This document shows, one piece after another, positions 1-64,000 of a DNA stretch of 64,000 nt. Within the stretch, counting starts at the first letter, position 1; the number at the start of each line of letters is the position of its first letter. Where the stretch lies: positions 1-64,000 of the forward strand of contig CAMVHR010000007.1 of NCBI GenBank assembly GCA_947167345.1, in the 5' to 3' direction. Under the pieces are notes generated by a model. That model ran no database searches. It was given only the letters and a program-made list of their open reading frames with translations, and was not told the DNA's origin. The translations under genes and the position numbers were made by a program. Source of the stretch: an uncultured Treponema sp. (GTDB lineage Bacteria > Spirochaetota > Spirochaetia > Treponematales > Treponemataceae).

Positions 1-53
1 GCTCATATTTAAATTTTAGCAGATTTGCATTCACTTGTAAATTTAAAATAATT

Positions 54-84
54 GGAGCTGCCCCATACTTTTGGGACAGCCCCC
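54..84 (-). terminator. Hairpin downstream of the AAA ATPase gene
   Basis: Read on the minus strand, an 11-bp stem (GGGCUGUCCCA paired with UGGGGCAGCUC, including two G-U pairs) closes a short loop. It lies about 130 bp past the stop codon of the ATPase gene and is followed by an AU-rich but not strongly U-rich stretch. It pairs fully only on the minus strand, which fits a terminator for that gene. It could also be a copy of a dispersed repeat. Confidence 0.4.
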
Positions 85-214
85 TAATACACCCAGCCGA
101 TTTCTTCTAAAGTGCCATAATCAAAAAGCAGAACGTTGTGCAACGCCGAAACATCGTGCTTTCCGACACGGACTCTTCTGTCAAACTTTTCGATTTCTGC
201 GCCGTCAGAGCAAT

Positions 215-1438
215 TTACGACAAGTGCAGGCTGACTTTGTGCAAAAGAAAATCCACAATATTCAGATGCTCGATTCCGTCGTGGCTTAAATCAATTCTGT
301 CCAAAGAAAGCACATATTTCGGAGAAGCGTCCGTAATCTTGTCGTATGCACCGAATTCTCGCTTTATCGTCTCCTCGGTCGCAAGAAGATATGCGACTTG
401 AATAAAGCATTTTTTGTTTTCTTTGACCGCCACAAAATCAATCTCTCCTTTATACGTTTTTCCAGTAAAAACCGTGAAGCCCTGAATCAAAAGCTCATTG
501 TAAATTATGTTCTCCAGAAAAAAAGTGTCCTCGTAATTTATTGTGTTCGTGTTCAGCGTGCGAAGACCTGTGTCTGTTGCGTAAAACTTATCAGATGTAT
601 CAAGCGCGGTTTTTCCGACAATGTTGTATTTTTTGCACGAATGAAGAAGATACGCTTTTTGAAGTTTTTCAAGATAATTGTAAATCGTGCGTGCGCTCAC
701 AGATTTTTTGTTTTTCTGAGAATAATAACGCGCGATGTTCTCGGCTGAAAATTCTTTGCCCGCATTTGACATTATGTAAAGCGAAATGTCCTTGAACGCC
801 TGCCTGTCGATTTTGCTCGATTTTTTGATGATGTCGCGGTTTATGATATTTGAGTACAAATTATCCAAAAATCTCTTTATTGAATTTTCTTCCCTAAAAC
901 TGAACCGCAGTGGAAAGCCGCCCCATTTGATGTAATCTTTAATGAATTCGTTAGGTTCACATTCAATTTTGTTCAGAGCCAGAAAATCAACGGATTCCTT
1001 AAAACTGAACGGAAAAATCTCAAACTCAACGGTACGCCCAGTCAAAAGAGTTGCAAGCTCGCCCGAAAGCATTGTGGAATCGCTGCCAGTCACGAAAATG
1101 GAGCAATTGAATTTTGAGCGCAGAGATGCAAGCAATTTTTCAAAATTCTCGATGTGCTGAATCTCATCAAGGAAAATATAGTATTTGTCATCGTCAACTA
1201 TGTGGCTTTTGATTTCCGCGTGAAGCTCATTTGCGTCGGTAATAAACGAATAATCCAAATCCTCAAAATTTATGCTGATAATGTGAGAACCTTTGCCGCC
1301 ACGCGAAAGAATCTCATCTTTTATAGTTTCCATCAAAACCGATTTTCCCGAACGCCGAGCGCCTGTTATGACTTTTATGAGGTCAACATCGTAATAAGGA
1401 CGAATAAGTTTTAGATAATCCTCGCGAATGAGTTCCAT
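215..1438 (-). CDS. AAA+ ATPase with C-terminal DUF4143 domain
   Basis: A 407-residue P-loop ATPase of the AAA_14/DUF4143 family, a common accessory family of uncertain role. The Walker A motif GARRSGKS is near residues 26-33 and the Walker B FLDEIQ near 89-94. An FVTGSD sensor segment and the DUF4143 part follow, including ENIIYNELL and a GEIDFVA...FIQVAY strand pair resembling a PD-(D/E)xK fold. The ATG at 1438 is chosen because a GAGGAG ribosome site lies 12 nt upstream; a longer version would need TTG at 1477. The gene is complete and stands alone. Family members are often duplicated in gut bacteria; a link to defence is only inferred from the accessory neighbourhood. Confidence 0.85.
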   Translation of the reverse strand: MELIREDYLKLIRPYYDVDLIKVITGARRSGKSVLMETIKDEILSRGGKGSHIISINFEDLDYSFITDANELHAEIKSHIVDDDKYYIFLDEIQHIENFEKLLASLRSKFNCSIFVTGSDSTMLSGELATLLTGRTVEFEIFPFSFKESVDFLALNKIECEPNEFIKDYIKWGGFPLRFSFREENSIKRFLDNLYSNIINRDIIKKSSKIDRQAFKDISLYIMSNAGKEFSAENIARYYSQKNKKSVSARTIYNYLEKLQKAYLLHSCKKYNIVGKTALDTSDKFYATDTGLRTLNTNTINYEDTFFLENIIYNELLIQGFTVFTGKTYKGEIDFVAVKENKKCFIQVAYLLATEETIKREFGAYDKITDASPKYVLSLDRIDLSHDGIEHLNIVDFLLHKVSLHLS

Positions 1439-1737
1439 ATTTTTCAAAAACTCCTCAAATATTTTAGTTTTGTGCAAGAATAAATATTTTTATTTTCATA
1501 AAATAACATTTTCAAAGATATATTGCAAGAATAATGATGTATATTTTCAAAAATGCAAAACGATGTTAAAAAGCAAATACGCAAACACAATTTTTGCAAA
1601 ATTATTTTCAATATCCAGTTTTCCTATGTTTGCTGAGCGAAGCCGCAGCATGGATTCCGAAACAAGTTCGCCAATGACAATACTCTTTATCCTTACAGAC
1701 TTGTTTTCAACAGGCTCAACCTCAATAAAAGCCTGAA

Positions 1738-1925
1738 ATCCTTACCGTAAGGATTCTGGCTTTTTGAAATTTGGGCAATCCTTATTGTAAGGAACGATGG
1801 CTTTTTGGAAAACCGCGAATCCTCAAAATAAGGAATGCCGACTTTTGCAAGGGTGGTTTTCCTTAAAATAAGGATTCAAGGCTTTCTGCAAATCCGCACT
1901 TCTTTAAAATAAGGAACGCAGTACA
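1738..1925. repeat. Tandem array of five 40-41 bp palindrome-bearing repeats
   Basis: Units start at about 1738, 1778, 1819, 1859 and 1900, so the spacing alternates 40, 41, 40, 41 bp. Each carries a small palindrome of the form CCTTannnTAAGGA, and most continue with GGCTTT or similar about 5 bp later. The gap from 1478 to 1947 contains no convincing gene; apart from this array I see only AT-rich sequence and a GCTGAGCGAAGCCGCAGC-type hairpin near 1632. The even spacing (about four helical turns) could suit repeated protein binding, or it may be a decaying intergenic repeat. Confidence 0.8.
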
Positions 1926-1947
1926 AAAGCAAAATTATACTCAATGC

Positions 1948-2382
1948 TCATTCTTCCGCCTCGATTTTTCTGATTTCAGGCTCAATGCACGAAATTACGT
2001 CGATAACATGATTCACACAGAACAAGCCATAATGCGTCCATTTTTCCGGGTAAAAACTCCCGTCAGCAAGTTTTCGGCAATCCGTCAGGGCTGGAAGCAC
2101 ATCCAGCAACCGCGATTTCTCAAAGATGACAAGCGCATTGCCATTTTTGATTTCGCCCGCCTCATAAGAAGCGTAGGACTCGCTCCGTGTCTGGTGCAGA
2201 ATGTAATCGTCAAAAGATATTTCGTAAAGCTCGCTCATATCGGGAAAAACAAGTGTTGCGCCATTTTGTGTCTCTCCGTGAGTGCCAAGAGCAACCACAA
2301 AACGGATGCTGTTGTCCTCACTCTCACTTGCGGAAATCAGAAACAGCGTTTTATCCAAATCTTTTGCGAATTCAATTTTCAT
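1948..2382 (-). CDS. Unrecognised 144-residue soluble protein
   Basis: I do not recognise this family. The 144-residue product has no signal peptide or membrane segment, is acidic, and mixes beta-rich stretches (TLFLISASE, IRFVVALG, NALVIFEKS) with a short helical C-terminus ending in EAEE. It is the last gene of a leftward six-gene cluster; its ATG overlaps the stop of the preceding membrane-protein gene by 4 bp (ATGA), which indicates translational coupling. Size and position are compatible with an immunity-type or SMI1-like protein, but no motif proves this. Confidence 0.7.
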   Translation of the reverse strand: MKIEFAKDLDKTLFLISASESEDNSIRFVVALGTHGETQNGATLVFPDMSELYEISFDDYILHQTRSESYASYEAGEIKNGNALVIFEKSRLLDVLPALTDCRKLADGSFYPEKWTHYGLFCVNHVIDVISCIEPEIRKIEAEE

Positions 2383-2774
2383 TTTTGAAGTCTCTCGTTT
2401 TTTGCCATGTCGTATTTCCAGAGCCGAGCGCGTGAGAACAGACCGAGCGATTCCAGCACAAAGCCGAATGTCGCAGGGAAAATGTCGTTTTTGATGGTTT
2501 TGAGCTGGAAGAGCATTATTGCTCCGAAAACCAAAAACGCGTAAGTCAAAAACTCAAAGTGGAAAAATCGCTCTTTCGCGAGGTAAAAAACAAACGGCAA
2601 CACACAAAGAAAATGAGTCAAAACCGAAACGAGCATAACTTCAGCGAACCCTGACGTGAAAAGCGGCTGTTGGTTCAGACGGCTGTGCACCGCGCAAGAA
2701 GCGAACACGCAGGCTGTCGAAAGAAAAAGCGAAAGCAGATAGAAAAGAAAATCATCTTTTTTATTTTTAGTCAT
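2379..2774 (-). CDS. Small four-helix membrane protein
   Basis: A 131-residue protein with about four hydrophobic segments (near residues 9-27, 43-64, 73-89 and 102-116) and basic flanks, so an inner-membrane protein of unknown function. The ATG at 2774 has a good AGGAGAT ribosome site. It sits between the NTF2-fold immunity gene upstream and an unrecognised soluble gene downstream, with 9-bp and overlapping junctions, so the three are almost certainly co-transcribed. No family assigned. Confidence 0.7.
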   Translation of the reverse strand: MTKNKKDDFLFYLLSLFLSTACVFASCAVHSRLNQQPLFTSGFAEVMLVSVLTHFLCVLPFVFYLAKERFFHFEFLTYAFLVFGAIMLFQLKTIKNDIFPATFGFVLESLGLFSRARLWKYDMAKNERLQK

Positions 2775-2783
2775 TAAAATCTC

Positions 2784-3164
2784 CTATTTTGTGTGAATGT
2801 AGCCCATGACCGCGCCGTCTTTTTTGCGGATTTTTATGTGAGCCATGCCACCAACCCAGTCTTTGGGCAAACTGCCGTTGACATACCAAAAGCCTTCGTG
2901 CTCGATTGCAGTGTACGGTTTTTCTTTTTCGATTTTGTCCTTGCCGTAAACACCGGACAAAATTGCAACGGCGATTTGAATTGCAGTTTCGCTGTCGTTC
3001 ACCAAATCGTTGTTGTCGCTCGTCAAAAAATCCAGCTGCGTAAAATCATCGTGCTCAAAAATCGGCGGGACAATCTTTTTGGACTGATTTGGCTCGCCAG
3101 CAAAAACGCTTGCAATCGAGAAACACACAAGAAAAAGAAATACTGTTTTTCTAAAAAAAATCAT
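2784..3164 (-). CDS. NTF2-fold immunity-type protein, exported
   Basis: A 126-residue protein: a signal peptide (MIFFRKTVFLFLVCFSIASVFAG) followed by a domain that reads like NTF2-fold immunity proteins. The diagnostic C-terminal part has ETAIQIAVAIL, YGKDKIEKEKPY, WYVNGSLP and VGGMAHIKIRKKDG. Such proteins usually protect against toxins of contact-dependent or polymorphic systems. The ATG at 3164 is preferred: GGAGG lies 10 nt upstream and the codon overlaps the previous stop as ATGA. A signal peptide would place it in the periplasm. No cognate toxin is visible in the window. A remnant of a second copy lies at 6179-6217. Confidence 0.75.
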   Translation of the reverse strand: MIFFRKTVFLFLVCFSIASVFAGEPNQSKKIVPPIFEHDDFTQLDFLTSDNNDLVNDSETAIQIAVAILSGVYGKDKIEKEKPYTAIEHEGFWYVNGSLPKDWVGGMAHIKIRKKDGAVMGYIHTK

Positions 3165-3811
3165 TTGAATAAATCCTCCGTATGAAATTTGCATCTAAAA
3201 TAATTGTCCTGGATTTTCAGAACGCTGTCCAACGAATTGGCGAAAGATTGCTCAAAATCCTCGTTGCGCTCAGTTGAATGAGAGCGCGATTGTTTGAAAA
3301 GCAAATCCAGATTGTTGTTTTTGTCGTAGACGATTACGCTGTAATAGCCCGCAGAAGTCCAGACAATCCCTGAATATTTCCCAAACTCACTGATTTTCTC
3401 AGACTTTTTTCCGTTGAAAACATAGTCGTCGAGTTCTGTTTTGTACGCGCCAAACTCAAACAGAAGCGAAATCCGCTCGGACAAATCGATTTTCAGCATA
3501 CCGAACGAAAGCAGCGCGGAAAGCACAATCGGGAGAAAATAGCGGATTTCTTTTAGCGACTTGCGTTTTATGCAATCAAAAACGACAAGCCAAAAATTGA
3601 CAAGAATGATGAGTGCCGAAAGCAAGTAATACAGCAATAAAAGATAAACGCTTTCCCGCGAAATCTGAAAGGAAAATAGCGTTAAGCCAAGCAAAACCGC
3701 ATTTGTGCCAAACAGCACGATTTTGAAATACAGCCGCTCCGCCCTGCCTTTCAGCAAAAAATATGGAAGAAAAATCGCAAATACCGCGAAAAAAAGAAAA
3801 AGCAACATCAT
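3161..3811 (-). CDS. Membrane protein of unknown function, 216 residues
   Basis: The N-terminal half has four hydrophobic segments (about residues 1-20, 29-50, 56-78 and 88-105). The C-terminal half is a soluble domain of about 110 residues with several aromatic beta strands (YSGIVWTSAGYYSVIVYDKN). The ATG at 3811 has GGAGG close upstream and overlaps the preceding stop as ATGA; the next gene starts inside its own stop codon. It belongs to the leftward six-gene cluster. I do not recognise the family; the layout resembles its upstream neighbour, another membrane anchor plus beta-rich tail. Confidence 0.7.
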   Translation of the reverse strand: MMLLFLFFAVFAIFLPYFLLKGRAERLYFKIVLFGTNAVLLGLTLFSFQISRESVYLLLLYYLLSALIILVNFWLVVFDCIKRKSLKEIRYFLPIVLSALLSFGMLKIDLSERISLLFEFGAYKTELDDYVFNGKKSEKISEFGKYSGIVWTSAGYYSVIVYDKNNNLDLLFKQSRSHSTERNEDFEQSFANSLDSVLKIQDNYFRCKFHTEDLFK

Positions 3812-4428
3812 TTTGCCTCCAAGACATCACTTTTATAATACTTGTACTTTTCAACTTGTTGATTGCGCACCGCATACAAAACGTCTTCTGAAAGCCAGAT
3901 TTTTTCGATTTTTATGCATTCTCGCTCTTCGGGTGAATCATCAAAAATGCAGAGAATTCCGTTTTCGTCGATTTGCCAGTATTTTATCGGAGCCGTAAGC
4001 ATTTTTCCTTTTTTGCCGAATGTGCATGTTACGGTTCGATTTTCCGAAGAGTCGCTTTGAAAATAAAAAGTTTCCACCGTTTCAGAATCATCTAATTCAA
4101 AAATGTGATTGGCAATTTCGTTTTCGTTCCACGGAACAGCGGAACTTTTTAATTCAGTCCATTTTTCACTCTGACGGTTCATCAGAAAATTACCAAGAAA
4201 AAATGCCGTTGGTGGAAAAAGAAAAATCACGCAAAAAACAGCAGAAATAATTATTCCGAGTTTTCGTTTTTTCAAAATGCTTCGCACAAGAAAGAAAACC
4301 GCGAGGGCAAAAAGCAAAAAACACGGAAGAAGAACTTGAAAAATCGCCCATTTTCCCACATAAATGCTAGTTGGTCCGTCCGCTCCGCCAATTATCGTAA
4401 TTGCAGCGGCTTGTGTAAGTTGATTCAT
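3808..4428 (-). CDS. Two-helix membrane protein with an OadB-like IIGGADGPTS motif
   Basis: A 206-residue protein. Residues 10-25 read ITIIGGADGPTSIYVG, a close match to the conserved membrane re-entrant motif of sodium-pumping decarboxylase beta subunits (OadB/GcdB/MmdB). The protein is far too short to be one, and the rest bears no resemblance. Two strong hydrophobic segments follow (about 30-52 and 58-80), then a beta-rich soluble domain of about 120 residues. GGAGG precedes the ATG by about 11 nt. It is the second gene of the six-gene leftward cluster. The motif may come from recombination, or mark a small-protein family that shares it. Confidence 0.7.
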   Translation of the reverse strand: MNQLTQAAAITIIGGADGPTSIYVGKWAIFQVLLPCFLLFALAVFFLVRSILKKRKLGIIISAVFCVIFLFPPTAFFLGNFLMNRQSEKWTELKSSAVPWNENEIANHIFELDDSETVETFYFQSDSSENRTVTCTFGKKGKMLTAPIKYWQIDENGILCIFDDSPEERECIKIEKIWLSEDVLYAVRNQQVEKYKYYKSDVLEAK

Positions 4429-4449
4429 ATTTTGCTTTTCCTCCGAGTT

Positions 4450-5667
4450 TTACCAGCCGATTTCGATTTCGTAAACGCGCTTTGTTTTTATGCTGCCGTC
4501 TTTCCAGTGCGTGCAGAACGTCGGGTAAAATCGCCGATAAAAATGATGCGAGTCTTTATCCAAAATCACGTTGCCGTCACGGTCAAAACCACGCTCAAAA
4601 TCAGTTTGAAATTCTCCGTCAACAAGGATTTTTCGGATTGAATGGCGTTTTTTCTCTACCTCGTCTTCAAAATATTCAACTTCATAAATCTCCGTGTCGC
4701 AAAACCTTTTTGCAAGCGTTCCGTTTTCGTTGTATTCAAAATGCCAGACTTTGCCGTCATAAGCCGTTTTTTGAATAAGTTTGCCGCTTTCATCGTATTC
4801 AGAATAAAAAACTTTTCCGTCAGGATTTGTTTCTTTTATCAAATTGCTATTTTCGTCATATTCAAAAAGAGTTTCTTTTGTGTCATTAACTCGTTTGATT
4901 TCCCGCCCTTTTTCGTCGTAAAAATAATATTTATAGACTTTGCTCCAATCATTCCAAGTCATAACAAGCTGATTTTTTTCGTTGTATTTGAAGATTGCTC
5001 CAGTTTTTTCACTTTTTCCGTCTTTTGAAACTTTTTTCTCAAGGATTTTATTTCCGTTTTCATCGTACTCAAAAACAGTTATTGGATAGTCTTTTTCCCA
5101 AGTCCGAATTTCTTTGAAAAGCCTGCCGTTCTGGTATTCGTAAAGCGTTTTTAAGCCACTGCTTTGAGAACTGATTAAATTGCCCTGCTCGTCGTATTTT
5201 GTGATTTTCACATCGCGGATAATGTTTTCGATTTTGAGCGCAATGTGAATTGCCCCAACCGCCAGAGCAGCAAGCAAAACGCGAGCGACGTGCTTTTTTG
5301 AGATTTGCTTTCTGTGCTTGATAATCGCAAAAACTGCGTAAAGTCCAAGATAGGAAAGCAAAAGCGTAAAATTGCTTCGATTTTGCCTAGCAGAAAATAC
5401 AAGGCTCACCACAAAGCTCGCAATGCTGGAGATAATCATATAATCGCCAGCAGACACCACGCCGCGCAAATACGCCACGCCGAACACGAGCGCAGGAATC
5501 AGAAGCGTTAAAATCAGAAGAGCCAGCAATGCAAAAAACGCGATTTTGTTGTTTTCAAAAAAGCCAACGTTCAAGCCAACAATATTTATGATGAGAGCCG
5601 AAATAAACCCAATGATGTTCAAAATAAATGCAATTTTTAGAATCTTGTGCGTCATGAGTTTTATCAT
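4450..5667 (-). CDS. Membrane-anchored YD/RHS-repeat protein
   Basis: A 405-residue protein, first gene of the leftward cluster. The N-terminus has about five hydrophobic segments (residues about 10-150). The C-terminal 240 residues are tandem YD-type repeats: TKYDEQGNLI, FEYDENGNKI, FKYNEKNQLV, FYDEKGREI, FEYDENSNLI, SEYDESGKLI and FEYNENGTLA. Such repeats form beta shells in RHS and teneurin-like proteins or MORN/YwqK-like antitoxin proteins. There is no C-terminal toxin core and no PxxxxDPxG RHS boundary motif, so it is not a classical RHS toxin. The start could also be the ATG at 5655. Function unknown; a surface or immunity role is inference. Confidence 0.75.
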   Translation of the reverse strand: MIKLMTHKILKIAFILNIIGFISALIINIVGLNVGFFENNKIAFFALLALLILTLLIPALVFGVAYLRGVVSAGDYMIISSIASFVVSLVFSARQNRSNFTLLLSYLGLYAVFAIIKHRKQISKKHVARVLLAALAVGAIHIALKIENIIRDVKITKYDEQGNLISSQSSGLKTLYEYQNGRLFKEIRTWEKDYPITVFEYDENGNKILEKKVSKDGKSEKTGAIFKYNEKNQLVMTWNDWSKVYKYYFYDEKGREIKRVNDTKETLFEYDENSNLIKETNPDGKVFYSEYDESGKLIQKTAYDGKVWHFEYNENGTLAKRFCDTEIYEVEYFEDEVEKKRHSIRKILVDGEFQTDFERGFDRDGNVILDKDSHHFYRRFYPTFCTHWKDGSIKTKRVYEIEIGW

Positions 5668-5746
5668 ATATTTTTTCGCTTATAAGTTTCTACACAAAAA
5701 TATAAAATCTTTTTCAAAACTTATGCAAAACGTAATAACAAGAAAA

Positions 5747-5790
5747 TAGATTGTATAAAACATGATTTTGCTTGCTTTTTATACAATCTA
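5747..5790. promoter_or_regulatory. Perfect 14-bp inverted repeat before trxA
   Basis: TAGATTGTATAAAA (5747-5760) is mirrored exactly by TTTTATACAATCTA (5777-5790) across a 16-bp spacer. The site lies in the divergent gap between the YD-repeat operon and thioredoxin, about 24 bp before the thioredoxin start. Its size and symmetry suit a dimeric regulator. The right arm also contains a possible -10 (TATACA). There is no T-tract, so a terminator is less likely. Confidence 0.6.
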
Positions 5791-5813
5791 ATTTCAATTC
5801 ATGGAGGAATAAG

Positions 5814-6122
5814 ATGAGTATTCAATTGACAAAACAGAACTTCCAGAGCGAAGTTCTTGAATCAGATAAGCCAGTTTTGGTAGATTTCTGGGCGCCTTGG
5901 TGTGGTCCTTGCAAAATAATGGGACCTGTCATCGAAGACCTCGCTAACGAAATGGGCGATAGTGTAAAAATCGGCAAGGTCAACGTTGATGATGAGGAAG
6001 AACTTGCACAAAAATACGACATTATGAACATTCCGTGTTTTATCGTCTTCAAAGGCGGTCAGGCTGTGAACCAGAAAGTCGGAGGCTGCTCAAAAGAAGC
6101 ACTGAAAGAACTTTTTGCATAA
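5814..6122 (+). CDS. trxA: Thioredoxin
   Basis: A 102-residue classical thioredoxin: the active site WCGPC is at residues 29-33, with FWAPWCGPC context and a cis-proline in NIPCF near residue 74. It reduces protein disulfides in the cytoplasm with electrons from thioredoxin reductase, which is not in this window. The ATG at 5814 is chosen over an in-frame start at 5772 because GGAGG lies just upstream and the family begins there. It is monocistronic, with an inverted-repeat operator candidate upstream and a hairpin terminator downstream. Confidence 0.96.
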   Translation: MSIQLTKQNFQSEVLESDKPVLVDFWAPWCGPCKIMGPVIEDLANEMGDSVKIGKVNVDDEEELAQKYDIMNIPCFIVFKGGQAVNQKVGGCSKEALKELFA

Positions 6123-6144
6123 GAGGTTTTATAAGATATTTTGG

Positions 6145-6183
6145 CGCATTGCACATCCTCCCACCCGTGCGATGCGCTTTTTT
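6145..6183 (+). terminator. Rho-independent terminator after trxA
   Basis: An 11-bp stem (GCGCATTGCAC with GTGCGATGCGC, one G-U pair) closes a 12-nt loop and is followed by five T residues. It starts 22 bp after the thioredoxin stop codon. Confidence 0.85.
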
Positions 6184-6217
6184 GCGGATTTTGATGTGAG
6201 TCACGCCACCAACTTTG
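6179..6217 (-). pseudogene. Remnant of an NTF2-fold immunity gene
   Basis: On the minus strand this stretch encodes VGGVTHIKIRKK, nearly identical to VGGMAHIKIRKK in the intact immunity protein at 2784-3164. The DNA is also alike (TTTTGCGGATTTTGATGTGA against the corresponding bases near 2823). Only about 13 codons survive, with no start codon or upstream domain. It is therefore a relic of a second copy, cut off by the trxA terminator on one side and a RhuM remnant on the other. Confidence 0.6.
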
Positions 6218-6412
6218 GAAACAACTGCAGCAGATGGCAAAAACTATAAGACTAATTTCTATAACCTCGATGCCATTATTGCTGTGGGCTACCGCGTGAA
6301 CAGCAAAAAAGCTACTATGTTTCGTATTTGGGCAAACAAAATCCTTAAAGAGTACATCATCAAAGGGTATGTGATGAACGATGAGCGACTAAAAGAACCT
6401 GAATACTATTAA
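6215..6412 (+). pseudogene. Truncated RhuM-family (virulence RhuM) fragment
   Basis: About 65 codons that match the conserved core of RhuM-family proteins: TTAADGKNYKTNFYNLDAIIAVGYRVNSKK, then MFRIWANKILKEYIIKGYVMNDERLK. Full-length RhuM proteins run to roughly 300 residues or more; here both the N-terminal region and the long C-terminal part are missing. The only possible start is TTG with no ribosome site. RhuM genes often travel with restriction and toxin loci. The flank 6413-6535 holds nothing recognisable except a promoter for the next gene. Confidence 0.75.
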
Positions 6413-6503
6413 GGATGAGAATTAGTTTATGTTCTACGATATTCAACAATATACTTCCAATCTTTGAATAGTTCTTGAGATGTAAACAAAAGTCTCGATT
6501 ATA

Positions 6504-6512
6504 TGATATAAT
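6504..6512 (+). promoter_or_regulatory. Extended -10 promoter for the DUF4869 operon
   Basis: TGATATAAT is an ideal extended -10 element, with TATAAT at 6507-6512, about 24 bp before the start codon at 6536. No good -35 hexamer is present, as is typical for extended -10 promoters. Confidence 0.6.
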
Positions 6513-6535
6513 GACGGGGTGGAGTTTTTCTAATT

Positions 6536-6973
6536 ATGTTGACAATAATCTTTGGTGACTACAAAGACGTAATCTACAATACATCTCTTTATTTCAAGAA
6601 CACTTATGAAGGTTCTTGGCTTTTGGAAAGTAACACAAAGCAGATGATTCTTGACATCGACAAATCGAAAGTTCTTTCTGACGGCGCAGTCGAAAGTCCT
6701 GTTCTTGGAATCATTCCGCCTACACAACTTTCGGGTGGAGTGAAGACGCTTATTTTAATCAGCCATGTGTCAGATAAAGTTTTTAATGCCTCAAACTGTG
6801 GGGACAACTGTGCGGAATGGCTCTTAAAAATCGGTTCGCAAAAAGATGTCACTGTCAATCTTCGGCACATAATGGACTTTGGTGACGGCGAGTTTGAAAT
6901 CAAGATTCAGAACAACGGCAAAATTGTCCACAACATGAAAGAGCTGCTTTTTGAAATCGGAGATTATGTATGA
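6536..6973 (+). CDS. DUF4869-family protein
   Basis: A 145-residue protein that I recall as DUF4869. The features matched are the N-terminal LTIIFGDYKDVIYNTSLYFKNTYE, SPVLGIIPPTQLSGGVKTLILI, the cysteine pair in NASNCGDNCAEWLLKI, and LRHIMDFG near the end. It has no signal peptide. It overlaps the next gene by 4 bp (ATGA). In the family this gene is regularly followed by a P-loop protein, as here. Function is unknown; the cysteine-rich turn could bind metal. An extended -10 promoter precedes it, so it probably starts the operon that continues into mcrB. Confidence 0.75.
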   Translation: MLTIIFGDYKDVIYNTSLYFKNTYEGSWLLESNTKQMILDIDKSKVLSDGAVESPVLGIIPPTQLSGGVKTLILISHVSDKVFNASNCGDNCAEWLLKIGSQKDVTVNLRHIMDFGDGEFEIKIQNNGKIVHNMKELLFEIGDYV

Positions 6974-7440
6974 AAGGTCAGTATTCGATTTCAGTTCAGA
7001 ACAACAAAGTAAAATATGAGTTCTCAATTCGCAGAAACATAACCATTGTTCAAGGCGATAGTGCCACGGGAAAAACCACACTCGTTGACTTGATTCGCGA
7101 ATATCAGCTTGACGGAGCGGACAGCGGAATCAGTCTTTCTTGCAAGAAGAAATGTGTTGTGCTTGAAGGTGCGGATTGGGAACGAAATCTTTCTCTATAT
7201 GATGACTGCATTGTTTTTGTTGATGAAGGAAACCGCTTTATTGCGACTCCTGAGTTTGCACGAGCAATAAAGACGACAGACAATTATTATGTGCTCATAA
7301 CGCGAGAAGGACTTGAAACACTTCCGTACAGCGTGAATGAGATTTACGGAATCCACACTTCAGGGAAATATGCAGATTTGAAACAGGTTTACCACGAGTT
7401 TTATTCGATTAGAGAGGATAGAAAATGGATTATTGGTTAA
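6970..7440 (+). CDS. P-loop protein paired with DUF4869, apparently C-terminally shortened
   Basis: A 156-residue protein with a clear Walker A, GDSATGKTT, near residues 29-37, and a Walker B-like CIVFVDEGNRF near 90-100. It overlaps the DUF4869 gene by 4 bp. As I recall the family, partners run to about 280-300 residues with a second half after the YHEFY segment. Here the protein ends soon after YHEFYSI, and the next gene, mcrB, starts 16 bp before its stop. That suggests recombination replaced the C-terminal half with mcrB. It may still bind ATP; whether it works is unknown. Confidence 0.7.
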   Translation: MKGQYSISVQNNKVKYEFSIRRNITIVQGDSATGKTTLVDLIREYQLDGADSGISLSCKKKCVVLEGADWERNLSLYDDCIVFVDEGNRFIATPEFARAIKTTDNYYVLITREGLETLPYSVNEIYGIHTSGKYADLKQVYHEFYSIREDRKWIIG

Positions 7441-9077
7441 TTAATCCAAAAAGTGAAGGTTCTGGAACTGATTTATCTGGTGAATCTATTGATGAAGTTT
7501 ATATGGGCTGGAATAAAAATGATTGCCCAAAATTTTATGATTCAGTAAAAGCAGGAGATGTGATAATTGTTACTGAGCTTTCTCATGCGAATACAAAACT
7601 TCATTATATTGGTCTTGCACAAAGTTTAGACGAGAAAAATCAATGTTGGTATTTGAAACATTCAACGAAAGAAAAAAATGACGAAATAAAGCAGATTATT
7701 AGAAATAATTCTTCTGAATTCGGCGGTGGAAATTCTCCAAATCCTTGGGGACCAACAAAATCTATTATAAAATTGACAAGTAATCCTGCTGAAAAGAAGG
7801 TTAAAGAAATATTAGCAGCTTTTTTTAAGGAAAAGATTATGAAAGAAAAAATGGAAAAATATGCAAATCTTCTCAAAAATACCCACAACCTAATCCTCCA
7901 CGGCGCACCCGGAACTGGAAAAACGCACCTTGCCCGCGAGATTGCAGCAGAGATGAAAGCGGAAGTCGGCTTTGTGCAGTTCCACCCGTCGTATGATTAC
8001 ACCGATTTTGTTGAAGGCTTGCGACCTGTGAACGACGGCAGCAACGGGCAGATTGGCTTTGAGCGAAAAGACGGCGTGTTCAAGAAGTTCTGCGAGCGGG
8101 CGTTGAAGAACTTGGAGGATAGTAAAAAATTTGTTGCAGAAAAAGAAAGTAAAATATCAACTGAGGATTTATTAGAAACTTTTAAACGCAGTCTAAAAGA
8201 AGAAAAAGAGATTGTTGTGCAAAGTATACGTTCTCCAACAAAACTCACGGTTTTTCTTGATAATGATACTATTAAGGTAAAAATTCCAAAAGGAACGATT
8301 TATTCTACATCACCAGAGAAAATAAGACGATATCTTAAAACTCAAGAATATGATGAAGCACATGATACTTATGAACCTGCAATTGGAAAATATATTTTAG
8401 ATAATGATTCTTGCTGTACTAAAAATCAAGAATTAAAAGATGATTTTGTTACTGCAAATTTAAAGCCCTTCGTCTTCATCATCGACGAAATCAACCGCGG
8501 AGAGATGAGCAAAATCTTTGGCGAGTTGTTCTTTGCGATTGAGCCGGGCTATCGGGGGGCTGAAAAATGCAAGGATTTGCGAACGCAATACGCGAACCTG
8601 CAAACAATCCCGAATCTTTTTGATGTTGCTTTGGGCATCAAAGACAGCGACAATTTCGGGCACTTTTTCATTCCCGAAAACGTCTACATCATCGGCACAA
8701 TGAACGACATCGACCGCAACGTTGAGAGCATGGATTTTGCTTTCCGCAGACGCTTTACTTTCAAAGAAATCACGGCTAAAGAAACACAGGAGCAGATTTT
8801 TTCAGGACTTGACGATGCAATTCGAGATGAAGCGATTTTCCGCATGGATTCATTGAACGACGCAATTTCTAACATCGAAGGTCTTTCTTCCGCTTATCAC
8901 ATCGGCGGTGCGTATTTCTTGAAGCTAAAGGACTTGAACAACGATTTCGGCTTGCTCTGGGAATACCACCTTGAAGGGCTTTTGCGCGAGTATCTTCGCG
9001 GAATGGAAGATGCGGATTCAAAACTTAGTCAGTTGAAAGAGGCTTATGATTGCCAAAAAAATGAGGAAAATTCCTGA
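7425..9077 (+). CDS. mcrB: McrB-type AAA+ GTPase with EVE/PUA-like N-terminal domain
   Basis: The motor subunit of a type IV (McrBC-like) restriction system, 550 residues. Residues 1-120 form a separate domain starting MDYWLINP that resembles EVE/PUA-type modified-base readers (inference). The AAA+ part has Walker A GAPGTGKTH (160-168), the McrB-type Walker B FIIDEINRG with SKIFGELF (351-370), the sensor GTMNDIDR (424-431) and arginines in AFRRRF. McrB enzymes hydrolyse GTP and hand DNA to the McrC nuclease, encoded at 9694. Codons 1-140 and about 230-340 are visibly more AT-rich than the AAA core, suggesting a mosaic gene. The start overlaps the preceding P-loop gene. Confidence 0.9.
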   Translation: MDYWLINPKSEGSGTDLSGESIDEVYMGWNKNDCPKFYDSVKAGDVIIVTELSHANTKLHYIGLAQSLDEKNQCWYLKHSTKEKNDEIKQIIRNNSSEFGGGNSPNPWGPTKSIIKLTSNPAEKKVKEILAAFFKEKIMKEKMEKYANLLKNTHNLILHGAPGTGKTHLAREIAAEMKAEVGFVQFHPSYDYTDFVEGLRPVNDGSNGQIGFERKDGVFKKFCERALKNLEDSKKFVAEKESKISTEDLLETFKRSLKEEKEIVVQSIRSPTKLTVFLDNDTIKVKIPKGTIYSTSPEKIRRYLKTQEYDEAHDTYEPAIGKYILDNDSCCTKNQELKDDFVTANLKPFVFIIDEINRGEMSKIFGELFFAIEPGYRGAEKCKDLRTQYANLQTIPNLFDVALGIKDSDNFGHFFIPENVYIIGTMNDIDRNVESMDFAFRRRFTFKEITAKETQEQIFSGLDDAIRDEAIFRMDSLNDAISNIEGLSSAYHIGGAYFLKLKDLNNDFGLLWEYHLEGLLREYLRGMEDADSKLSQLKEAYDCQKNEENS

Positions 9078-9082
9078 AAATA

Positions 9083-9091
9083 TGATATAAT
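9083..9091 (+). promoter_or_regulatory. Extended -10 promoter for the toxin-antitoxin pair
   Basis: TGATATAAT (TATAAT at 9086-9091) lies just after the mcrB stop codon and 16 bp before the antitoxin start, separated from it by an AAGGAGG ribosome site. It would let the toxin-antitoxin pair, and mcrC behind it, be transcribed independently of mcrB. Confidence 0.6.
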
Positions 9092-9107
9092 TTGTTAAGG
9101 AGGCCTT

Positions 9108-9362
9108 ATGAGTGATTTTGCCTATGCATATTTTAATTCTGAATTGGATAAATTGGATATTCCGTCGCTTGAAGGGATTTTTGAAAAAGTCCAGGCTCTG
9201 TTGGCAAAAAAAAGAGCAATTCAAAATGAATCAGAAATCAATCAGGCTGAAGTTGACCGCATAAATGCTGTTTATGACAAAATCCCAAAAGAAGAGCAGC
9301 TTGAAATAGCTCATGCTTCGATGCGCACAATGTGGGAGGCTTTAAAAGATGACACGTGGTGA
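9108..9362 (+). CDS. Antitoxin of a MazEF/PemIK-type pair
   Basis: An 84-residue, mostly helical, acidic protein immediately upstream of and overlapping (14 bp) a MazF/PemK toxin gene. It is called an antitoxin mainly from this arrangement and size; it lacks an obvious AbrB-type DNA-binding N-terminus, so it may bind only the toxin. A strong AAGGAGG ribosome site precedes the ATG, and an extended -10 promoter lies just upstream. The pair interrupts the usual mcrB-mcrC junction. Confidence 0.75.
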   Translation: MSDFAYAYFNSELDKLDIPSLEGIFEKVQALLAKKRAIQNESEINQAEVDRINAVYDKIPKEEQLEIAHASMRTMWEALKDDTW

Positions 9363-9687
9363 AATCTGGTGGGTGGATTTTGGACTCGCTTACGGAAGTA
9401 TGACACTAGGGCGAAGACCTGCAATTATAGTGCAAAATGATAATTTTAATGCCAGCCGAATTATGACAACGGTGGTAGTTCCCCTTACAACAAATCTTCT
9501 GCTTGCTGAGTACAAGGATAATATTCTTTTGGAAAAATCTGTTACAAAACTTAAAAAGGATTCGGTTGCTTTGATTCCGCAAATTGGAAACGTTGATAAA
9601 TCTTGCCTCGTTGAGAAAATTTCAAAACTGTCTCCTGCAAAAATGCTCGAAATTTCACATGCAATTTCAGATTTATTGGCTATATAG
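9349..9687 (+). CDS. MazF/PemK-type endoribonuclease toxin
   Basis: A 112-residue protein with the MazF/PemK hallmarks: RGEIWWVDFG at residues 3-12, GRRPAIIVQND (catalytic-type Arg and the beta-strand core), TTVVVPLTTN, and the C-terminal DSVALIPQIGNVDKSCL with ISKLSPAKM. MazF toxins cleave mRNA at short sequences when their antitoxin is lost. The gene overlaps its antitoxin by 14 bp, and mcrC begins 6 bp after its stop, so all three are probably on one message. It appears intact. Confidence 0.92.
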   Translation: MTRGEIWWVDFGLAYGSMTLGRRPAIIVQNDNFNASRIMTTVVVPLTTNLLLAEYKDNILLEKSVTKLKKDSVALIPQIGNVDKSCLVEKISKLSPAKMLEISHAISDLLAI

Positions 9688-9693
9688 ATTTTT

Positions 9694-11070
9694 ATGAACC
9701 TTTGCACAACCGACAACAACTGCGGCATTTCGTTCAACAAGTTGGAAACTGATGGAAAAGAGTCGACTAAATCCGACTACGACAATCTTTCAAAAATCGC
9801 GAACACGCCGCTTTCTGAGCTCGTAAAAAACAATCCATCTCTTTTGATTTTTCCCAAAGTTCTGGGCGTTTACGATGACGGAATTGAAGATGAAGAAATC
9901 TTTAATTTGCATGGAAATCCAGAAAAACTTGAAGATGTAAATCTGAAAACTGGAAATCTGATGGGCTTTGTAGGAATCGGCGACACTCAGCTGAAAATCT
10001 CCTCGCGCTTTGCAAAAGACGATGAGCACGACTTTTTTCTGCATTATATGCTTGAGAAAGTTTTTTCAATCAATCTTTTTGATTTTGAGAACCAGATTTC
10101 AAAAGACGGCGCGCTTGATTTGCTGATGTTTTCTTTTCCGCCGCTTTTGAAAAAGGCTCTTTCAAAGGGAATCTTTCGGCAGTATCAGACTTTCGCTCGG
10201 AACGACGCGAATGTGAAGGGCGTTCTCGACGTGAGCCGTCATATCAAGCAGAATATCCCTTTCTGCGGAAAAATCTCCTACAACAGCCGCGAGCGCACTT
10301 TCGATAACGCCGTGACAGAACTCATTCGGCACACGATTGAAGCGATAAAAACAAAATCGTTCGGAAATGCAGTTTTGAACTGCGACAGCGAAACAAAAAA
10401 ATGCGTTCAGGAAATCCTCGAATCAACGCCAAATTATGACATTCACAACCGTGAAAAAGTGATTGCCCAAAACTTGAAGCCCATAACTCACCCGTATTTC
10501 ATCGCGTACAAACCGCTTCAAAAGCTCTGCCTTGCCATTCTTCGCCACAAGAAAATCGGTTTTGGAAACGAAAAGAACAAAGCGTACGGAATTCTTTTTG
10601 ACGGCGCGTGGCTTTGGGAGGAATATCTTGCGACGATTCTTGTTTCAAACGGCTTTAAGCATCCGAGAAATAAAGAAAGCAGGGGTGGAATTAGAATGTT
10701 TTCAAATGAGAGCGATGAGAATAATTTTGACAGGAATTATCGTCGCATTTATCCAGATTTTTATAAGTCCGATGAATGTATTTTTGATGCAAAATATAAA
10801 AGGTTGCAAAATGGTGTCAGTCGAGAAGATTTGTATCAAATTGTGACTTATATGCACACAATGCGAATCAATAAAGGCGGATTCCTGTATCCGAAAGAAG
10901 TTTATCCAATGCTTGAATCAGCACAAGTCTTTAAAAATAAATATAGTCTTGCAGGCTACGGTGGAGCTGTCGCAATTTACGGTGTTCCGATTTCTGTAAA
11001 GCGAACGTATCGCGAGTTTGTGGAGTTTATGAAAGAAATTGAAGATGTCATAAGAAAATATGACTGGTAA
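9694..11070 (+). CDS. mcrC: McrC-type nuclease subunit
   Basis: A 458-residue partner of McrB. The N-terminal region (about 1-200) is the McrB-interacting domain, with FVGIGDTQLKISSRF and the block VKGVLDVSRHIKQN. The C-terminal PD-(D/E)xK nuclease shows E310 in WLWEEY, IYPDF (352-356) and DAKYK (365-369), the expected D/DxK catalytic set. It cuts DNA recognised and translocated on by McrB. It lies 617 bp after mcrB, separated only by the toxin-antitoxin pair. The last third is more AT-rich than the first two thirds, like parts of mcrB. All key residues are present, so the system looks functional. Confidence 0.92.
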   Translation: MNLCTTDNNCGISFNKLETDGKESTKSDYDNLSKIANTPLSELVKNNPSLLIFPKVLGVYDDGIEDEEIFNLHGNPEKLEDVNLKTGNLMGFVGIGDTQLKISSRFAKDDEHDFFLHYMLEKVFSINLFDFENQISKDGALDLLMFSFPPLLKKALSKGIFRQYQTFARNDANVKGVLDVSRHIKQNIPFCGKISYNSRERTFDNAVTELIRHTIEAIKTKSFGNAVLNCDSETKKCVQEILESTPNYDIHNREKVIAQNLKPITHPYFIAYKPLQKLCLAILRHKKIGFGNEKNKAYGILFDGAWLWEEYLATILVSNGFKHPRNKESRGGIRMFSNESDENNFDRNYRRIYPDFYKSDECIFDAKYKRLQNGVSREDLYQIVTYMHTMRINKGGFLYPKEVYPMLESAQVFKNKYSLAGYGGAVAIYGVPISVKRTYREFVEFMKEIEDVIRKYDW

Positions 11071-11194
11071 AAAGGTTAAGGCAGATTTATCGTAGAAGAA
11101 AATTTAGATAAGCTCGTTCTTTGGATGGAAAGAAAAGGATAAAAGGCTGGATGAATAAATGGGTGGAAGATTTGCACCGTATATGCTTCGGTTT
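11071..11194 (+). other. Intergenic stretch with a possible gene relic
   Basis: After mcrC one frame reads GRFIVEENLDKLVLWMERKG and then a stop (about 11089-11143), with an in-frame stop just upstream and no start codon. It looks like the last 20 codons of a lost gene, but it is too short to identify. No promoter or terminator was seen. Confidence 0.3.
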
Positions 11195-11569
11195 TTATTC
11201 TTCAAAATCAAAAACAGGCATGTCATCTGGAAGAAAAATCAAGAATTTTTGATACTCTTCTATCCATTCTCCATTATCAACCCACATAGGAGATGTAAGC
11301 AAAACATAAAGCCATTTTCCTGATTCATTATTTTGGACATCGTTTTTAAGAATTTCTAAAACAGTTACTTTCATTCCGCCTTCATGATTTAGAGTCCTGT
11401 ATTTTACTTCTGATAAATAATCTTTTTCTGTACGTAAATCTATTACTCCCATTATTCTGAAAGAAGATAATCTTTTTATGCTTGAATGTTCTGTTAAAGT
11501 ATTTCCATGTGCATATAAGGCAAGTGTAAAGATAAGATTGAAAAATATATGCAGCAAAATTTTTTTCAT
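11195..11569 (-). CDS. Exported protein of unknown function
   Basis: A 124-residue protein with a signal peptide (MKKILLHIFFNLIFTLALYAHG, likely cut after the AHG or nearby) and a small mature domain rich in beta strands (FRIMGVIDLR, MKVTVLEILK, KWLYVLLTSP, YQKFLIFLP). It is probably periplasmic. No lipobox is present. It stands alone and is transcribed away from the next gene. I do not recognise a family. Confidence 0.65.
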   Translation of the reverse strand: MKKILLHIFFNLIFTLALYAHGNTLTEHSSIKRLSSFRIMGVIDLRTEKDYLSEVKYRTLNHEGGMKVTVLEILKNDVQNNESGKWLYVLLTSPMWVDNGEWIEEYQKFLIFLPDDMPVFDFEE

Positions 11570-11633
11570 TTTTTCTTACAGTGCTCCATGTTATGCTTTA
11601 CTTCTAATTGGCTAAATAATACCAGATACTGAA

Positions 11634-11673
11634 ACTAAAAACAATAACGCCGTTTTCCGATACTGTTTTTAGT
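11634..11673. repeat. 10-bp inverted repeat directly before a start codon
   Basis: ACTAAAAACA (11634-11643) is mirrored by TGTTTTTAGT (11664-11673), with 20 bp between, ending exactly at the ATG of the following gene. It could be an operator or a 5' stem that hides the start codon. A looser outer pair (GTGCTCCAT at 11581 and ATGGAACAC at 11674) flanks it. Confidence 0.45.
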
Positions 11674-12162
11674 ATGGAACACAGAATGAATTTAAGAAAG
11701 TCCTTGAAAAACGATTATGGACTTGGATTGTCATTGATTTTCGGTTTTGTCGGAACAGGGTTTTTATGCTTTTTGATATTTATAAAAAAAGATATAAGCA
11801 TTCAAAAAATTTTGTCTTTAAGTCCTTTAGAAGCGATAAAGACTTTGGATTTTATTTATCTGGCAATATTTGCTATTATGTTAATATCAGGCTTTGTATG
11901 CTTTGCAAAAAGAATGATGTACATAAAATCATTTGAAAATGAATATAAAATAGTAGAAGGAACTGTCGTTGATATTCATTATATTAAGGACAGGTGCGGA
12001 CTTGATGTGTTGTTCCAGCTTAATGAACGTGTGTGCAAAAAGCATTTTTCCCTGTTTAATAATGACCAGACAAAATATGTACACATGGATTCCGATGTCA
12101 GCCTGCTTGTGAAAGAAAATGATCCTAAAAAGGTTCTGATTTTAGATTTGTATTTTGACTAA
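11674..12162 (+). CDS. Two-helix membrane protein of unknown function
   Basis: A 162-residue protein with two hydrophobic segments (about residues 17-38 and 62-82) and a cytoplasmic or periplasmic C-terminal domain of about 75 residues (YKIVEGTVVDIHYIK... VSLLVKENDPKKVLILDLYFD) that looks like a small beta barrel, similar in style to DUF3592-type proteins. The start could be ATG 11674 or 11686; neither has a clear ribosome site, and a 10-bp inverted repeat abuts the first. Function unknown. Confidence 0.65.
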   Translation: MEHRMNLRKSLKNDYGLGLSLIFGFVGTGFLCFLIFIKKDISIQKILSLSPLEAIKTLDFIYLAIFAIMLISGFVCFAKRMMYIKSFENEYKIVEGTVVDIHYIKDRCGLDVLFQLNERVCKKHFSLFNNDQTKYVHMDSDVSLLVKENDPKKVLILDLYFD

Positions 12163-12191
12163 AGCTCATTGAAAAAGGTTTTGCATTATTT

Positions 12192-12635
12192 ATGGAACAG
12201 GAGTTTTGGAAGAAAAAAGAACTGAAAGACTTTACTGATGAAGAATGGGAAGCTGTATGCGATGGCTGTGGTAAATGCTGCTACAGAAAATATATCAGCG
12301 GAACTGGGAAAAAAACGAGGCTTTACTATACAAAGGTCGCTTGTAACTTTTTGAACTTAAAGACAAACCGTTGTACCGTATATGATACACGCTTCCTTCA
12401 ATGTCCAGACTGTGAAAAATTGACACGTGAAAATCTTGCATCATGCTCATGGCTTCCTGACAGTTGTGCCTACAGAATTCTGTCAGAAGGCAGGGAACTT
12501 GCACCTTGGCATCCTCTTGTAAGTAAAAAATGTGATTCTGTCAGAACAAGCGGAATCTGCATACGTGGTGGAATACATGAAAAAGAGTGCGATGACTGGA
12601 TGAATTTTGTCCTGTATTCCGAAAAATGCATTTGA
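12192..12635 (+). CDS. ycgN: YcgN/UPF0260-family cysteine-cluster protein
   Basis: A 147-residue cytoplasmic protein of the YcgN (UPF0260) family in the YkgJ superfamily. The cluster is visible as CDGCGKCCYRK (residues about 23-33), followed by the conserved TKVACNFLNLKTNRCTVYDTR, CPDCEKLT, WLPDSCAYR and the C-terminal HPLVS, all typical. Eleven or more cysteines suggest bound zinc or an iron-sulfur cluster; the biochemical role is not known. It ends 10 bp before the proposed start of the DinG-like helicase gene. Confidence 0.9.
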   Translation: MEQEFWKKKELKDFTDEEWEAVCDGCGKCCYRKYISGTGKKTRLYYTKVACNFLNLKTNRCTVYDTRFLQCPDCEKLTRENLASCSWLPDSCAYRILSEGRELAPWHPLVSKKCDSVRTSGICIRGGIHEKECDDWMNFVLYSEKCI

Positions 12636-12645
12636 TATTGCTAAA

Positions 12646-15132
12646 ATGCCCTTTAGTCAGTACAATGGCGACATGGATATTCATGCCCGATTTGCGCAGT
12701 CTGTCGTTACAGCTATGCGCCGTGATGTACAGGAAGCTGGAGGAAACGAAGTATTCTGGTCTGGACTGATAAATTCAGCAGGAATTGTTACGGATGTAAA
12801 AGTCGGTTCCCGCGGAAATGAAGATTCTGTAATCATAAATTCTGATGCTGCACGCGAAGGTCATGTGCTTATCCACAATCATCCTTCTGGAAACCTTAAT
12901 CCAAGTCAGGCTGACCAAAGCATAGCTGCAAATGCAAATGATACGTCTTTAGGATTTTACATTGTAAATAATGATGTCAGTCAAGTTTATGTTGTCTTGG
13001 AGCCTGTAAAGCCAAAAGTTCTTGAAAAACTTGACAAGAATGTCCTTGCAGAATGCCTGTCGTCTGAAGGTCCCCTTTCAAAAATGTATGCTCAGTATGA
13101 AGAGCGGCCGAGTCAGATTGCACTGCTTAAGCATATTGCTGATTCTTTTAATGGCAGTAAGATTGGTGTTTTTGAAGCAGGAACAGGTGTCGGCAAGAGC
13201 TATGCTTACCTTATTCCGTCCATGATGTGGGCTGTAAAGAACAGGCAGCGCGTTGTAATTTCTACAGGAACAATAAACCTTCAGCAGCAGCTTGTTGAGA
13301 AAGATATTCCTGCCGCAGAAAAAATTCTTGGCATGAGTGTAAAGTCCATATTATTAAAGGGGCGTCAAAACTATGTCTGCCTTAGAAGGCTTGCAGATGC
13401 AAGTAATGAAAGAGACCTTTTTAGTGATGAAACGAAAGTTTTGGATTCCATTGCGGCATGGGCAAAGACTTCTGAGACAGGAAGTAAAAGCGACTTGTCT
13501 TTTTTCCCTTCAGAAAGCGTATGGTCAAAAGTGAATAGTGAAAGTGATGCCTGCATGGGAATGCGATGCCCATACAGGGAACACTGCTTTGTCATGAAAG
13601 TCCGCAAAGATGCTGCGGATGCCAGCATTATAGTCGTGAACCATCATCTGCTGTTTGCTGACATAGAAAGCCGCATGAACGGAGTGGGGTATTCTGATAC
13701 TGCCGTACTTCCGCCTTATAAGCATATTATCTTTGATGAGGCTCATGGAATAGAAGATAGTGCAACAAGTTTTTTTAGTGAGACCATGACAAAATTTAAG
13801 CTGGCAAAACAGTTGAACTTGCTTTATCGGGCTACAAAAACTGCTGTGTTCGGATTTCTCGTACCTGTATCGGCTGTCATTAAGTCTGGTGATTTCCTTC
13901 AAAAATGTGCTGCAGGAATAAATTCAGTAAAGTCTTGCATGTTTAGCATGGATGAAGCTGCCCTTACTTTGTTGGAAAATGACTCTTCGGCAAGATTGCA
14001 AGAGTCTACGGAAGATGGTTTTCATGGAGTTTTCCTTAATATGGACGGACTTCGTACTTCATTGATGGAACTTACGGGTTTTGTAAGGGATTCTTTGGAA
14101 GAACTTGACGATGATGACAAGGAACTTCCTTGCGTATGGGAGACAAAGACTGTTCTTCGCCGATTGGAAGACTTTATGTCGCTATGCAAGTCTTTCTGCG
14201 AGTGGAAAGAACATGATGACCTTGTGTTTTACATTCAGAAAAAAAGACTTCCTCCTAGAAAAGCTGGGGAAGATGCTGTTGTTTTCGCAGAGTTTACTCA
14301 GACTCCGCTTGATGTTGCTCCTCTCATGAATATGGGGGTGTTTGAGCCTATGGATTCTGTTGTATGCACCAGTGCCACTCTTAGAACAGGCAATGATTTT
14401 ACGTATTGGATGCGAAGGACTGGTATTTCTTTTATTGAAGGCGAACGACTTTCTAAGCAGGAGTTTGAATCTCCTTTTCCTTACGAAAATAATGTTATTT
14501 TTGCCGTTCCAAAAGATGCTCCCATGCCTGACAGTTCCTTTGAATTTCAACAGTATGTGGAAGAAACTGTTCCTTCGTTAATTGAAGCCTCTGGAGGGCG
14601 TACTCTTGTCCTGTTTACTTCTTATGACAGTCTCCGCCATACTTATGCAAGTTCACGCAGTCATCTGATGGGCATGGGTTTTACCGTTCTCAAACAGGGT
14701 GACGATGACAGGTTTAGGCTTCTTGAACGCTTTAAGGAGGACTGTACGAGCGTTTTGTTTGCTACTGACAGCTTTTGGGAAGGTGTTGACGTTCCTGGAG
14801 AAAGCCTTAGTCAGGTTATTATTGTAAAGCTTCCGTTTGCTGTTCCTTCTGACCCTGTGTTTGCCGCTAGAAGTGAAGCTGTTGAAAAGAGGGGAGGCTC
14901 TTCTTTTATGGAACTTAGCGTTCCTCAGGCTGTGATAAAATTCAGGCAGGGATTTGGAAGACTTGTTCGCCGTGGCGATGACAGGGGCTTTGTTGTTGTT
15001 TTGGACAGGCGTATTGTTGAAAAGCGATATGGTAGAATTTTTACGCAGAGCATTCCGCTGACAAAACGAATATACTGTTCTTTGAAAGAAATTATTGACG
15101 CTGAAAAACATTTTTATTTCAGTGGACAATAA
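12646..15132 (+). CDS. DinG-type Fe-S DNA helicase fused to an N-terminal JAMM (RadC-like) domain
   Basis: About 828 residues. The N-terminal 125 form a JAB/MPN domain with an intact JAMM metal site: an upstream Glu in NEVFWSGL, then HNHPSGNLNPSQAD, which fits HxH-x7-SxxD. An XPD/DinG-like superfamily 2 helicase follows: Walker A AGTGVGKS (about 178-185), a four-cysteine Fe-S region (YVCLRR and CMGMRCPYREHC), the DEAH box IIFDEAHG, a SATL motif, and the final QGFGRLVRR. DinG unwinds D-loops, R-loops and G-quadruplexes. The start is uncertain: a TTG at 12607 overlaps the previous gene, ATG 12646 lies just after it, and ATG 12673 is also possible; none has a ribosome site. Confidence 0.9.
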   Translation: MPFSQYNGDMDIHARFAQSVVTAMRRDVQEAGGNEVFWSGLINSAGIVTDVKVGSRGNEDSVIINSDAAREGHVLIHNHPSGNLNPSQADQSIAANANDTSLGFYIVNNDVSQVYVVLEPVKPKVLEKLDKNVLAECLSSEGPLSKMYAQYEERPSQIALLKHIADSFNGSKIGVFEAGTGVGKSYAYLIPSMMWAVKNRQRVVISTGTINLQQQLVEKDIPAAEKILGMSVKSILLKGRQNYVCLRRLADASNERDLFSDETKVLDSIAAWAKTSETGSKSDLSFFPSESVWSKVNSESDACMGMRCPYREHCFVMKVRKDAADASIIVVNHHLLFADIESRMNGVGYSDTAVLPPYKHIIFDEAHGIEDSATSFFSETMTKFKLAKQLNLLYRATKTAVFGFLVPVSAVIKSGDFLQKCAAGINSVKSCMFSMDEAALTLLENDSSARLQESTEDGFHGVFLNMDGLRTSLMELTGFVRDSLEELDDDDKELPCVWETKTVLRRLEDFMSLCKSFCEWKEHDDLVFYIQKKRLPPRKAGEDAVVFAEFTQTPLDVAPLMNMGVFEPMDSVVCTSATLRTGNDFTYWMRRTGISFIEGERLSKQEFESPFPYENNVIFAVPKDAPMPDSSFEFQQYVEETVPSLIEASGGRTLVLFTSYDSLRHTYASSRSHLMGMGFTVLKQGDDDRFRLLERFKEDCTSVLFATDSFWEGVDVPGESLSQVIIVKLPFAVPSDPVFAARSEAVEKRGGSSFMELSVPQAVIKFRQGFGRLVRRGDDRGFVVVLDRRIVEKRYGRIFTQSIPLTKRIYCSLKEIIDAEKHFYFSGQ

Positions 15133-15151
15133 GTTTTTTCTAATATATACT
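15123..15151 (+). promoter_or_regulatory. Promoter of plsC, apparently leaderless
   Basis: TGGACA (15123-15128), a 17-bp spacer, then TATACT (15146-15151). Transcription would begin near 15158, two bases before the ATG at 15160. No Shine-Dalgarno sequence is present. Confidence 0.55.
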
Positions 15152-15159
15152 TTTGCATT

Positions 15160-15906
15160 ATGTTAAGCGTATTCTGTCTGGTTCTTTTATTTAGTGCTAT
15201 TTCATTTCCGTCTTTTATGCTGATGCTGACGTATCCATTCAGCCGTAAGGCTGCACTGTTTTGGTCAAATTACATAACAACTAGAACTGATAGGCTTTTT
15301 TTTGCAATCTTAAAGATGTACAGGCATTTTGAGCTTCAGGGGGATAAGGAAAGTCAGAAAAATTTGCCTGAACAGTTTTTGGTAATATCAAATCATCAGA
15401 GTCTTATTGATATTGTTGTGTATCTTCGATATTTTGCAGGAAAGAAAGTTCGATTTGTTGCAAAGGACTCTTTGAATGATGTTCCTATGGTTGGAAAAAT
15501 GCTTCGCAGTCAGCAGCACTGTATGATTCCTCGTCATGGAAGTGCTGCATTGGCAATGAAAACTTTAAAGAGTTTTGGTGAGCGTGTCAGTGCGGATTCT
15601 TCTGTAATTCCTGTAATTTATCCTGAAGGTACAAGGAGTAAGGATGGTAAGCTTGGTAAATTTTATTCTGCTGGATTCAGAAGGTTGGAACAGACGGTGA
15701 ATCTTCCTGTTGCCGTATGTGCGCTCGATGGTGGCTGGAAACTTTCTAACCTTACAAGAATCCTGAGCGGATTTAAAAAAGGGTCATACAAAGTAAAGGT
15801 TTTAAAAGTGTATGATGCTCCTGCGGACAAGGAGCAGGAAAAAAAGATTCTGGAAGAATCTTATGAGCTTATTGACAGACAGCTTGCAGAGTGGCGTAAC
15901 TCTTGA
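15160..15906 (+). CDS. plsC: 1-acyl-sn-glycerol-3-phosphate acyltransferase
   Basis: A 248-residue inner-membrane acyltransferase that adds the second acyl chain to lysophosphatidic acid. Motif I is NHQSLID (78-84, the HX4D catalytic pair), motif III is YPEGTRS (154-160), and an N-terminal hydrophobic segment (about 2-27) anchors it. The length is typical for PlsC. It follows the DinG-like gene by 27 bp but has its own promoter, and the likely transcript begins almost at the ATG. Confidence 0.93.
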   Translation: MLSVFCLVLLFSAISFPSFMLMLTYPFSRKAALFWSNYITTRTDRLFFAILKMYRHFELQGDKESQKNLPEQFLVISNHQSLIDIVVYLRYFAGKKVRFVAKDSLNDVPMVGKMLRSQQHCMIPRHGSAALAMKTLKSFGERVSADSSVIPVIYPEGTRSKDGKLGKFYSAGFRRLEQTVNLPVAVCALDGGWKLSNLTRILSGFKKGSYKVKVLKVYDAPADKEQEKKILEESYELIDRQLAEWRNS

Positions 15907-15932
15907 CAAGCTGAGTTTAAATTGTGTATATT
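15903..15932 (+). promoter_or_regulatory. Promoter of the small zinc-ribbon gene
   Basis: A consensus TTGACA (15903-15908) overlaps the plsC stop codon. An 18-bp spacer and TATATT (15927-15932) follow. The start codon at 15967 has GGAGG upstream. Confidence 0.7.
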
Positions 15933-15966
15933 CTTATAGCAATATCGATATTTATGGAGGTTAGCA

Positions 15967-16140
15967 ATGGCAGGAGCCAGTAAGAACTCTCGTACTACAG
16001 TTGCAACACAGAAGTTTATTCATGAAGCATGTGGTGGTGAAATTATTATGAAGACCCTTTTTGAAAATGGGAAGCTTAAGAACATCGCTGAGTGTCAGAA
16101 GTGTAAGCGCGTAGAACGCAGACCTAAAGATTTTAAATAA
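15967..16140 (+). CDS. Small zinc-ribbon-like protein, 57 residues
   Basis: A 57-residue basic protein with one cysteine in HEACGGEI and a CxxC in ECQKCKR, ending RRPKDFK. This is a compact zinc-ribbon or ribosomal-protein-like pattern, but it is neither L32 nor L33 by motif. It has its own strong TTGACA promoter, a GGAGG ribosome site (TGGAGG seven bases before ATG) and a classic terminator, which strongly supports a real, well-expressed gene. It lies directly before rpsT, so a ribosome-associated role is possible. I recall nothing firm about its function. Confidence 0.85.
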   Translation: MAGASKNSRTTVATQKFIHEACGGEIIMKTLFENGKLKNIAECQKCKRVERRPKDFK

Positions 16141-16175
16141 GTCTTTAAAACATATAGTTTCAATTGCAATTGAAA

Positions 16176-16207
16176 GGGCTTTCATTATGACTGAAAGCTC
16201 TTTTTTT
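16176..16207 (+). terminator. Rho-independent terminator
   Basis: A 9-bp stem (GGGCTTTCA with TGAAAGCTC, one G-U pair) with a 7-nt loop is followed by seven T residues. It ends the small zinc-ribbon transcript before the rpsT promoter. Confidence 0.88.
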
Positions 16208-16244
16208 ATTGCCATAAATAAATGCTATGTAAGCATTTATATAC

Positions 16245-16273
16245 TTGACTATTATTTTTCTATTGTATAGAAT
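16245..16273 (+). promoter_or_regulatory. Promoter of rpsT
   Basis: TTGACT (16245-16250), a 17-bp spacer, and TAGAAT (16268-16273). It sits between the upstream terminator and the S20 gene. Confidence 0.65.
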
Positions 16274-16309
16274 ACATAACAGTTTTTAGTTTTGTTTGGG
16301 GGTAATCCT

Positions 16310-16588
16310 TTGTCAGTAAAGAAAACATCTGCAGAAAAAAGACACGAAGAGAGCGAAGTTCGCCGTCTTCATAATAAAGCAGTTAAGTCTCGCTGCCATA
16401 CAAGTGCGAGAAAATTCGTAGAAGCTGTTCAGAAGAAAGATCAGGCTGTTGCTCAGGAAGCACTTAAAGCCTTGCAGTCTGAACTTGATAACGCATATCG
16501 TAAGGGCGTTATGAAGCGCAATGCAGCTTCTCGCAAGAAGAGTCGTATGGCTAAACTGTACAATGTTACTTTTGCTGCAGCAAAATAA
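16310..16588 (+). CDS. rpsT: Ribosomal protein S20
   Basis: A 92-residue, lysine- and arginine-rich helical protein of the small ribosomal subunit. The N-terminus reads SVKKTSAEKRHEESEVRRLHNKAVKSR, and the C-terminal half has KGVMKRNAASRKKSRM, both typical of S20. The start is taken as TTG at 16310: GGGGG lies 8 nt upstream and the encoded N-terminus then matches the family. An in-frame upstream ATG at 16292 would add six odd residues and lies before the ribosome site. S20 genes use non-ATG starts in several bacteria, where this limits expression. It has its own promoter and terminator. Confidence 0.93.
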   Translation: MSVKKTSAEKRHEESEVRRLHNKAVKSRCHTSARKFVEAVQKKDQAVAQEALKALQSELDNAYRKGVMKRNAASRKKSRMAKLYNVTFAAAK

Positions 16589-16595
16589 TTGAATT

Positions 16596-16634
16596 GGATG
16601 TCGGATCATCCGGCATCCGGGTCTTTTCTTTTCA
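16596..16634 (+). terminator. Terminator after rpsT
   Basis: A strong GC-rich stem (GGATGTCGG with CCGGCATCC, one G-U pair) around a short loop is followed by GGGTCTTTTCTTTTC. The T-tract is interrupted, so some readthrough into the HU gene is likely. This fits the absence of a separate HU promoter. Confidence 0.75.
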
Positions 16635-16655
16635 AGTTTTGCCGAGGTGATGTAT

Positions 16656-16985
16656 ATGGCTGGAAAAAAAATTACAAAATATGATTTGGTTGAAGCTGTA
16701 TATCAGAATACAAAATGTGAAAAGCGTGTTGTTCAGGATGTTGTAGAAAGCCTTCTTATACAGCTCAAACTTGCGTTGAAAGAGGGAAATACTATTGAGC
16801 TTCGCGGTTTTGGAACATTTGAGCCTCGTTTACGAAAGGGTCGTGTAAAGGCAAGAAACCCTAAGACCGGGGAACATCTTTCTGTTGCTCCTCACTATGT
16901 GGCTGCATTCCGTTCGGGACAGGAACTGAAAAAGTCTCTTTGGAATCTTCCATTACAGGGTGACGGAACAGAAACTTCTATATAG
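16656..16985 (+). CDS. hup: HU-family DNA-binding protein
   Basis: A 109-residue histone-like protein that bends and compacts DNA as a dimer. The family pattern is clear: ITKYDLVEAVYQ at the N-terminus, the beta-arm region GFGTFEPRLRKGRVKARNPKTGE, then VAPHYVAAFRSGQELKK. The GFGTF...R.G.NP signature is intact. The ATG at 16656 is chosen because GAGG lies 8 nt before it; GTG 16647 and ATG 16650 are in frame but poorly placed. The C-terminus extends about 15 residues beyond a minimal HU. The Lnt gene follows immediately. Confidence 0.93.
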   Translation: MAGKKITKYDLVEAVYQNTKCEKRVVQDVVESLLIQLKLALKEGNTIELRGFGTFEPRLRKGRVKARNPKTGEHLSVAPHYVAAFRSGQELKKSLWNLPLQGDGTETSI

Positions 16986-16986
16986 C

Positions 16987-18588
16987 ATGACTGTTCTTAC
17001 TCAAATATCTTTAGTTTTGATAGGAACATTTCTGTTTATAAGTGCTCATCCAGGTGTCATATTTAAAAACGGTTTATTTCTGCTTGGTTATATAGCTTTA
17101 GTTCCTATTTTTATTCTTATAAAGAAATCTTCTTTTAAATTGTCGTTTTTGTGGGGATTCCTGTATGGATTTCTCTGTTATTCTTTATTTGCATTTTGGC
17201 TTTTTAATTATTCTCCGTTACTTTTTTTTAGTGCAATTTTGTTTTATTCAGTGGTTTTGAGCTTGCTGTTTGCACTGATCAAAATTTGCTCTAAAGATTC
17301 GCCGTATGAAATGTATATTATGGCACTAATATGGTGTGTATATGAATATGTGCGGACACTTGGAGCTTTAGGTTTTAGTTATGGAATTATAGGATATTCA
17401 CAATGGAAGATTCCTGCTATGCTTTCACTTTCTTCTTTTTGTGGTATATGGGGGGTGTCTCTTGTGTGTTTGTTTTCTTCTGCTTTGATAGCCTCTGTAT
17501 GTGTTGATTATAAATGCATAAAGAAAAATTTCATTCGATATATAATTCCAGCTTCAGTATTGTTCGTTACTTTTGTTGGCCTTTCAATATATTGTTTACT
17601 GGAAAAAGATACTGAATCTAAGACTGTGCGCGTTATGTCTGTACAGAATAATACAGATTCTAATAAAACTGGAATTGATGTCTATAAAAAAGATATTCGA
17701 ACATTGGCTTCCATTACAGATGCGAAACTTAATTCCTTTGAAGACGTTGATTTTGTTTTATGGCCTGAAACTGCGGTTGTTCCTCCTATAATATATTATT
17801 ATTACAATAGAATAGATCATGAACGCTTTAATATCATTGTTGACACTTTAGATTTGATTGCAAGAAGAAATGCCTGTTTTGTAATTGGTAATCAGCATAG
17901 TGAAAAAAATTCTGATGGAGTTTTTTCCGATTATAATGCAGCTCTTGTTTTTGATGGTAAAACTCAGAATATAATACCTCCTTGTCCCGATATCTATAAA
18001 AAAATTCGGTTGGTTCCATTTGCAGAGTATATTCCAGTAAAGTTTCTTCGAAAGCTTTCTCTTACTGAAAGTGAATGGCAGGCTGGAAGAAATTATACTG
18101 TTTTTACAAAAAGGAATTTGTGTTTTTGTACGCCTATATGTTTTGAAGATACATTTGGAAATTTGTGCAGAAAATTTGTAAATAACGGAGCTGAATGCTT
18201 TTTTGATTTGTCCAATGATTCTTGGTCACGGAGTGCTGTCAGTCAGCGACAGCATCTGGCTATGTCTGTTTTTAGAAGTGCGGAAAATCATATTCCTTCT
18301 GTAAGGAGTTCAGGGAACGGCATTTCATGCTATGTTACGGCTCATGGCAGAATTGCTCCTGACATGATAAAAGAATTTTCTAAAGATGCTGCTGTATATT
18401 CTGTATCTGTGCCTGTGAATGAGAATCCATCTGTGTATACAGTTTGTGGAGACTGGCTTCCTGTTTGTGAAATCTGCATTCTAATATGGCTTTGTATTTC
18501 CAGACTGCTTAAAAGCTTGTTGAAAAGAAAGTCAAAAAGCGATAGAATTAATATATGGCAAAAGAAAAAACAAATGTTACGGAATTAG
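16987..18588 (+). CDS. lnt: Apolipoprotein N-acyltransferase (first copy)
   Basis: A 533-residue inner-membrane enzyme that adds the third acyl chain to lipoproteins. The N-terminal 210 residues hold about six membrane segments, and a nitrilase-like domain follows with the catalytic triad: Glu in LWPETA (about 261), Lys in YKKIRLVPFAEY (about 339) and Cys in TPICFEDTF (about 385). The ATG at 16987 follows the HU stop by one base; a GTG at 16960 is also in frame. The 3' end overlaps the bactofilin gene by 34 bp. A second Lnt is encoded at 31657-33465. Confidence 0.92.
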   Translation: MTVLTQISLVLIGTFLFISAHPGVIFKNGLFLLGYIALVPIFILIKKSSFKLSFLWGFLYGFLCYSLFAFWLFNYSPLLFFSAILFYSVVLSLLFALIKICSKDSPYEMYIMALIWCVYEYVRTLGALGFSYGIIGYSQWKIPAMLSLSSFCGIWGVSLVCLFSSALIASVCVDYKCIKKNFIRYIIPASVLFVTFVGLSIYCLLEKDTESKTVRVMSVQNNTDSNKTGIDVYKKDIRTLASITDAKLNSFEDVDFVLWPETAVVPPIIYYYYNRIDHERFNIIVDTLDLIARRNACFVIGNQHSEKNSDGVFSDYNAALVFDGKTQNIIPPCPDIYKKIRLVPFAEYIPVKFLRKLSLTESEWQAGRNYTVFTKRNLCFCTPICFEDTFGNLCRKFVNNGAECFFDLSNDSWSRSAVSQRQHLAMSVFRSAENHIPSVRSSGNGISCYVTAHGRIAPDMIKEFSKDAAVYSVSVPVNENPSVYTVCGDWLPVCEICILIWLCISRLLKSLLKRKSKSDRINIWQKKKQMLRN

Positions 18589-18968
18589 GATCTGAAACTA
18601 GATTTGATGGAAAATTGACTTTTTCTGATAATGTAATTATCAGCGGTAAATTTTGCGGTTCCATAAAAGCATCAGGTAACTTGGAAATAAGTGAAACGGC
18701 TGACTGTACTGTGGACAGAATGGTTGCAAAATCTGTAGTTATTTCTGGTAATGTTAATGGTGATATCGAAGGTCAGGAACGTGTTGAGCTTTGCAAAGGT
18801 AGTGTTGTAAAAGGAAACATAAAAACTTCTAATATACGAATTGCTGATAATGTTGAGTTTGAAGGTGAGGTTGAAATGCTGGAAGGCATGCCTTCTGTTG
18901 ATTTGTTTTCTGTAGCTTCATCTGAATACAAAAGGGCTCTTCATCAGAAAACAGGAAACATTCATTAA
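18555..18968 (+). CDS. Bactofilin
   Basis: A 137-residue polymer-forming cytoskeletal protein. The core is a right-handed beta helix with short repeating hydrophobic-glycine strands (RFDGKLTFSDNVIISGKFCGSIKASGNLEIS, VVISGNVNGDIEGQERVEL, VVKGNIKT). Bactofilins assemble without nucleotides and often influence cell shape and peptidoglycan placement, and in spirochaetes helical form. It overlaps the end of lnt, so both are likely co-expressed. Confidence 0.93.
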   Translation: MAKEKTNVTELGSETRFDGKLTFSDNVIISGKFCGSIKASGNLEISETADCTVDRMVAKSVVISGNVNGDIEGQERVELCKGSVVKGNIKTSNIRIADNVEFEGEVEMLEGMPSVDLFSVASSEYKRALHQKTGNIH

Positions 18969-19030
18969 AATATTTTTTCTGTTCATGGAAAAAGTTCCTT
19001 TTATTTGTGGGCAGAAAAATTGTTTATACC

Positions 19031-19060
19031 TTGACAAAATATTTTCTTTGTGGTTAATAT
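19031..19060 (+). promoter_or_regulatory. Promoter of rho
   Basis: TTGACA (19031-19036), an 18-bp spacer and TAATAT (19055-19060). It gives an untranslated leader of about 150 nt before rho. A second TTGACA at 19126 lacks a convincing -10. The long leader could serve rho autoregulation; no clear stem was identified. Confidence 0.55.
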
Positions 19061-19219
19061 AAAATAAGTATTGAACGTTTTGAGAGTATCTCAGATTCTT
19101 AATTCTACTTGGAAACTTTTTAATCTTGACAATTTATACAATATACATCTGAAATTAATGTACTATGTTTATTTATATTCTTATAAAATCACTTTTTAGA
19201 AAACTTAAAGGATGAGACT

Positions 19220-21016
19220 ATGGAACTTGAAACTTCTGAACAGGAAATGACATCGGAAGAACAGACTGCTTTTGTTGCAGAAGGCAGTGATGAAGAAAAG
19301 GCTAGTAAAACCCCGCAAAAACCAAAACGCAGAAGAATACTAAGAAAGGTACAGGAAAACACTGAAGAGATAAGTTCTGAAACAACCGTGCAGGAATCTG
19401 TTTCTGAAGATGGTCTGCAGAACTCTTTATTTGAAAATACAGATCAAGTTTCAGAAACAGAATCAACTTCTGCCGCTTCTGAACAGTCTGCTTCTAGTTC
19501 TGCAAGTCAGTCGGCAGGAACGCAGTCTTCTACTTCGTATCAGCAAAAACATTGGGAAAATAGAAAATATAATAACGGACAGGGAAGTTATAATAATGGT
19601 CGTTATAATAACAGACGTTTCTATAATAATAGCGGAAACGGACGCTTTTATAATAACGAAAAAAATATGCAGTCTCGGCTAGAGGCTGTAGAAGCTGCTC
19701 AAAGAATCGAGAATCCTGAGGAATACGAATCAAAACCACGTCTTTTAATCAATGAACTTACAAAAAAAGGTATGCATGAACTTAGGGAGCTCGGTACTCA
19801 ATACGGAATGTCCGCTGATGACCTTGCTCCTATGAAAAAGCAGGATTTGATTTTTTCAGTATTAAAGGCTCATACAGATCACGGTGGAATTATTTTTGCC
19901 AGCGGAGCTCTGGAAATTCTTCCAGATGGATATGGATTTCTTAGAAGTCCTCAGAATTCTTATCTTCCAGGACCTGATGATATTTACATATCTCCAAGCC
20001 AGATACGTTTGTTTAATTTAAAAACTGGTGATACTATTTACGGACAAATCAGAAGTCCTAAAGAGGGTGAAAGATTTTTTGCATTACTGCGTATTGAAAC
20101 TGTTAATTTTGAAGACCCCCGTGCAGCACAGACTAGAATTCCGTTTGAAAACCTTACTCCTTTGTATCCTAAAGAAAAGTTCCGTCTTGAAACAATTTCT
20201 ACAGAACTTTCAACAAGAATTACAGATTTGTTTATCCCGATTGGCAAAGGTCAGCGTCTTTTGATTGTTGCTCCTCCAAAGGCCGGTAAGACAATTCTTA
20301 TGCAGAAGATTGCAAATGCCATAAAGAAAAATAATCCTGAAGTATACATAATCGTTCTTTTAATCGATGAGCGTCCAGAAGAAGTTACTGAAATGGAACG
20401 TTCTATCGAAGCTGAGGTCATTTCTTCCACATTTGATGAACAGGCAACCCGCCATGTTCAGGTTGCAGAAATGGTTTTGGAAAAGGCAAAGCGTCTTGTT
20501 GAGCATAAAAAAGATGTCGTTATCTTTCTTGATTCTATTACCCGACTTGCACGTGCTTATAACCAGACTGTTCCTACATCCGGTAAAGTCCTTTCCGGTG
20601 GTGTTGATTCCAATGCCCTTCATAAGCCTAAGCGATTCTTTGGTGCTGCTCGAAATGTAGAAGAGGGTGGTTCTCTTACAATTATTTCAACGTCGCTCAT
20701 TGAAACTGGAAGCCGCATGGATGAAGTTATTTTTGAAGAGTTCAAAGGTACTGGTAATAGTGAAATTGACCTTGACAGAAAGCTTGCTGAAAAACGTCTG
20801 TTTCCTGCAATCAATATTAAGAAAAGTGGTACTCGAAAAGAAGAAATTCTTCTTACAGAAAATGAATTGCAGAAGATGTGGGTTTTGAGAAAAGTTCTGA
20901 ACGACATGGAAGATGATGCTATGCTTGAATTCATTATGGATAAGATGAGAAAGACAAAAGACAATGAGGCTTTCCTTAATGCCATGAATCCAGGTGCTGC
21001 AGCTATTGACAGTTAA
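19220..21016 (+). CDS. rho: Transcription termination factor Rho with long low-complexity N-terminus
   Basis: A 598-residue hexameric RNA helicase that terminates transcription. The core is canonical: [28 protein letters not shown] (N-terminal Rho domain), the RNA-binding cold-shock-like fold with [11 protein letters not shown], Walker A APPKAGKT (351-358), [13 protein letters not shown], and the Q/R-loop [11 protein letters not shown]. Ahead of it lie about 160 extra residues: an acidic Ser/Glu-rich stretch with a basic PKRRRILRK patch, then an Asn/Gly/Tyr/Arg-rich block (about 108-149) with repeated YNNGRYNN units. Such insertions add RNA binding or phase separation in other Rho proteins. 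A 150-nt leader precedes the gene. Confidence 0.97.
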
Positions 21017-21035
21017 TTCTCGAATTTGATATAAT
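21006..21035 (+). promoter_or_regulatory. Strong promoter of rpmE at the rho stop codon
   Basis: TTGACA (21006-21011) lies in the last codons of rho. An 18-bp spacer leads to an extended -10, TGATATAAT, with TATAAT at 21030-21035. It is close to full consensus. Confidence 0.75.
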
Positions 21036-21106
21036 AAATAAAATTATCTTGTGATATTGATTTGATAGTTTTCTTCAATATCGGGCAAGGCACAGGAGTT
21101 ATCGGT

Positions 21107-21322
21107 ATGAAAAGTGGAATTCATCCAGAGTACAATTTGACAAAAATTACTTGCGTTTGCGGTAATGTTATTGAAACACGTTCAACAGTAAAAGATATTC
21201 ATGTTGAAATTTGTTCTGCATGCCATCCTTTCTATACAGGAAAGCAGAAGCTTGTTGATACTGCTGGTCGTATTGATCGCTTTAACAAACGTTATGGTGT
21301 GAATAAGGCTGAATCAAAGTAA
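21107..21322 (+). CDS. rpmE: Ribosomal protein L31, zinc-binding form
   Basis: A 71-residue large-subunit protein. [28 protein letters not shown], the [14 protein letters not shown] motif, and [10 protein letters not shown] are all typical of L31. The cysteines in TCVCG and CSAC give the zinc-binding (C+) form rather than the zinc-free paralogue. The ATG at 21107 is used because AGGAG lies 7 nt upstream. It has its own promoter at the end of rho and a strong terminator. Confidence 0.96.
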
Positions 21323-21342
21323 GTTTTTTCATACTTATGAAG

Positions 21343-21375
21343 ACGACTGTTCGGTTTCGGACAGTCGTTTTTTTA
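21343..21375 (+). terminator. Terminator after rpmE
   Basis: An 11-bp stem (ACGACTGTTCG with CGGACAGTCGT, one G-U pair) closes a 4-nt loop and is followed by seven T residues. Confidence 0.9.
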
Positions 21376-21404
21376 TTTAAACTATTTTTTACGAATCCGA
21401 TAAT
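21376..21404 (+). promoter_or_regulatory. Promoter of rlpA, apparently leaderless
   Basis: TTTAAA (21376-21381), a 17-bp spacer, and GATAAT (21399-21404). The expected start of transcription falls on the A of the ATG at 21411. No Shine-Dalgarno sequence is present. Confidence 0.45.
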
Positions 21405-21410
21405 AAAAGC

Positions 21411-22163
21411 ATGAAAGCTACAAAATTATTTTTAATGCTTGGTTTATTAGGAATCGCATCTGTTGCATTTGCAGATGAGTTGTATAAAACAAATGTTGTC
21501 GCTTCTTATTATGCCGACAAGTTTAACGGCCGCCGAACTGCAAGTGGAGAGATTTTTAATATGTATGGCTTTACTGCTGCACATAAAACACTTCCGTTTG
21601 GTACTATTCTTAAGGTTACAAATCTTGAGAATGGAAAAACTGTTAATGTCCGTGTAAATGACAGAGGTCCTTTTGTTCAGGGACGTGAACTTGATGTTTC
21701 TAAGGCTGCTGCTCAGCAGTTGGAAATGACAGGTACTGGCACAGCCAGAGTTTCTATTGAAATTGTTGATTCAATGGAAAATGTAAGTGATGATACTGTG
21801 GCAGATATCGCTCCTGCAAAGTCAGGTTCTGCAAATCCTGCTCCAACAACAGTAGCTCTTCCTACTGCCAATTCTGTAAATTCTACACCAATTGCAGAAG
21901 CTCCTGTTGAAGCGGAAATTGAAAGGTGGGATATTCAGCTTGGAGCTTTTTCTGATCAGGGAAATGCAAAGGTAATGGCTCACCGTCTCGTACAGGCTGG
22001 CTTTAAGAATGTTGCCTATCAGAAAGTGGGGAACATTACAAGAGTTGTATTAAGAGATATTGCAAGCGAAGATATTGAAAAAATTGCAACAGAACTGGAC
22101 AAGAATGGATTTACTAACTATCTCGTAAGAGAAAGAAAGAATGTCGTTTCAAATGTTGAATAA
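21411..22163 (+). CDS. rlpA: RlpA-like protein with SPOR domain
   Basis: A 250-residue exported protein: signal peptide (residues 1-21, ending VAFA), a double-psi beta-barrel (about 26-118) with [26 protein letters not shown], and [20 protein letters not shown], a Pro/Ala/Thr/Ser linker, and a C-terminal SPOR domain (about 170-245) that binds denuded septal peptidoglycan. RlpA acts as a lytic transglycosylase in some species. There is no lipobox, so it is periplasmic rather than a lipoprotein. The -10 is placed so that the mRNA may begin at the start codon. Confidence 0.93.
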
Positions 22164-22191
22164 ACCAAGAAAATAAAGCATTTAATAAGAT

Positions 22192-22221
22192 GCCCTGCAA
22201 CTTTTGTTGCAGGGCTTTTTT
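22192..22221 (+). terminator. Terminator after rlpA
   Basis: A perfect 10-bp stem, GCCCTGCAAC with GTTGCAGGGC, with a TTTT loop and six T residues. It sits between convergent genes, and its last T is the edge of the facing gene's stop codon. Confidence 0.9.
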
Positions 22222-23366
22222 CATAATGCCTGTATTTTCCATGCTCGATGAATTTTATTATTTCTGTAATCTTCAGGTATTGTTTCTTGTGTAATGTCCT
22301 GTACTTTGTATTTAGGAGTACCGTCTTCATTTAAAGGCAGTTTTTGTTCTTCAAATTTAAGACGCCTGCTGTTTGTTGAAAAATAAAGAATGCCGCCTGT
22401 ATTTAATATTCCAAGACATTTTGAGACAAGTGAATCCCAGTCCCTGTTTATATCAAGTGTTGTATCAGTTCTTTTTGAATTACTGAATGTTGGAGGATCG
22501 AGAATGATTATGTCATATCTGTTTGTACCATCCTTATTTGCAACTTCTGCATTTTTTTGATTTAGAAATCCCACAACATCCTGCCGCACAAAACTGTATT
22601 TATATGTATCAAGTATGTTAAATTCATTCATTTCAAGATTGCTTTTTGCCCATTCAAGATAAGTCTTGCTCATGTCTACGCTTTCAATTCTGCGAGCCTT
22701 ACCTTCCGCTGCATATACTGTAAAACTGCCCGTATAGCAGAAAAGATTTAGAACTGATTTTTTTTCACATGAAGCCCTTATGATTGCTCTCAGAGGGCGG
22801 TGATCCAGAAATAGACCTGTGTCAATGTAATCCGTAAGGTTTACCTTGAACAGCTGCCCTTGTTCCTGCACAGTGCCTGAAATATGATGTTCCGTTTGTA
22901 TCTTTTCGTATTGTTCTGTTCTTCCTTCTTCAGAACCAGATAGTTTTTTTCTGGTTTTTATAATGACATGAGAAGTGTCTATGCCTATGGTTTCTGCGGC
23001 AGATTCTGCCATTGCTTTCAGCCAAAGCTCTTCTTCATGCTCATCTTTTTCATAGGGGCGTTCATATAAGTACAAATGAAGAAAAGAGCGTTGCAATTCA
23101 TCCTGTATGTAGCTCTGGGCTTCCGGGATATTTTTGCTTATTGCTTCGTTTGCTTTGTCGAGCAGTCTGTTACTTTGAAATTTCGTGAAAATTTCTTCTG
23201 GAAGAAATGTATATAGGTCCAATGCCAATGGAATTTCAGGAATGTCCCTGTCATACAGTCGATAACAGGTTACTTTGTTTTTACGTGCCCATTTTTTTAG
23301 TGACTTATAGTTTTTTGCAATTCTGTTGCTGAATAAGTTTGCCTGATAATGTGTTTTATCTTCCAT
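22221..23366 (-). CDS. Class I SAM-dependent RNA methyltransferase, RlmK/RlmL-C-like
   Basis: A 381-residue protein resembling the RlmK half of RlmL/RlmK (23S rRNA m7G2069 methyltransferase). The N-terminus has HYQANLFSNRIAKNYKSLKKWA and CYRLYDRDIPEIPLALD, a typical RlmK opening. The SAM-binding part has VLNLFCYTGSFTVYAA, DMSKTYLEWAKSN and the catalytic-type DPPTFSNSKR. It lacks the THUMP-RlmL N-terminal module, so it stands alone. ATG 23366 is preferred to 23384 because the -10 of its promoter lies between them. Exact target base is inferred from family only. Confidence 0.87.
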   Translation of the reverse strand: MEDKTHYQANLFSNRIAKNYKSLKKWARKNKVTCYRLYDRDIPEIPLALDLYTFLPEEIFTKFQSNRLLDKANEAISKNIPEAQSYIQDELQRSFLHLYLYERPYEKDEHEEELWLKAMAESAAETIGIDTSHVIIKTRKKLSGSEEGRTEQYEKIQTEHHISGTVQEQGQLFKVNLTDYIDTGLFLDHRPLRAIIRASCEKKSVLNLFCYTGSFTVYAAEGKARRIESVDMSKTYLEWAKSNLEMNEFNILDTYKYSFVRQDVVGFLNQKNAEVANKDGTNRYDIIILDPPTFSNSKRTDTTLDINRDWDSLVSKCLGILNTGGILYFSTNSRRLKFEEQKLPLNEDGTPKYKVQDITQETIPEDYRNNKIHRAWKIQAL

Positions 23367-23375
23367 GATAATTCT

Positions 23376-23404
23376 ACTATACATTATTTTATAAAAATAG
23401 TAAA
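23376..23404 (-). promoter_or_regulatory. Promoter of the RlmK-like gene, near-leaderless
   Basis: On the minus strand TTTACT (23404-23399), a 17-bp spacer, then TATAGT (23381-23376). Transcription should start near 23369, three bases before the ATG at 23366. No ribosome site is present. Confidence 0.5.
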
Positions 23405-23443
23405 ATATAATTCATTTCTTATTATATACATTAGGATTCGTAC

Positions 23444-24976
23444 ATGAAATTTACAGAATTCTCCCTTCATGAAGATTTGCTAAAGGGAATAGCCTCAGCA
23501 GGCTACGTGGAATGTACTCCTGTTCAGGAGAAAGTTTTGCAGACCTCTCTGGAAGGTCGTGATTTGTATGTCCAGTCACAAACGGGAACAGGTAAGACAG
23601 CTGCATATTTAGTTTCTATCATTCAGGAACTTTTAGCTAGAATAGATGTAGCAGGAAAGAAAGCTCTTATTATGGTTCCTACAAGAGAGCTTGCAGTTCA
23701 GGTTCAGGAAGAAGCTCAAAAACTTGTATCAGATACTAATTTTGTTTGCGAGAGTTTTTACGGTGGAATAGGTTATGACAGACAGATTTCCGTTCTGAAG
23801 AAAGGCGTTGACATTATTATAGGAACTCCGGGACGCATTATTGATCTTAATCAGAGTGGACAGATGGTTTTGGATGATGTCGCTTTTCTTGTTATTGACG
23901 AAGCTGACAGAATGTTTGATATGGGCTTTTATCCTGATTTACGTGTACTTCTGAAAGTGTTGCCATCATCCCAGAAACGCCAGACAATGCTTTTTTCTGC
24001 AACACTTAATTCCTATGTTAAAAATCTGGCCTGGGAATATACAAGGAATCCTGCAGAAATTACAATTGATTCAGATAACATTACTGTTGATGAGATTGAT
24101 CAGGAATTAATTCATGTTTCAAGTAATGACAAGATGAAACTTCTTTTGGGAATCATTACGAAAGAAAAACCTGAAAGTCTTATTATTTTTTGTAATACAA
24201 AGAGAAGTTGTGAAGTGGTTTCAAAGCGTCTTGTATTAAATGGCATTCAAAGTGAATTTATCATAGGTGATTTGCCACAGAAAAGGCGTCTTGCTATCAT
24301 GGATAAATTTAGGGATCATAAGATTTCATGCCTGGTTGCAACAGATGTTGCTGCACGAGGAATTGATGTCAATGATTTGGAAATGGTCATCAATTATGAT
24401 ATTCCTAATGAGGCTGAAAATTATGTTCATCGAATTGGGCGTACGGCACGAGCCGGTAAAACAGGAAAGGCTTATACATTCTGCTCTGAGCAGGATGTTT
24501 ACAGCTTGCCACCTATTGAAAGATATATAGAAAAAGCTATACCTTCTTCAGTTGCTGATTCGTCTGTATTTGTCGAGGATAAGTCTGCTGATAAGTATAT
24601 ACGTACTGGAAATTATCATAATCATGAGAATTCTCAGGAAAAGAATCACCGTTCTCATGGTAAGGGACGTTATTCAAAGAGAAATGAGGAAGCCAGAAAA
24701 GAGTACAGGCGAGACAGACGTGTTTTCAATAAAGAAGAAGAGGAACAGCTTGCTAAAATGTCTACAGATGAGCGTATGAAGCTGTACAAGGAAAAGTTTG
24801 CTGGTAAAGGGGCTAAAAGCAAACAATCTGATGTTTCAAAAGGAAAGAGAAAGAATAATAATTCTAAAAATAAGAAAAATTATTCAAACAAGAAAGTTGT
24901 AGCTGTATCTAATGTCAAGCCTGCAAAGAAAACTGGCTTTATTGACAAGATTAAGTCTTTGTTCAGTCATAAATAG
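23444..24976 (+). CDS. DEAD-box RNA helicase with basic C-terminal tail
   Basis: A 510-residue RNA helicase. Motifs in order: the Q motif near PVQEKVL, Walker A QTGTGKT (46-52), PTRELAVQ, GTPGR, DEAD in VIDEADRMFDMGF, SATL, and in the second RecA domain NTKRSCE, TDVAARGIDV and HRIGRTARAG. After about residue 390 comes a long, strongly basic, low-complexity tail (KGKRKNNNSKNKKNYSNKK) of the kind that binds RNA in cold-shock and ribosome-assembly helicases (CsdA/RhlE type). Which of these it is cannot be decided by eye. It precedes an ABC-F gene by 23 bp, so a translation-related role fits. Confidence 0.94.
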   Translation: MKFTEFSLHEDLLKGIASAGYVECTPVQEKVLQTSLEGRDLYVQSQTGTGKTAAYLVSIIQELLARIDVAGKKALIMVPTRELAVQVQEEAQKLVSDTNFVCESFYGGIGYDRQISVLKKGVDIIIGTPGRIIDLNQSGQMVLDDVAFLVIDEADRMFDMGFYPDLRVLLKVLPSSQKRQTMLFSATLNSYVKNLAWEYTRNPAEITIDSDNITVDEIDQELIHVSSNDKMKLLLGIITKEKPESLIIFCNTKRSCEVVSKRLVLNGIQSEFIIGDLPQKRRLAIMDKFRDHKISCLVATDVAARGIDVNDLEMVINYDIPNEAENYVHRIGRTARAGKTGKAYTFCSEQDVYSLPPIERYIEKAIPSSVADSSVFVEDKSADKYIRTGNYHNHENSQEKNHRSHGKGRYSKRNEEARKEYRRDRRVFNKEEEEQLAKMSTDERMKLYKEKFAGKGAKSKQSDVSKGKRKNNNSKNKKNYSNKKVVAVSNVKPAKKTGFIDKIKSLFSHK

Positions 24977-24999
24977 AATGAACTGTAAGGGAGTATATT

Positions 25000-26643
25000 T
25001 TGATTAGCGTATCAGATTTAAGTTTGAAGTTTAGTGAAAAGCCTTTGTTTAAAGATGTTAATTTGAAATTTACAAAAGGCAATTGTTATGGAATTATCGG
25101 TGCAAATGGAGCCGGAAAGTCAACCTTTTTGAAAGTCCTTTCTGGTGAAGAAGAACATGATTCCGGAGAAATTTCCATTACACAAGGCGAACGAATGGCA
25201 AAACTTTCTCAGGATCACTTTGCATTTGACAGTTATTCTGTAAAAGAGACTGTCATGATGGGATTCCCTAAATTGTATAACATTGGAAAAGAGAAAGATG
25301 CAATTTATGAAAAGCCTGATTTTTCAGAGGAAGATGGCATAAGGGCTAGTGAACTTGAAGCAGAGTTTGGAGAACTTGGTGGTTATGAATCCGAAAACCA
25401 GATTGAGCAGATGCTTTCAGGTTTGGGACTGGAAGAAGAGTTTCACGATAAGATGATGAGTGAGCTTGATGAAAGCCAGAAGGTTCGTGTTCTGCTTGCC
25501 CAGGCTCTTTTTGGTAATCCTGATATTCTTCTTCTTGATGAGCCTACAAACGGTCTTGACCTTGAGAGCATCAGTTGGCTGGAAGAATTCCTCATTGAAT
25601 TTCCGAATATTGTCATTGTTGTTAGCCATGACCGACATTTTTTGAATGCAATCTGTACATATATATGTGATATTGACTATGGTAAAATAACTCAGTTTAC
25701 AGGAAACTATGATTTCTGGTATCAGATGAGTCAGATTTTGCAGAAGCAGGCAAAAGATGAAAAGAAGAAGCGTGAAGATAAAATGGCAGACCTTAAGGAA
25801 TTTATTCAAAGGTTTGCAAGTAATGCTTCAAAGTCAAAACAGGCTTCTAGCCGTAAAAAGGTTTTGGAAAAGATGGAACTGGAAGAGCTTCCTGTTACGA
25901 GCAGAAAGTTCCCTTATGTACATTTTCAGCCGGAACGTGAAATTGGCAATTTTGTCTTGACGGCAGAAAATTTTAATTACAAAGATTCTGACGGAACTGT
26001 CTTGCTGGATAATTTTTCAATTACTATTCATCCTGGTGAAAAAGTTGCATTTGTAGGAATGGAGCAGAATTCAAAGACTGCATTCTTCAATATGATTTCA
26101 GGTGAAGCAAAACTCAATGACGGAGCTGTATGTAACTGGGGGCAGACAACAAAATATGCCTATCTTGCACGTGATAATAATAAATTCTTTAATACGGATA
26201 TGAACATTACAGAGTGGCTCAAGCAGTTTTCAAAAGAGCAGGATGATTCTTATGTTCGCGGTTTCTTGGGAAGAATGCTTTTCTCTGGCGATGACAGTTT
26301 GAAACCTGTAAAAGTATTGAGTGGTGGAGAAAAAGTTCGCTGCATGCTTTCTAAAATAATGCTTAGCGGTGCAAATGTTCTGATCATGGATGATCCTACA
26401 AATCATCTTGATTTGGAATCAATAGAAAGTCTCAATGAAGGTCTTGTACGCTTTCCTGGCGTTGTAATCTTCAACAGCCATGACCATGAATTTGTATCAT
26501 CTGTGGCTAACAGAATTGTTGAAATTACTCCAAAGGGTATAATTGATCGCATGATGAATTTTGATGACTATTTGAATGATGATCATGTAAAAAATCTTAG
26601 AAAAGAATTCTATGCGGGAACGAACAGAAAAATCCGCATCTGA
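25000..26643 (+). CDS. ABC-F family ATPase, YbiT-like
   Basis: A 547-residue soluble protein with two ABC ATPase domains and no membrane segment. The first has GANGAGKSTF, a modified signature DESQKV, and LLDEPTNGLDLES. The second has a degenerate Walker A, GMEQNSKTAF, then LSGGEKVRC and MDDPTNHLDLES. The linker is charged (KDEKKKREDKMADLKEF). ABC-F proteins bind the ribosomal E site and relieve stalled or antibiotic-blocked translation; YbiT is the closest type by length and start. The start is TTG at 25000, supported by AAGGGAG 8 nt upstream. Confidence 0.92.
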   Translation: MISVSDLSLKFSEKPLFKDVNLKFTKGNCYGIIGANGAGKSTFLKVLSGEEEHDSGEISITQGERMAKLSQDHFAFDSYSVKETVMMGFPKLYNIGKEKDAIYEKPDFSEEDGIRASELEAEFGELGGYESENQIEQMLSGLGLEEEFHDKMMSELDESQKVRVLLAQALFGNPDILLLDEPTNGLDLESISWLEEFLIEFPNIVIVVSHDRHFLNAICTYICDIDYGKITQFTGNYDFWYQMSQILQKQAKDEKKKREDKMADLKEFIQRFASNASKSKQASSRKKVLEKMELEELPVTSRKFPYVHFQPEREIGNFVLTAENFNYKDSDGTVLLDNFSITIHPGEKVAFVGMEQNSKTAFFNMISGEAKLNDGAVCNWGQTTKYAYLARDNNKFFNTDMNITEWLKQFSKEQDDSYVRGFLGRMLFSGDDSLKPVKVLSGGEKVRCMLSKIMLSGANVLIMDDPTNHLDLESIESLNEGLVRFPGVVIFNSHDHEFVSSVANRIVEITPKGIIDRMMNFDDYLNDDHVKNLRKEFYAGTNRKIRI

Positions 26644-26667
26644 TGAGAATATTTGACGGGGATATAT

Positions 26668-27207
26668 ATGAGCATGATTGGTTGTGACGGTATTGTTATG
26701 ACAGCAGATATTGATTCAAAAATAATCAATATAATAAAGAATGCTGTTTCATATTGCTACATCATATCTCCGTCTATATGCTTATGGCCTTTACTGGAAC
26801 GTGAATTTGAAAAATCCATCGGTTCAAAAAAGAATATAACTGTTATTGCTGAAAAAACAGAAGATTATGAGCAACTGTCTGTGTTTAAAATCTTGGCGGA
26901 AAAATATAAAGTTTCAGTATTCCTTGTAGAAAATCTTCATTTTAGTTTGTTTTTTAACGAAAATGAGAATTTTTTTTCGTCAATGAACGCGCATGATAAT
27001 TCTCGCGAGGATACTTTTGAATTGGGAATCTATTCTCAGCAACCTGCTGTTTCTGCAAGATTAAAGTCAAAAGTTGTTGACGATGAACTTATGAAATTCT
27101 GTACCCGTTTTACATGTTCTCCTGTTGAGACCGTTCCTTCTGATATTGATATGGATTATGATAATAATGCTGATGAAGATGATGCTCCTGTAGAAATTCC
27201 CTGGTAG
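26668..27207 (+). CDS. Degenerate PLD-like protein
   Basis: A 179-residue soluble protein. The fold pattern resembles one half of a phospholipase D-type domain: IINIIKNAVSYCYIISPSICLWPLLEREF, KKNITVIAEK, and VENLHFSLFFNENENFF, where PLD-like proteins have LHxKxxxxD. The catalytic Lys is missing, so nuclease or lipase activity is unlikely. The C-terminus is acidic (DIDMDYDNNADEDD). ATG 26668 with GGGG upstream is chosen over TTG 26653. It follows the ABC-F gene by 24 bp. Its last 52 bp overlap the end of the facing NrdD-like gene. The family call is tentative. Confidence 0.65.
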   Translation: MSMIGCDGIVMTADIDSKIINIIKNAVSYCYIISPSICLWPLLEREFEKSIGSKKNITVIAEKTEDYEQLSVFKILAEKYKVSVFLVENLHFSLFFNENENFFSSMNAHDNSREDTFELGIYSQQPAVSARLKSKVVDDELMKFCTRFTCSPVETVPSDIDMDYDNNADEDDAPVEIPW

Positions 27208-28982
27208 GACAAAAAGGCGTCAATTTCATCTACAGTATGTATTCGTGCCGCTTCTTTGTTTTCAGTCGTATAAAAGATGACTGTTGGTGTCATGAAAACT
27301 CCCCGTTCTGCTGCAATATTGAGTCCTTTTTTTGTATCTACGCATATTTCAGTTCCCTGAATGTTTTTCTTAGAAATATATTGCTGAACAGAAGGACATT
27401 TTTTACAGTTTTTACTTGTAAACAATTCATAGGTAAAATCTTGAAATAATGAAGGCTGTGTTTCTGTAGAGAGTGGATTTTTTCTGAGTATTTCTTCTTT
27501 TTGTGTTTCTGAAAAGTTATCCAATAACTGAAATGATTCTGCAGTTCTTGTATATTGCTCTGTCTGCATGTTACAAATTGGACATGTAACATGACTTCCT
27601 GAAAAGTATCCGTGTTCAGGACATATTGAGTATAATGGGCTGAAAGTAAAATAAGGAATATTATGCTGCGTTGTGATGCGCTTTATAATGCTTTTATATG
27701 TTTGCCAGTCATTTATTTGATTCCCTGTATACAGACATAAGGGTGATGTTTCAGAATAATACTTTGCAAACTGCTCATGATGCTTTATCGCAGTGAATAA
27801 TTCAAATTCTGCATCTGCAGGAAAATTTGTTCCGGATGAATAATATGCACAGCTTGTACCAGAATGTTTTATTCCTTCATAAAGTTCTAAGTCCTTATTT
27901 GCAAATAAAAAGTTTAATGGATGCATATAATTTCTGGCAATTAGGAAAGATGTATTGTCTTTTATGTATTTGAGGATTTTCTCAGAAAGAACCTTGCCTG
28001 CAGAACTAACAATGCTTTCATTAATTAAATTCATGCAAGTTTCATTAAGTCCGAATGGTATTAATAAATCATTGCTGCCATAATCAGAATCAAGAAATTG
28101 TTCAGAAAAATCTGCCTTAAATTTTCGGTTGGATAGGATTTTTCTTATTGTTGCCAAAAGCCTTTCCAGATTTTCAAAAAAGGCCGTCTCAGATGATGCC
28201 CTGTATGCCAGAACTGGTAAATTGAGTGCTACAGCAGATTTTATTAAAAGGGAATGTGTGTTTACAAGTGTTTTTTTATTACGAAAAAGAGGCAGACCGT
28301 ATTTTTCCGTAATCTTCAATAATGATACTGTATTTTTATTGTTCCAGTTGAAATTTTCATCAACGGCATATTCTGGAATTGTATATAAGAATGCTCTTCC
28401 TGAACGGTCTCCCTGTTCCATTACAGCAAGGAATCCTTTATTAAGCATGTCCATTTCTGCCTGACATTCTCGATATGTATAATCTTGAATGGAAGTGCCA
28501 ATAATGGCCTTCTTGCTTTTTAAATGAGCAGGACATGTCCAGTCAAAGCCTATGTGGATGCAGGATTGAGGGCATAAACTTTGGGAATGAATGTTTATAG
28601 TATATAAAAAATTTTGTAACAGTTGAAATATTTCTTTATCTGTCAAATTTGAATTTTTTATATAAGGAGCAAGGAGGGTATCAAACGATTGTATTGTCTG
28701 AATGCCAGAACACTCATTTTGGATGCAGCTTATTGTTGTTTCAATCTGCTGCAATGCACTTTCAAAATCTGCTGCAGAATATACTGAAATTTTATTTTTA
28801 ACTGAAATGCCATTTTCAATGAGCTTATTCAATGACCAGCTGATGCTGTAGCATGTATTGCCAGTAACATCATGGACATATATTGAATTATCCGATAGAG
28901 CTTTTTTTTCTTCGCTTTCTGAATTCAACTGTAAAAGAGATGTCCATTCCGGAAAGTCATTTTGCGGAGGAAGCGTATTCAA
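27156..28982 (-). CDS. NrdD-like protein without radical sites, fused to a C-terminal redoxin
   Basis: A 608-residue relative of class III (anaerobic) ribonucleotide reductase. NrdD-like stretches: SIYVHDVTGNTCYSISWSLNKLIENG (32-57), IQNECSGIQTIQSFDTLLAPYI (87-108), a PLFRN strand, and the zinc-site region YFTFSPLYSICPEHGY...CPIC (444-470). Missing are the ATP-cone, the MCCRLQLD-type segment with the thiyl cysteine (replaced by a short linker near 236-260), and the glycyl-radical RxCGY loop, which aligns with RTAESF (479-484). Residues about 517-592 are a glutaredoxin/thioredoxin fold with CKKC (526-529) and cis-Pro TPT (565-567). The TTG start overlaps the nrdR stop and has GGAGG 5 nt upstream. 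Confidence 0.8.
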   Translation of the reverse strand: MNTLPPQNDFPEWTSLLQLNSESEEKKALSDNSIYVHDVTGNTCYSISWSLNKLIENGISVKNKISVYSAADFESALQQIETTISCIQNECSGIQTIQSFDTLLAPYIKNSNLTDKEIFQLLQNFLYTINIHSQSLCPQSCIHIGFDWTCPAHLKSKKAIIGTSIQDYTYRECQAEMDMLNKGFLAVMEQGDRSGRAFLYTIPEYAVDENFNWNNKNTVSLLKITEKYGLPLFRNKKTLVNTHSLLIKSAVALNLPVLAYRASSETAFFENLERLLATIRKILSNRKFKADFSEQFLDSDYGSNDLLIPFGLNETCMNLINESIVSSAGKVLSEKILKYIKDNTSFLIARNYMHPLNFLFANKDLELYEGIKHSGTSCAYYSSGTNFPADAEFELFTAIKHHEQFAKYYSETSPLCLYTGNQINDWQTYKSIIKRITTQHNIPYFTFSPLYSICPEHGYFSGSHVTCPICNMQTEQYTRTAESFQLLDNFSETQKEEILRKNPLSTETQPSLFQDFTYELFTSKNCKKCPSVQQYISKKNIQGTEICVDTKKGLNIAAERGVFMTPTVIFYTTENKEAARIHTVDEIDAFLSYQGISTGASSSSALLS

Positions 28983-29440
28983 TGTTCTCCTCCGAGTTTT
29001 TTTACTTCTTCTATAAATTCATCGAGATTATTAAAATGTTTGTAAACGCTTGCAAAACGGATGTATGCAACTTTATCCATTGTATTAAGGCGTCCGAGTA
29101 CTATTTCGCCAATATCTGAGGTTGCAATTTCTCTGGTTGCCTTTCCTATTTTGTAAGCTTCATCTTCTATTTCGATGACAAGCTGATCTATCATATCAGT
29201 AGCGACAGGACGCTTTTCCAATGCCCTTTCGATGCCTTTTGCCAGCTTTTCTCGCTCAAACGGCTGCCTTCTGCCATCTCGCTTTATTACCATAAACGGT
29301 TTTTCTTCAATTCTTTCATAACTTGTAAATCTGTATCCGCAACATAGGCATTCCCGTCTTCTTCGAATGCTTTCTCCGTTTGCCATTGTACGAGATTCAA
29401 TTACTTTATCATCAAGTTTTCCACATGAGGGGCATCGCAT
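28979..29440 (-). CDS. nrdR: Ribonucleotide reductase regulator NrdR
   Basis: A 153-residue repressor: zinc ribbon MRCPSCGKLDDKVIESR with CLCCGYRFTSYER, then an ATP-cone (about 49-139) that senses ATP/dATP. NrdR binds NrdR boxes to shut off ribonucleotide reductase genes. It overlaps the end of ecfT by 40 bp and the NrdD-like start by 4 bp. This position links the NrdD-like protein to nucleotide metabolism. I did not find a NrdR box pair in this window. Confidence 0.97.
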   Translation of the reverse strand: MRCPSCGKLDDKVIESRTMANGESIRRRRECLCCGYRFTSYERIEEKPFMVIKRDGRRQPFEREKLAKGIERALEKRPVATDMIDQLVIEIEDEAYKIGKATREIATSDIGEIVLGRLNTMDKVAYIRFASVYKHFNNLDEFIEEVKKLGGEH

Positions 29441-30138
29441 TTATATACCTCGCTATTAGTAGAAAAATTATACTCTGTCCTGTTTTGTCTTGCAAGAGCT
29501 TTTAAATATGCTTCATGCATACTTACTCTAAAAAGTATTGGTGATAGTGTTGTTATTTTTCCAATTTTTTCTTTACCTCCACGAGCCTTCCATGCTGTTT
29601 CAATTTGATTCCAGAATGAGGAAAGGCGCGGAATAAAAGTTATTGTAAGAGAAAGCATGTCCGAAAGCGGGGTATAAGTTTTTCTAGTAATGGTTTTTTC
29701 TATTATGCTTAAGCCTTCATTTAGCTGCATTGTACTTGTTGTCCTGAAAAATACAGAAGTAATTTGCATTGAAAGCCCTAGGTGCATGAACAAAGACATA
29801 TAGACTGTATCTGGTGTTAAAACTTTTAGGATTTCATGCACAGCAAGTAGCCTTTTTTCATTTATGAATGCAATTATGTTTATTATGACAGCTGCACTGT
29901 ATAGCATGATGAAATAAGTTATGCTTGGTTTTAAATCTACTGCAATTTCTTTTGCAGAAAACTTAAGCAAAAAAAATTCAAAAATGATTATCAGAGCCCA
30001 AATAAGAAATCCTTCTTTTAATGGCATGTAAAAAGCTAATCCAGCCAATAAAAGCATGATGATTATCTTTATTCCAGATGGAATTTTGTGTAGGACTGTA
30101 TTGGTGCATTTGTAATGAAATAATTGTGTTTCACTCAT
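29401..30138 (-). CDS. ecfT: ECF transporter transmembrane subunit EcfT (BioN-like)
   Basis: A 245-residue membrane protein of the CbiQ/EcfT family, with about five membrane segments and the cytoplasmic coupling helices that grip the ATPases. The C-terminal coupling motif AWKARGG is clear; family members carry paired A-R-G motifs. ATG 30138 lies one base after the ecfA stop with an upstream TGGAG, so translation is coupled; a longer start at 30210 would sit inside ecfA. With BioY and a single EcfA it forms a biotin importer. Confidence 0.92.
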   Translation of the reverse strand: MSETQLFHYKCTNTVLHKIPSGIKIIIMLLLAGLAFYMPLKEGFLIWALIIIFEFFLLKFSAKEIAVDLKPSITYFIMLYSAAVIINIIAFINEKRLLAVHEILKVLTPDTVYMSLFMHLGLSMQITSVFFRTTSTMQLNEGLSIIEKTITRKTYTPLSDMLSLTITFIPRLSSFWNQIETAWKARGGKEKIGKITTLSPILFRVSMHEAYLKALARQNRTEYNFSTNSEVYKCDAPHVENLMIK

Positions 30139-30139
30139 G

Positions 30140-30877
30140 TCATTTGCTCCATACCAAATCAGATATTGTTTTATATGAAGTAAAAGGGTTTCTGATGCCC
30201 CAGTTTTCAAGAGAAAGGCTTAGGGCGTCTTCAGGCAGTCCGTCAAATACAAGCTTGCCTTTGTACATTATAAGAAAATGGTCTGCAAGCCCTAGGCATT
30301 TTTCAAGTTCATGTGTTAAAAGAAGTATTGTTTTTCCCTGTTCATGCAGTTTTTTTATTATGGCGTTTACTTCCAGTACCCCGTTATAGTCAAGGTTTGC
30401 AAAGGGCTCGTCAAAGATGATGATATCCCTCTTCATCGCCATGATGGAGGCTACAGCTAGCCTTCGCTTTTCGCCTCCCGAAAGAAATTCCGCAGGATAG
30501 TCTGCTTTTTGCAAAAGCGATACTTTTGTCAGGCATTCTTCAACTATGGCGGATGTTTCCTTTTTTTTATACCCCAAATTCTTAGGACCTACGGCAACAT
30601 CTTCTCTTGGAGTGTCCCCGAGTATTTGTGTAGCGGCATCTTGAAAAATCAGCCCCGGACGGGAAGATACTGTTATTTTTCCATCCGATGGTTCAATTAA
30701 GCCTGCAATTATATTCATTAATACTGTTTTTCCGCTTCCGTTTGCTCCACCTACAACAGTAATGCTTCCTTGTTCTATTGAAAACGAAACTTTGTTAAGT
30801 GCAACGTGATATTTATTTTCTTGAGATTCTGTAGGAAATATCTTTATAAGATTATTTACTATAACTGCATGTTTCAT
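30140..30877 (-). CDS. ecfA: ECF transporter ATPase EcfA (BioM-like)
   Basis: A 245-residue ABC ATPase: Walker A GGANGSGKTVL (near 38-48), Q-loop LIFQDA, signature FLSGGEKRRLAVASIMAM, Walker B IIIFDEPFANLD, and switch LLTHELEKC. Only one EcfA is encoded in the operon, so it probably works as a homodimer, as with BioM. It powers vitamin uptake with EcfT and the substrate-binding BioY encoded just upstream. Confidence 0.94.
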   Translation of the reverse strand: MKHAVIVNNLIKIFPTESQENKYHVALNKVSFSIEQGSITVVGGANGSGKTVLMNIIAGLIEPSDGKITVSSRPGLIFQDAATQILGDTPREDVAVGPKNLGYKKKETSAIVEECLTKVSLLQKADYPAEFLSGGEKRRLAVASIMAMKRDIIIFDEPFANLDYNGVLEVNAIIKKLHEQGKTILLLTHELEKCLGLADHFLIMYKGKLVFDGLPEDALSLSLENWGIRNPFTSYKTISDLVWSK

Positions 30878-30894
30878 AAAAATTTAATTCTATA

Positions 30895-31533
30895 TCAGTT
30901 ATTTTTTAAGTCGTTGATCAATTCTTCCGCTTCTTTTCTGTCGTCAGGATATAAGTATCTGGCAACGATTGGGCGGATTATTGCAGCTAATGGTATGGAA
31001 ACAATAAACTTTATGGTGTCTCCTGGGATAAATGGAATGAGGGTATATTCCAAAGCTTTTGAGAGTGTCAAAAATTTTCCTTTGCCCGTCATGACATGAA
31101 TGAACCACGGAATTCCAACTACATAGTTGATAACGAAACCTATCAGAGCCGCAATTGTAAGAATTATCCATTTTGACAGCTTGAATTTTTTTTCTGATGT
31201 ACGAGGTGTTCCTGCGATAAATCCTGCTATCAGTGCTGCCAGAAAATATCCCCAGATAAAGCCTCCTGTTTGTCCTACAAGATGTGCGAATCCGCTTTTT
31301 CCTCCAGAAAATACAGGTACGCCAATTGCCCCTAAAATAATGAAAAGACCCACAGCTCCTGCACCCTGTATGCCCCCAAGAACAAGTCCTGCCAAAATTG
31401 CGAATAGATTCTGAATTGTTATTGGTACTCCTCCTGGAAGTGGAATGGATATGAAGCAGCCAATACAGATTATAGCTGCAAAAAGAGCTGTGAATGTGCT
31501 GCGTACAATGGATAGTTGTGTTGTAAATTTCAT
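30895..31533 (-). CDS. bioY: Biotin transporter substrate-binding subunit BioY
   Basis: A 212-residue membrane protein with six membrane segments that binds biotin for the ECF transporter. Typical motifs are SIPLPGGVPITIQNLFAILAG, LGAIGVPVFSGGKSG, LVGQTGGFIWGY and the C-terminal IPFIPGDTIKF. ATG 31533 is selected because GAGGT lies 9 nt before it. It leads the operon bioY-ecfA-ecfT-nrdR-nrdD-like. A promoter and a BirA-like half-site lie upstream, suggesting biotin control. Confidence 0.96.
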   Translation of the reverse strand: MKFTTQLSIVRSTFTALFAAIICIGCFISIPLPGGVPITIQNLFAILAGLVLGGIQGAGAVGLFIILGAIGVPVFSGGKSGFAHLVGQTGGFIWGYFLAALIAGFIAGTPRTSEKKFKLSKWIILTIAALIGFVINYVVGIPWFIHVMTGKGKFLTLSKALEYTLIPFIPGDTIKFIVSIPLAAIIRPIVARYLYPDDRKEAEELINDLKNN

Positions 31534-31560
31534 AATAGTAACCTCAATTCTATTTTTAAT

Positions 31561-31569
31561 GGTTAACAA
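31561..31569. promoter_or_regulatory. BirA-like half-site upstream of bioY
   Basis: GGTTAACAA matches the right half of the usual BirA operator, and the mirror half downstream is weak (ATAGTAACC, 31536-31544; six of nine positions). The gap is 17 bp rather than the customary 14-16. The site falls just after the -10 of the bioY promoter, a good position for repression by biotin-BirA. No birA gene is in the window. Confidence 0.35.
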
Positions 31570-31570
31570 T

Positions 31571-31599
31571 ACTTTACAGAATATTACAAATTTATTCAA
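31571..31599 (-). promoter_or_regulatory. Promoter of the bioY operon
   Basis: On the minus strand TTGAAT (31599-31594), a 17-bp spacer, and TAAAGT (31576-31571). Confidence 0.45.
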
Positions 31600-31604
31600 G
31601 TACA

Positions 31605-31696
31605 TGAAACCTTACGGTTTTGTGTCGCAAACATCTAAGAGTTTGTGTCGTAAAGCCTATAGGTTTTTAGTCGTGAAACCTGCTATGATTTTAATT
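31605..31696. repeat. 23-bp tandem repeat array with palindromic cores
   Basis: Three full units of exactly 23 bp start at 31605, 31628 and 31651, with a partial fourth at 31674. Each has the form gAAACcTnnnAGgTTTngtGTCG, that is an AAACC...GGTTT-type stem followed by GTCG. It spans the end of the second lnt gene (stop at 31657) and the lnt-bioY gap. It differs in sequence from the 40-41 bp array at 1738 but shares the idea of a short palindrome per unit. Confidence 0.75.
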
Positions 31697-33465
31697 ATTT
31701 TTATTAATGAAAAATTGCGAATTTTTACAGTAACAAATAGAAGATAAATGGTTCCCAATACAAAAATGCTGTAGACAAGCCAGTCTCCATAAATAGAAAA
31801 AATAGTCGGCTTATGTGTAAAAACAGGTACTTTCGTACACATTACGTCAGTTTTAAATATATCAAGATCGTTTACAATTTTTCCTGCCGGATCCAATACT
31901 ACTGAATAGCCTGAATTTGTACAGCGAACAAGTGTTGTCCGGTATTCTATGGAAAGATAGCTTGCTATTGCAAAATGCTGATATTCTGCTGAAGCTGTGC
32001 GAGACCAGGAATCATTTGTTATATTAAAAAAGACCTCGCTTCCCATATTAAATAGTGGCGTGCAGACTTCTGGAAAGGCATCTTCAAAGCATATTGGAGT
32101 TGTGAAAAATACATGGCTTTTTGCGTTTTCTTCACTATTTTTTATAAAATTCCATGTTACATCGGGATTTGAGACTCCTCCGCTGTTCAATGGTATGATG
32201 GCATGTGTCTGTTTCCTGTATTCAAGAGGTGCTGTATTGTAGTGATCGGAATTTAATGGAATTTTAAATAATACATATTGCCTGCCTTCTGTAAAGCAGC
32301 TTGAAAAACCCAATATGTTTTTAGTAAAAAACTGCATCATGGCAGAATCTTTGAAAGGTAACGATTCTGCAAACGGTACAAGATGCATTTTTGAATAAAA
32401 TCCTGAATATGCTCCATTTTTATCAAAAAATATAGCACTGTTTGAATAATGTTTTTTTTCAGGATTAACGAAAGTAATTCCGCCTATTATAAAAGGAACT
32501 CCCATTCTGGCAATGAATGCGCTCAATGATTCTTCTTCAGGATTGTTTTCATAGAAAAAGCGGGCAGCAGGAAATGCATGTGAAAGAACTCCTTCGCTCC
32601 ATATAACTAAATCCGGTTCTTCTCCATTTTCCCTTAATGAAAAAACAGCTTGTTCAGTTAAGCTTTTAGAAATTCCAATGGAATTCTGTTCTGTCGTTGC
32701 CCATGGATCAATGTTCTGTTGGACTGCAATTGTAGTTACATATTTTTCAGGTATTCTTGGAATGCAATATTGGTAAAGCCCGTATAAGCCTGCTGTAAGA
32801 AACAGAGTAGCCATTAATTTTATGGACTGCCTGTAGTCATCTGTGCATTTTTCAGGTGATACGGAATGCTGTATTTTAGAAAGCAACATGATGCCTTCTG
32901 CAAAAACAGCAGAAAAAAGGGCAAAGAGAAAAGAAATTCCCCATACGCCTGTAATATCTGCTATTTGAGTGAACAGCTTCCATTTATATGCTGCCGTAAA
33001 CATTGTTCCCCATGGATATGCGAGGAATCCTGTTGACTTAAGCCATTCCCAAGTTACCCATATAGCACAAAACCAAAGTATTCTGCCGAAAGCCGCGAAT
33101 GAGTGCTTTCCTGCATTTTCTTCAAGGATTCTGCATTTGTCACATTGTTCTGGAAGAATGTGGAATATGATTCCTATTAATCCTGCTTCTGCAGCTGTTC
33201 CCAATGCACTGGCTCCTAATGTAAAAAAAGCAAAGTCCCTGAAATTTGCAAGCCAAAAACTTGATGCAAGGTGGACTGTCAGAGCGTGTAGAGCCATGTA
33301 TAAAAATGAAGCCGTGTAACTTTTTGATTCATTCAAGATTATATAGACAGGAAATAATGAAAACAAAGCAATAAAAGGTGAACCTAAAAGAAAGATTTCA
33401 TTCGGAATTGCTATGGCTTCCATTAGTCCTGAAAAAATTACATAAAAAACTTGTAAAATAACCAT
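31657..33465 (-). CDS. lnt: Apolipoprotein N-acyltransferase (second copy)
   Basis: A 602-residue membrane enzyme of the same family as the one at 16987, but clearly divergent. There are six or so N-terminal membrane segments, then the nitrilase domain with Glu in VIWSEGVL, Lys in YSKMHLVPFAE and Cys in TPICFEDAF, so the triad is intact. NITNDSWSR near the end is also conserved. The last codons run into the 23-bp repeat array, so the true C-terminus may have been altered. The start is ATG 33465 or 33471; the TATAGT/TATAAT just upstream suggests little or no leader. Two Lnt copies may have different lipoprotein or acyl preferences. Confidence 0.91.
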   Translation of the reverse strand: MVILQVFYVIFSGLMEAIAIPNEIFLLGSPFIALFSLFPVYIILNESKSYTASFLYMALHALTVHLASSFWLANFRDFAFFTLGASALGTAAEAGLIGIIFHILPEQCDKCRILEENAGKHSFAAFGRILWFCAIWVTWEWLKSTGFLAYPWGTMFTAAYKWKLFTQIADITGVWGISFLFALFSAVFAEGIMLLSKIQHSVSPEKCTDDYRQSIKLMATLFLTAGLYGLYQYCIPRIPEKYVTTIAVQQNIDPWATTEQNSIGISKSLTEQAVFSLRENGEEPDLVIWSEGVLSHAFPAARFFYENNPEEESLSAFIARMGVPFIIGGITFVNPEKKHYSNSAIFFDKNGAYSGFYSKMHLVPFAESLPFKDSAMMQFFTKNILGFSSCFTEGRQYVLFKIPLNSDHYNTAPLEYRKQTHAIIPLNSGGVSNPDVTWNFIKNSEENAKSHVFFTTPICFEDAFPEVCTPLFNMGSEVFFNITNDSWSRTASAEYQHFAIASYLSIEYRTTLVRCTNSGYSVVLDPAGKIVNDLDIFKTDVMCTKVPVFTHKPTIFSIYGDWLVYSIFVLGTIYLLFVTVKIRNFSLIKIIKIIAGFTTKNL

Positions 33466-33537
33466 TTTCATTATACTATATACTAGTATCTTGAAAATAA
33501 AAATTCAATAATAACTAAATACGCTCGGGTAGGGAAA

Positions 33538-34719
33538 ATGGAAAAAGTTGCAGCGGTTCATGAAAAAGAATATGGTGAAAGTCCTGATGTAACGGCAGTT
33601 GCTCCTGGACGTTTTCACCTGATAGGGGAGCATTCTTGGTTTTTCAAAGACAAGACTCTTTCCATGGCTGTAAATCTTCCTGTATATGTGGCTGTCTCAA
33701 AAAGAGATGATTCAAATTTCCGTTTTTATTTTAAGCAGCTTGAAGATAAAAAGCGCAGTAGCATTACATCTCTAAAATTCAGAAAAGAAGACAAATGGGC
33801 TAATGCCTTGAAATCTGTTCTTTATGGTTTTTCAAGCGGTGGTTTTGTCTGTTGTGGAATGAATGTCACTGTTTATTCAGACATATTGCCTTCTGCCGGT
33901 TTTGGAATTACGACGGCAATAAAAATCGCTACTACATGGGCTATAAAAGAGCTAAATCATTTTAAATGTACAAAAAATGAGCTTCTGCAGGTTGTAGAAA
34001 GGGCAAATAAGATATATTTCGGCATAGCCAACCTTAAGGCTGATAATTTTGCTGCTGTTTATTCTAAAGAAAATTCTTTAATTCTTACAGATTATAATGC
34101 TAATTCCTATGATATAATTCCATTTAAATTTAAGGATAAGACTATTATCCTTACAGATACTCGAGTTCCGCGCATTACAACTTGGAATGAAGAAAGTCTT
34201 CAGCAGCCAGAAAACGTACTCCTTCTTGGAGAATTGAAGGAACAACGCTCTACTGTATACGGTGGATGGCGCTATGAAGAAAATAATGCAGAACGAAATG
34301 AAGTTCTATCTGTTGTCGAAGAGGATACTCGGCGTCGTCTTTTATGCATTATAAATGAACATCATTATGTTTTGTCAGCTCAAAGTTCATTAGCTTCTGA
34401 TCCTGCGGATTTTTCAGGTTTTGCAAGGGCGGTAAACCACAGCCATGAAAACCTGAGGGACTTATATGATATTTCATGTCCTGAAATAGACTGGATTTTG
34501 AAGAGAATTCAGGAACTTGATTCTGAGCCTGATGATTTGCGTAATCCTGTAAACTGCGGACGAATTACAGGAAAGGGATTTGGTCGTTGTACCTTTGCCA
34601 TTTTAAGAAATGAAGATGTAGACAATTATATGAAAAAATTGGTTGATTACGAGAGAATTTTCGGTTTTAAGCCTGAATGTTATACTGTAAAGCCTGCTAA
34701 AGGTGTTCACTTGTTATGA
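33538..34719 (+). CDS. Degenerate galactokinase-like GHMP protein
   Basis: A 393-residue member of the GHMP kinase fold closest to galactokinase. The N-terminal signature APGRFHLIGEH (22-32) matches APGRVNLIGEH, and the C-terminal RITGKGFGRCTFAIL matches MTGGGFGGC. However, the ATP-binding loop GLSSSAA is altered to AGFGITTA (about 121-128), and the catalytic Asp region reads GIANLKADNF instead of GIMDQ. Kinase activity is doubtful; it may bind a sugar or nucleotide in a regulatory role. The gene overlaps surE by 4 bp, so the two are coupled. There is no galactose operon nearby. Confidence 0.8.
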   Translation: MEKVAAVHEKEYGESPDVTAVAPGRFHLIGEHSWFFKDKTLSMAVNLPVYVAVSKRDDSNFRFYFKQLEDKKRSSITSLKFRKEDKWANALKSVLYGFSSGGFVCCGMNVTVYSDILPSAGFGITTAIKIATTWAIKELNHFKCTKNELLQVVERANKIYFGIANLKADNFAAVYSKENSLILTDYNANSYDIIPFKFKDKTIILTDTRVPRITTWNEESLQQPENVLLLGELKEQRSTVYGGWRYEENNAERNEVLSVVEEDTRRRLLCIINEHHYVLSAQSSLASDPADFSGFARAVNHSHENLRDLYDISCPEIDWILKRIQELDSEPDDLRNPVNCGRITGKGFGRCTFAILRNEDVDNYMKKLVDYERIFGFKPECYTVKPAKGVHLL

Positions 34720-35474
34720 AAATACTGCTTGCAAATGATGATGGTTATGGAGCAGAGGGCATAAAGACTCTTGCGGAAATTTTAAGGAAGCATCATGAAG
34801 TTTGGATTGTTGCTCCTTCTGGAAACCGTTCAGGTGCTTCATCCTGCATTATCATGAATGAGCAGCAGGTGATTAGAAAAAAAACTGATAATGAATATGC
34901 TCTTGATGGTACTCCTACAGACTGCATTTTGTGCGCTTTAAAAAGTGATTTGTTTCCGTCAAAACCAGATGTTGTATTTTCTGGCATTAATAAGTATGGC
35001 AATTTAGGGACAGATATTCTGTATTCTGGAACCTGTGCGGCCGCAAAACAGGCTGTCTTGTGTGGGGTTCCAGGAATTGCTTTAAGTGTTGAACCAAAGA
35101 TTGTTGATGGTTGTGAAATCTTTGATTACAGGTCACTTGCCCTTTTTGCAGATAAAAATTTAAATTTATTGATGGAATATTGTACTGAATATACATTTTT
35201 GAATGTAAATGCTCCGTCTTTGTATCCGTATGCCGGTGTAAAATTTTCAAGTCTTTCAAAAAGATTCTATAATGATAAAGTAAATATCATTAATAAAAAT
35301 GACGAAAATTTATATAGTACGTGTACAGGCGGAGCAGAAGTGTCTTTTGCAGGAGATGAAAATAATGACAGTCTTCTTGTAAAAAATGGATATGTTTCAA
35401 TATCTTCTGTTTATGCTGAACCTGTAGCGGATTTGAGCCTGTGTGCCAAAAGTACTAGCCAATTTGTTTTGTAA
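34716..35474 (+). CDS. surE: 5'/3'-nucleotidase SurE
   Basis: A 252-residue metal-dependent phosphatase that removes phosphate from nucleoside monophosphates and short polyphosphates. The metal site is NDDGYGAEGI (7-16), with SGASSC (Ser about 39) and SGINKYGNLGTDILYSGT (Asn about 92) completing it. Length and motif order are typical. It overlaps the galactokinase-like gene (ATGA) and is followed 15 bp later by a TPR gene. Confidence 0.96.
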   Translation: MKILLANDDGYGAEGIKTLAEILRKHHEVWIVAPSGNRSGASSCIIMNEQQVIRKKTDNEYALDGTPTDCILCALKSDLFPSKPDVVFSGINKYGNLGTDILYSGTCAAAKQAVLCGVPGIALSVEPKIVDGCEIFDYRSLALFADKNLNLLMEYCTEYTFLNVNAPSLYPYAGVKFSSLSKRFYNDKVNIINKNDENLYSTCTGGAEVSFAGDENNDSLLVKNGYVSISSVYAEPVADLSLCAKSTSQFVL

Positions 35475-35489
35475 AACCGGGGTTTCGGC

Positions 35490-36185
35490 ATGGATGAATC
35501 TAACAGCTTGAATGAAGGCATTGCTTTATATAACCAGAAAAATTATGCAGATGCTCTGACAAGTTTTCTCTCTATATCAACTGATGATGTTAATCCTGTT
35601 GAAGTTGCATATTATGTAGGTCTCTGTTATTCTAAGCTGGAGCGTTATGATGACGCCCTTTTGTATCTTGAGCAGGTTGTAACCGCAGAAAATGAAATGG
35701 CAAGTGATCTTGACCTTCAGCGGGTATTACAGTGCAGATACCTTCTTGCTGTAATTTATTGTACGACAGGCCGAAGAAAACTCGCTGATTTTGAGTTAAA
35801 GCAGCTTCTTGACCTTGGCTATAAAAAAGCTTCTGTATATGCATCACTTGCATTTATTGCATGGGAAGAAGATAATATTGAAAAATGTATAGAATATTAT
35901 AATAAATCTCTTGCTGAAGATGGTGAAAATCCAACGGCTTTGAACGGTCTTGGATATGTTCTTGCTAATGAAGAAAGAGATTTGGCTCGGGCGTTGGGGT
36001 ACTGTCAGAAAGCTATTGCCATAGCGCCAGACAGCCCTGCATGTCTTGATAGCCTTGGATGGGTATATTATAAAATGGGACTCTATGGGGAATCAAAAAA
36101 ATATCTTCAGCTGGCTAAACAGAAAAATCCTTCTAACAAGCTGATTGACGAACATCTTAAGCTAGTTTTGCAGGAGGAAGAATAA
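35490..36185 (+). CDS. TPR-repeat protein
   Basis: A 231-residue protein made of about five to six tetratricopeptide repeats: EGIALYNQKNYADALTSF, YYVGLCYSKLERYDDALLYLEQ, SVYASLAFIAWEEDNIEKCIEYYNKSL, LNGLGYVLANEERDLARALGYCQKAI, and CLDSLGWVYYKMGLYGESKKYLQLA. No signal peptide, so it is cytoplasmic or peripherally bound. Its stop overlaps the next start by one base (TAATG), indicating coupling with the large TPR-NHL-VWA protein. It probably acts as a scaffold for that protein. Confidence 0.9.
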   Translation: MDESNSLNEGIALYNQKNYADALTSFLSISTDDVNPVEVAYYVGLCYSKLERYDDALLYLEQVVTAENEMASDLDLQRVLQCRYLLAVIYCTTGRRKLADFELKQLLDLGYKKASVYASLAFIAWEEDNIEKCIEYYNKSLAEDGENPTALNGLGYVLANEERDLARALGYCQKAIAIAPDSPACLDSLGWVYYKMGLYGESKKYLQLAKQKNPSNKLIDEHLKLVLQEEE

Positions 36186-38245
36186 TGAAAAAGTTGTTGG
36201 GAATTGTCATTGCGCTGTCTGTCTCTCTTTACGGATTTGCTCAAATAAACCTTCAGGATACTGTACGCTCTGATGAAGATACGATGCGTTCTGCAAATTC
36301 AGGCTTTGCTGAAGAGGAATTCAGAAGAGGTGTGCAGACTTTTTATAACGGAAACTATAAAGAAAGCATTTTGGAATTTGAAAAGGCTTTGTCATATCTT
36401 CCTGGTGAAAACCGCATTTTGGAATGGCTTGGAAAGGCTTATTACATGTCAGGAGTTGAAGGTGCTGCCTTGCAGCAGTGGAATTTTGCAAAAGATCAGG
36501 GGTGGGGCGGACTCCTGTTGCAGAACAAGATAGAAATTGTAGGTGACAGGCGCATTACGGATGCTGAATATGGATTTGCACAGCGTTATACTGAAGCAGG
36601 GGCGTTTCCTAATATTAATGGAAATGCCCTCATCTACAGTCAGCCAATTTCTGTTCTTCCTAATAAAGACGGTTCCATTTGGGTTGTAGCTTATAGCACG
36701 AATGAAATTGTCCGTTTTAATGTAAATGGAATTGTACAGGAGCGTATCCGAGGTCCTTTAAACGGTCTTGACCGTCCTATGGATATTATCAGGCTTAAAA
36801 ATGGAAACCTTTTGGTTAGTGAGAGTGCAGGTGATCGTCTTTCATTGTTTGATTCTAAAGGTAAGTTTATAAAATATTATGGCAAGAAAGGTCGTGGTGA
36901 AGGTGAGCTGATTGGTCCTCAGTATCTTGCGGAAGATGCTTTTGGTAATGTTTATGTTACTGATTTTGGAAATTCTAGGGTTGTTGTATTTGATCCTGAT
37001 GGAAATGGGCTTTTTTCATTTGGAAACAAGGTGGATTTGTTTGACGGATTAAAATCTCCGACGGGAATTGCCTGCATTGATGACAGAATTTTTGTTGCTG
37101 ACAGTGTAAAAGGCGCAGTCTACGAGTTTGACAGATCCGGTAACTATATGGGGATTCTTGTTGAGGAAAAGAAACTTAAAAGACCTGAAGCCCTGAAAAA
37201 CTGGGGTGATTTCCTTATCATTGCAGATTTAAATAAAGTTCTTACAATAGATACCGCAACAGGTTCTGTTTACGAAAATGCAACTACTGGAAGTGCCGGA
37301 AGCAGTATTACAAGTGCTGTTCCTGACTATAATGGAAATATCATTGTTACTGATTTTAAGGCAAATGAGATTTACATTATGTCTAAGATGACGGAGCTTG
37401 TCGGTGGTTTCTTTGTACAGATTGAACGCGTAATTGCTGATAAATTCCCAACTGTCACTCTGGATGTAAAAGTTGAAAACAGAAAAAGACAGCCTATTGT
37501 AGGACTTACAAAAACAAATTTTCTTATAACTGAAGATAAAAGGCCTGTTTCAAATATGGAACTTGTCGGGGCTGCAAATAATAATGAAACTCTTGACGTT
37601 ACTTTCCTTATAGATCGTTCCTACGATATGAAAGCTTTTGAAGAACAGGTAAATGCTTCTGTACGGGAAATCTCAGCTTCTATGCAAAATAAGGGACAGG
37701 TTCAGATTATTGGGTTAGGGGAATCTCCTGTTGTAGAATTTACGGGTAATCCATTGGATTTGTCTGATTTTTCTGTAAGGGCTCTGAAGTCTGAATATAC
37801 AGACAATGTGCGTATAGATTTGGGATTAACCATGGCTGTCAACAGACTCATAAGCGGACAAAAGAAACGTGCTGTTATTTATATTTCAGCTGGAACTGTT
37901 GGGCAAAATGCCTTTACGAAGTACAGTTTGTCTGATTTGACGACATTCATGAATAATAATGCTGTGTCTTATAATACCATTTTATTGCAGAATAAAGCTC
38001 CTTCTGGTGAAATTTCTTACATTGAGAATAATACTACAGGCTACTCATATTATGTCTACAGACCTGAAGGTCTTTCATCTGTAATAGATGATATTCTTGC
38101 CATTCCGTCTGGTTTATATCAGTTGACTTACACATCGGCTTTATCTTCTCAGTATGGAATAAAATATCTGCCTGTTGAAATTCAGGCATATCTTCTGAAT
38201 CGTTCCGGCAGGGATGAAACAGGATATTTTTCTCCATTACAGTAA
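36185..38245 (+). CDS. Exported TPR, NHL-repeat and VWA-domain protein
   Basis: A 686-residue envelope protein. It has a signal peptide (1-19, ending LYGFA), a TPR region (about 40-110), and an NHL-type beta propeller (about 150-400) with repeats such as NGLDRPMDIIRLKNGNLLVSE and AEDAFGNVYVTDFGNSRVVVFD. A von Willebrand factor A-like domain follows (about 470-650) starting LDVTFLIDRSYDMK. Its MIDAS motif DRSYD deviates from DxSxS, so metal binding is uncertain. The upstream TPR gene is translationally coupled. Similar gene pairs occur in treponemes as I recall; the function is unknown, and adhesion or signalling is inference. Confidence 0.85.
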   Translation: MKKLLGIVIALSVSLYGFAQINLQDTVRSDEDTMRSANSGFAEEEFRRGVQTFYNGNYKESILEFEKALSYLPGENRILEWLGKAYYMSGVEGAALQQWNFAKDQGWGGLLLQNKIEIVGDRRITDAEYGFAQRYTEAGAFPNINGNALIYSQPISVLPNKDGSIWVVAYSTNEIVRFNVNGIVQERIRGPLNGLDRPMDIIRLKNGNLLVSESAGDRLSLFDSKGKFIKYYGKKGRGEGELIGPQYLAEDAFGNVYVTDFGNSRVVVFDPDGNGLFSFGNKVDLFDGLKSPTGIACIDDRIFVADSVKGAVYEFDRSGNYMGILVEEKKLKRPEALKNWGDFLIIADLNKVLTIDTATGSVYENATTGSAGSSITSAVPDYNGNIIVTDFKANEIYIMSKMTELVGGFFVQIERVIADKFPTVTLDVKVENRKRQPIVGLTKTNFLITEDKRPVSNMELVGAANNNETLDVTFLIDRSYDMKAFEEQVNASVREISASMQNKGQVQIIGLGESPVVEFTGNPLDLSDFSVRALKSEYTDNVRIDLGLTMAVNRLISGQKKRAVIYISAGTVGQNAFTKYSLSDLTTFMNNNAVSYNTILLQNKAPSGEISYIENNTTGYSYYVYRPEGLSSVIDDILAIPSGLYQLTYTSALSSQYGIKYLPVEIQAYLLNRSGRDETGYFSPLQ

Positions 38246-38264
38246 AGACAATTTCTAATGTTTT

Positions 38265-39440
38265 TTAGTTTATGTTATTTAAAAGCCGAGCCTTCTGAAT
38301 TTTAATTTCTGGATGCTTGTCTTTTAATTTGTATACGGCAGATTCCATTTTTGTATGTTTTTCTTCTTCAAAAGAAAAAAGACTTTCCTGCATGGAACTG
38401 CCGTTTTCTTTTACATTTGTACATGCAACCCCAAGAAGTCTTATTCCTTTTCCCTGCCTGTATTTTTTTTCAAGAAGTTTTTGGCAGACTTCAAACATTT
38501 TATCTGCATTTTTTACTGGAAAACTTGTGGTTTCCTGTATTGAAACTGTTGAAAAATCTTCATATCGTATTTTTAATACAATAGTATTTGAATAGACATT
38601 TTCCTTGTACATTCTGTATGCAACTGTTTGTACTATTTCAAAAATTGCAGTTTCTATTATATATCTGTCTGTCAAATCATAGTCAAACGTCCTTTCTGCA
38701 CTGATGGAATGATTTTTTGCTTCTTCACCAAATTTCATGTCTTTGTTGCCTCTTACAGCATTGAACAGGAACATTCCGGTATTATCTCCAAATATAGTCG
38801 TTAAATAGCTTATTGACTTTTTATAAATGTCAGATGGCGTTTTTATGCCGGAAAATAATAATTTTTGTAATGTTTTTGACCCTATGCCCCAAATCTTTTC
38901 CAAAGGAAGTGAAAGCATGAAAGATTCTTCATCTCCTGGTTTTATGTATGTCATGCCATTTGGCTTTCTATATCCTGAGGCAATCTTTGCAACATACATT
39001 GTTCCTGCAATACCTATACTGATTGTAAGTCCTGTTTTTTCCTGTATGTCCTTTTTTATTTTTAATGCTGCTTGTTCAGGAGAACCGAACAGTCGTTCCG
39101 TTCCTGTCATGTCTAAAAAGGCTTCATCAATAGATATTTGAATTACATCTGGAGAGTAGTTGGATAGTATGTTCATAATTATTGAAGACAATTCATGGTA
39201 TCTCTTGTGCCTGCCTCTCAGAAAAATGGCATTTGGGCAAAGTTGTACCGCTTTTGATAAAGGCATTGCGGAATGGATGCCGTATTTTCTTGCTTCATAC
39301 GATGCTGTTGACACGACAGCTCTTCTGTCTCCAGGTAATCCTCCGACAACAACAGGCTTATTTCTGTATTCTGGATGATCCAGTTGTTCTACCGAGGCAA
39401 AAAAAGCATCTAAATCAACATGAAAATATATATTCTGCAT
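38265..39440 (-). CDS. dinB: DNA polymerase IV (Y family)
   Basis: A 391-residue translesion polymerase. FHVDLDAFFASVEQ (5-19) and SIDEAFLDMTG hold the catalytic Asp and Glu residues; GIAGTMYVAKIASGYRKPNGM is the conserved helix-loop, and IWGIGSKTLQKL the HhH motif. The C-terminus has a little-finger domain and a QESLFSFEEE stretch that resembles a beta-clamp binding peptide. It starts 6 bp after the upstream membrane-protein gene, so it is probably co-transcribed. No LexA box was seen. Confidence 0.96.
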   Translation of the reverse strand: MQNIYFHVDLDAFFASVEQLDHPEYRNKPVVVGGLPGDRRAVVSTASYEARKYGIHSAMPLSKAVQLCPNAIFLRGRHKRYHELSSIIMNILSNYSPDVIQISIDEAFLDMTGTERLFGSPEQAALKIKKDIQEKTGLTISIGIAGTMYVAKIASGYRKPNGMTYIKPGDEESFMLSLPLEKIWGIGSKTLQKLLFSGIKTPSDIYKKSISYLTTIFGDNTGMFLFNAVRGNKDMKFGEEAKNHSISAERTFDYDLTDRYIIETAIFEIVQTVAYRMYKENVYSNTIVLKIRYEDFSTVSIQETTSFPVKNADKMFEVCQKLLEKKYRQGKGIRLLGVACTNVKENGSSMQESLFSFEEEKHTKMESAVYKLKDKHPEIKIQKARLLNNIN

Positions 39441-39445
39441 GGCAC

Positions 39446-41389
39446 TTATTCTTGAGAACTTATCATAATTGTATCAGATTCTTTTAAAAGTTGCTTGTCT
39501 GAATTTTCTATATATGATGTAACTGTAATCATCTGTTCTATATCCTTGTCACTTGAATATATGAGGGTAACGTCTGACTGCGGATAATCTGGTATCAGTA
39601 TGAAAATTTTATTTTTACCTAGAACGATGTATTCATAATTACATTCATATAGAGGTATTGCATTTTCTGATTCAATGCTTATGTCATAGCGTATTACAGT
39701 GCTGGCTGCATTTTGTTTTATGGTTAATTTGTGAATATTAAAATCTAAAAAGTCTTCTGTAGTTGTTGATAAATCTATATAGTTTTCCTCGTTATGAACT
39801 TCAAAATTTAGAGGCTTGTTTTCATAAGTTTTTGGTTTTTCTGAAAAAAACGAATGAATCAATATACCTGAAAAAAAAGTATAGATGATTACGCAGTCTA
39901 TAATTAACAGGCATATTATGGCTGGAATGAAATGCTTTAGCCTGTGCTTTAATATGATAAGAAGTCTTTGCCACTGAATTTCAAATGGAAAGATGATACA
40001 GGCAACAAGCAGGTTGCCCTGCCATTTGGGGGATGCAAAACGGAGTAGCGCCTGATAGTTTGATGCGGAAATGAAATTGAGGGAACTTGGAACAAATGGC
40101 GACAGCATTAGTATGAATGATATGAAAATGGAAAATATTGTACTTGTCCTGCAGGCTATGTAGCATACACAAAATTCAAAGAAAAACAGAAATAAAAATG
40201 ACAGATCAATCCCGCAGAAAAGAAAAATGTTTGCAGCTGCAATTAAAATAATTGCATATTTGCTTACATTATAAGAAACATTAAAAGAAAATCGTATTTG
40301 TATTATAAATAAAATATTGAAAATTATGAAACTGGAAATTATTTTATATGCAATTAGAAGAATTGGATTGTCTGTAACTGACAAAAAAAAGTGTTGAGTC
40401 TGCTGAAGGACAAATGTAGTCACAATGATAATAAAAGGTATCATATACCATGTTCTGAATAGATCCTTTAAAATTGCAATGTTCTTCTGAGTTCTAGAAA
40501 AAGAGCTAAAACTGATAAAGAATATTATAAAAAATGAAAAGATGATAAAGCAAAATACGAAGAATGTTTCATTTATCCAGAATTCAAGATTTATAACAGG
40601 AATATGTATGTATGAATAATGCCTGTCCCATGTTTGTGAGTCACTTTCATCTTTTTTTTCGTCTTGTAGTAATAAAAAGCTTTTTAATATTTTAAAATCT
40701 GAAGGTTTGTAGCCGGCAGTTATTCCTGCTGCCGGAATTGATTGTGTTAAAAAAGATGAAACCTTTTTATTGTTGTCAATCAATCTTAGCCTGTATAGAA
40801 ATGCTACGGAATTTGGAATGAAAAATCTTTCATTGTTTTGCGCACATGAAGTTTTTAAGTCTTTTATCAACCATAAGGGAGAAACTTCACCACTTCCTCC
40901 AGATATGATTTCATGAAATTCTGATTCCTTTTCCTGAATGACGATTGCACACTTTACATTCGTGTCTGTAAGGGAGGTTGTGAATATTTTTGTTCCATAG
41001 GGATGCAGGTAGTCTGCAATAGTAAAAAAACTGCTTTCATCTCCAGCACTTAAAAGAATTGTAAGATTATACTTTACATTGAGCCCTGTAATATCATCTA
41101 AAAACAACAAAAACTCTTCTTCACAATGGGAAACATATTCCTGTGTAAAAGCTAAAATGATTTCCTTATCGGTATTTTTATCAAAAGATTTTCTAAGAAT
41201 GATGTTTTGAGGAAAATTAGATGCATCTGCTGGGGTAAGACCTTGCAGTTCTATTGAAAAATCCTTATCTTTGAGAAGGTCATGTAGTGAAGTTGTATAA
41301 TTTGAAGCATTAGCAAATGCTGCAAAAAATAAAGTTTGTATTATCAGAAAAGAGAAAGATAAAAAAAACTTTTGCATTTTTCCTTGCAT
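39446..41389 (-). CDS. Exported multi-pass membrane protein of unknown function
   Basis: A 647-residue protein: signal peptide (about 1-28, ending FANA), a periplasmic domain of about 230 residues, then eight or so membrane segments (about 275-525), and a C-terminal beta-rich domain outside the membrane (about 540-640). I do not recognise it; the layout resembles 7TM-type receptors. ATG 41389 is taken because a promoter with -35 TTGCAA and -10 TATTAT would start transcription exactly on it; ATG 41377 is also in frame and has AAGGA close by. It precedes dinB by 6 bp. Confidence 0.75.
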   Translation of the reverse strand: MQGKMQKFFLSFSFLIIQTLFFAAFANASNYTTSLHDLLKDKDFSIELQGLTPADASNFPQNIILRKSFDKNTDKEIILAFTQEYVSHCEEEFLLFLDDITGLNVKYNLTILLSAGDESSFFTIADYLHPYGTKIFTTSLTDTNVKCAIVIQEKESEFHEIISGGSGEVSPLWLIKDLKTSCAQNNERFFIPNSVAFLYRLRLIDNNKKVSSFLTQSIPAAGITAGYKPSDFKILKSFLLLQDEKKDESDSQTWDRHYSYIHIPVINLEFWINETFFVFCFIIFSFFIIFFISFSSFSRTQKNIAILKDLFRTWYMIPFIIIVTTFVLQQTQHFFLSVTDNPILLIAYKIISSFIIFNILFIIQIRFSFNVSYNVSKYAIILIAAANIFLFCGIDLSFLFLFFFEFCVCYIACRTSTIFSIFISFILMLSPFVPSSLNFISASNYQALLRFASPKWQGNLLVACIIFPFEIQWQRLLIILKHRLKHFIPAIICLLIIDCVIIYTFFSGILIHSFFSEKPKTYENKPLNFEVHNEENYIDLSTTTEDFLDFNIHKLTIKQNAASTVIRYDISIESENAIPLYECNYEYIVLGKNKIFILIPDYPQSDVTLIYSSDKDIEQMITVTSYIENSDKQLLKESDTIMISSQE

Positions 41390-41395
41390 AGATTT

Positions 41396-41424
41396 ATAAT
41401 AATTTATTGTTGTTTACATTGCAA
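41396..41424 (-). promoter_or_regulatory. Leftward promoter, leaderless for the membrane-protein gene
   Basis: On the minus strand TTGCAA (41424-41419), a 17-bp spacer, and TATTAT (41401-41396). Seven bases further is the A of ATG 41389. It overlaps the rightward promoter at 41413-41441. Confidence 0.5.
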
Positions 41425-41441
41425 GACAGTTGATATATAAT
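41413..41441 (+). promoter_or_regulatory. Rightward promoter
   Basis: TTTACA (41413-41418), a 17-bp spacer and TATAAT (41436-41441), about 42 bp before the start codon at 41484. Its -35 overlaps the -35 region of the leftward promoter, so the two may compete. Confidence 0.65.
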
Positions 41442-41483
41442 AGAAGAAACACAATTCACGCAAAGGGAGATTTCGGGATTTAA

Positions 41484-42653
41484 ATGAGTGCAGCAGAAAA
41501 GAAATTTATGCTAGATTTGCCATTGAAAGTAATTCTTACAGAAGAAGGGGCATCTTATTTTATTGGTCATAAAAAGAAATTGCTGCGATTTAAACTTGCT
41601 GATAATGTTGAAGAATACGGTATAAGCCTTTCTCATTTTTCTCCTACGTCTCTTCAGAACATGATTTTAACAGATTACATTTCCAAAATTGAAATTTCTA
41701 TGCCGGAATTTGTTTCGAGAAGACAGGAAGTAATGGATTTATCAAAAGTCATTGTATATACCATTCTGTACAAGCAGTTTGATAAAGAAATATTTGAATC
41801 TTTGATAAAATGCGACTGTGTAAGGCGGCATAATAGACAGAATCCAAGTCAGCTTATTGATGAACAGACTAAAATTCCTGATAAGCAGCTTCGTAATCAT
41901 CTTGCCGTAAGGGATAATGTTATTCAGCAAAGTCGTCAGACAATCCTTGATCCTGTATGGAAAGGAATTATGTCGAATAAAGATTTTTCTCCAGAAGAGC
42001 AAAATGTGTATCTCCTTATGACTGAAAAGTTCCTTAACAGATTGAGCCTCATGAACTGGTATATCATTACTAAGTTTTTTAAGACAGAAGGTTTTGATCA
42101 GATTTTGTCCGTTATAAGAAAGCTTCTGAACGAGTATATGGAAAAGTCTAAGATTCCTGAATATATTTCTGTTATGATTATGGAACTGGCTCTCAGCAAT
42201 GAAAATACAAATTTAAAGAAAGAAGCTAGGAATCTTTATAAAGGTATCGATAATTCTGAAACCCTTATTTATGATCCTGAAATACGTGCTAAAATTGTTG
42301 AAGAATTGGTTCGTAAGCATGAACTGGTATTCTTGTCATGGAAGATTGGAGGTAGCTCTTCTTCTATAGGTAAGACGGGAAGTTTGAATATATCATTGTA
42401 TAATAAGAATGATGAATCTCAGGATGTAAAAGAAAATATAGAAAGTAAAATGTCAGAGAATCTTAATAAAAAGTCTCTCATTGACTTCTATCGTCAAATG
42501 CCTGAAGGGGAAGAAAGTACTGATTTAGGTTTGTATTACTTTTCTTATTTGGATGATGCTTGTAAAAAAGTCGGTGTAAAATTTGACTCTATTGTAAATC
42601 AGTTTAGTGGTGAGGATTTAACGGTTATAAACCTTAAATTTAATTTTTCATGA
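41484..42653 (+). CDS. Cytoplasmic protein of unknown function, 389 residues
   Basis: A soluble, mainly helical protein with no signal peptide or membrane segment. A basic stretch (DCVRRHNRQNPSQLID) and a low-complexity GGSSSSIGKTGSLNIS near residue 295 stand out. AAGGGAG lies upstream. It overlaps the following lipoprotein gene by 4 bp (ATGA), and TrmB and LigA genes follow on the same strand, so a five-gene transcript is plausible. I do not recognise a family. Confidence 0.75.
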   Translation: MSAAEKKFMLDLPLKVILTEEGASYFIGHKKKLLRFKLADNVEEYGISLSHFSPTSLQNMILTDYISKIEISMPEFVSRRQEVMDLSKVIVYTILYKQFDKEIFESLIKCDCVRRHNRQNPSQLIDEQTKIPDKQLRNHLAVRDNVIQQSRQTILDPVWKGIMSNKDFSPEEQNVYLLMTEKFLNRLSLMNWYIITKFFKTEGFDQILSVIRKLLNEYMEKSKIPEYISVMIMELALSNENTNLKKEARNLYKGIDNSETLIYDPEIRAKIVEELVRKHELVFLSWKIGGSSSSIGKTGSLNISLYNKNDESQDVKENIESKMSENLNKKSLIDFYRQMPEGEESTDLGLYYFSYLDDACKKVGVKFDSIVNQFSGEDLTVINLKFNFS

Positions 42654-43240
42654 GTTATCCCTCGTATCTTACATCTTTTTTCTTACTCTTTTTAACTGTC
42701 ATTCAGTTTTCAGCATGTTCGAACAATCAAAAACATGAATTTACAGCTGACGGATATATTGTTTTTGATTACACTTGTAATTCTGTATGTCCTCTAGAAA
42801 AAATGTCGGTTTTCATTACGACAGAGCAGAAGTTTCCTGTAGTAGAACTAAAAGTTTATAATGAGCATAATGATAATGCTCTTATTTCGTATGAATGGAC
42901 TTCTAAAGAAGTCTATGTGAAAGATAATGTCTACTGGTGTCAGAATCTTTCAGTGCCTGTTTCTGCTCATATTCCTGTTGGAAAATATACTGTGACGGCT
43001 GTTTTTTCTGACGGTTCAGAGCAGACCTCAGCTTTTTCCATTCAATATCCGTCATACTGTATAAGTAATGATATAAGTCATGTATCAAAATTGATTTATA
43101 AGGATTTTAATCAACTGTCAGAAATTTATGACAATACAAAAATAAAGAATGTAAATTCCGCTCTAGAAAAAATATGCTACATAAATACTGATAAGCATGT
43201 TTTGTGTATTTTGCCGGAAAGTAGTATTAAGGGGCTTTAG
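42650..43240 (+). CDS. Lipoprotein of unknown function
   Basis: A 196-residue protein with a lipoprotein signal (hydrophobic residues 8-21, then lipobox QFSAC, Cys about 23). The mature part is an Ig-like beta-sandwich by appearance: PVVELKVYNEHNDNALISYEWTS and PVGKYTVTAVFSDGSEQTSAF. It is coupled to the upstream gene by an ATGA overlap. The lipid anchor and the two Lnt enzymes fit a surface or periplasmic location. No family identified. Confidence 0.8.
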   Translation: MSYPSYLTSFFLLFLTVIQFSACSNNQKHEFTADGYIVFDYTCNSVCPLEKMSVFITTEQKFPVVELKVYNEHNDNALISYEWTSKEVYVKDNVYWCQNLSVPVSAHIPVGKYTVTAVFSDGSEQTSAFSIQYPSYCISNDISHVSKLIYKDFNQLSEIYDNTKIKNVNSALEKICYINTDKHVLCILPESSIKGL

Positions 43241-43242
43241 TT

Positions 43243-43962
43243 GTGGGTGAAGAAGTAGGGAGTCTTGAATTAAACGAAGACGGTATTTTTAAGCGTTCAA
43301 TAAGAACGTATGTAATTAGGGCTGGTCGCATGACTGATAGCGAGCGGCGTAGCTATGATGAGTTGCATCAGGTGTGGTGTATTCCATTTGAGTACAAAAC
43401 TATTAATTTTGCAGATGTTTTTGGCAATACGAATCCTGTAACAATGGAAATAGGTTTTGGCATGGGACAGGCAACAGCTGTAATTGCAGCTGCAAATCCT
43501 GACATGAACTATCTTGGAAGTGAAGTTCATGTGCCTGGTATAGGAAGACTTTTAAGTGACATTAAGCGTCGGCAGTTGAAGAATCTTTTTATAATAGAGC
43601 ATGATGCTTTGGAAATTCTTGAAACAATGATTCCTGATGATTCAATTTCTGCATTTCATATTTTTTTCCCTGATCCGTGGCCTAAAAAGAAGCATCATAA
43701 ACGTAGGCTTATGCAGCGTCCTCATACAGATCTCCTTGTACAAAAATTAGCTCCTGGTGGATATATTTATTTTGCAACTGATTGGGAAGAATATGCAGAG
43801 ACGGCTCTTGAGGAATTGTCACATACAGAGGGAATTCATAATAAGTATATGCAATATGCTCCCCATCAGGAATGGAGACCTAGAACTAAATTTGAGCAGA
43901 AAGGTATTGATGCTGGAAGAGAGATACATGAATTGTTTTTTATAAAAGATAAAGAATACTAA
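43243..43962 (+). CDS. trmB: tRNA (guanine-N7)-methyltransferase
   Basis: A 239-residue SAM-dependent enzyme that makes m7G46 in tRNA. Motifs: MEIGFGMGQAT (SAM binding), NYLGSEVHVPGIGRLL, and IFFPDPWPKKKHHKRRLM, the TrmB hallmark. The start is GTG at 43243, 2 bp after the lipoprotein stop, supported by AAGGGG 8 nt upstream. Confidence 0.96.
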   Translation: MGEEVGSLELNEDGIFKRSIRTYVIRAGRMTDSERRSYDELHQVWCIPFEYKTINFADVFGNTNPVTMEIGFGMGQATAVIAAANPDMNYLGSEVHVPGIGRLLSDIKRRQLKNLFIIEHDALEILETMIPDDSISAFHIFFPDPWPKKKHHKRRLMQRPHTDLLVQKLAPGGYIYFATDWEEYAETALEELSHTEGIHNKYMQYAPHQEWRPRTKFEQKGIDAGREIHELFFIKDKEY

Positions 43963-43972
43963 GGTTTGAAAA

Positions 43973-45931
43973 ATGGATTTGTTTGATATAGATTCCATAC
44001 AGAGAATTTCAGAACTTGAAGGGCTTATAAAAAAATATCAGAAATCTTATTATGATGGTGAAGGTGATATTTCTGATGCAGAATTTGATGCTTTATGGGA
44101 TGAATTAAAATCTTTGGATCCTTCAAACCCCTTATTGCATAAAGTAGGGGCAGATAGCGGTAATTTTGAAAAAGTTAATCATGTTATGCCTATGGGGAGT
44201 CAGGAAAAAGCCGCTAACCCAGAACAGTTCCTTTCATGGGCTCAAAAACATATTTATGAGGAATATCTTGTAGAATATAAATTAGACGGTGCGAGTCTTG
44301 AGCTTCAGTATCAAAACGGAATTTTGATTCATGCTGTAACAAGAGGCGATGGTCATGTTGGTGATGATATTACTGCAAATGCAATAAAAATGAATGGAGT
44401 CCGTAAGGAACTTTATGGACTGGACGGAGTATTAATTCCTTTTACTGGCGGAATTCGGGGTGAAGTTATTATGACTCATGAAGTGCATAAGAAGTTCTTT
44501 TCGGATAAAGCAAACTGTCGTAATGCTGCTAATGGCTTGATGAAGCGTAAAGATGGTGCCGGTAGTGAATATTTGACCTTGGTTACCTATGATGTTTGGT
44601 CTACAACTGGAGTACAACCTTTTAAAGACGAAGAAGATAAAATTCATTGGCTTGAAAACTGTGGCTTTAATATAGTACCTCTTTATATTGCAGATTCTGC
44701 GCAGGCTGTAATAGATTATCGTGCTCATGTAATGGAGATTAGAAAGACTCTTGACTATGACATTGATGGTCTTGTTGTAAAAGAAAGGTTTGTAAACCAT
44801 GAAGATGCAAGCCGTGACAGACCTGACAGGCAGATTGCATTTAAGTTTAGCCTTGAAGAGGCTGTTTCCATATTGAGACGTGTTGAATGGAATGAATCTG
44901 GAGCAACATATACTCCTGTTGCAATATTTGATCCTGTCGATTTAAATGGAACTACGGTAAAAAGAGCAAGCCTTGTTAATCCTAATACAATTCGTTCATT
45001 GGGAATAAAAATTGGCAGCCATGTTATTGTTGTAAAACGAGGCGAGATTATTCCTAAGATTGAAAGTGTAATTACTTCTGAAACTTATGAAGGTGATGAT
45101 GCTTCTTTGCAGGAAATTGATTTTCCTACGCATTGTGCTACTTGCGGTGAAAAATTAGTAGATGAAGGTACAAGATTATTCTGTCCGAACAAAAAATGTA
45201 GTAAAAAAGTTCTTCATCAGCTTTTAAAATGGATTTGTGTTGTTGATATTCGGGACTTAGGCGATACTCTTGTAAGGGCGTTATTTAATGATGGTGTTAT
45301 TTCTTCCATAACAGACATCTATAAGCTTACGGAAAAGACTCTTACGCCTTATTTCTTAAATGAAGAAAGCATTTCAAGAGAACAGGAGTCGAAGGGAGCT
45401 AAAAAAGTTGTTCTTTCAATTCAAAACCATAGGAAAATATCTCTTGCAAAATTTATAGCAGGTTTTGATATTGAAGGCATTGGTGAAGTGCTTGTGGAAA
45501 AACTTATATCTAATGGTTTTAATTCGTTGGAATCTATTATAAATGCGACTGAGAAACAAATTTCAGATATATATGGTTTTGCAGATATTATGGCTCATAC
45601 CTTACTAGAAGGAATGAAGGAAAATTTTAATGAAATGCAGAATCTTATATCATCTGGTACAATTTCTATTGCAGATGAGATGGCTGATGGTTTATTAGCG
45701 GGAAAATCGTTCTGTTTTACTGGTGAGCTGGTAACAATGAAGCGCACTCAAGCCCAAAATCTTGTAAAAGAGAACGGAGGCACCGTGAAGTCTTCTGTTG
45801 TTAAGGGCTTAAGCTATCTTGTGACTAATGATACAACAAGTGGCTCAGCAAAAAATGTAAAAGCCGCACAACTTGGAATACCTGTTATAACAGAACGGCA
45901 ATTCCTTGATATTATTCAGAAGCGCATGTAA
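43973..45931 (+). CDS. ligA: NAD-dependent DNA ligase
   Basis: A 652-residue ligase. The adenylation lysine is K103 in EYKLDGASLE; other parts are RGDGHVGDDIT, the OB fold, the four-cysteine zinc finger (CATCGEKLVDEGTRLFCPNKKC), helix-hairpin-helix repeats and a C-terminal BRCT domain (SFCFTGELVTMKRTQAQNLV). All domains are present. Its 3' end overlaps the convergent M23 peptidase gene by 20 bp. It shares a transcript with trmB. Confidence 0.97.
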   Translation: MDLFDIDSIQRISELEGLIKKYQKSYYDGEGDISDAEFDALWDELKSLDPSNPLLHKVGADSGNFEKVNHVMPMGSQEKAANPEQFLSWAQKHIYEEYLVEYKLDGASLELQYQNGILIHAVTRGDGHVGDDITANAIKMNGVRKELYGLDGVLIPFTGGIRGEVIMTHEVHKKFFSDKANCRNAANGLMKRKDGAGSEYLTLVTYDVWSTTGVQPFKDEEDKIHWLENCGFNIVPLYIADSAQAVIDYRAHVMEIRKTLDYDIDGLVVKERFVNHEDASRDRPDRQIAFKFSLEEAVSILRRVEWNESGATYTPVAIFDPVDLNGTTVKRASLVNPNTIRSLGIKIGSHVIVVKRGEIIPKIESVITSETYEGDDASLQEIDFPTHCATCGEKLVDEGTRLFCPNKKCSKKVLHQLLKWICVVDIRDLGDTLVRALFNDGVISSITDIYKLTEKTLTPYFLNEESISREQESKGAKKVVLSIQNHRKISLAKFIAGFDIEGIGEVLVEKLISNGFNSLESIINATEKQISDIYGFADIMAHTLLEGMKENFNEMQNLISSGTISIADEMADGLLAGKSFCFTGELVTMKRTQAQNLVKENGGTVKSSVVKGLSYLVTNDTTSGSAKNVKAAQLGIPVITERQFLDIIQKRM

Positions 45932-46889
45932 AATCTGTTGTAAAATAGTCAGGATTTACAGCTGACATGTTTAACCGCATTTCCCAGTGCAAATGCGGAC
46001 CTGTTGCAAGTCCTGTTGCTCCACTTAAACCTATAAGTGTACCTGCTTTTACAATATCACCTTCTTTTACTTCCAATTTGCTCATGTGATAGTACAGGCT
46101 ATATAGTCCTGGTAAATGTTCTATTACAACGCTCCATCCTGTAGAAATTCTGTCTTCTGCCATAACAACACGACCTGCTGCACAGGATTTTACCGTTGAA
46201 CCTGTAGGAATTCCGTAATCTGTTCCGTAATGCAGGCTTGTAGAAGAATTTCCGTCTGTATATGTATATACTCTTCTATCTGCAAAGTATGAGGTTCTTC
46301 TTGTCGCAGAGGTAGGTGGAATATATGATGTTGTCTGATATACATTCTCTTTGTTTATGGTTCCCAAAATAGCATTAAGTTTATTAATCTGCTGCATTCG
46401 GGTAGAACTTGTATCTGTTTTTATGCTTGTATTTCTTGAATCAAGAGGAATTGTTTCGCTGATAAATTCCTTGTATTCCAATGCAAAGGGAAGCGAAAAA
46501 TCGGAATGAGTTCCATCTGGTAATGTATAGATGACTTTGAGAGAATAATTGTTTTTACTGCTCCACCATGAAGATAGCGGAATGCCTGCAAGAAAAACAG
46601 TTTTTGAAGTTGAACTGTCATTTCTCAGCAAATAAAACTCTGTTTTGTCAAGTCGCTTTTCATCAAGATATAGCTCAAGAGTTGCCGTTGTTTTTTCAAT
46701 CTGTACTAGTGGATGTAAAAAACTTAATCGCACAAAAACTGCGTCTCCAGGTTTTGATTTATCATTGTAGTTTACTTTTACAGTGTAATTTCCTGAAGTA
46801 AATGATTTTTCTAAGGCGGCAACTGGCATACATTTAAGTGCTATTGTTGCAATCAAGAAAATGTAAAAGCTATAAAAAAATTTTTTCAT
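45912..46889 (-). CDS. M23 family peptidoglycan peptidase
   Basis: A 325-residue exported protein: signal peptide (1-25), an Ig-like N-terminal domain (about 35-140), and a LytM/M23 domain (about 210-320). Metal ligands are visible in HYGTDYGIP and GPHLHWEMR. M23 enzymes cut peptide crosslinks in peptidoglycan. A ribosome site AGGAGATGATGAC precedes the ATG, and recJ ends 17 bp upstream, placing it last in the operon recO-pyrimidine phosphorylase-recJ-M23. Confidence 0.92.
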   Translation of the reverse strand: MKKFFYSFYIFLIATIALKCMPVAALEKSFTSGNYTVKVNYNDKSKPGDAVFVRLSFLHPLVQIEKTTATLELYLDEKRLDKTEFYLLRNDSSTSKTVFLAGIPLSSWWSSKNNYSLKVIYTLPDGTHSDFSLPFALEYKEFISETIPLDSRNTSIKTDTSSTRMQQINKLNAILGTINKENVYQTTSYIPPTSATRRTSYFADRRVYTYTDGNSSTSLHYGTDYGIPTGSTVKSCAAGRVVMAEDRISTGWSVVIEHLPGLYSLYYHMSKLEVKEGDIVKAGTLIGLSGATGLATGPHLHWEMRLNMSAVNPDYFTTDFTCASE

Positions 46890-46905
46890 GTCATCATCTC
46901 CTGAA

Positions 46906-49044
46906 CTATTGTGCTGATTTCTTTAAGTCAACGAGAATAAGTTGTGTTGTTTCAATCCCGTTAAAAGTATTTCTTTCTATATGATATAAAATATCTATTT
47001 CATCTCCAATTTCAAAATCCCTGTGAAGACGCTCTCCTTCATTCCAGAAAAGGGCAGGCCACTTATTGTTTTTTGTATTTATAATCAGTTTCAAATGCTG
47101 CTTTTCTGTTTTTCCCATAAACATTGCATCAATTACTTTTAGTTTTTTGGACATAAAAAGAAGTTGAGGATTCTTTTCTCCAAAAGGCTCAAATGTATCG
47201 CAAATATTCAAAATATCTGGAGTCAGATATGCAGATGGAATTTCCGCATCAATTTCATATATGTCTGCTGTAGATTTTTCAAGTTCAATTCGAGCAGATT
47301 CTTCAATCAGTTTCTGTTCAAATTCTGGAAGTCTGTCTCTTAAAAAACTGAATCCTGCAGCACATGTATGTCCTCCATGATTGATAAATATATCTCCGAA
47401 TCTGTTTAAAAAATCAGAGGAGTCCAGACCTCGACAACTTCTCATTGAACCAATGACAGTTTGTCCGACAAAAGTTGCCGTTATGGCAGGTATATTGTAT
47501 AGAGAGACCAGTCTGCCTGCTACAATTCCACTGACGCCCCTGTTAATTCTTTCATCAATAACAACACATAACTTATCATTATGTAATGGTATTGATGTTT
47601 GTGCCTGTATTCCTGCATAGTCCCAAGCATCCTGAGATAACTGTTTTCGCTCTGCATTTAATTCTTTTATTTTTCGGGCAGCCATTTCACGGTATGAAGG
47701 ATCATTTGAAATAAATAAATCTGCCGCAAGTTCAGGATGTCCAAGCCGACCTGCAGCATTTAAATTGGATACAATTGTCCAGCTGACATCTGTAGAAGAA
47801 ATATGTTTGCCAAGCATATTGAGGACTGACATAATTTCCAAAAGACCTGGACGAATGCGACCTGAATTTATGGATGCAAGACCTTTCTTCACAAAGATGC
47901 GATTTTCATCTTTCATTGGCATAATGTCAGAAAGAGCCGCTAGAGCTACAAGTTGCAAGTCTCTGTCTTCTTTCTGCATAAGATCTGGAAATTCTTTTTT
48001 TAATGCCATCTGCACATAGGTGACATAAATATTATAAAAACCTCCGATTTCTGTAGGTGCGTGATTTCCATATCTTGCAATTTTTGAGAGTGTTTTTATT
48101 TTGCTCAGTTCAAAATTTTTGAACTGCGGAATAATCGCTCCTATTTCCAACCTCATATCAAGAAGATTAAATTCAATACCTGTTCCAAAACTGTTAGTAA
48201 GAAAAGATTGTATTCTGTCTTTATTCCATACCAATATTATCTGTCCCGAAAGAAAAGAGGGAAGTTTTGTTTGTGAAATAGATGTTTCTCCAGGAATTAC
48301 ATATTCTTTTATCTGCCGAACAGGAATTAGGTTTCTAAGTTTAATGCAGTCAATGCAATATGAATTTTCTTCTGGAATTATATTTAGCAGTGTGACTTCC
48401 TGCTTGTACCATTTGCTTTGGCTGAATCGTAATGCACTCACAAGTTTAAAAACAACTGCACATCCTGAAATATCTGGGAAAGGATAGCCTGAATCGATAC
48501 ATTTCGGGTCAATTATAATGGCAGGGGAAGGCAGCATTTCCTGAGGATTGTGATGATCTACAATTATGACATCAATTCCTAATTCTGCAGCATGAGCTAC
48601 TTCGGTGTTATTAGATATACCGCAATCTACTGTAATAATCAAAGACCCAAAGTCTTTTGAAAAATCATCAATTGCAGATATTGAAAGTCCATAAGCATCA
48701 TTGCCTTCTGGAAGTCTGTACTGGACATCGATTCCCATGTCCTTTAAACAATCGTACAAAACCGTTGTCGCTGTAACACCGTCTACATCTCGGTCTCCAA
48801 AAATGAGTACTTTCTCATGTTCTTCAACTGCAGATATAATGCGGTCAACTGCGTCTTCCATGATTGAAAAAGAAAACGGACTGTGCTGAAATCTAAGATC
48901 ATCTTCAAGGTAGTATAGAATTTCTTTTCCTTCTGTAATACCGCGCCGTGCAAAAATAGTTGCAGTTAAAGCATCTGCTCCATATTTTTTTTCTAAGTCT
49001 TTTACTAGACTCTGAGAGATTTCTTTTTTGTTCCAAACAGCCAC
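46906..49044 (-). CDS. recJ: Single-strand-specific exonuclease RecJ
   Basis: A 712-residue 5'-3' exonuclease of the DHH/DHHA1 superfamily. Motifs: FGDRDVDGVT, VDCGISN, VDHHNP, LNAAGRLGHPE, and HGGHTCAAGFS from the DHHA1 domain. The GTG start shares one base with the stop of the upstream pyrimidine phosphorylase gene (TAGTG) and has AAGGAA before it. An inserted block of about 130 residues (approximately 215-345) separates the usual motifs, unlike the compact E. coli protein (577 residues). It works with RecO, encoded nearby. Confidence 0.94.
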   Translation of the reverse strand: MAVWNKKEISQSLVKDLEKKYGADALTATIFARRGITEGKEILYYLEDDLRFQHSPFSFSIMEDAVDRIISAVEEHEKVLIFGDRDVDGVTATTVLYDCLKDMGIDVQYRLPEGNDAYGLSISAIDDFSKDFGSLIITVDCGISNNTEVAHAAELGIDVIIVDHHNPQEMLPSPAIIIDPKCIDSGYPFPDISGCAVVFKLVSALRFSQSKWYKQEVTLLNIIPEENSYCIDCIKLRNLIPVRQIKEYVIPGETSISQTKLPSFLSGQIILVWNKDRIQSFLTNSFGTGIEFNLLDMRLEIGAIIPQFKNFELSKIKTLSKIARYGNHAPTEIGGFYNIYVTYVQMALKKEFPDLMQKEDRDLQLVALAALSDIMPMKDENRIFVKKGLASINSGRIRPGLLEIMSVLNMLGKHISSTDVSWTIVSNLNAAGRLGHPELAADLFISNDPSYREMAARKIKELNAERKQLSQDAWDYAGIQAQTSIPLHNDKLCVVIDERINRGVSGIVAGRLVSLYNIPAITATFVGQTVIGSMRSCRGLDSSDFLNRFGDIFINHGGHTCAAGFSFLRDRLPEFEQKLIEESARIELEKSTADIYEIDAEIPSAYLTPDILNICDTFEPFGEKNPQLLFMSKKLKVIDAMFMGKTEKQHLKLIINTKNNKWPALFWNEGERLHRDFEIGDEIDILYHIERNTFNGIETTQLILVDLKKSAQ

Positions 49045-50375
49045 TATTTTATTTCCTTAAGAATAAGTTTGGAACATTCCTTTTTCTGTTCTGAATATGT
49101 AACGGCTTTTGTCAACTGTGCTGTTCCTGCAACAAGGGATTCCGCATCTTTTGCATAGATGTCCATGATTTTGTCTCCCTTTTTTACAAAATCTCCCTGT
49201 TTTTTTGCAAAAATAATACCAGAATCAGCATCAACAATATCTGTTGTCTTGTTTCTTCCTACACCTAGATTTATGCATGCAATGCCGGTTGTATATGCAT
49301 TTATTGAGATGTAACCGTCCTGTTGGGCTGTTAGTTCCATGTGGAATTTTGAACGGCGCTTTCCCTGTTCCTGAAGAAGCTTATCTGGATCGCCTCCCTG
49401 GTCTTTTACGTTTTCAAGGAATTTTTCGAGGGCTTTCCCAGAAGATACTGCCTCTTTGCAGAGTTTCAATCCTTCTTCTACATTAGAAGCCTTTTGTCCG
49501 AATATAGCCATTCGACTTCCCAATGCATAAGTTAGTTCCATAATGTCATCGGGACCTTTTCCCTGCAGACACTCTAGTGTTTCTTCGATTTCAAGATAGT
49601 TTCCTGTTTTATAGCCTAAAGGCGAATCCATATTTGTAAGAAGGGCTACGGCCTGTTTTCCCATTGCTTGTGATGTTTTTACAAGGAATGTTGCAAGATT
49701 TTCTGCATCGTCGGCAGATTTCATGAATGCACCTAATCCGTATTTTACATCAAAAACAAGGGCATCACTTCCTTCTGCAACTTTCTTAGAAAGAATACTG
49801 CTTGTAATTAGAGGAATGCTTTCTACTGTACCAGTAACATCTCTGAGCGCATACATTTTTCTGTCGGCTGGAGCAATTTTTTCTGTCTGTCCCATCATTG
49901 CATAGCCTGTTTTTGCAATCAAAGATTCAAACGTTTCTGGAGTAAGCTTTACGTTATATCCCTGTATAGATTCTAGTTTATCCAGTGTTCCGCCTGTGTG
50001 TCCGAGGCCACGACCGCTCATCATGGGAATTTGAACTCCAAGAGATGCAACTATAGGAGCAAGCGGAAGACTTATTTTGTCACCAACACCTCCTGTAGAA
50101 TGCTTGTCAACGAAAGGTCCATTCAACCCCTTATTCTGTTTATTATGAAGGTCAATAACATCACCAGAATGCAGCATAACAGAAGTTAAATATCCTGTTT
50201 CTTCAAAACTCATTCCGTTAAAATATACAGCCATCATGAATGCAGCCATTTGATAGTCAGGAATGCTTCCATCCACATATCCCTTGATAAGAAATTCTAT
50301 TTCTTCTTTTGTAAGGCTTTGTCCTTTTGTGTTTCCTGTTCCTCGTTTTTTTATTATTATATCTGCTGCTCTCAT
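49044..50375 (-). CDS. pdp: Pyrimidine-nucleoside phosphorylase
   Basis: A 443-residue enzyme that splits thymidine or uridine with phosphate, in nucleoside salvage. The family signature is SGRGLGHTGGTLDKLESI, with KHSTGGVGDKISL for phosphate binding and KKRGTGNTKG at the start. Length and C-terminal domain match the DeoA/Pdp group; whether it is thymidine-specific (DeoA) or broad (Pdp) is uncertain. ATG 50375 has AAGGAG 6 nt upstream. It lies between recO and recJ. Confidence 0.94.
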   Translation of the reverse strand: MRAADIIIKKRGTGNTKGQSLTKEEIEFLIKGYVDGSIPDYQMAAFMMAVYFNGMSFEETGYLTSVMLHSGDVIDLHNKQNKGLNGPFVDKHSTGGVGDKISLPLAPIVASLGVQIPMMSGRGLGHTGGTLDKLESIQGYNVKLTPETFESLIAKTGYAMMGQTEKIAPADRKMYALRDVTGTVESIPLITSSILSKKVAEGSDALVFDVKYGLGAFMKSADDAENLATFLVKTSQAMGKQAVALLTNMDSPLGYKTGNYLEIEETLECLQGKGPDDIMELTYALGSRMAIFGQKASNVEEGLKLCKEAVSSGKALEKFLENVKDQGGDPDKLLQEQGKRRSKFHMELTAQQDGYISINAYTTGIACINLGVGRNKTTDIVDADSGIIFAKKQGDFVKKGDKIMDIYAKDAESLVAGTAQLTKAVTYSEQKKECSKLILKEIK

Positions 50376-50442
50376 GATATTCTCCTTAGCATCTAATTTT
50401 TCTTTTGTAACTGAAAACATTATACATTGAATTCTCCTGTTC

Positions 50443-51210
50443 TTACAATATCCCCATTCCAGTTTCAATACTCTTAAGTTTTGTTGAAACAGCCTTCTCT
50501 ATTAAATAGAATGTAAACTGCTTTAACTCATACGCTGTATTGCTATCTATTGTAAGCGAACGAACTTTTCCAGGAGAAAGTTCATTTATTGAGGCAAGAT
50601 ATACTATTGCATTGGAATTTAAAGGAAAAAACTGCATTTTTTCTGAATTCAATTCTGTGAAATTTGCACAGTCGCAGCATAAAAGACCAGAAGATGGTAC
50701 GTAGCAACAATTTTTAGCAAGGGTAGTGGATTTACAGTGTGTGCACCGTTCAATTTCCGGCTGAACTCCTAGAAGATTAATGTATCTCCATAAAAAGCGG
50801 ATAGTACCGAGCATTGTTTCTTTTTCATCACATCTGTCAATTCCATTTATGAATGCACTGAATAATGTGAATGCTTTTTTTTCATCTCCTGCACAATGAG
50901 TCTTTAAAAGAACTTCACAGGCAAGATTTGCTGTCCATATCTTATAAAGGCTCGTATGCAGGCTGAGATGACAGTCTTCTACTTCAAAATCGGTAATTTT
51001 AACAGATTTTTTTGATTCATCAGTATAAATCCATAATTTCCCTGCATTAAAAGGTTGTACCAGAGATCGTAATTTGCTTTTTGATCCCCCATATAGAGTT
51101 GCATAAAAAAGGCCACTATCAGAAGATAATGCGCATACACGCCTGTTATTTTCTCCTTGTGGTGTGACTGTTAGGATAATAGACTGTACGCATTTGTTTC
51201 GTTCTGACAT
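50443..51210 (-). CDS. recO: DNA repair protein RecO
   Basis: A 255-residue recombination mediator. The N-terminal OB fold (CVQSIILTVTPQGENNRRVCALSSDSGLFYAT), a central helical domain, and a zinc finger with cysteines in RCTHCKSTTLAKNCCYVPSSGLLCCDC are characteristic. It helps load RecA with RecF/RecR and fits with RecJ, further down the same operon. The stop lies 68 bp before the phosphorylase start. Confidence 0.93.
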   Translation of the reverse strand: MSERNKCVQSIILTVTPQGENNRRVCALSSDSGLFYATLYGGSKSKLRSLVQPFNAGKLWIYTDESKKSVKITDFEVEDCHLSLHTSLYKIWTANLACEVLLKTHCAGDEKKAFTLFSAFINGIDRCDEKETMLGTIRFLWRYINLLGVQPEIERCTHCKSTTLAKNCCYVPSSGLLCCDCANFTELNSEKMQFFPLNSNAIVYLASINELSPGKVRSLTIDSNTAYELKQFTFYLIEKAVSTKLKSIETGMGIL

Positions 51211-51245
51211 GGCCTTATTTTATCTGAAAATTATTGTACTTGCAA

Positions 51246-52268
51246 TTAGAATTGCTTTATACAATATGCATCAAGATTTTTTTTGCAGTTCATTGTCAAA
51301 AAGTAAAATTTGTAGTCAGATTTTTCTACGGACACAGATTTTTCAGTGTAATTTGTGAAGAATCGTTCTGCCTGCTGTTTATTAGTGCTTTCAAGACTGT
51401 TTTTCATGCTTGTATAGTTTCCTGATTTTACAAGGCTTATTCCTATAATTTGAGAACCATTCGAAGTACTTGTCCATACTCCGCCATAAGAAGAATATGT
51501 TTGCAACAATTTTACTCCTTTTTCGATTTTTGCAAAACTCTTGTTGATAACATTTAAACTCAGAAAAGCTGTTTCCATTTCTTTTTTTGAAGGAATGTAC
51601 CATCCTTTTGTATATGGACATTCTTTTGTATCTGAAAATAAATCTGCATAGTGTTCTGCATATCCTAAAGCTGCAAATACCTTATCAGAAAAAATGGCAG
51701 AATTTGCTTTTTTAATACGCTCATAACTGTCTTTTCCTGTTTCTGCATCTCTTAAGGTGCTGAACTTTCTATTTATATTATCACTACAGAAGAATGTATT
51801 TGTAGATTTTACAGATATACCCATGTTTTTACCATTTTCAGTATTGTATATAATTGCCATTGGATGAACAGAATTTTTGATGATACTATAGCAATCTGTA
51901 CTTACAATTGGACCTTCCGCAAGAACTATATCACCTTTTTCAATATCTCTCCATTTTGCAGTAAGAACCATATCTCCTGTCACTTTGTATTTTTCATTAA
52001 TAATTTCTTGTGTTCCTGATTGTGTCCATCCTTCAAATGTCTTTTTGTCTGCATATAGGGCTGGAAGTTCTTTTTCTGTCAGCTTGTATGCATTATTCAT
52101 GGTTTGCTTTTTTGGTGCCGTACCAAACTCTGATACATATGAAAGTGAATACCGTTTTTGTTCCTTTGGTATTTCTTCCTGCTCAAAATCATCTGCCATG
52201 TTTGCACAAGACGTAATCAAACTGAGGACAATAAATCCAACCGCTGTAATGAAACAATGTTTTTTCAT
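51246..52268 (-). CDS. Lipoprotein with InlB-type repeat and Lcl-like domain
   Basis: A 340-residue lipoprotein: signal ending LITSC (Cys about 21). A Listeria-Bacteroides (InlB B) repeat spans about 43-108, with YVSEFGTAPKK and YKVTGDMVLTAKW. The C-terminal part resembles the Lcl/DUF1566 fold, with CPYTKGWYIPSKKEMETAFLSLN and GGVWTSTSNGSQ. Such proteins are surface-exposed or adhesive in gut bacteria. Its ribosome site AGGAG is clear. On the minus strand a TATAAT (52306-52301) lies in the divergent region. It stands alone. Confidence 0.85.
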   Translation of the reverse strand: MKKHCFITAVGFIVLSLITSCANMADDFEQEEIPKEQKRYSLSYVSEFGTAPKKQTMNNAYKLTEKELPALYADKKTFEGWTQSGTQEIINEKYKVTGDMVLTAKWRDIEKGDIVLAEGPIVSTDCYSIIKNSVHPMAIIYNTENGKNMGISVKSTNTFFCSDNINRKFSTLRDAETGKDSYERIKKANSAIFSDKVFAALGYAEHYADLFSDTKECPYTKGWYIPSKKEMETAFLSLNVINKSFAKIEKGVKLLQTYSSYGGVWTSTSNGSQIIGISLVKSGNYTSMKNSLESTNKQQAERFFTNYTEKSVSVEKSDYKFYFLTMNCKKNLDAYCIKQF

Positions 52269-52395
52269 AAAACACTCCTAATAATTTTTTTTCTCTCTCT
52301 ATTATAGTTATTCCTTTTGATTGCTATTTTTTGTCCAAATTTTTTACAAAAAAATGAAAAAAATTGATTTTTTTTTATATGAAAGTGTTAGATAA

Positions 52396-52424
52396 TAGAC
52401 ACGAAAACTTTTTTTTGATATAAT
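52396..52424 (+). promoter_or_regulatory. Promoter of rpoZ-miaA
   Basis: TAGACA (52396-52401), a 17-bp spacer and an extended -10, TGATATAAT, with TATAAT at 52419-52424. It is preceded by several poly-A and poly-T tracts (52330-52380) that could act as UP-like or curved DNA. Confidence 0.7.
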
Positions 52425-52445
52425 TTTAAAATAAAGGGGTATAGC

Positions 52446-52637
52446 ATGATTTTTCCACTTGAAGAATTAGTAAAATTTAAAGGTAGCATATATGAAATTA
52501 CAGCTGCAGCAAGCAGACGTGCTTTTCAGCTTGCAAAAATAAAAGATCCTATATTGGAAGAACATGACGGAAAAGATGTTAGTGTTGCAGCTATGCAGCT
52601 TTTTAAGGGAGATGTAAAATATCGCATTGAACAGTAA
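52446..52637 (+). CDS. rpoZ: RNA polymerase omega subunit
   Basis: A 63-residue protein matching the omega pattern: PLEELVKFKGSIYEITAAASRRAFQLA, then the helical tail with VSVAAMQLFKGDVKYRIE. It stabilises the beta-prime subunit. It is shorter than the usual 70-90 residues. Its stop codon overlaps the miaA start by 11 bp. The AAAGGGG ribosome site and strong promoter support it. Confidence 0.82.
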   Translation: MIFPLEELVKFKGSIYEITAAASRRAFQLAKIKDPILEEHDGKDVSVAAMQLFKGDVKYRIEQ

Positions 52638-53553
52638 TACAGTTATTGTTATATTTGCACCTACTGCTTGTGGTAAGACTGCTTTAACCAGAGATATCTT
52701 TGGAAAAAGTAGTCTTTCTTATTTTAAAGGTTTGGGAGAGGTTGTAAGTGCTGACAGTCAGGCTGTTTATAAAGGCCTTGATATTGGAACCGCAAAGCCT
52801 GATGAAGATGAGCAGAAAGATATTCCTCATCATCTTATCGATGTAGTAACTCCTGATGTTCAGTTTGGGGTTGGGGAGTTTATTGAACTTGCAGATGAGT
52901 GCTGTGAAGATATTATTGAACGTGGATTATATCCTGTTGTTACTGGAGGAACAGGTTTTTACATAAGAAATTTCCTTATGGGGTTGCCAGTTACTCCTAT
53001 AAGTAATGTCTATATACGTGACGGGTTAAAACACCGTATTGAAAATGAAGGAAATTTTGTCTTATATGAGGAATTGAAAGAAAAAGATCCTGTTAGTGCA
53101 AAAAAGATAAATGTTCATGATGCATATCGTATAGTCAGGGCTCTGGAAGTTTTTTATGCATCTGGCAGACCGTTAAGTTCTTATGAATTACCATCGTCAT
53201 TACGCAAGAAATTTCGTTTTATAACTATAATACTAGATAGAGATAGAAAAGATCTGTACAGTCGGATAAATGAGCGTGTTGATAGGATGTTTTTGCAGGG
53301 ACTTGCTGATGAAGTTACTCAATTGAAAGCTTCGGGCTTTACAAAAGATTCTCCGGGAATGAAAGCTATTGGATATAGTGAATTTTTTATGTCTGACCTT
53401 TCTTCAATAGAAGAAATAAAAGAACGCATAAAGAAAGACAGCCGCAGGTATGCAAAGCGTCAGTATACTTTTATGAGAGACATTCCTGGAGCTGTAACAT
53501 TTGATGCAGATGATAAAGACGGTATACTTGACTATCTTCAGCGGTCAGTGTAA
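52627..53553 (+). CDS. miaA: tRNA dimethylallyltransferase
   Basis: A 308-residue enzyme that prenylates A37 of tRNAs reading UNN codons. Walker A is APTACGKTAL (residues 11-20, usually GPTASGKT), with ADSQAVYKGLDIGTAKP, HHLIDV, GGTGFYI and the C-terminal SPGMKAIGYSEF. The start is the TTG at 52627 inside rpoZ; no ATG is available and the ribosome site is distant, so translation is likely coupled to rpoZ. Its end overlaps the convergent rfbB by 16 bp. Confidence 0.95.
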   Translation: MNSNTVIVIFAPTACGKTALTRDIFGKSSLSYFKGLGEVVSADSQAVYKGLDIGTAKPDEDEQKDIPHHLIDVVTPDVQFGVGEFIELADECCEDIIERGLYPVVTGGTGFYIRNFLMGLPVTPISNVYIRDGLKHRIENEGNFVLYEELKEKDPVSAKKINVHDAYRIVRALEVFYASGRPLSSYELPSSLRKKFRFITIILDRDRKDLYSRINERVDRMFLQGLADEVTQLKASGFTKDSPGMKAIGYSEFFMSDLSSIEEIKERIKKDSRRYAKRQYTFMRDIPGAVTFDADDKDGILDYLQRSV

Positions 53554-54626
53554 TTTTTCTGAATCCAGTTTTTATATTCTCCGCTTAAAATATGCTCAAT
53601 CCACTCGGAATGAGAGAGATACCAGTCTACAGTCAGAGATAGCCCCTGTTCAAAAGACATCTTTCGTTCCCATCCAAGTTCTTTCTTTATTTTTGAACAA
53701 TCAATAGCGTATCGTGCATCATGCCCTGGTCTGTCTTTTACGTGAATGATTGTGTTTTCTACAGCAGATGCTTCAAGATTGCATTTTTTCGAAGTTATTT
53801 CAATAAGTTTTTTCAGCAGCTCTATGTTCTGCCATTCATTTTCACCGCCAATATTGTATTTTTCGCCAGAAATTCCTTTAGAGACAATCTGCCAGACGGC
53901 TCTGTTATGATCCTCTACATAAATCCAGTCACGGATGTTTTTTCCTTCTCCATAAACTGGCAAAGGGGTTCCTTTCTTTATGTTCATAATCATGAGGGGA
54001 ATCAGCTTTTCCGGGAATTGGTACGGTCCATAATTATTTGTACAATTGGAAAGTGTTACAGGCATTCCGAATGTATGATGATATGCCATGACAATATGAT
54101 CACTGGAAGCTTTGCTGGCAGAATACGGAGAGCGAGGATCATAGGCTGTTGTTTCTGTAAAATATCCTGTAGCACCAAGAGAGCCGTAAACTTCATCCGT
54201 TGAAATATGATGAAAAAGAACATCTTCCCTTGGATTATCAAGAGATATGTTCCAGTATTTTCTAGCAACGTCCAAAAGTGTATATGTTCCCATGACGTTA
54301 GTCTTTATGAATGTTTCAGGTCCTAAAACTGAGCGGTCTACATGGCTTTCTGCTGCAAAATGAATTACTGTATCAATATTATATTTCTTGAAAATTCTTT
54401 CAATTTCGTTTCTGTCACAAATATCGGTTTTTTCAAAGAAATACCTTTTTCCACCATGTTCCTCTTGAATGTTTTCAAGGTTTTCAAGGTTTCCGGCATA
54501 AGTAAGGTTGTCTACATTAATGACATTTCCTTTAAAGGATGATTCCGAAAATAGATAATGTATGAAGTTCGAACCAATAAAACCACAGCCTCCAGTAATT
54601 AATATATTGTGCAGTTTTCTTTCCAT
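53538..54626 (-). CDS. rfbB: dTDP-glucose 4,6-dehydratase
   Basis: A 362-residue SDR enzyme, second step in dTDP-rhamnose synthesis. NAD-binding ITGGCGFIGSNFIHY (near residues 8-22), HFAAESHVDRS, the STDEVYG triad segment and YSASKASSDH with the catalytic Tyr-x3-Lys. ATG 54626 has GGAGG 6 nt upstream. It is last in the operon rfbA-rfbC-rfbD-rfbB. Confidence 0.97.
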   Translation of the reverse strand: MERKLHNILITGGCGFIGSNFIHYLFSESSFKGNVINVDNLTYAGNLENLENIQEEHGGKRYFFEKTDICDRNEIERIFKKYNIDTVIHFAAESHVDRSVLGPETFIKTNVMGTYTLLDVARKYWNISLDNPREDVLFHHISTDEVYGSLGATGYFTETTAYDPRSPYSASKASSDHIVMAYHHTFGMPVTLSNCTNNYGPYQFPEKLIPLMIMNIKKGTPLPVYGEGKNIRDWIYVEDHNRAVWQIVSKGISGEKYNIGGENEWQNIELLKKLIEITSKKCNLEASAVENTIIHVKDRPGHDARYAIDCSKIKKELGWERKMSFEQGLSLTVDWYLSHSEWIEHILSGEYKNWIQKNYTDR

Positions 54627-54651
54627 AAGATATCCTCCAAAGTTGTTGAAA

Positions 54652-55611
54652 TTAATATATTTCAAAGCGTTCTGATTTTATGAATTTTTCAAGGCTTTCT
54701 TCCCAAGAGGGAATTTTTACATGAAGAAGTGCTTTTATTTTTTCCTTTGAAAGTACAGAATATTCCGGACGCTTTACAGGGGAAGGAAATTCTTCTGATG
54801 TGCACGGTAAAACAGCACAGTCCTGAGTAATACGGTTGTACTTTTTTCCAAGTTCATATATTTTGGATGCAAAGTTAAACCAAGTTGTTTCTCCTGAATT
54901 AGTGTAGTTGTAAATCCCATAGGGGAGAGCAGAATTTTTTCCAAATAAATGTCTTGCATGATTTGAAGATTCTATTATCTTACATATTACAGCTGCAAGA
55001 TCACAGGCAAATGTCGGAGAGCCTGTTTGGTCATTTACAACTTTCACTTCGGTACGAGTATTCATTGCATTTGTCATAGTATATACAAAGTTTTTACCTT
55101 CAAAACCATATAACCATGCAGTTCTGAGGATATAATACTGTGTCATTTCCTTCTGAATTGCATTTTCACCGTCAGATTTTGTTTTGCCGTATATTCCATT
55201 TGGATTTTTTTTGTCTTCTTCTGTATAAGGCGTCTTTGAGGATCCGTCGAACACATAGTCTGTAGAAATGTGTATAAGCTTTGCTCCAATACGTCTTGTT
55301 GTCCGAGTTATATTTCTTACTCCGACTTCATTGATTGCAGCTGCAAGTTCTGGTTCTTCTTCTGCCTTATTTACATTTGTATATCCTGAACAGTTTACAA
55401 CCCATGTTATTTTTTCGGAGGTTTTTCCCATGCTTACGGCATTGCCGGTTTGTGTTGACGTACTGTCGTGAGATTCTGCAAAAGAATCTAGCTGTGAAGG
55501 ATTTGTTATGTCAACATCCCTGTCTGTTCCAATCCATTGTATTTTATTCAGAGTAAGCTGATGAGAAAGTTCTTTTCCCAACATTCCCTGTGACCCAATA
55601 AGCCATACCAT
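54652..55611 (-). CDS. rfbD: dTDP-4-dehydrorhamnose reductase
   Basis: A 319-residue NADPH-dependent SDR enzyme, last step in dTDP-L-rhamnose synthesis. N-terminal WLIGSQGMLGKEL, DITNPSQL, the STDYVFDG segment and the YGKTKSDGE Tyr-x3-Lys pair. An insertion of about 20 polar residues (ESHDSTSTQTGNAVSMGKTS) lies at about 49-68, beyond the family norm. It has a GAGAGG ribosome site. Confidence 0.95.
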   Translation of the reverse strand: MVWLIGSQGMLGKELSHQLTLNKIQWIGTDRDVDITNPSQLDSFAESHDSTSTQTGNAVSMGKTSEKITWVVNCSGYTNVNKAEEEPELAAAINEVGVRNITRTTRRIGAKLIHISTDYVFDGSSKTPYTEEDKKNPNGIYGKTKSDGENAIQKEMTQYYILRTAWLYGFEGKNFVYTMTNAMNTRTEVKVVNDQTGSPTFACDLAAVICKIIESSNHARHLFGKNSALPYGIYNYTNSGETTWFNFASKIYELGKKYNRITQDCAVLPCTSEEFPSPVKRPEYSVLSKEKIKALLHVKIPSWEESLEKFIKSERFEIY

Positions 55612-55622
55612 TTATTACCTCT

Positions 55623-56204
55623 CTAATATCCAATCCATTTTCCGTTAATATCAAAATAAGCCTTGTCATGACAAAAAGCTGGATGTTCCATATCTTTTTT
55701 TGAAAGATTCGGTATTGTTTCTGCATCAAAAGTCCAATCAATTCCTAATGATTCATCATTCCACATAATACCGTCTTCATCTTCCGGATGGTAGAAGTCT
55801 GTACATTTGTATGCAAAAACTGCTGTATCACTCAATACATAAAAACCGTGTGCAAAACCTTTGGGAATGTAAAACTGATTTTGCTGTTCGCTGTCCAAAA
55901 CAACGCCATAATATTTTCCGAATGTCTTTGAATCTTTTCGTAAATCAACAGCAACATCGTATACTTTTCCAGAAACAGCACGCACAAGTTTCCCCTGTGG
56001 ATGAAGCGTTTGAAAGTGGAGTCCCCTCAATACACCTTTTGTACTTGCAGACTGGTTATCCTGAACAAATTCCATGGAAAGACCTGCTTTTTTAAATTCT
56101 TCTTCATTATAAACTTCAAAAAAATATCCTCGGGAATCCCCAAAAACCTTTGGAAAAATTTCATACAAGCCTTCTATTGGGCTTTTTTTGAATTCAAATG
56201 GCAT
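55623..56204 (-). CDS. rfbC: dTDP-4-dehydrorhamnose 3,5-epimerase
   Basis: A 193-residue cupin epimerase, third step in dTDP-rhamnose synthesis. GYFFEVYNEEEF, LRGLHFQ (catalytic His) and PKGFAHGFYVLSD are typical, as is the acid YHPEDEDGIMWND segment. It begins directly after the rfbA stop (TAAATG), so the pair are coupled. Confidence 0.96.
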   Translation of the reverse strand: MPFEFKKSPIEGLYEIFPKVFGDSRGYFFEVYNEEEFKKAGLSMEFVQDNQSASTKGVLRGLHFQTLHPQGKLVRAVSGKVYDVAVDLRKDSKTFGKYYGVVLDSEQQNQFYIPKGFAHGFYVLSDTAVFAYKCTDFYHPEDEDGIMWNDESLGIDWTFDAETIPNLSKKDMEHPAFCHDKAYFDINGKWIGY

Positions 56205-57080
56205 TTACGAACGCTCCGCAATGTAAGATAAATATTCGCCATAAGTTGTTTTATAGCCTTTTGCAAGATTTAACATTTGATCTTTTGAAATCCAATTTTT
56301 TGAGTATGCAATTTCTTCTATACAGCTTATATACATTCCTTGTCTCTTTTGTATTGTTGCAATGAAATTTGAGGCTTCAAGAAGACCATCATAAGTTCCT
56401 GTATCAAGCCATGCCATTCCCCGTCCAAGAAGATTGACTTTTAATGCATTCTTTTTTAAATATTCATTGTTGACAGCTGTTATTTCTATTTCGCCACGTG
56501 CTGACGGCTTGATGCTCTTTGCAATATCAATAACGGAATTGTCATAATAATAAAGTCCTGGAACTGCGTAATTTGACTTTGGGCATGAAGGTTTTTCTTC
56601 AATACCAAGAACATTTCCGTCTTTGTCAAAATCTACTACACCGTAAGCTGTTGGGTCTTTGACATAATATCCGAAGATTACAGCACCTCCTTCGGTTTCT
56701 ATTTTTTTAGATGCAATTTTTAGAGTTTTTGTAAATGACTGCCCATAAAAAATGTTGTCACCCAATACAAGGGCAACGGAATCCTTTCCAATGAATTTTT
56801 CACCAACAATAAAAGCATCTGCTAGCCCTCTGGGGGTTTCCTGAACGGCATATTCAAATTTCATGCCAAGCCATGAACCGTCACCGAACAGTTCTTTAAA
56901 CAAACCAATGTCTCTTGGCGTTGATATGATGAGAATTTCTCGAATATCAGAAAGCATCAGTACGCTTAGTGGATAATATATCATTGGTTTATCATATAGT
57001 GGAAGAATTTGCTTTGATACAGCTTTTGTTATAGGATAGAGTCTTGTTCCAGATCCGCCTGCAAGAATGATACCTTTCAT
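56205..57080 (-). CDS. rfbA: Glucose-1-phosphate thymidylyltransferase
   Basis: A 291-residue enzyme, first step in dTDP-rhamnose synthesis. N-terminal [18 protein letters not shown], then [25 protein letters not shown] and [17 protein letters not shown] 57080 is the natural family start; a start at 57116 would include the promoter. A good promoter lies just before it, and no ribosome site is present, so the mRNA is probably leaderless. dTDP-rhamnose usually feeds surface polysaccharide. Confidence 0.97.
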
Positions 57081-57087
57081 GGCATAT

Positions 57088-57116
57088 ATTATATACAAAA
57101 AACATCCATTACTCAA
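57088..57116 (-). promoter_or_regulatory. Promoter of the rfb operon, leaderless
   Basis: On the minus strand TTGAGT (57116-57111), a 17-bp spacer and a consensus TATAAT (57093-57088). Transcription should start at about 57081, one base before the ATG. Confidence 0.7.
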
Positions 57117-57230
57117 TGCTGTTTTTCTGTATATTGCAGAAATACATTATCCGCTGTTTCATATTTTCCTGCATTATAATGTAGAATTTCTGAGAAGTAT
57201 TGAACTTGTATTTGTGCAATAAGTAAAGGT

Positions 57231-57240
57231 GTGCTATAAT
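57231..57240 (+). promoter_or_regulatory. Extended -10 promoter of the aminotransferase gene
   Basis: TGCTATAAT, with TATAAT at 57235-57240, is an extended -10 some 37 bp before the start codon at 57277. The -35 region (TTGTGC, 57212) is weak. Confidence 0.6.
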
Positions 57241-57276
57241 AGACACATTGCATATTTATGCATGTGGAGGTAAAAA

Positions 57277-58485
57277 ATGCCTGTAGCAGGCTACATAAAG
57301 GAAACTATGACCAGCAAAGGAGCTGGTGTAATTCGCAAGATGTTTGAGGAAGGCTTGCGATTAAAAAAAGAATATGGGGATGACAAAGTTTTTGACTTTA
57401 GTCTTGGAAATCCAGATCTTGATCCCCCTGTTCTGGTTCAAGAAGCCATCGTACAGGAAGCTGCAAAGACGGAAAAGAATTTTCATGGATACATGCCTAA
57501 TGCTGGTTATCCGTTCGCACGGCAAGCTATGGCAGACAAGACCTCTGCTGAACAAGGGGTTTCTGTTTCTGGAGATTGCGTTGTGATGTCTGTCGGTGCC
57601 GCTGGAGCTTTAAACTGTCTTTTAAAGGCGATTTTGAACGAAGATGATGAGGTTATTGTTCCTTCTCCTTTTTTTGCAGAATATCGCCATTACGTTCATA
57701 ATTATGGCGGAAAACTTATTGAAGTTCCTACAAAAAATGATTTTTCCATTGATGTAGATGCTATAAGAAAAGCACTTACCGAAAAAACGGCTGCGGTTTT
57801 GATTAATAGTCCTAATAACCCTACTGGAAGAATTTATTCTCAGAATGAAATTCATTCCCTTGCACAGGTTCTTGAAAAACATGCTTCAGAGTGCGGAAGA
57901 ATGCCTTATCTTATTTGTGATGAGCCTTACAGGGCAATTGCTTATGATGACAAAAAAGTTGCTTCTTCCTTTACAGAATACGCTGGCTCAGTGGTCGTTA
58001 CTTCCTTTGCAAAAAATTTAAGTATTCCGGGGGAAAGAATCGGATATATTTGTGTGAATCCTTCATGTCCAGATAAGGATGAGCTTGTTGCCGCATGTAT
58101 ATTTACGACTCGCATCTTGGGGTATGTAAATGCACCTGCACTATTCCAACATGTTGTTGCCAAGTCTTGGAATGCTCCATGTGACTATTCTCTTTATAAA
58201 AAAAGGCGTGATGAACTTGTTTCAATTCTAGATGACGCAGGTATTGAACATGCAAGCCCTGAAGGTGCATTCTACATGTGGTGTAAAGTGCCGGATGCTT
58301 TTTGCGGAGATGACATGGCATTCACAGACTATTTGAAAAAATACCTTATTCTTGCTGCTCCCGGAAGTGGGTTTGGGGGTAAAGGTTGGTTTAGACTTGC
58401 TTACTGCATAAGTGAGAAGAGCATTATTGATTCAAGACAGGCTTTCAAAAAAGCTATGGCTGATATAAAATTAGGTAACTTCTAA
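57277..58485 (+). CDS. Class I/II pyridoxal-phosphate aminotransferase
   Basis: A 402-residue PLP enzyme of fold type I. It shows FSLGNPDLDPP near the start, a PSPFFAEYRHY segment, INSPNNPTGRIYS, CDEPYRAI, and the PLP lysine in VTSFAKNLSIPGERIGY. The final arginine lies in the WFRLAYC stretch. The substrate is not certain; aspartate/alanine-type aminotransferases are most similar by pattern. A GGAGG ribosome site precedes the ATG. Glycogen synthase follows after 56 bp. Confidence 0.93.
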   Translation: MPVAGYIKETMTSKGAGVIRKMFEEGLRLKKEYGDDKVFDFSLGNPDLDPPVLVQEAIVQEAAKTEKNFHGYMPNAGYPFARQAMADKTSAEQGVSVSGDCVVMSVGAAGALNCLLKAILNEDDEVIVPSPFFAEYRHYVHNYGGKLIEVPTKNDFSIDVDAIRKALTEKTAAVLINSPNNPTGRIYSQNEIHSLAQVLEKHASECGRMPYLICDEPYRAIAYDDKKVASSFTEYAGSVVVTSFAKNLSIPGERIGYICVNPSCPDKDELVAACIFTTRILGYVNAPALFQHVVAKSWNAPCDYSLYKKRRDELVSILDDAGIEHASPEGAFYMWCKVPDAFCGDDMAFTDYLKKYLILAAPGSGFGGKGWFRLAYCISEKSIIDSRQAFKKAMADIKLGNF

Positions 58486-58515
58486 AACCTGAAGTTTTTA
58501 GGGGTTCCCAATAGT

Positions 58516-58523
58516 GATATAAC
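58516..58523 (+). promoter_or_regulatory. Possible promoter of glgA
   Basis: TGATATAAC, an extended -10-like element with TATAAC at 58518-58523, lies 19 bp before the glycogen synthase start at 58542. GGAGG lies between them. Confidence 0.4.
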
Positions 58524-58541
58524 TGACATGGAGGTTATTAT

Positions 58542-60029
58542 ATGAAAATTTTAATGGTTTCTGCAGAAGCTGTACCTTTTGCAAAGACTGGTGGTCTGGC
58601 AGACATGGTGAGTGCTCTTGCCATTCAGCTAGCAAATATGGGGCATGACGTAAAGATTGTTATTCCTCGATATTATAAGATTGACAGAAAGAAATTAGAG
58701 CCTCTTCCTGGCCCGATGGCAATTGCTGCTGGAACGATGGAAACTTGGTCTGCTGTATATAAGACTTCCATGCCAGGTTGTGAAAAGCTTCCAGTCTACT
58801 TTATTGATCATGAACAGTGTTTTGGTAGAGATGGCATTTATGGTGTTCCAAGTGAGACTGATTTTCATGATAATCCATACCGCTTTGCTGTTTTATGCCA
58901 TGGTGCATTCCAGTTGTGCCGCAAGTTGCAGTGGTTTCCTGACATTATTCATGCTCACGACTGGTCCGCATGTCTTGCTCCTGTTATTTTAAAGCATATC
59001 TGCCGCTATGCAGGTTTTGAAAAGACTGCAAGTGTCCTTACAATTCACAATCAAGGCTATCAAGGACAGTATGGCAAAGACAAATTCCCTGCACTTGGTG
59101 TAGATTGGGGGCTTTACTATGGTGCTGGGTTTGAACATGACGGTGGAATGAATTTTCTTCAGGCCGGCGTGTCTTCTGCTGACATGATAACGACAGTTTC
59201 ACCTACTTATGCCAATGAAATTCAGACTCCTGATGGAGGTTTTGGAATGGATGGCCTTTTACGCGTGCGCCATGATGTTGTGCGTGGCATTCTGAATGGT
59301 GCGGATGTTACTTACTGGAATCCTGAAAAAGACAGAAAAATTCCTGCACAGTTTTCTGTACGTAACTTGTCAGGAAAAGCTGTCTGTAAAGAAGCTCTTC
59401 AAAGACAGTTCGGGCTTGAAGTAAATCCTAATATTCCACTTTTTTCTATGGTTACTCGTCTTGTGGATCAGAAAGGCATTGGTGATGTATTTGGTCCTAT
59501 GCATGGTTCTATGTTTGCTATGTGTCGCGATATGAAGATTCAGTTTGTCGTACTTGGAAGTGGGGAAGCATGGTGTGAGAATGAAATTTCTTCATTGCAG
59601 TCAAAGCTTCCAAACTTTAGGGCTTATATTGGTTATAATGAATCATTGAGTCATTTGATTGAAGCTGGAAGTGATTTCTTCCTTATGCCGTCAAAATATG
59701 AGCCATGTGGATTGAATCAGATTTATTCGATGCTTTATGGCACTCTTCCTATCGTCCGCAGGACAGGAGGTCTTGCTGATACTGTTCAGAATTACAATCA
59801 GGATACTGGTGACGGAACGGGATTTGTTTTTGACCAGCTGTCTCCTAGTTCAATATATAATACTGTTGGGTGGGCTACTTGGGCTTATTATAACCGACAT
59901 GATGATATTGTAAAAATGCAGAAACGAGGCATGGTTCAGAACTTTGGCTGGGATATTGCGGCTCAAAGCTACCTTGATGTTTACAGGGAAGCTTTGAAAC
60001 GTGGATGTAACATTGATTATAAAATTTAG
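58542..60029 (+). CDS. glgA: Glycogen synthase (ADP-glucose type)
   Basis: A 495-residue GT5 glycosyltransferase that extends glycogen from ADP-glucose. KTGGLADMVSALA (15-27) binds the nucleotide sugar, with HAHDWSACLAP, NGADVTYWNPEKD, and the C-terminal KYEPCGLNQIYSMLYGTLPIVRRTGGLADTV. Length and motif order are typical. It is not adjacent to other glycogen genes here. Confidence 0.97.
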   Translation: MKILMVSAEAVPFAKTGGLADMVSALAIQLANMGHDVKIVIPRYYKIDRKKLEPLPGPMAIAAGTMETWSAVYKTSMPGCEKLPVYFIDHEQCFGRDGIYGVPSETDFHDNPYRFAVLCHGAFQLCRKLQWFPDIIHAHDWSACLAPVILKHICRYAGFEKTASVLTIHNQGYQGQYGKDKFPALGVDWGLYYGAGFEHDGGMNFLQAGVSSADMITTVSPTYANEIQTPDGGFGMDGLLRVRHDVVRGILNGADVTYWNPEKDRKIPAQFSVRNLSGKAVCKEALQRQFGLEVNPNIPLFSMVTRLVDQKGIGDVFGPMHGSMFAMCRDMKIQFVVLGSGEAWCENEISSLQSKLPNFRAYIGYNESLSHLIEAGSDFFLMPSKYEPCGLNQIYSMLYGTLPIVRRTGGLADTVQNYNQDTGDGTGFVFDQLSPSSIYNTVGWATWAYYNRHDDIVKMQKRGMVQNFGWDIAAQSYLDVYREALKRGCNIDYKI

Positions 60030-60032
60030 TGG

Positions 60033-62012
60033 TTAAAATTCCCACCAGCTATTTTCGATTGTAAGGTACCAGTTGGAAATAGCTTTTGGGGAATCTTTCA
60101 TATACCATGATATGCTTCCATCTTTATTTAATATTGCAATGTTGTTATTGTTTGCTGATATGGCAATTTTGAGAGGAATTGAAGCTGAACGCATGTAAGC
60201 AACACTTCTTGTTGTTTTTGTGTTGAATGAGTAGACTTGATTCTTTCCTATGTTTGTATACAGGCTTTCTGTTCCGTTCATTTCTGTAAAGGCTGTAGAA
60301 TCTTCATCATTTATGCTTATAAGGGATTTCAAGAATTTTGTATTTGTATTGTACGCAAATACTTCTGTTGTATAGGTATCATCTTTTTGACGAACCATTA
60401 ATATTCCGTATATATCATTAGGATTGTTTTCGTTATTGCTTAACGAGAATATAATACTTCCTTTTGTTTTTAAAGGTACTGTTTCACCTGTCTGCATATT
60501 AACAGCAATGAGGGCACTGTCTGTACTTGAAAGTGCTGATTTCGCAATGTATGCCGTACCATTTATAATTATTGCATCTTCTAGAGATGTTCCTGTATAG
60601 ATTTCCTTTATTTCTTTTGTTTCTAGGTTGTATATCGAAACAGAGTTATTTCCTTGTATAAAAAGAATTTTATTGTCGCTCAAACGGACAGTTTTTAATT
60701 TTGCTTTTGGTGTGAAAAGTCTTTCTGTCTTTACTTCTCCTGTCATCGCATCTGGAGTTATCTTTATTACATCTTTTCTTGTATTTTTTGACCATAATAT
60801 GATACTGTCTGAATTTATGAGTAAATTTGTATGAGAAGGATTTGAAGCAATCTTTTTTGGTTGTGCAGCTCCGTATATTGATGTATAGATTGAGTTTTCC
60901 GTAAGAAAATAAAAGTTCTGGCTGTCAGAAGAGATGTCATGAATTGTCTGAAAAGTTTTCTCTGTAATCGGCTGTAATGTATATGTCTCTGATTCAATAA
61001 TGTCCGACATTGCATATATGTCACCGTATGCTGTTCCCAAGAGTATGCTATCGCTGTTTTTTGCAATTGCTGTAATTGAATCACGGCTTTTTAATCCAGA
61101 AAAATTCTTTATAAGTGTTCCTTCCTGGACTCCGTAAGAGTTTTTCTTTTTTATGCATTCTTCCAGCATTTTGTATGATATAAGTTTTAATGCATAGCCT
61201 CGTCCTGTTGAACAGATGTAATATAATCCTTCTTCATCTTCTGTTGTCCCTGTTACAATGGATGGGGATGTAGCTGGACAGTGCATTAATATTTTGCCGC
61301 TTAATGCATCAATTATATATATTCCATTATTTTTTGTACCGGCAAAAAAACGGTTCTGCATTTTTCCTGTGCCTAGTAGGGTTGGTTGCTCTAAATCACT
61401 TTGTGTTTGAAATTTTGCAATTACTTTGTCCTTTGCAAAATCATAATAATATAAAAAACCTGTTGGAGAATACATGACTGCATTTTTTTCTGAGGCTCCT
61501 GTTTTAGCCATTGTTATTATACTGGAAATATCTTTAATTTTTTTATTTACAAGTCCAGTTTTTGCATTGAGAATGTAAATACCGTTAACGGCTGTTGTAC
61601 CTACAATGATATAATTGCCTTTTTCTGAATAGGCAAGACATGTAATAGAATCTTTAAAACGTTTTGAAAACTTCTTTGACAGACTGTTCCAGTCAAGAAT
61701 TGTGATCTTATTCATTGTCAATGAATCTGTTTCATATATTGCAAGTTCATTTGTCAAAGGATTTTTTACAGCGTTTCCTATTGCCAAATCACTTATCTGA
61801 TAATGTTCTCCAGTATTATTTCCGTTCCAGTGTATAAGAAATCCGTCTGTTCCTGAAGAAAAAAATGAACTGTTATTGTTTTCATATGATTGAACAGCCA
61901 GCAAAGATGTTACTTTTCCATTGTGAGACTGCGTGGATATGTAAGATTCCGCTGTCAAAAATGAAATATTTATAAATGAAAATAATAATATTGCAGACAA
62001 ATTTTTCTTCAT
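60033..62012 (-). CDS. Exported beta-propeller protein of unknown function
   Basis: A 659-residue protein with a signal peptide (1-21, ending FLTAE) and many WD/PQQ-like beta-propeller repeats (KVTSLLAVQSY...FLIHWNG, ITCLAYSEKGNYIIVGTTA, GIYILNAKTGLV, GIYIIDALSGKIL, TAIAKNSDSILLGTAYGDIYAM). No catalytic motif was seen. AAGGAG precedes the ATG. It is last in the operon dxr-rseP. As I recall, treponemes keep a similar gene in this position, which suggests an envelope role. Confidence 0.85.
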   Translation of the reverse strand: MKKNLSAILLFSFINISFLTAESYISTQSHNGKVTSLLAVQSYENNNSSFFSSGTDGFLIHWNGNNTGEHYQISDLAIGNAVKNPLTNELAIYETDSLTMNKITILDWNSLSKKFSKRFKDSITCLAYSEKGNYIIVGTTAVNGIYILNAKTGLVNKKIKDISSIITMAKTGASEKNAVMYSPTGFLYYYDFAKDKVIAKFQTQSDLEQPTLLGTGKMQNRFFAGTKNNGIYIIDALSGKILMHCPATSPSIVTGTTEDEEGLYYICSTGRGYALKLISYKMLEECIKKKNSYGVQEGTLIKNFSGLKSRDSITAIAKNSDSILLGTAYGDIYAMSDIIESETYTLQPITEKTFQTIHDISSDSQNFYFLTENSIYTSIYGAAQPKKIASNPSHTNLLINSDSIILWSKNTRKDVIKITPDAMTGEVKTERLFTPKAKLKTVRLSDNKILFIQGNNSVSIYNLETKEIKEIYTGTSLEDAIIINGTAYIAKSALSSTDSALIAVNMQTGETVPLKTKGSIIFSLSNNENNPNDIYGILMVRQKDDTYTTEVFAYNTNTKFLKSLISINDEDSTAFTEMNGTESLYTNIGKNQVYSFNTKTTRSVAYMRSASIPLKIAISANNNNIAILNKDGSISWYMKDSPKAISNWYLTIENSWWEF

Positions 62013-62036
62013 AAAAGATTCTCCTTTGATAATATA

Positions 62037-63149
62037 TTATTTTGAAATGAAGTAAGATATGTCTCCTGTTATGACAATTATCATAAGGAGACCTATAAAT
62101 GCAATACCAATGAATTGTATGTAATACAATACTTTAGGATGAATTTTCCTATGAGAAATCCATTCTATTAATGCAAATAATATTAATCCACCGTCCAATA
62201 CTGGGATTGGCAGCAAGTTTGTCATGAAAAGAGACAAGCTTATGATTGCAAGTAACTGAAGGGTACTTATAATTCCTATATGAATACTTTCTGAAAATCC
62301 TTGTTTTACTGTATCACCAAGCATTGTTGTTATTCTTGCAGGTCCTGAAACTGCACTGGTAATCTTTACGCCTTTGAAAAGTAGAGTAATTCCTTTTATC
62401 GTTAATTTTCCAAGTTTTATACTTTCTCTACATCCTTCTTTTAATGCGGGAAAGAAAGCATACGGACCGTAATGACGTTCTTGAATAGAATCTGGTGTTG
62501 ATACTATTCCTATTTTTCCACTCCCAGTTTCTGTATCAAGGAGAGTATGAATTTTTAGTTCATGAATTTCATCATGCCTTTTTACTGTTACTATTACATC
62601 TTTATCAGGATTTGAGGCTATGTATTCTGCGATTTCTGAAAAATCATGCATCTGGATGCCATCAATAAATGTAATGACATCTCCTGTTTCCATGCCAGCT
62701 TCATGAGCTGGAGAAAAGGTTCCCTCGTACACTTCGTCAGCCATGCTTACTGTTGTTCCTGCTGTATAGTATGTATAGCCCATAAGAGCAATACTAGTAA
62801 AAGAAATGAATCCAAAGATAAGATTAAAGAGAGGACCTGAAAATGCAATAATAAGCCTTTTTAACGGATGAACTCCATAAAAAGAGTCTTTATCTCCCTT
62901 TATCGAAGAAAGTTTTTCTTCAATTGCGGTCTGATAATCATGTTCTCCTTTCATACTGCAGTAACCGCCTAAAGGAATCAGTGATATTCTGTAATCCGTA
63001 TCATTGATAGTACGGTGCAATAGAACTGGTCCCATTCCTATTGAAAATGCTTCTACTTTTACTCCAAAAAAACGAGCTGCAAGAAAATGTCCTAATTCAT
63101 GAAAGAAAATAAGGAATCCTAATCCAAAAATTCCTAATATTATTGACAA
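62037..63149 (-). CDS. rseP: Site-2 intramembrane protease RseP
   Basis: A 370-residue zinc metalloprotease of the inner membrane. The catalytic HELGH is at 17-21, followed by [13 protein letters not shown], one PDZ domain (about 130-215) with [14 protein letters not shown], and the second catalytic segment [10 protein letters not shown] near the C-terminus. It has four membrane segments. It releases regulators or clears signal peptides. The TTG start has GGAGG 6 nt upstream and overlaps the dxr stop by 10 bp. Confidence 0.95.
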
Positions 63150-64000
63150 CCGTAACCTCCATTTTTAGAAACAAGTATGGCATTTGCTTTGTTACGGGCT
63201 TTTTTGTCAGCTGAATAAATTTTTTCAAGTGAATCTGGATTTTCAGACCAGTCTTCTTGAAGAACTTCTTTTACAATCTGACTGATTTGAGGATAATTGC
63301 ATTTTTTTTCGAGAAAAGCGTGAACTGCAATTTCATTTGCAGCATTAAATGCTATTGTATAACAATTTGATTTTTTTGCACATTCATAGGCATATTTTAG
63401 TAATGGAAATGAATTTAATCTCGGAGGAAAAAATGTCATTATATTTCCTGCAAGGTTAAAAGGCGTTAGATAATTTTCTTTTATTTCAGGCCATGTAAGT
63501 GCATCAAATATAGGATGTCTCATATCAGGATTTGAAATCTGTGCATAAAGCATTCCGTTTTTTGTACGAATCAAACTATGGATGAGACTTTGTGGATGGA
63601 CTACAACAGTTATCTTGTCTGCACTCATATTAAAAAGCCTGCAAGCCTCTATAACCTCAAGTCCTTTATTTGCAAGAGTTGAACTGTCAATTGTTATCTT
63701 TTTCCCCATATTCCATGTAGGGTGGTGCAAAGCTTGTTCTACAGTTACATTGTTAAGCTGTTCATCAGAATAATCTCTAAAAGGACCTCCACTGGCTGTT
63801 ATTATGAGTTCGTCTATATTTTTTTCACCAGCTTGATTTATAAGGCTGAAAATTGCACTGTGCTCACTGTCTACAGGAATTATGTTTGCTTCATGTTCTT
63901 GTGCGATTTTTTTTACGACCGGCCATGCCATAACTACAGTTTCTTTATTTGCTAAAGCTAAATCTATTCCAGCTTTCAAAACTGATACAGACGGTTCTAA
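63140..64000 (-). CDS. dxr: 1-deoxy-D-xylulose-5-phosphate reductoisomerase, 5' part outside the window
   Basis: A partial gene: its N-terminal third lies beyond position 64000, and the frame is open to the edge ([11 protein letters not shown]...). What is visible is diagnostic of Dxr: [62 protein letters not shown], and [10 protein letters not shown]. It reduces DXP to MEP, in isoprenoid synthesis. It is followed by rseP with a 10-bp overlap. Confidence 0.97.

Follow-up and report, generated by a model that had tools for sequence, protein, structure and literature searches.

We analysed the mcrBC locus of the window, by which we mean the whole 64-kb stretch of DNA under study (genome G000). 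Four genes follow one another here on the + strand: mcrB (7425–9077), an antitoxin gene (9108–9362), a toxin gene (9349–9687) and mcrC (9694–11070). McrB is the GTPase/AAA+ subunit of a McrBC-type restriction system (Pfam AAA_5, E 3.4e-17); it also matches the NCBIfam model PRK11331.1 with E 5e-34, yet far under the cut-off of that model. McrC is the nuclease subunit (PF10117, E 1.7e-51). At the level of genes the locus is thus a McrBC type IV system, in which the McrB GTPase gene adjoins a PF10117 McrC gene with the toxin–antitoxin (TA) pair between them. According to the reading frames, the antitoxin gene comes first and overlaps the toxin gene by 14 nt, and mcrC starts 6 bp past the toxin stop, a distance that an earlier note on this DNA had given correctly. 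The same note had placed a TA pair exactly between mcrB and mcrC, which is borne out by the frames, by the protein families and by recurrence in three further genomes, G112, G159 and G005 (the last with a deleted toxin). Since the arrangement recurs in this way, it is not due to chance.

The first 140 residues of McrB (window 7425–7844) have no match in Pfam and no relative among solved structures and are, judged from sequence, an unclassified recognition domain. An EVE-like N-terminus, which had been suspected by eye, found no support from either source.

The toxin (112 aa) is by homology a MazF/PemK-family endoribonuclease. Pfam model PF02452 (PemK_toxin) covers residues 3–109, the whole domain, with E 8.1e-23 and 81.2 bits (cut-off 23.1), and the nearest solved relative is Mycobacterium tuberculosis MazF6 (5hk0, E 1.4e-17). 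The protein carries GRRP (residue 21) and VPLTTN (residue 44), the motifs that bear the catalytic Arg and Thr; GRRP aligns with the RRP stretch of MazF6. The antitoxin (84 aa) is a two-part protein and is predicted to be all-helical, with low confidence, by a structure model built from five sequences (pLDDT 68.7). For this protein, Pfam yields no match above cut-off and NCBIfam none at all, and hits among solved structures do not exceed chance level. MazE-type antitoxins have an AbrB-like DNA-binding fold. The description of the pair as 'MazEF-type' therefore stands for the toxin, on the strength of PF02452, and falls for the antitoxin, for which neither Pfam nor NCBIfam offers a MazE model and no solved structure is related. 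The layout is nevertheless that of a type II TA system, with adjacent and co-conserved genes and the antitoxin first. Between G000 and G112, pN/pS is 0.13 for the antitoxin as well as for the toxin, which indicates strong constraint on codon substitution (purifying selection) in both genes.

An extended −10 element, TGATATAAT, lies on the + strand at 9083–9091, 5 bp past the mcrB stop, and is the probable promoter of the pair. It is followed on the same strand by the Shine–Dalgarno sequence of the antitoxin gene, AGGAGG (9098–9103). The element TGNTATAAT is exact (8/8) in all four junction copies of the pair (G000, G112, G159 and G005) and is matched at 7/8 in four copies that lie outside mcrBC. 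No good −35 for TGATATAAT was recognised by eye. The suggestion that the pair has its own promoter gains support from the extended −10 just past mcrB and from its conservation in 4/4 junction copies. The predicted transcription start, about 7 nt past the −10, would coincide with the Shine–Dalgarno sequence or adjoin it, which would make the leader very short. In the 64-kb window as a whole, TGNTATAAT occurs exactly seven times when both strands are taken together, and all seven occurrences are on the + strand and none on the − strand.

No Shine–Dalgarno sequence precedes mcrC in G000, G112 or G005 (SD score 0 in the window), and its translation is therefore probably coupled to the preceding gene, which is mcrB in empty loci and the toxin gene in carriers of the pair. 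If so, the pair would have a say in the level of McrC, and the cassette may supply both the promoter and the translation for mcrC.

Upstream, the gene string is headed by a DUF4869 gene (6536–6973, + strand; PF16163, E 1.9e-56), followed by a P-loop ATPase gene (6970–7440, + strand) that overlaps the start of mcrB. Its truncation is evident from the lengths of its homologues, most of those listed having open frames of 324–363 aa; the homologue in G131 is 93% identical. In G112, a 91% identical and equally truncated copy of 152 aa stands before mcrB, and there too the end of a DUF4869 gene precedes the ATPase (L128). Since the ATPase is cut short alike in G000 and G112 and mcrB starts inside its end, the arrangement suggests that mcrBC landed in the ATPase gene. 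Further upstream, at 6215–6412, the window holds a RhuM-family fragment of 65 aa (PF13310, E 3.1e-27).

To describe the distribution of the pair, we searched the whole genus pool. A close pair (antitoxin E ≤ 1e-15) is present in 7 of 200 same-genus genomes, in four of them in the mcrB|mcrC junction and in three elsewhere. The junction pair is intact in G000, G112 and G159. G005 keeps an open antitoxin gene there; its toxin gene has lost the central part by deletion, so that roughly 17 codons at the start and the 3′ end survive, and the toxin frame stops early in this scar. Both mcrB and mcrC are open in all four junction carriers, the contig of G159 beginning inside mcrB. As G005 has lost its toxin beside an open antitoxin and an intact mcrBC, the pair is dispensable in that genome. 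The last mcrB codons and the promoter stretch are almost letter-identical in G000 and G112, and the sequence around the −10 differs in G005. The closest McrC relatives of the window protein, in G143 (78%) and G050 (74%), come from loci with an empty junction: mcrB and mcrC overlap by 4 nt in G143, and mcrB ends 5 bp before mcrC in G050.

Outside mcrBC, the toxin is frameshifted in G126 and open in G169 and G186. In the stretches examined, no McrBC was found in the flanks of these three pairs, and in none of the seven same-genus carriers does a close pair lie directly beside mcrBC but outside the junction. An eighth copy (L130, from a Spirochaetaceae genome, water deer) has no McrBC within its 12 kb. 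Just upstream of the displaced pair of G126 (L079, 8531–8753), the sequence reads by eye like the tail of what is presumably a TaqI-type DNA methyltransferase. The locus of G169 (L103) is array-like, but a repeat search returned no regularly spaced attC-like element and an integron cassette origin was discarded. A phage or plasmid origin was likewise rejected, as tblastn with the antitoxin gave no match in 72,556 plasmid records or 50,697 phage records, and no relative was found among viral contigs.

We then compared the history of the pair with that of its flanks. A 20-row tree of McrC rejects the four carriers as one clade (AU p 1.1e-76), and the C-terminal 200 residues of McrB reject it weakly (p 0.015); a single clade of carrier mcrBC loci can thus be dismissed. 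In a tree of the eight pair copies, the junction copies as one clade are neither supported nor rejected (AU p 0.11), so repeated insertion is not separable from one insertion followed by recombination and loss.

The comparison of G112 with G159 is more telling. Their rpoB genes are only 77.9% identical (dS 1.30), and mcrB and mcrC each have a dS of 0.47, whereas the pair shows 3 synonymous changes in about 130 synonymous sites (dS about 0.02) and encodes identical proteins. The block of near-identity (445–1193 of L102) has 4 mismatches in 749 nt, against 22/194 and 45/307 in the stretches beside it, and reaches from 124 nt before the end of mcrB across the entire pair to nt 10 of mcrC. This is not accounted for by synonymous constraint, since the same pair genes have a dS of about 1.6–2.0 between G000 and G112. 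Hence the pair travels on its own, independently of mcrB and mcrC, into the same slot. Probably mcrBC was transferred from one species to a distant one, and the pair later moved a second time, either into mcrBC loci or from one such locus to another. G112 and G159 are metagenome-assembled genomes, and a mis-assembly at the pair in either of them would remove this strongest evidence for transfer.

Among related gut bacteria, the junction also accepts other genes. Our survey of the family took in 69 McrC places, a part of those listed; 50 have both genes on one strand, and the remaining 19, at contig edges or too divergent for the profiles, were left out. The gap between the two genes is below 250 bp in 42 of the 50 junctions and larger in eight. 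Seven of these hold cargo, namely the pair or its remnant (4), type II restriction–modification (R-M) systems (2) and RhuM (1), and the eighth (G239) is explained by a broken mcrC. All cargo is in the orientation of the operon. The junction of G084 (L065, 4206–6031) contains a complete EcoRI-type R-M system, made up of an endonuclease of the EcoRI family and a methyltransferase, and that of G021 (L066, 3433–7112) contains EcoRI- and EcoRV-family systems, each with its methyltransferase. These methyltransferases belong to the N6/N4 and D12 families; LlaJI-type methyltransferases, which we considered for both junctions, are excluded by this and by the EcoRI-/EcoRV-family endonucleases. In G243 (L168, 4058–5104), a RhuM-family gene begins 1 bp past the mcrB stop and overlaps the mcrC start by 4 nt.

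Between G084 and G021, cargo dS is 0.08 and 0.14 and that of rpoB 0.10, compared with 0.35 for mcrB and 0.30 for mcrC; by these values the cargo matches rpoB and once more stands out as a block from the genes beside it. Outside the family, none of the 19 junctions resolved (of 21) has an insert of at least 250 bp. The census covers the junction itself, with the flanks upstream of mcrB and downstream of mcrC outside the count, and does not imply that cargo in general prefers the junction to the flanks. The earlier note had named random insertion positions without linkage as the outcome that would speak against it; instead, four copies share one junction and other modules are found there too. 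The comparison of mcrBC loci across treponemes that it proposed bears it out in part: the pair recurs in 4 of the 50 family junctions, but three of the seven close pairs lie elsewhere.

The reading we favour, with some reservation, is that the locus carries a working type II TA cassette (a MazF-family RNase with a modular, non-MazE antitoxin) that has its own extended −10 and ribosome-binding site and sits in the mcrB|mcrC junction with neither gene damaged, mainly preserving itself and stabilising the locus as a side effect. It builds on the anatomy, purifying selection, recurrence in the same junction, flank-independent exchange and toxin loss in one lineage, all of which can be read from the sequences themselves. 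The antitoxin would normally bind and block the MazF RNase. A cell that lost the cassette, and with it the surrounding mcrBC segment, would be poisoned by the longer-lived toxin thus set free; the cassette would in this way mainly preserve itself, and stabilisation of the restriction locus, which the earlier note had suggested, is a plausible by-product. Conserved operon sequence flanks the junction, so a cassette present in one mcrBC locus could reach others through homologous recombination in the 3′ end of mcrB and in mcrC. The cassette promoter would also drive transcription into mcrC. The toxin deletion in G005 and the toxin frameshift in G126 argue against this explanation.

Taken together with its other cargo, the junction looks like a docking slot for self-preserving genes and not like a proven suicide trigger. 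A more ambitious version would see in the mcrB|mcrC junction of treponemes a specialised docking slot for addiction-type modules in general (TA pairs, EcoRI-/EcoRV-type R-M systems and RhuM). Recombination via the conserved end of mcrB would swap this cargo from one mcrBC locus to another, and the cargo would bring both the transcription and the translation of mcrC under its control, guard the locus against loss and add a second layer when McrBC fails. In this full form we consider the proposal doubtful.

It is unlikely that the self-preserving cassette we favour is instead a passive hitchhiker in a defence-gene scrapyard, placed where it has no bearing on McrBC and retained or lost as any TA module would be. 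Occurrence of the same pair elsewhere in other genomes, the two damaged toxins, and the RhuM fragment and truncated ATPase next door would all be expected on that account, but the concentration of four of the seven close pairs of the genus in one particular junction, the recent transfer into the same slot and the purifying selection on both genes would not.

The signals around the pair raise the further possibility of a regulatory insert, in which a promoter autoregulated by the antitoxin–toxin complex, together with coupling to the toxin gene, would set the amount of McrC, and stress that destroys the antitoxin would raise it. Consistent with this, the extended −10 is conserved in every junction copy though the surroundings differ in G005, a strong Shine–Dalgarno sequence stands before the antitoxin gene and none before mcrC in the three genomes named above, and mcrC overlaps or nearly touches mcrB in empty junctions. 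We nevertheless judge it improbable, as no shared operator was identified and, with the toxin frame of G005 ending early in the scar while mcrC is open, coupling to mcrC would be broken there.

The earlier note had also suggested an abortive-infection arm that senses McrBC. This is the least probable reading: a toxin freed when McrBC is inhibited or engaged, by analogy with PrrC, which is freed when phage T4 Stp blocks EcoprrI, would suit the placement exactly inside a restriction operon, the restriction-coupled toxins PrrC, PARIS and Ronin described in the accessible text of PMC12409349, and the acceptance by the junction of RhuM, a proposed toxin of R-M loci (PMC3710099, accessible part), but nothing was found in its support beyond such parallels, the pair stands without McrBC in the examined flanks of three of seven carriers and moves independently of mcrB and mcrC, its antitoxin is not MazE, and G005 kept an intact mcrBC without the toxin. 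Moreover, the N-terminal part of McrB differs between G000 and G112 (226/418 nt identical) while the pair is conserved, which makes a fixed protein contact there unlikely.

Compared with known MazF/PemK type II systems, the window pair agrees in its full-length PF02452 toxin, gene order, overlap and own promoter, and differs in the non-MazE antitoxin and in its placement in a restriction operon. Toxin genes inside restriction loci are mostly known from type I systems, and the LlaJI subunits are kin to McrB and McrC. LlaJI-type operons, with McrB/C-like subunits and two methyltransferases, resemble our loci in joining such subunits with further modules; all four LlaJI proteins are needed together, as far as the available portion of PMC11779793 states, whereas the cargo here is a self-sufficient TA pair or, in G084 and G021, complete R-M systems of EcoRI/EcoRV type. 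In the pneumococcal SpnIV tvr locus, a TA pair likewise lies between subunit genes of a restriction system: tvrAT, homologous to Phd-Doc, separates hsdM and hsdR (PMC6265443). That locus differs in being type I R-M, in its TA family and in the adjoining recombinase. The accessible part of the same paper reports that addiction was tested with no evidence for it, and that the pair limited transcription of the recombinase (PMC6265443). EcoprrI–PrrC, PARIS and Ronin share with the window locus a translation-blocking toxin that is attached to restriction or senses attack on it (PMC12409349, from the text accessible). The restriction enzyme itself keeps PrrC in check, whereas the window toxin has its own antitoxin and also occurs without McrBC; an obligate linkage of the PrrC kind is not what we see, given the three displaced same-genus pairs and L130.

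RhuM is known from R-M loci, and a toxin role has been proposed for it (PMC3710099, in the part available). The McrBC census describes many associations, and its accessible text names no TA pair between mcrB and mcrC (PMC11090510). We recognised no published description of such a pair in the literature searched, subscription journals lying mostly outside that search. The most useful new facts are that unrelated self-preserving modules repeatedly use one type IV junction and that this pair moves alone into the same slot. Repeated use and independent movement make a long-standing question testable: whether such modules occur in defence operons because they stabilise the operon, because they serve it as a backup, or merely because it is an easy place to land.

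The finding brings with it a modular antitoxin family that had not been classified before and is common to MazF and PIN toxins. Relatives of the antitoxin (E ≤ 0.01) are present in 42 of 146 same-genus genomes, and the partner genes at 29 loci examined reveal its two-part build. The C-terminal part (about residues 44–84) ends in ...DTW or ...DSW over the toxin start MTRGE and precedes MazF-family genes in many same-genus loci, where it is joined to differing N-terminal parts; one such partner (L008) carries an HTH_3 domain by Pfam. The N-terminal part (MSDFAYAYF...) also precedes short non-MazF genes, of which those of L017 and L007 encode PIN domain proteins by Pfam, the others being judged by eye. 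Since this part is common to PIN and MazF antitoxins, toxin and antitoxin halves are swapped within the genus. The antitoxins of PIN or PIN-like toxins that share the MSDFAYAYF... part with the MazF antitoxin are those of L007, L016, L017, L020 and L021.

Follow-up and report, generated by a model that had tools for sequence, protein, structure and literature searches.

The gene directly downstream of nrdR in the window, a 64,000-nucleotide stretch of DNA from an uncultured Treponema sp., encodes a pseudoenzyme under selection, that is, an intact and constrained open reading frame (ORF) that is preserved in several species without catalytic residues. The protein, here termed pseudo-NrdD, is probably a catalytically dead class III ribonucleotide reductase (RNR) that has been retained as a redoxin carried by a scaffold of NrdD origin, as sequence comparison and structure prediction suggest, and an enzyme retired from the synthesis of DNA building blocks appears to have been given another job. 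Cytomegaloviruses are known to encode RNR homologues without catalytic activity (PMC5469499). Neither a bacterial class III RNR that is dead yet maintained by selection across a clade of species nor the split class III RNR described below, in which a redoxin subunit carries the glycyl domain, was found to be reported in the literature searched; as that search left out most subscription papers, the novelty of both is provisional.

Gene and locus

Pseudo-NrdD of this gut/rumen Treponema starts with TTG behind a good Shine-Dalgarno sequence, and the four bases TTGA are shared by its start and the stop of nrdR (Table 1), which confirms the link to nrdR drawn in an initial annotation of this DNA. 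The gene order is lnt-bioY-ecfA-ecfT-nrdR-pseudo-NrdD. The origin from NrdD proposed in that annotation is well supported, as the Pfam profile PF13597 (NRDD) matches residues 23-499 with E=3.4e-65 and 221 bits against a cut-off of 26, and an AlphaFold model superposes on T4 NrdD. The Pfam search also agreed with the annotated absence of an ATP-cone, and its redoxin matches were weak. The protein matches NCBIfam NrdD models but scores far below the equivalog cut-offs of PRK08270 (332 of 548 bits) and TIGR02487 (188 of 326 bits), and a phmmer search of PDB sequences with pseudo-NrdD gave no match. NrdR boxes sought in the window were matched at chance level only.

The gene overlaps by 52 bases (27156-27207) with a convergent plus-strand gene (26653-27207; 184 aa, unassigned product). 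A GASSSSALLS tail, identical in the orthologue L033, was considered as a functional motif and rejected, as it lies inside this overlap and may owe its conservation to the antisense frame.

Table 1. Positions in the window of the pseudo-NrdD gene, its parts and nrdR
Feature	Coordinates	Strand	Remarks
pseudo-NrdD/redoxin gene	27156..28982	-	608 aa; orthologue L033 65% identical, dN/dS 0.124
nrdR	28979..29440	-	TIGR00244 181 bits; upstream of and overlapping pseudo-NrdD
FPEW motif, residues 10-13	28944..28955	-	FPEW/FPQW in 38/43 non-degenerate NrdDs; FPGW in short degenerate forms
Y45-S46	28845..28850	-	position of Thermotoga NrdD Tyr124-Cys125; Cys replaced by Ser, Lys46 in L033
NrdD half-barrel with alpha-A/alpha-B region, residues 79-208	28359..28748	-	sole NrdD part kept in short forms
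variable linker, residues 236-250	28233..28277	-	stands for finger-loop MCCR segment
substrate-phosphate motif site, residues 340-356	27915..27965	-	EATPAES lost; reads ARNYMHPL
zinc site, residues 452-471	27570..27629	-	C454, H457, C467, C470 kept
degenerate glycyl loop, residues 477-486	27525..27554	-	RTAESF; Gly position is Glu482 (His482 in L033); pLDDT < 50
redoxin domain, residues 517-595	27198..27434	-	CKKC 526-529, T-cisPro 565-566 (T565-P566)

Catalytic residues lost and kept

Residue equivalences were taken from a sequence alignment of pseudo-NrdD with 15 non-degenerate NrdDs. Both radical sites are lost, as the initial annotation had claimed, and the losses are common to the orthologue in genome G037 (locus L033). 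The radical glycine of the RxxGY loop is replaced in both long forms, the loop of the window protein opening with R479-T-A-E and reading as the initial annotation had given it (Table 1). Both long forms have lost the finger-loop cysteine segment (MGCR/MCCR/SCCR) from between residues 235 and 250, and the short linker already recognised in place of the thiyl-cysteine segment has only 4 of its 15 residues identical between them. The reductive cysteine of beta-A (T4 Cys79, Thermotoga Cys125) is replaced as well. A shifted alignment in which C44 stood in for this residue was rejected, as the C44 position is occupied by Tyr in L033. The ligands of the zinc site are kept, in line with the annotated match of the N-terminal and zinc-site regions to class III RNRs.

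The same positions are nearly invariant in active-looking proteins, with YC at beta-A in 48 of 50 distinct NrdDs, MCCR in 43/43 and RIVGYY in 39/39 glycyl ORFs. One of the two YC exceptions (L192) reads GYCTGWS and was a miss of the pattern; the other (L146, genome G043) reads YG and is an otherwise active-looking NrdD with Gly for the reductive Cys (GYGAGWS). The FPEW/FPQW motif of treponemal NrdDs precedes the ATP-cone; the homologues read from Coriobacteria and Betaproteobacteria do not have it, but the degenerate forms keep it.

Predicted structure

The AlphaFold2 model of pseudo-NrdD, built on a 30-row alignment, has an overall pLDDT of 82, with about 95 in the redoxin and less than 50 in residues 478-490 (the glycyl loop) and 494-513. 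Its best structural matches are all class III RNRs, among them the two enzymes proposed for comparison in the initial annotation, T4 NrdD (1h78; Z 27.3, rmsd 2.8 over 415 residues) and Thermotoga maritima NrdD (4coj; Z 26.6), and class I RNRs and other glycyl radical enzymes come next with Z of about 18. Pseudo-NrdD so has the fold of NrdD and, to judge from its sequence, would lack the chemistry of NrdD.

Active relatives at the nrdR locus

Treponema sp. CETP13 (L034) has its genes arranged as lnt-bioY-ecfA-ecfT-nrdR-nrdD, followed by a glycyl and redoxin gene and nrdG2, and because its lnt-bioY-ecfA-ecfT-nrdR neighbours are the same, pseudo-NrdD can be placed at the position of this split nrdD. 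The CETP13 NrdD (709 aa) stops after the zinc site, the next ORF (183 aa) carries RIVGYY and then the redoxin, and NrdG2 scores over the cut-off of TIGR02495. The split class III RNR was recognised at L034:3410-6827, L005, L194 and L198 and at about 40 loci read directly; in this form NrdD ends past the zinc site, a second, small ORF joins RIVGYY to a redoxin (CPNC), and nrdG2 adjoins. The profile was matched in 19 of the 20 genera of the family, in much of which the enzyme is split in this manner. Of 11 genomes without NrdD1, 9 are also without a class I/II RNR, so that the split enzyme is probably their sole RNR. The tail of the split NrdD and the head of the subunit both resemble charged helices and are perhaps a docking site.

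The enzyme also occurs unsplit. A genome of the same genus (G169) has a single active-looking frame of 849 aa (L192:752-3298, minus strand), flanked by nrdR on one side and on the other by a radical-SAM ORF that takes the place of nrdG2. The frame carries FPEW, the ATP-cone, GYCTGWS, MCCR, EASPAES, the zinc site, RIVGYY and a redoxin (CSKC), and a similar full-length NrdD-glycyl-redoxin chain was found in Coriobacteria (L035). The initial annotation had held that pseudo-NrdD gained a redoxin in place of its C-terminal end, and neither part of this claim stands. The redoxin follows the degenerate loop in the order also seen in active relatives, and these relatives already join the glycyl loop and the redoxin as one unit, in a separate subunit or in one chain; the redoxin is therefore ancestral. 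Pseudo-NrdD matches the unsplit forms (L035, L192) in the distance between its last zinc Cys and the Arg of the glycyl loop and has no remnant of the tails of split subunits, which makes an origin by re-fusion of split genes less likely.

Pseudo-NrdD resembles class III RNRs of the NrdD2/NrdDh type (T. maritima NrdD, 4coj; PRK08270), for which a thioredoxin-type reductant is expected, in its ten-stranded barrel and the position of its zinc site. Unlike T. maritima NrdD, it has no ATP-cone, finger-loop CCR, reductive Cys, glycyl residue or phosphate motif, and it carries a redoxin in the same chain. With the split (L034, L005) and fused (L192) enzymes it shares the nrdR locus, the FPEW N-terminus, the redoxin family and the order NrdD-glycyl loop-redoxin, but pseudo-NrdD retains no catalytic residue and no activase gene, whereas these enzymes have the full set of residues and an activase gene at each locus that was read to a sufficient length. 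Its redoxin has the CxxC, cis-Pro and thioredoxin fold of NrdH/YruB-type glutaredoxins and thioredoxins, which, however, stand alone, while that of pseudo-NrdD is joined to a dead NrdD and reads CKKC rather than the CPNC/CPHC of the relatives. The catalytically inactive R1 homologues of herpesviruses (e.g. cytomegalovirus M45/UL45, PMC5469499) are likewise RNR large subunits that lost catalysis and were kept for another function; yet they are viral and derived from class I, act against host signalling, and have neither a redoxin nor a link to bacterial nrdR.

Conservation and reduced forms

A second long form, in Treponema sp. RGIG5076 (G037, L033), has the same neighbours, no stops and the same 608-aa architecture. 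A frameshift or chimera artefact, a possibility that the initial annotation had raised, was rejected with this independent genome, as the intact orthologue shares the losses and these are hence due neither to chance nor to artefact. The ratio between the two long forms (NG86, Table 1) corresponds to a dN of 0.249 and a dS of about 2, which is saturated; it is 0.131 in the NrdD part and 0.054 in the redoxin, which at 86% identity is the best conserved part.

In six further genomes, each of another species, nrdR is followed with the same four-base overlap by a short form of 271-274 aa (that of G054 is cut by a contig end), composed of an N-terminal FPGW, the equivalent of the half-barrel (residues 79-208) and the redoxin. 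Ratios among the short forms range from 0.07 to 0.15, and the pair G128/G068, at an unsaturated dS of 0.50, gives 0.072 for the NrdD part and 0.087 for the redoxin. A model of the short form (pLDDT 84) has Z 12.8 to 4coj in its NrdD part and Z 12.1 to thioredoxin 1v98 in its redoxin part (residues 189-273). A dimer is less plausible for most short forms, as 9 residues of their helix alpha-A are missing. CxxC, cis-Pro and FPxW are invariant in all seven degenerate sequences aligned, and the structural residues of the half-barrel around alpha-A/alpha-B do not vary either. The CxxC motif reads CPNC or CPHC in 39/39 active subunits and CKKC, CRKC or CTKC in the degenerate forms, which suggests that the redox partner may differ. 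The purifying selection and the retention in a clade of eight species argue for a function other than ribonucleotide reduction, as the initial annotation had suspected.

In the RpoB tree all eight species with degenerate forms make up a single clade (95/96) that excludes the 15 sampled genomes of the split type, and the NrdD1 tree agrees on this clade (97/94) and places G169 in a neighbouring group with moderate support (82/86). It is therefore most likely that catalysis was lost once and that trimming followed. A tree built from the NrdD2-type genes was uninformative because of the excessive length of the degenerate branch. Outside the clade, redoxin-only ORFs lie directly after nrdR in two genomes without the split RNR, G044 and G001 (L110:3327-3584, minus strand, and L187; CSKC and CPRC), and most other NrdD1-only genomes read have nothing recognisable there. 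Most of the genomes are metagenome-assembled and some carry errors, such as a stop in the RpoB frame of G037, and the loci were read in part of the 127 other matching genomes of the genus.

RNR complement of the host genomes

The window genome (G000) contains two PF13597 genes, that of pseudo-NrdD and a canonical NrdD1 (PRK09263, 926 bits), which lies with NrdG (TIGR02491) on contig C2; the canonical nrdD and nrdG that the initial annotation had thought worth seeking elsewhere in the genome are thus present. Searches of G000 and G037 for a class I/II RNR (PF02867), for NrdG2 over the cut-off and for an intact glycyl/redoxin ORF found none, the last search matching only the pseudo-NrdD gene itself. 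These absences are strong for G000 (96% complete) and weaker for G037 (78%). By these profile matches the NrdD1/NrdG pair is the only candidate for a working RNR in the window genome. Upstream of a canonical nrdD1 (L001:1067-1082) there is an NrdR-box-like palindrome, CCACTATATGTAGTGG, which is suggestive only, as at least two matches were obtained in 18 of 200 shuffles.

Proposed function and alternatives

Pseudo-NrdD would descend from an active enzyme of the NrdD2 type that had a glycyl loop at its C-terminal end, a redoxin of its own and the activase gene nrdG2 beside it at the same nrdR locus. With dNTP synthesis presumably covered by the NrdD1/NrdG pair of the same genome, the lineage has lost nrdG2 and, within the protein, the ATP-cone, the substrate-phosphate motif, the radical glycine and both catalytic cysteines (thiyl and reductive), and the protein was kept all the same. 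Its surviving activity, as predicted from motifs and model, would be thiol-disulphide exchange via C526/C529, and the NrdD-derived part may serve as a scaffold for dimerisation or docking and so deliver the redoxin to a partner, possibly one encoded by, or regulated with, the nrdR operon. RNR alpha subunits are thought to dimerise via alpha-A and alpha-B, with the exception of a monomeric subset of class II (PMC9531940). The simplest mechanism would be a redoxin on a docking or dimerising scaffold; what the data show are the losses, the conservation, the purifying selection on NrdD part and redoxin, the single-clade origin and the trimmed form.

It is possible, if rather unlikely, that selection acts on the redoxin and tolerates the NrdD part as a fusion remnant that is being lost. 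Between the long forms the redoxin is indeed the part with the lower ratio, and long, short and redoxin-only forms at nrdR make up a reduction series; however, the NrdD stub of the short forms is constrained too (in G128/G068), keeps FPxW and is predicted to be a folded domain. That the whole gene is a decaying, non-functional leftover of a second anaerobic RNR in which stops have not yet accumulated is improbable. The loss of the activase and of all catalytic residues, the variation of active-site positions between the two long forms (S/K, E/H and the linker) and the complete absence of the gene from many NrdD1-only relatives are as expected of a relic, but 608 codons have stayed open in two species at a dS of about 2 with dN/dS of 0.12, the short forms are similarly constrained, and CxxC, cis-Pro and FPxW have been maintained across the clade. 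An RNR still active in trans with another glycyl subunit, as might be imagined from the separate glycyl-radical subunit of the relatives, is contradicted by the sequence and extremely improbable: G000 and G037 have no such subunit, and pseudo-NrdD also lacks the phosphate motif as well as the thiyl and the reductive cysteine.

An nrdR-related regulatory role is possible. Pseudo-NrdD might bind nucleotides or NrdD/NrdR and modulate dNTP synthesis by redox state; the nrdR overlap is constant in the degenerate forms, and the region kept, alpha-A/alpha-B, corresponds to the dimer interface at which Thermotoga NrdD binds its specificity effector (PMC4493059). Such a partnership with NrdR or NrdD1 is nevertheless doubtful, as the active ancestor already had the linkage to nrdR, the sequence alignment shows no conservation of the T. 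maritima effector residues Gln161/Gln218 even in active relatives, and mixed dimers are unlikely with an NrdD1 of another subfamily. A little more doubtful still is a version in which pseudo-NrdD is a redox- and nucleotide-responsive partner of the nrdR unit, the half-barrel sensing nucleotides or dimerising and the redoxin passing thiol status to NrdR or NrdD1; if it were true, a dead RNR would control a living one.

The series of split active, fused active, dead long, dead short and redoxin-only forms at nrdR amounts to a natural dissection that tells which parts of an RNR can persist by themselves. A match to the NrdD profile, even one well over the PF13597 cut-off, need not mean an RNR, which matters where anaerobic dNTP synthesis is predicted from genomes. 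The split class III RNR would allow a direct test of how NrdD2 enzymes meet their reductant. Pseudomonas is known to have a split class II RNR (PMC4520616), and in Polaromonas (L038:5299-5766) a betaproteobacterial NrdD is split too, the next small ORF bearing the glycyl loop TRVMGYHRPVASFN without a redoxin.
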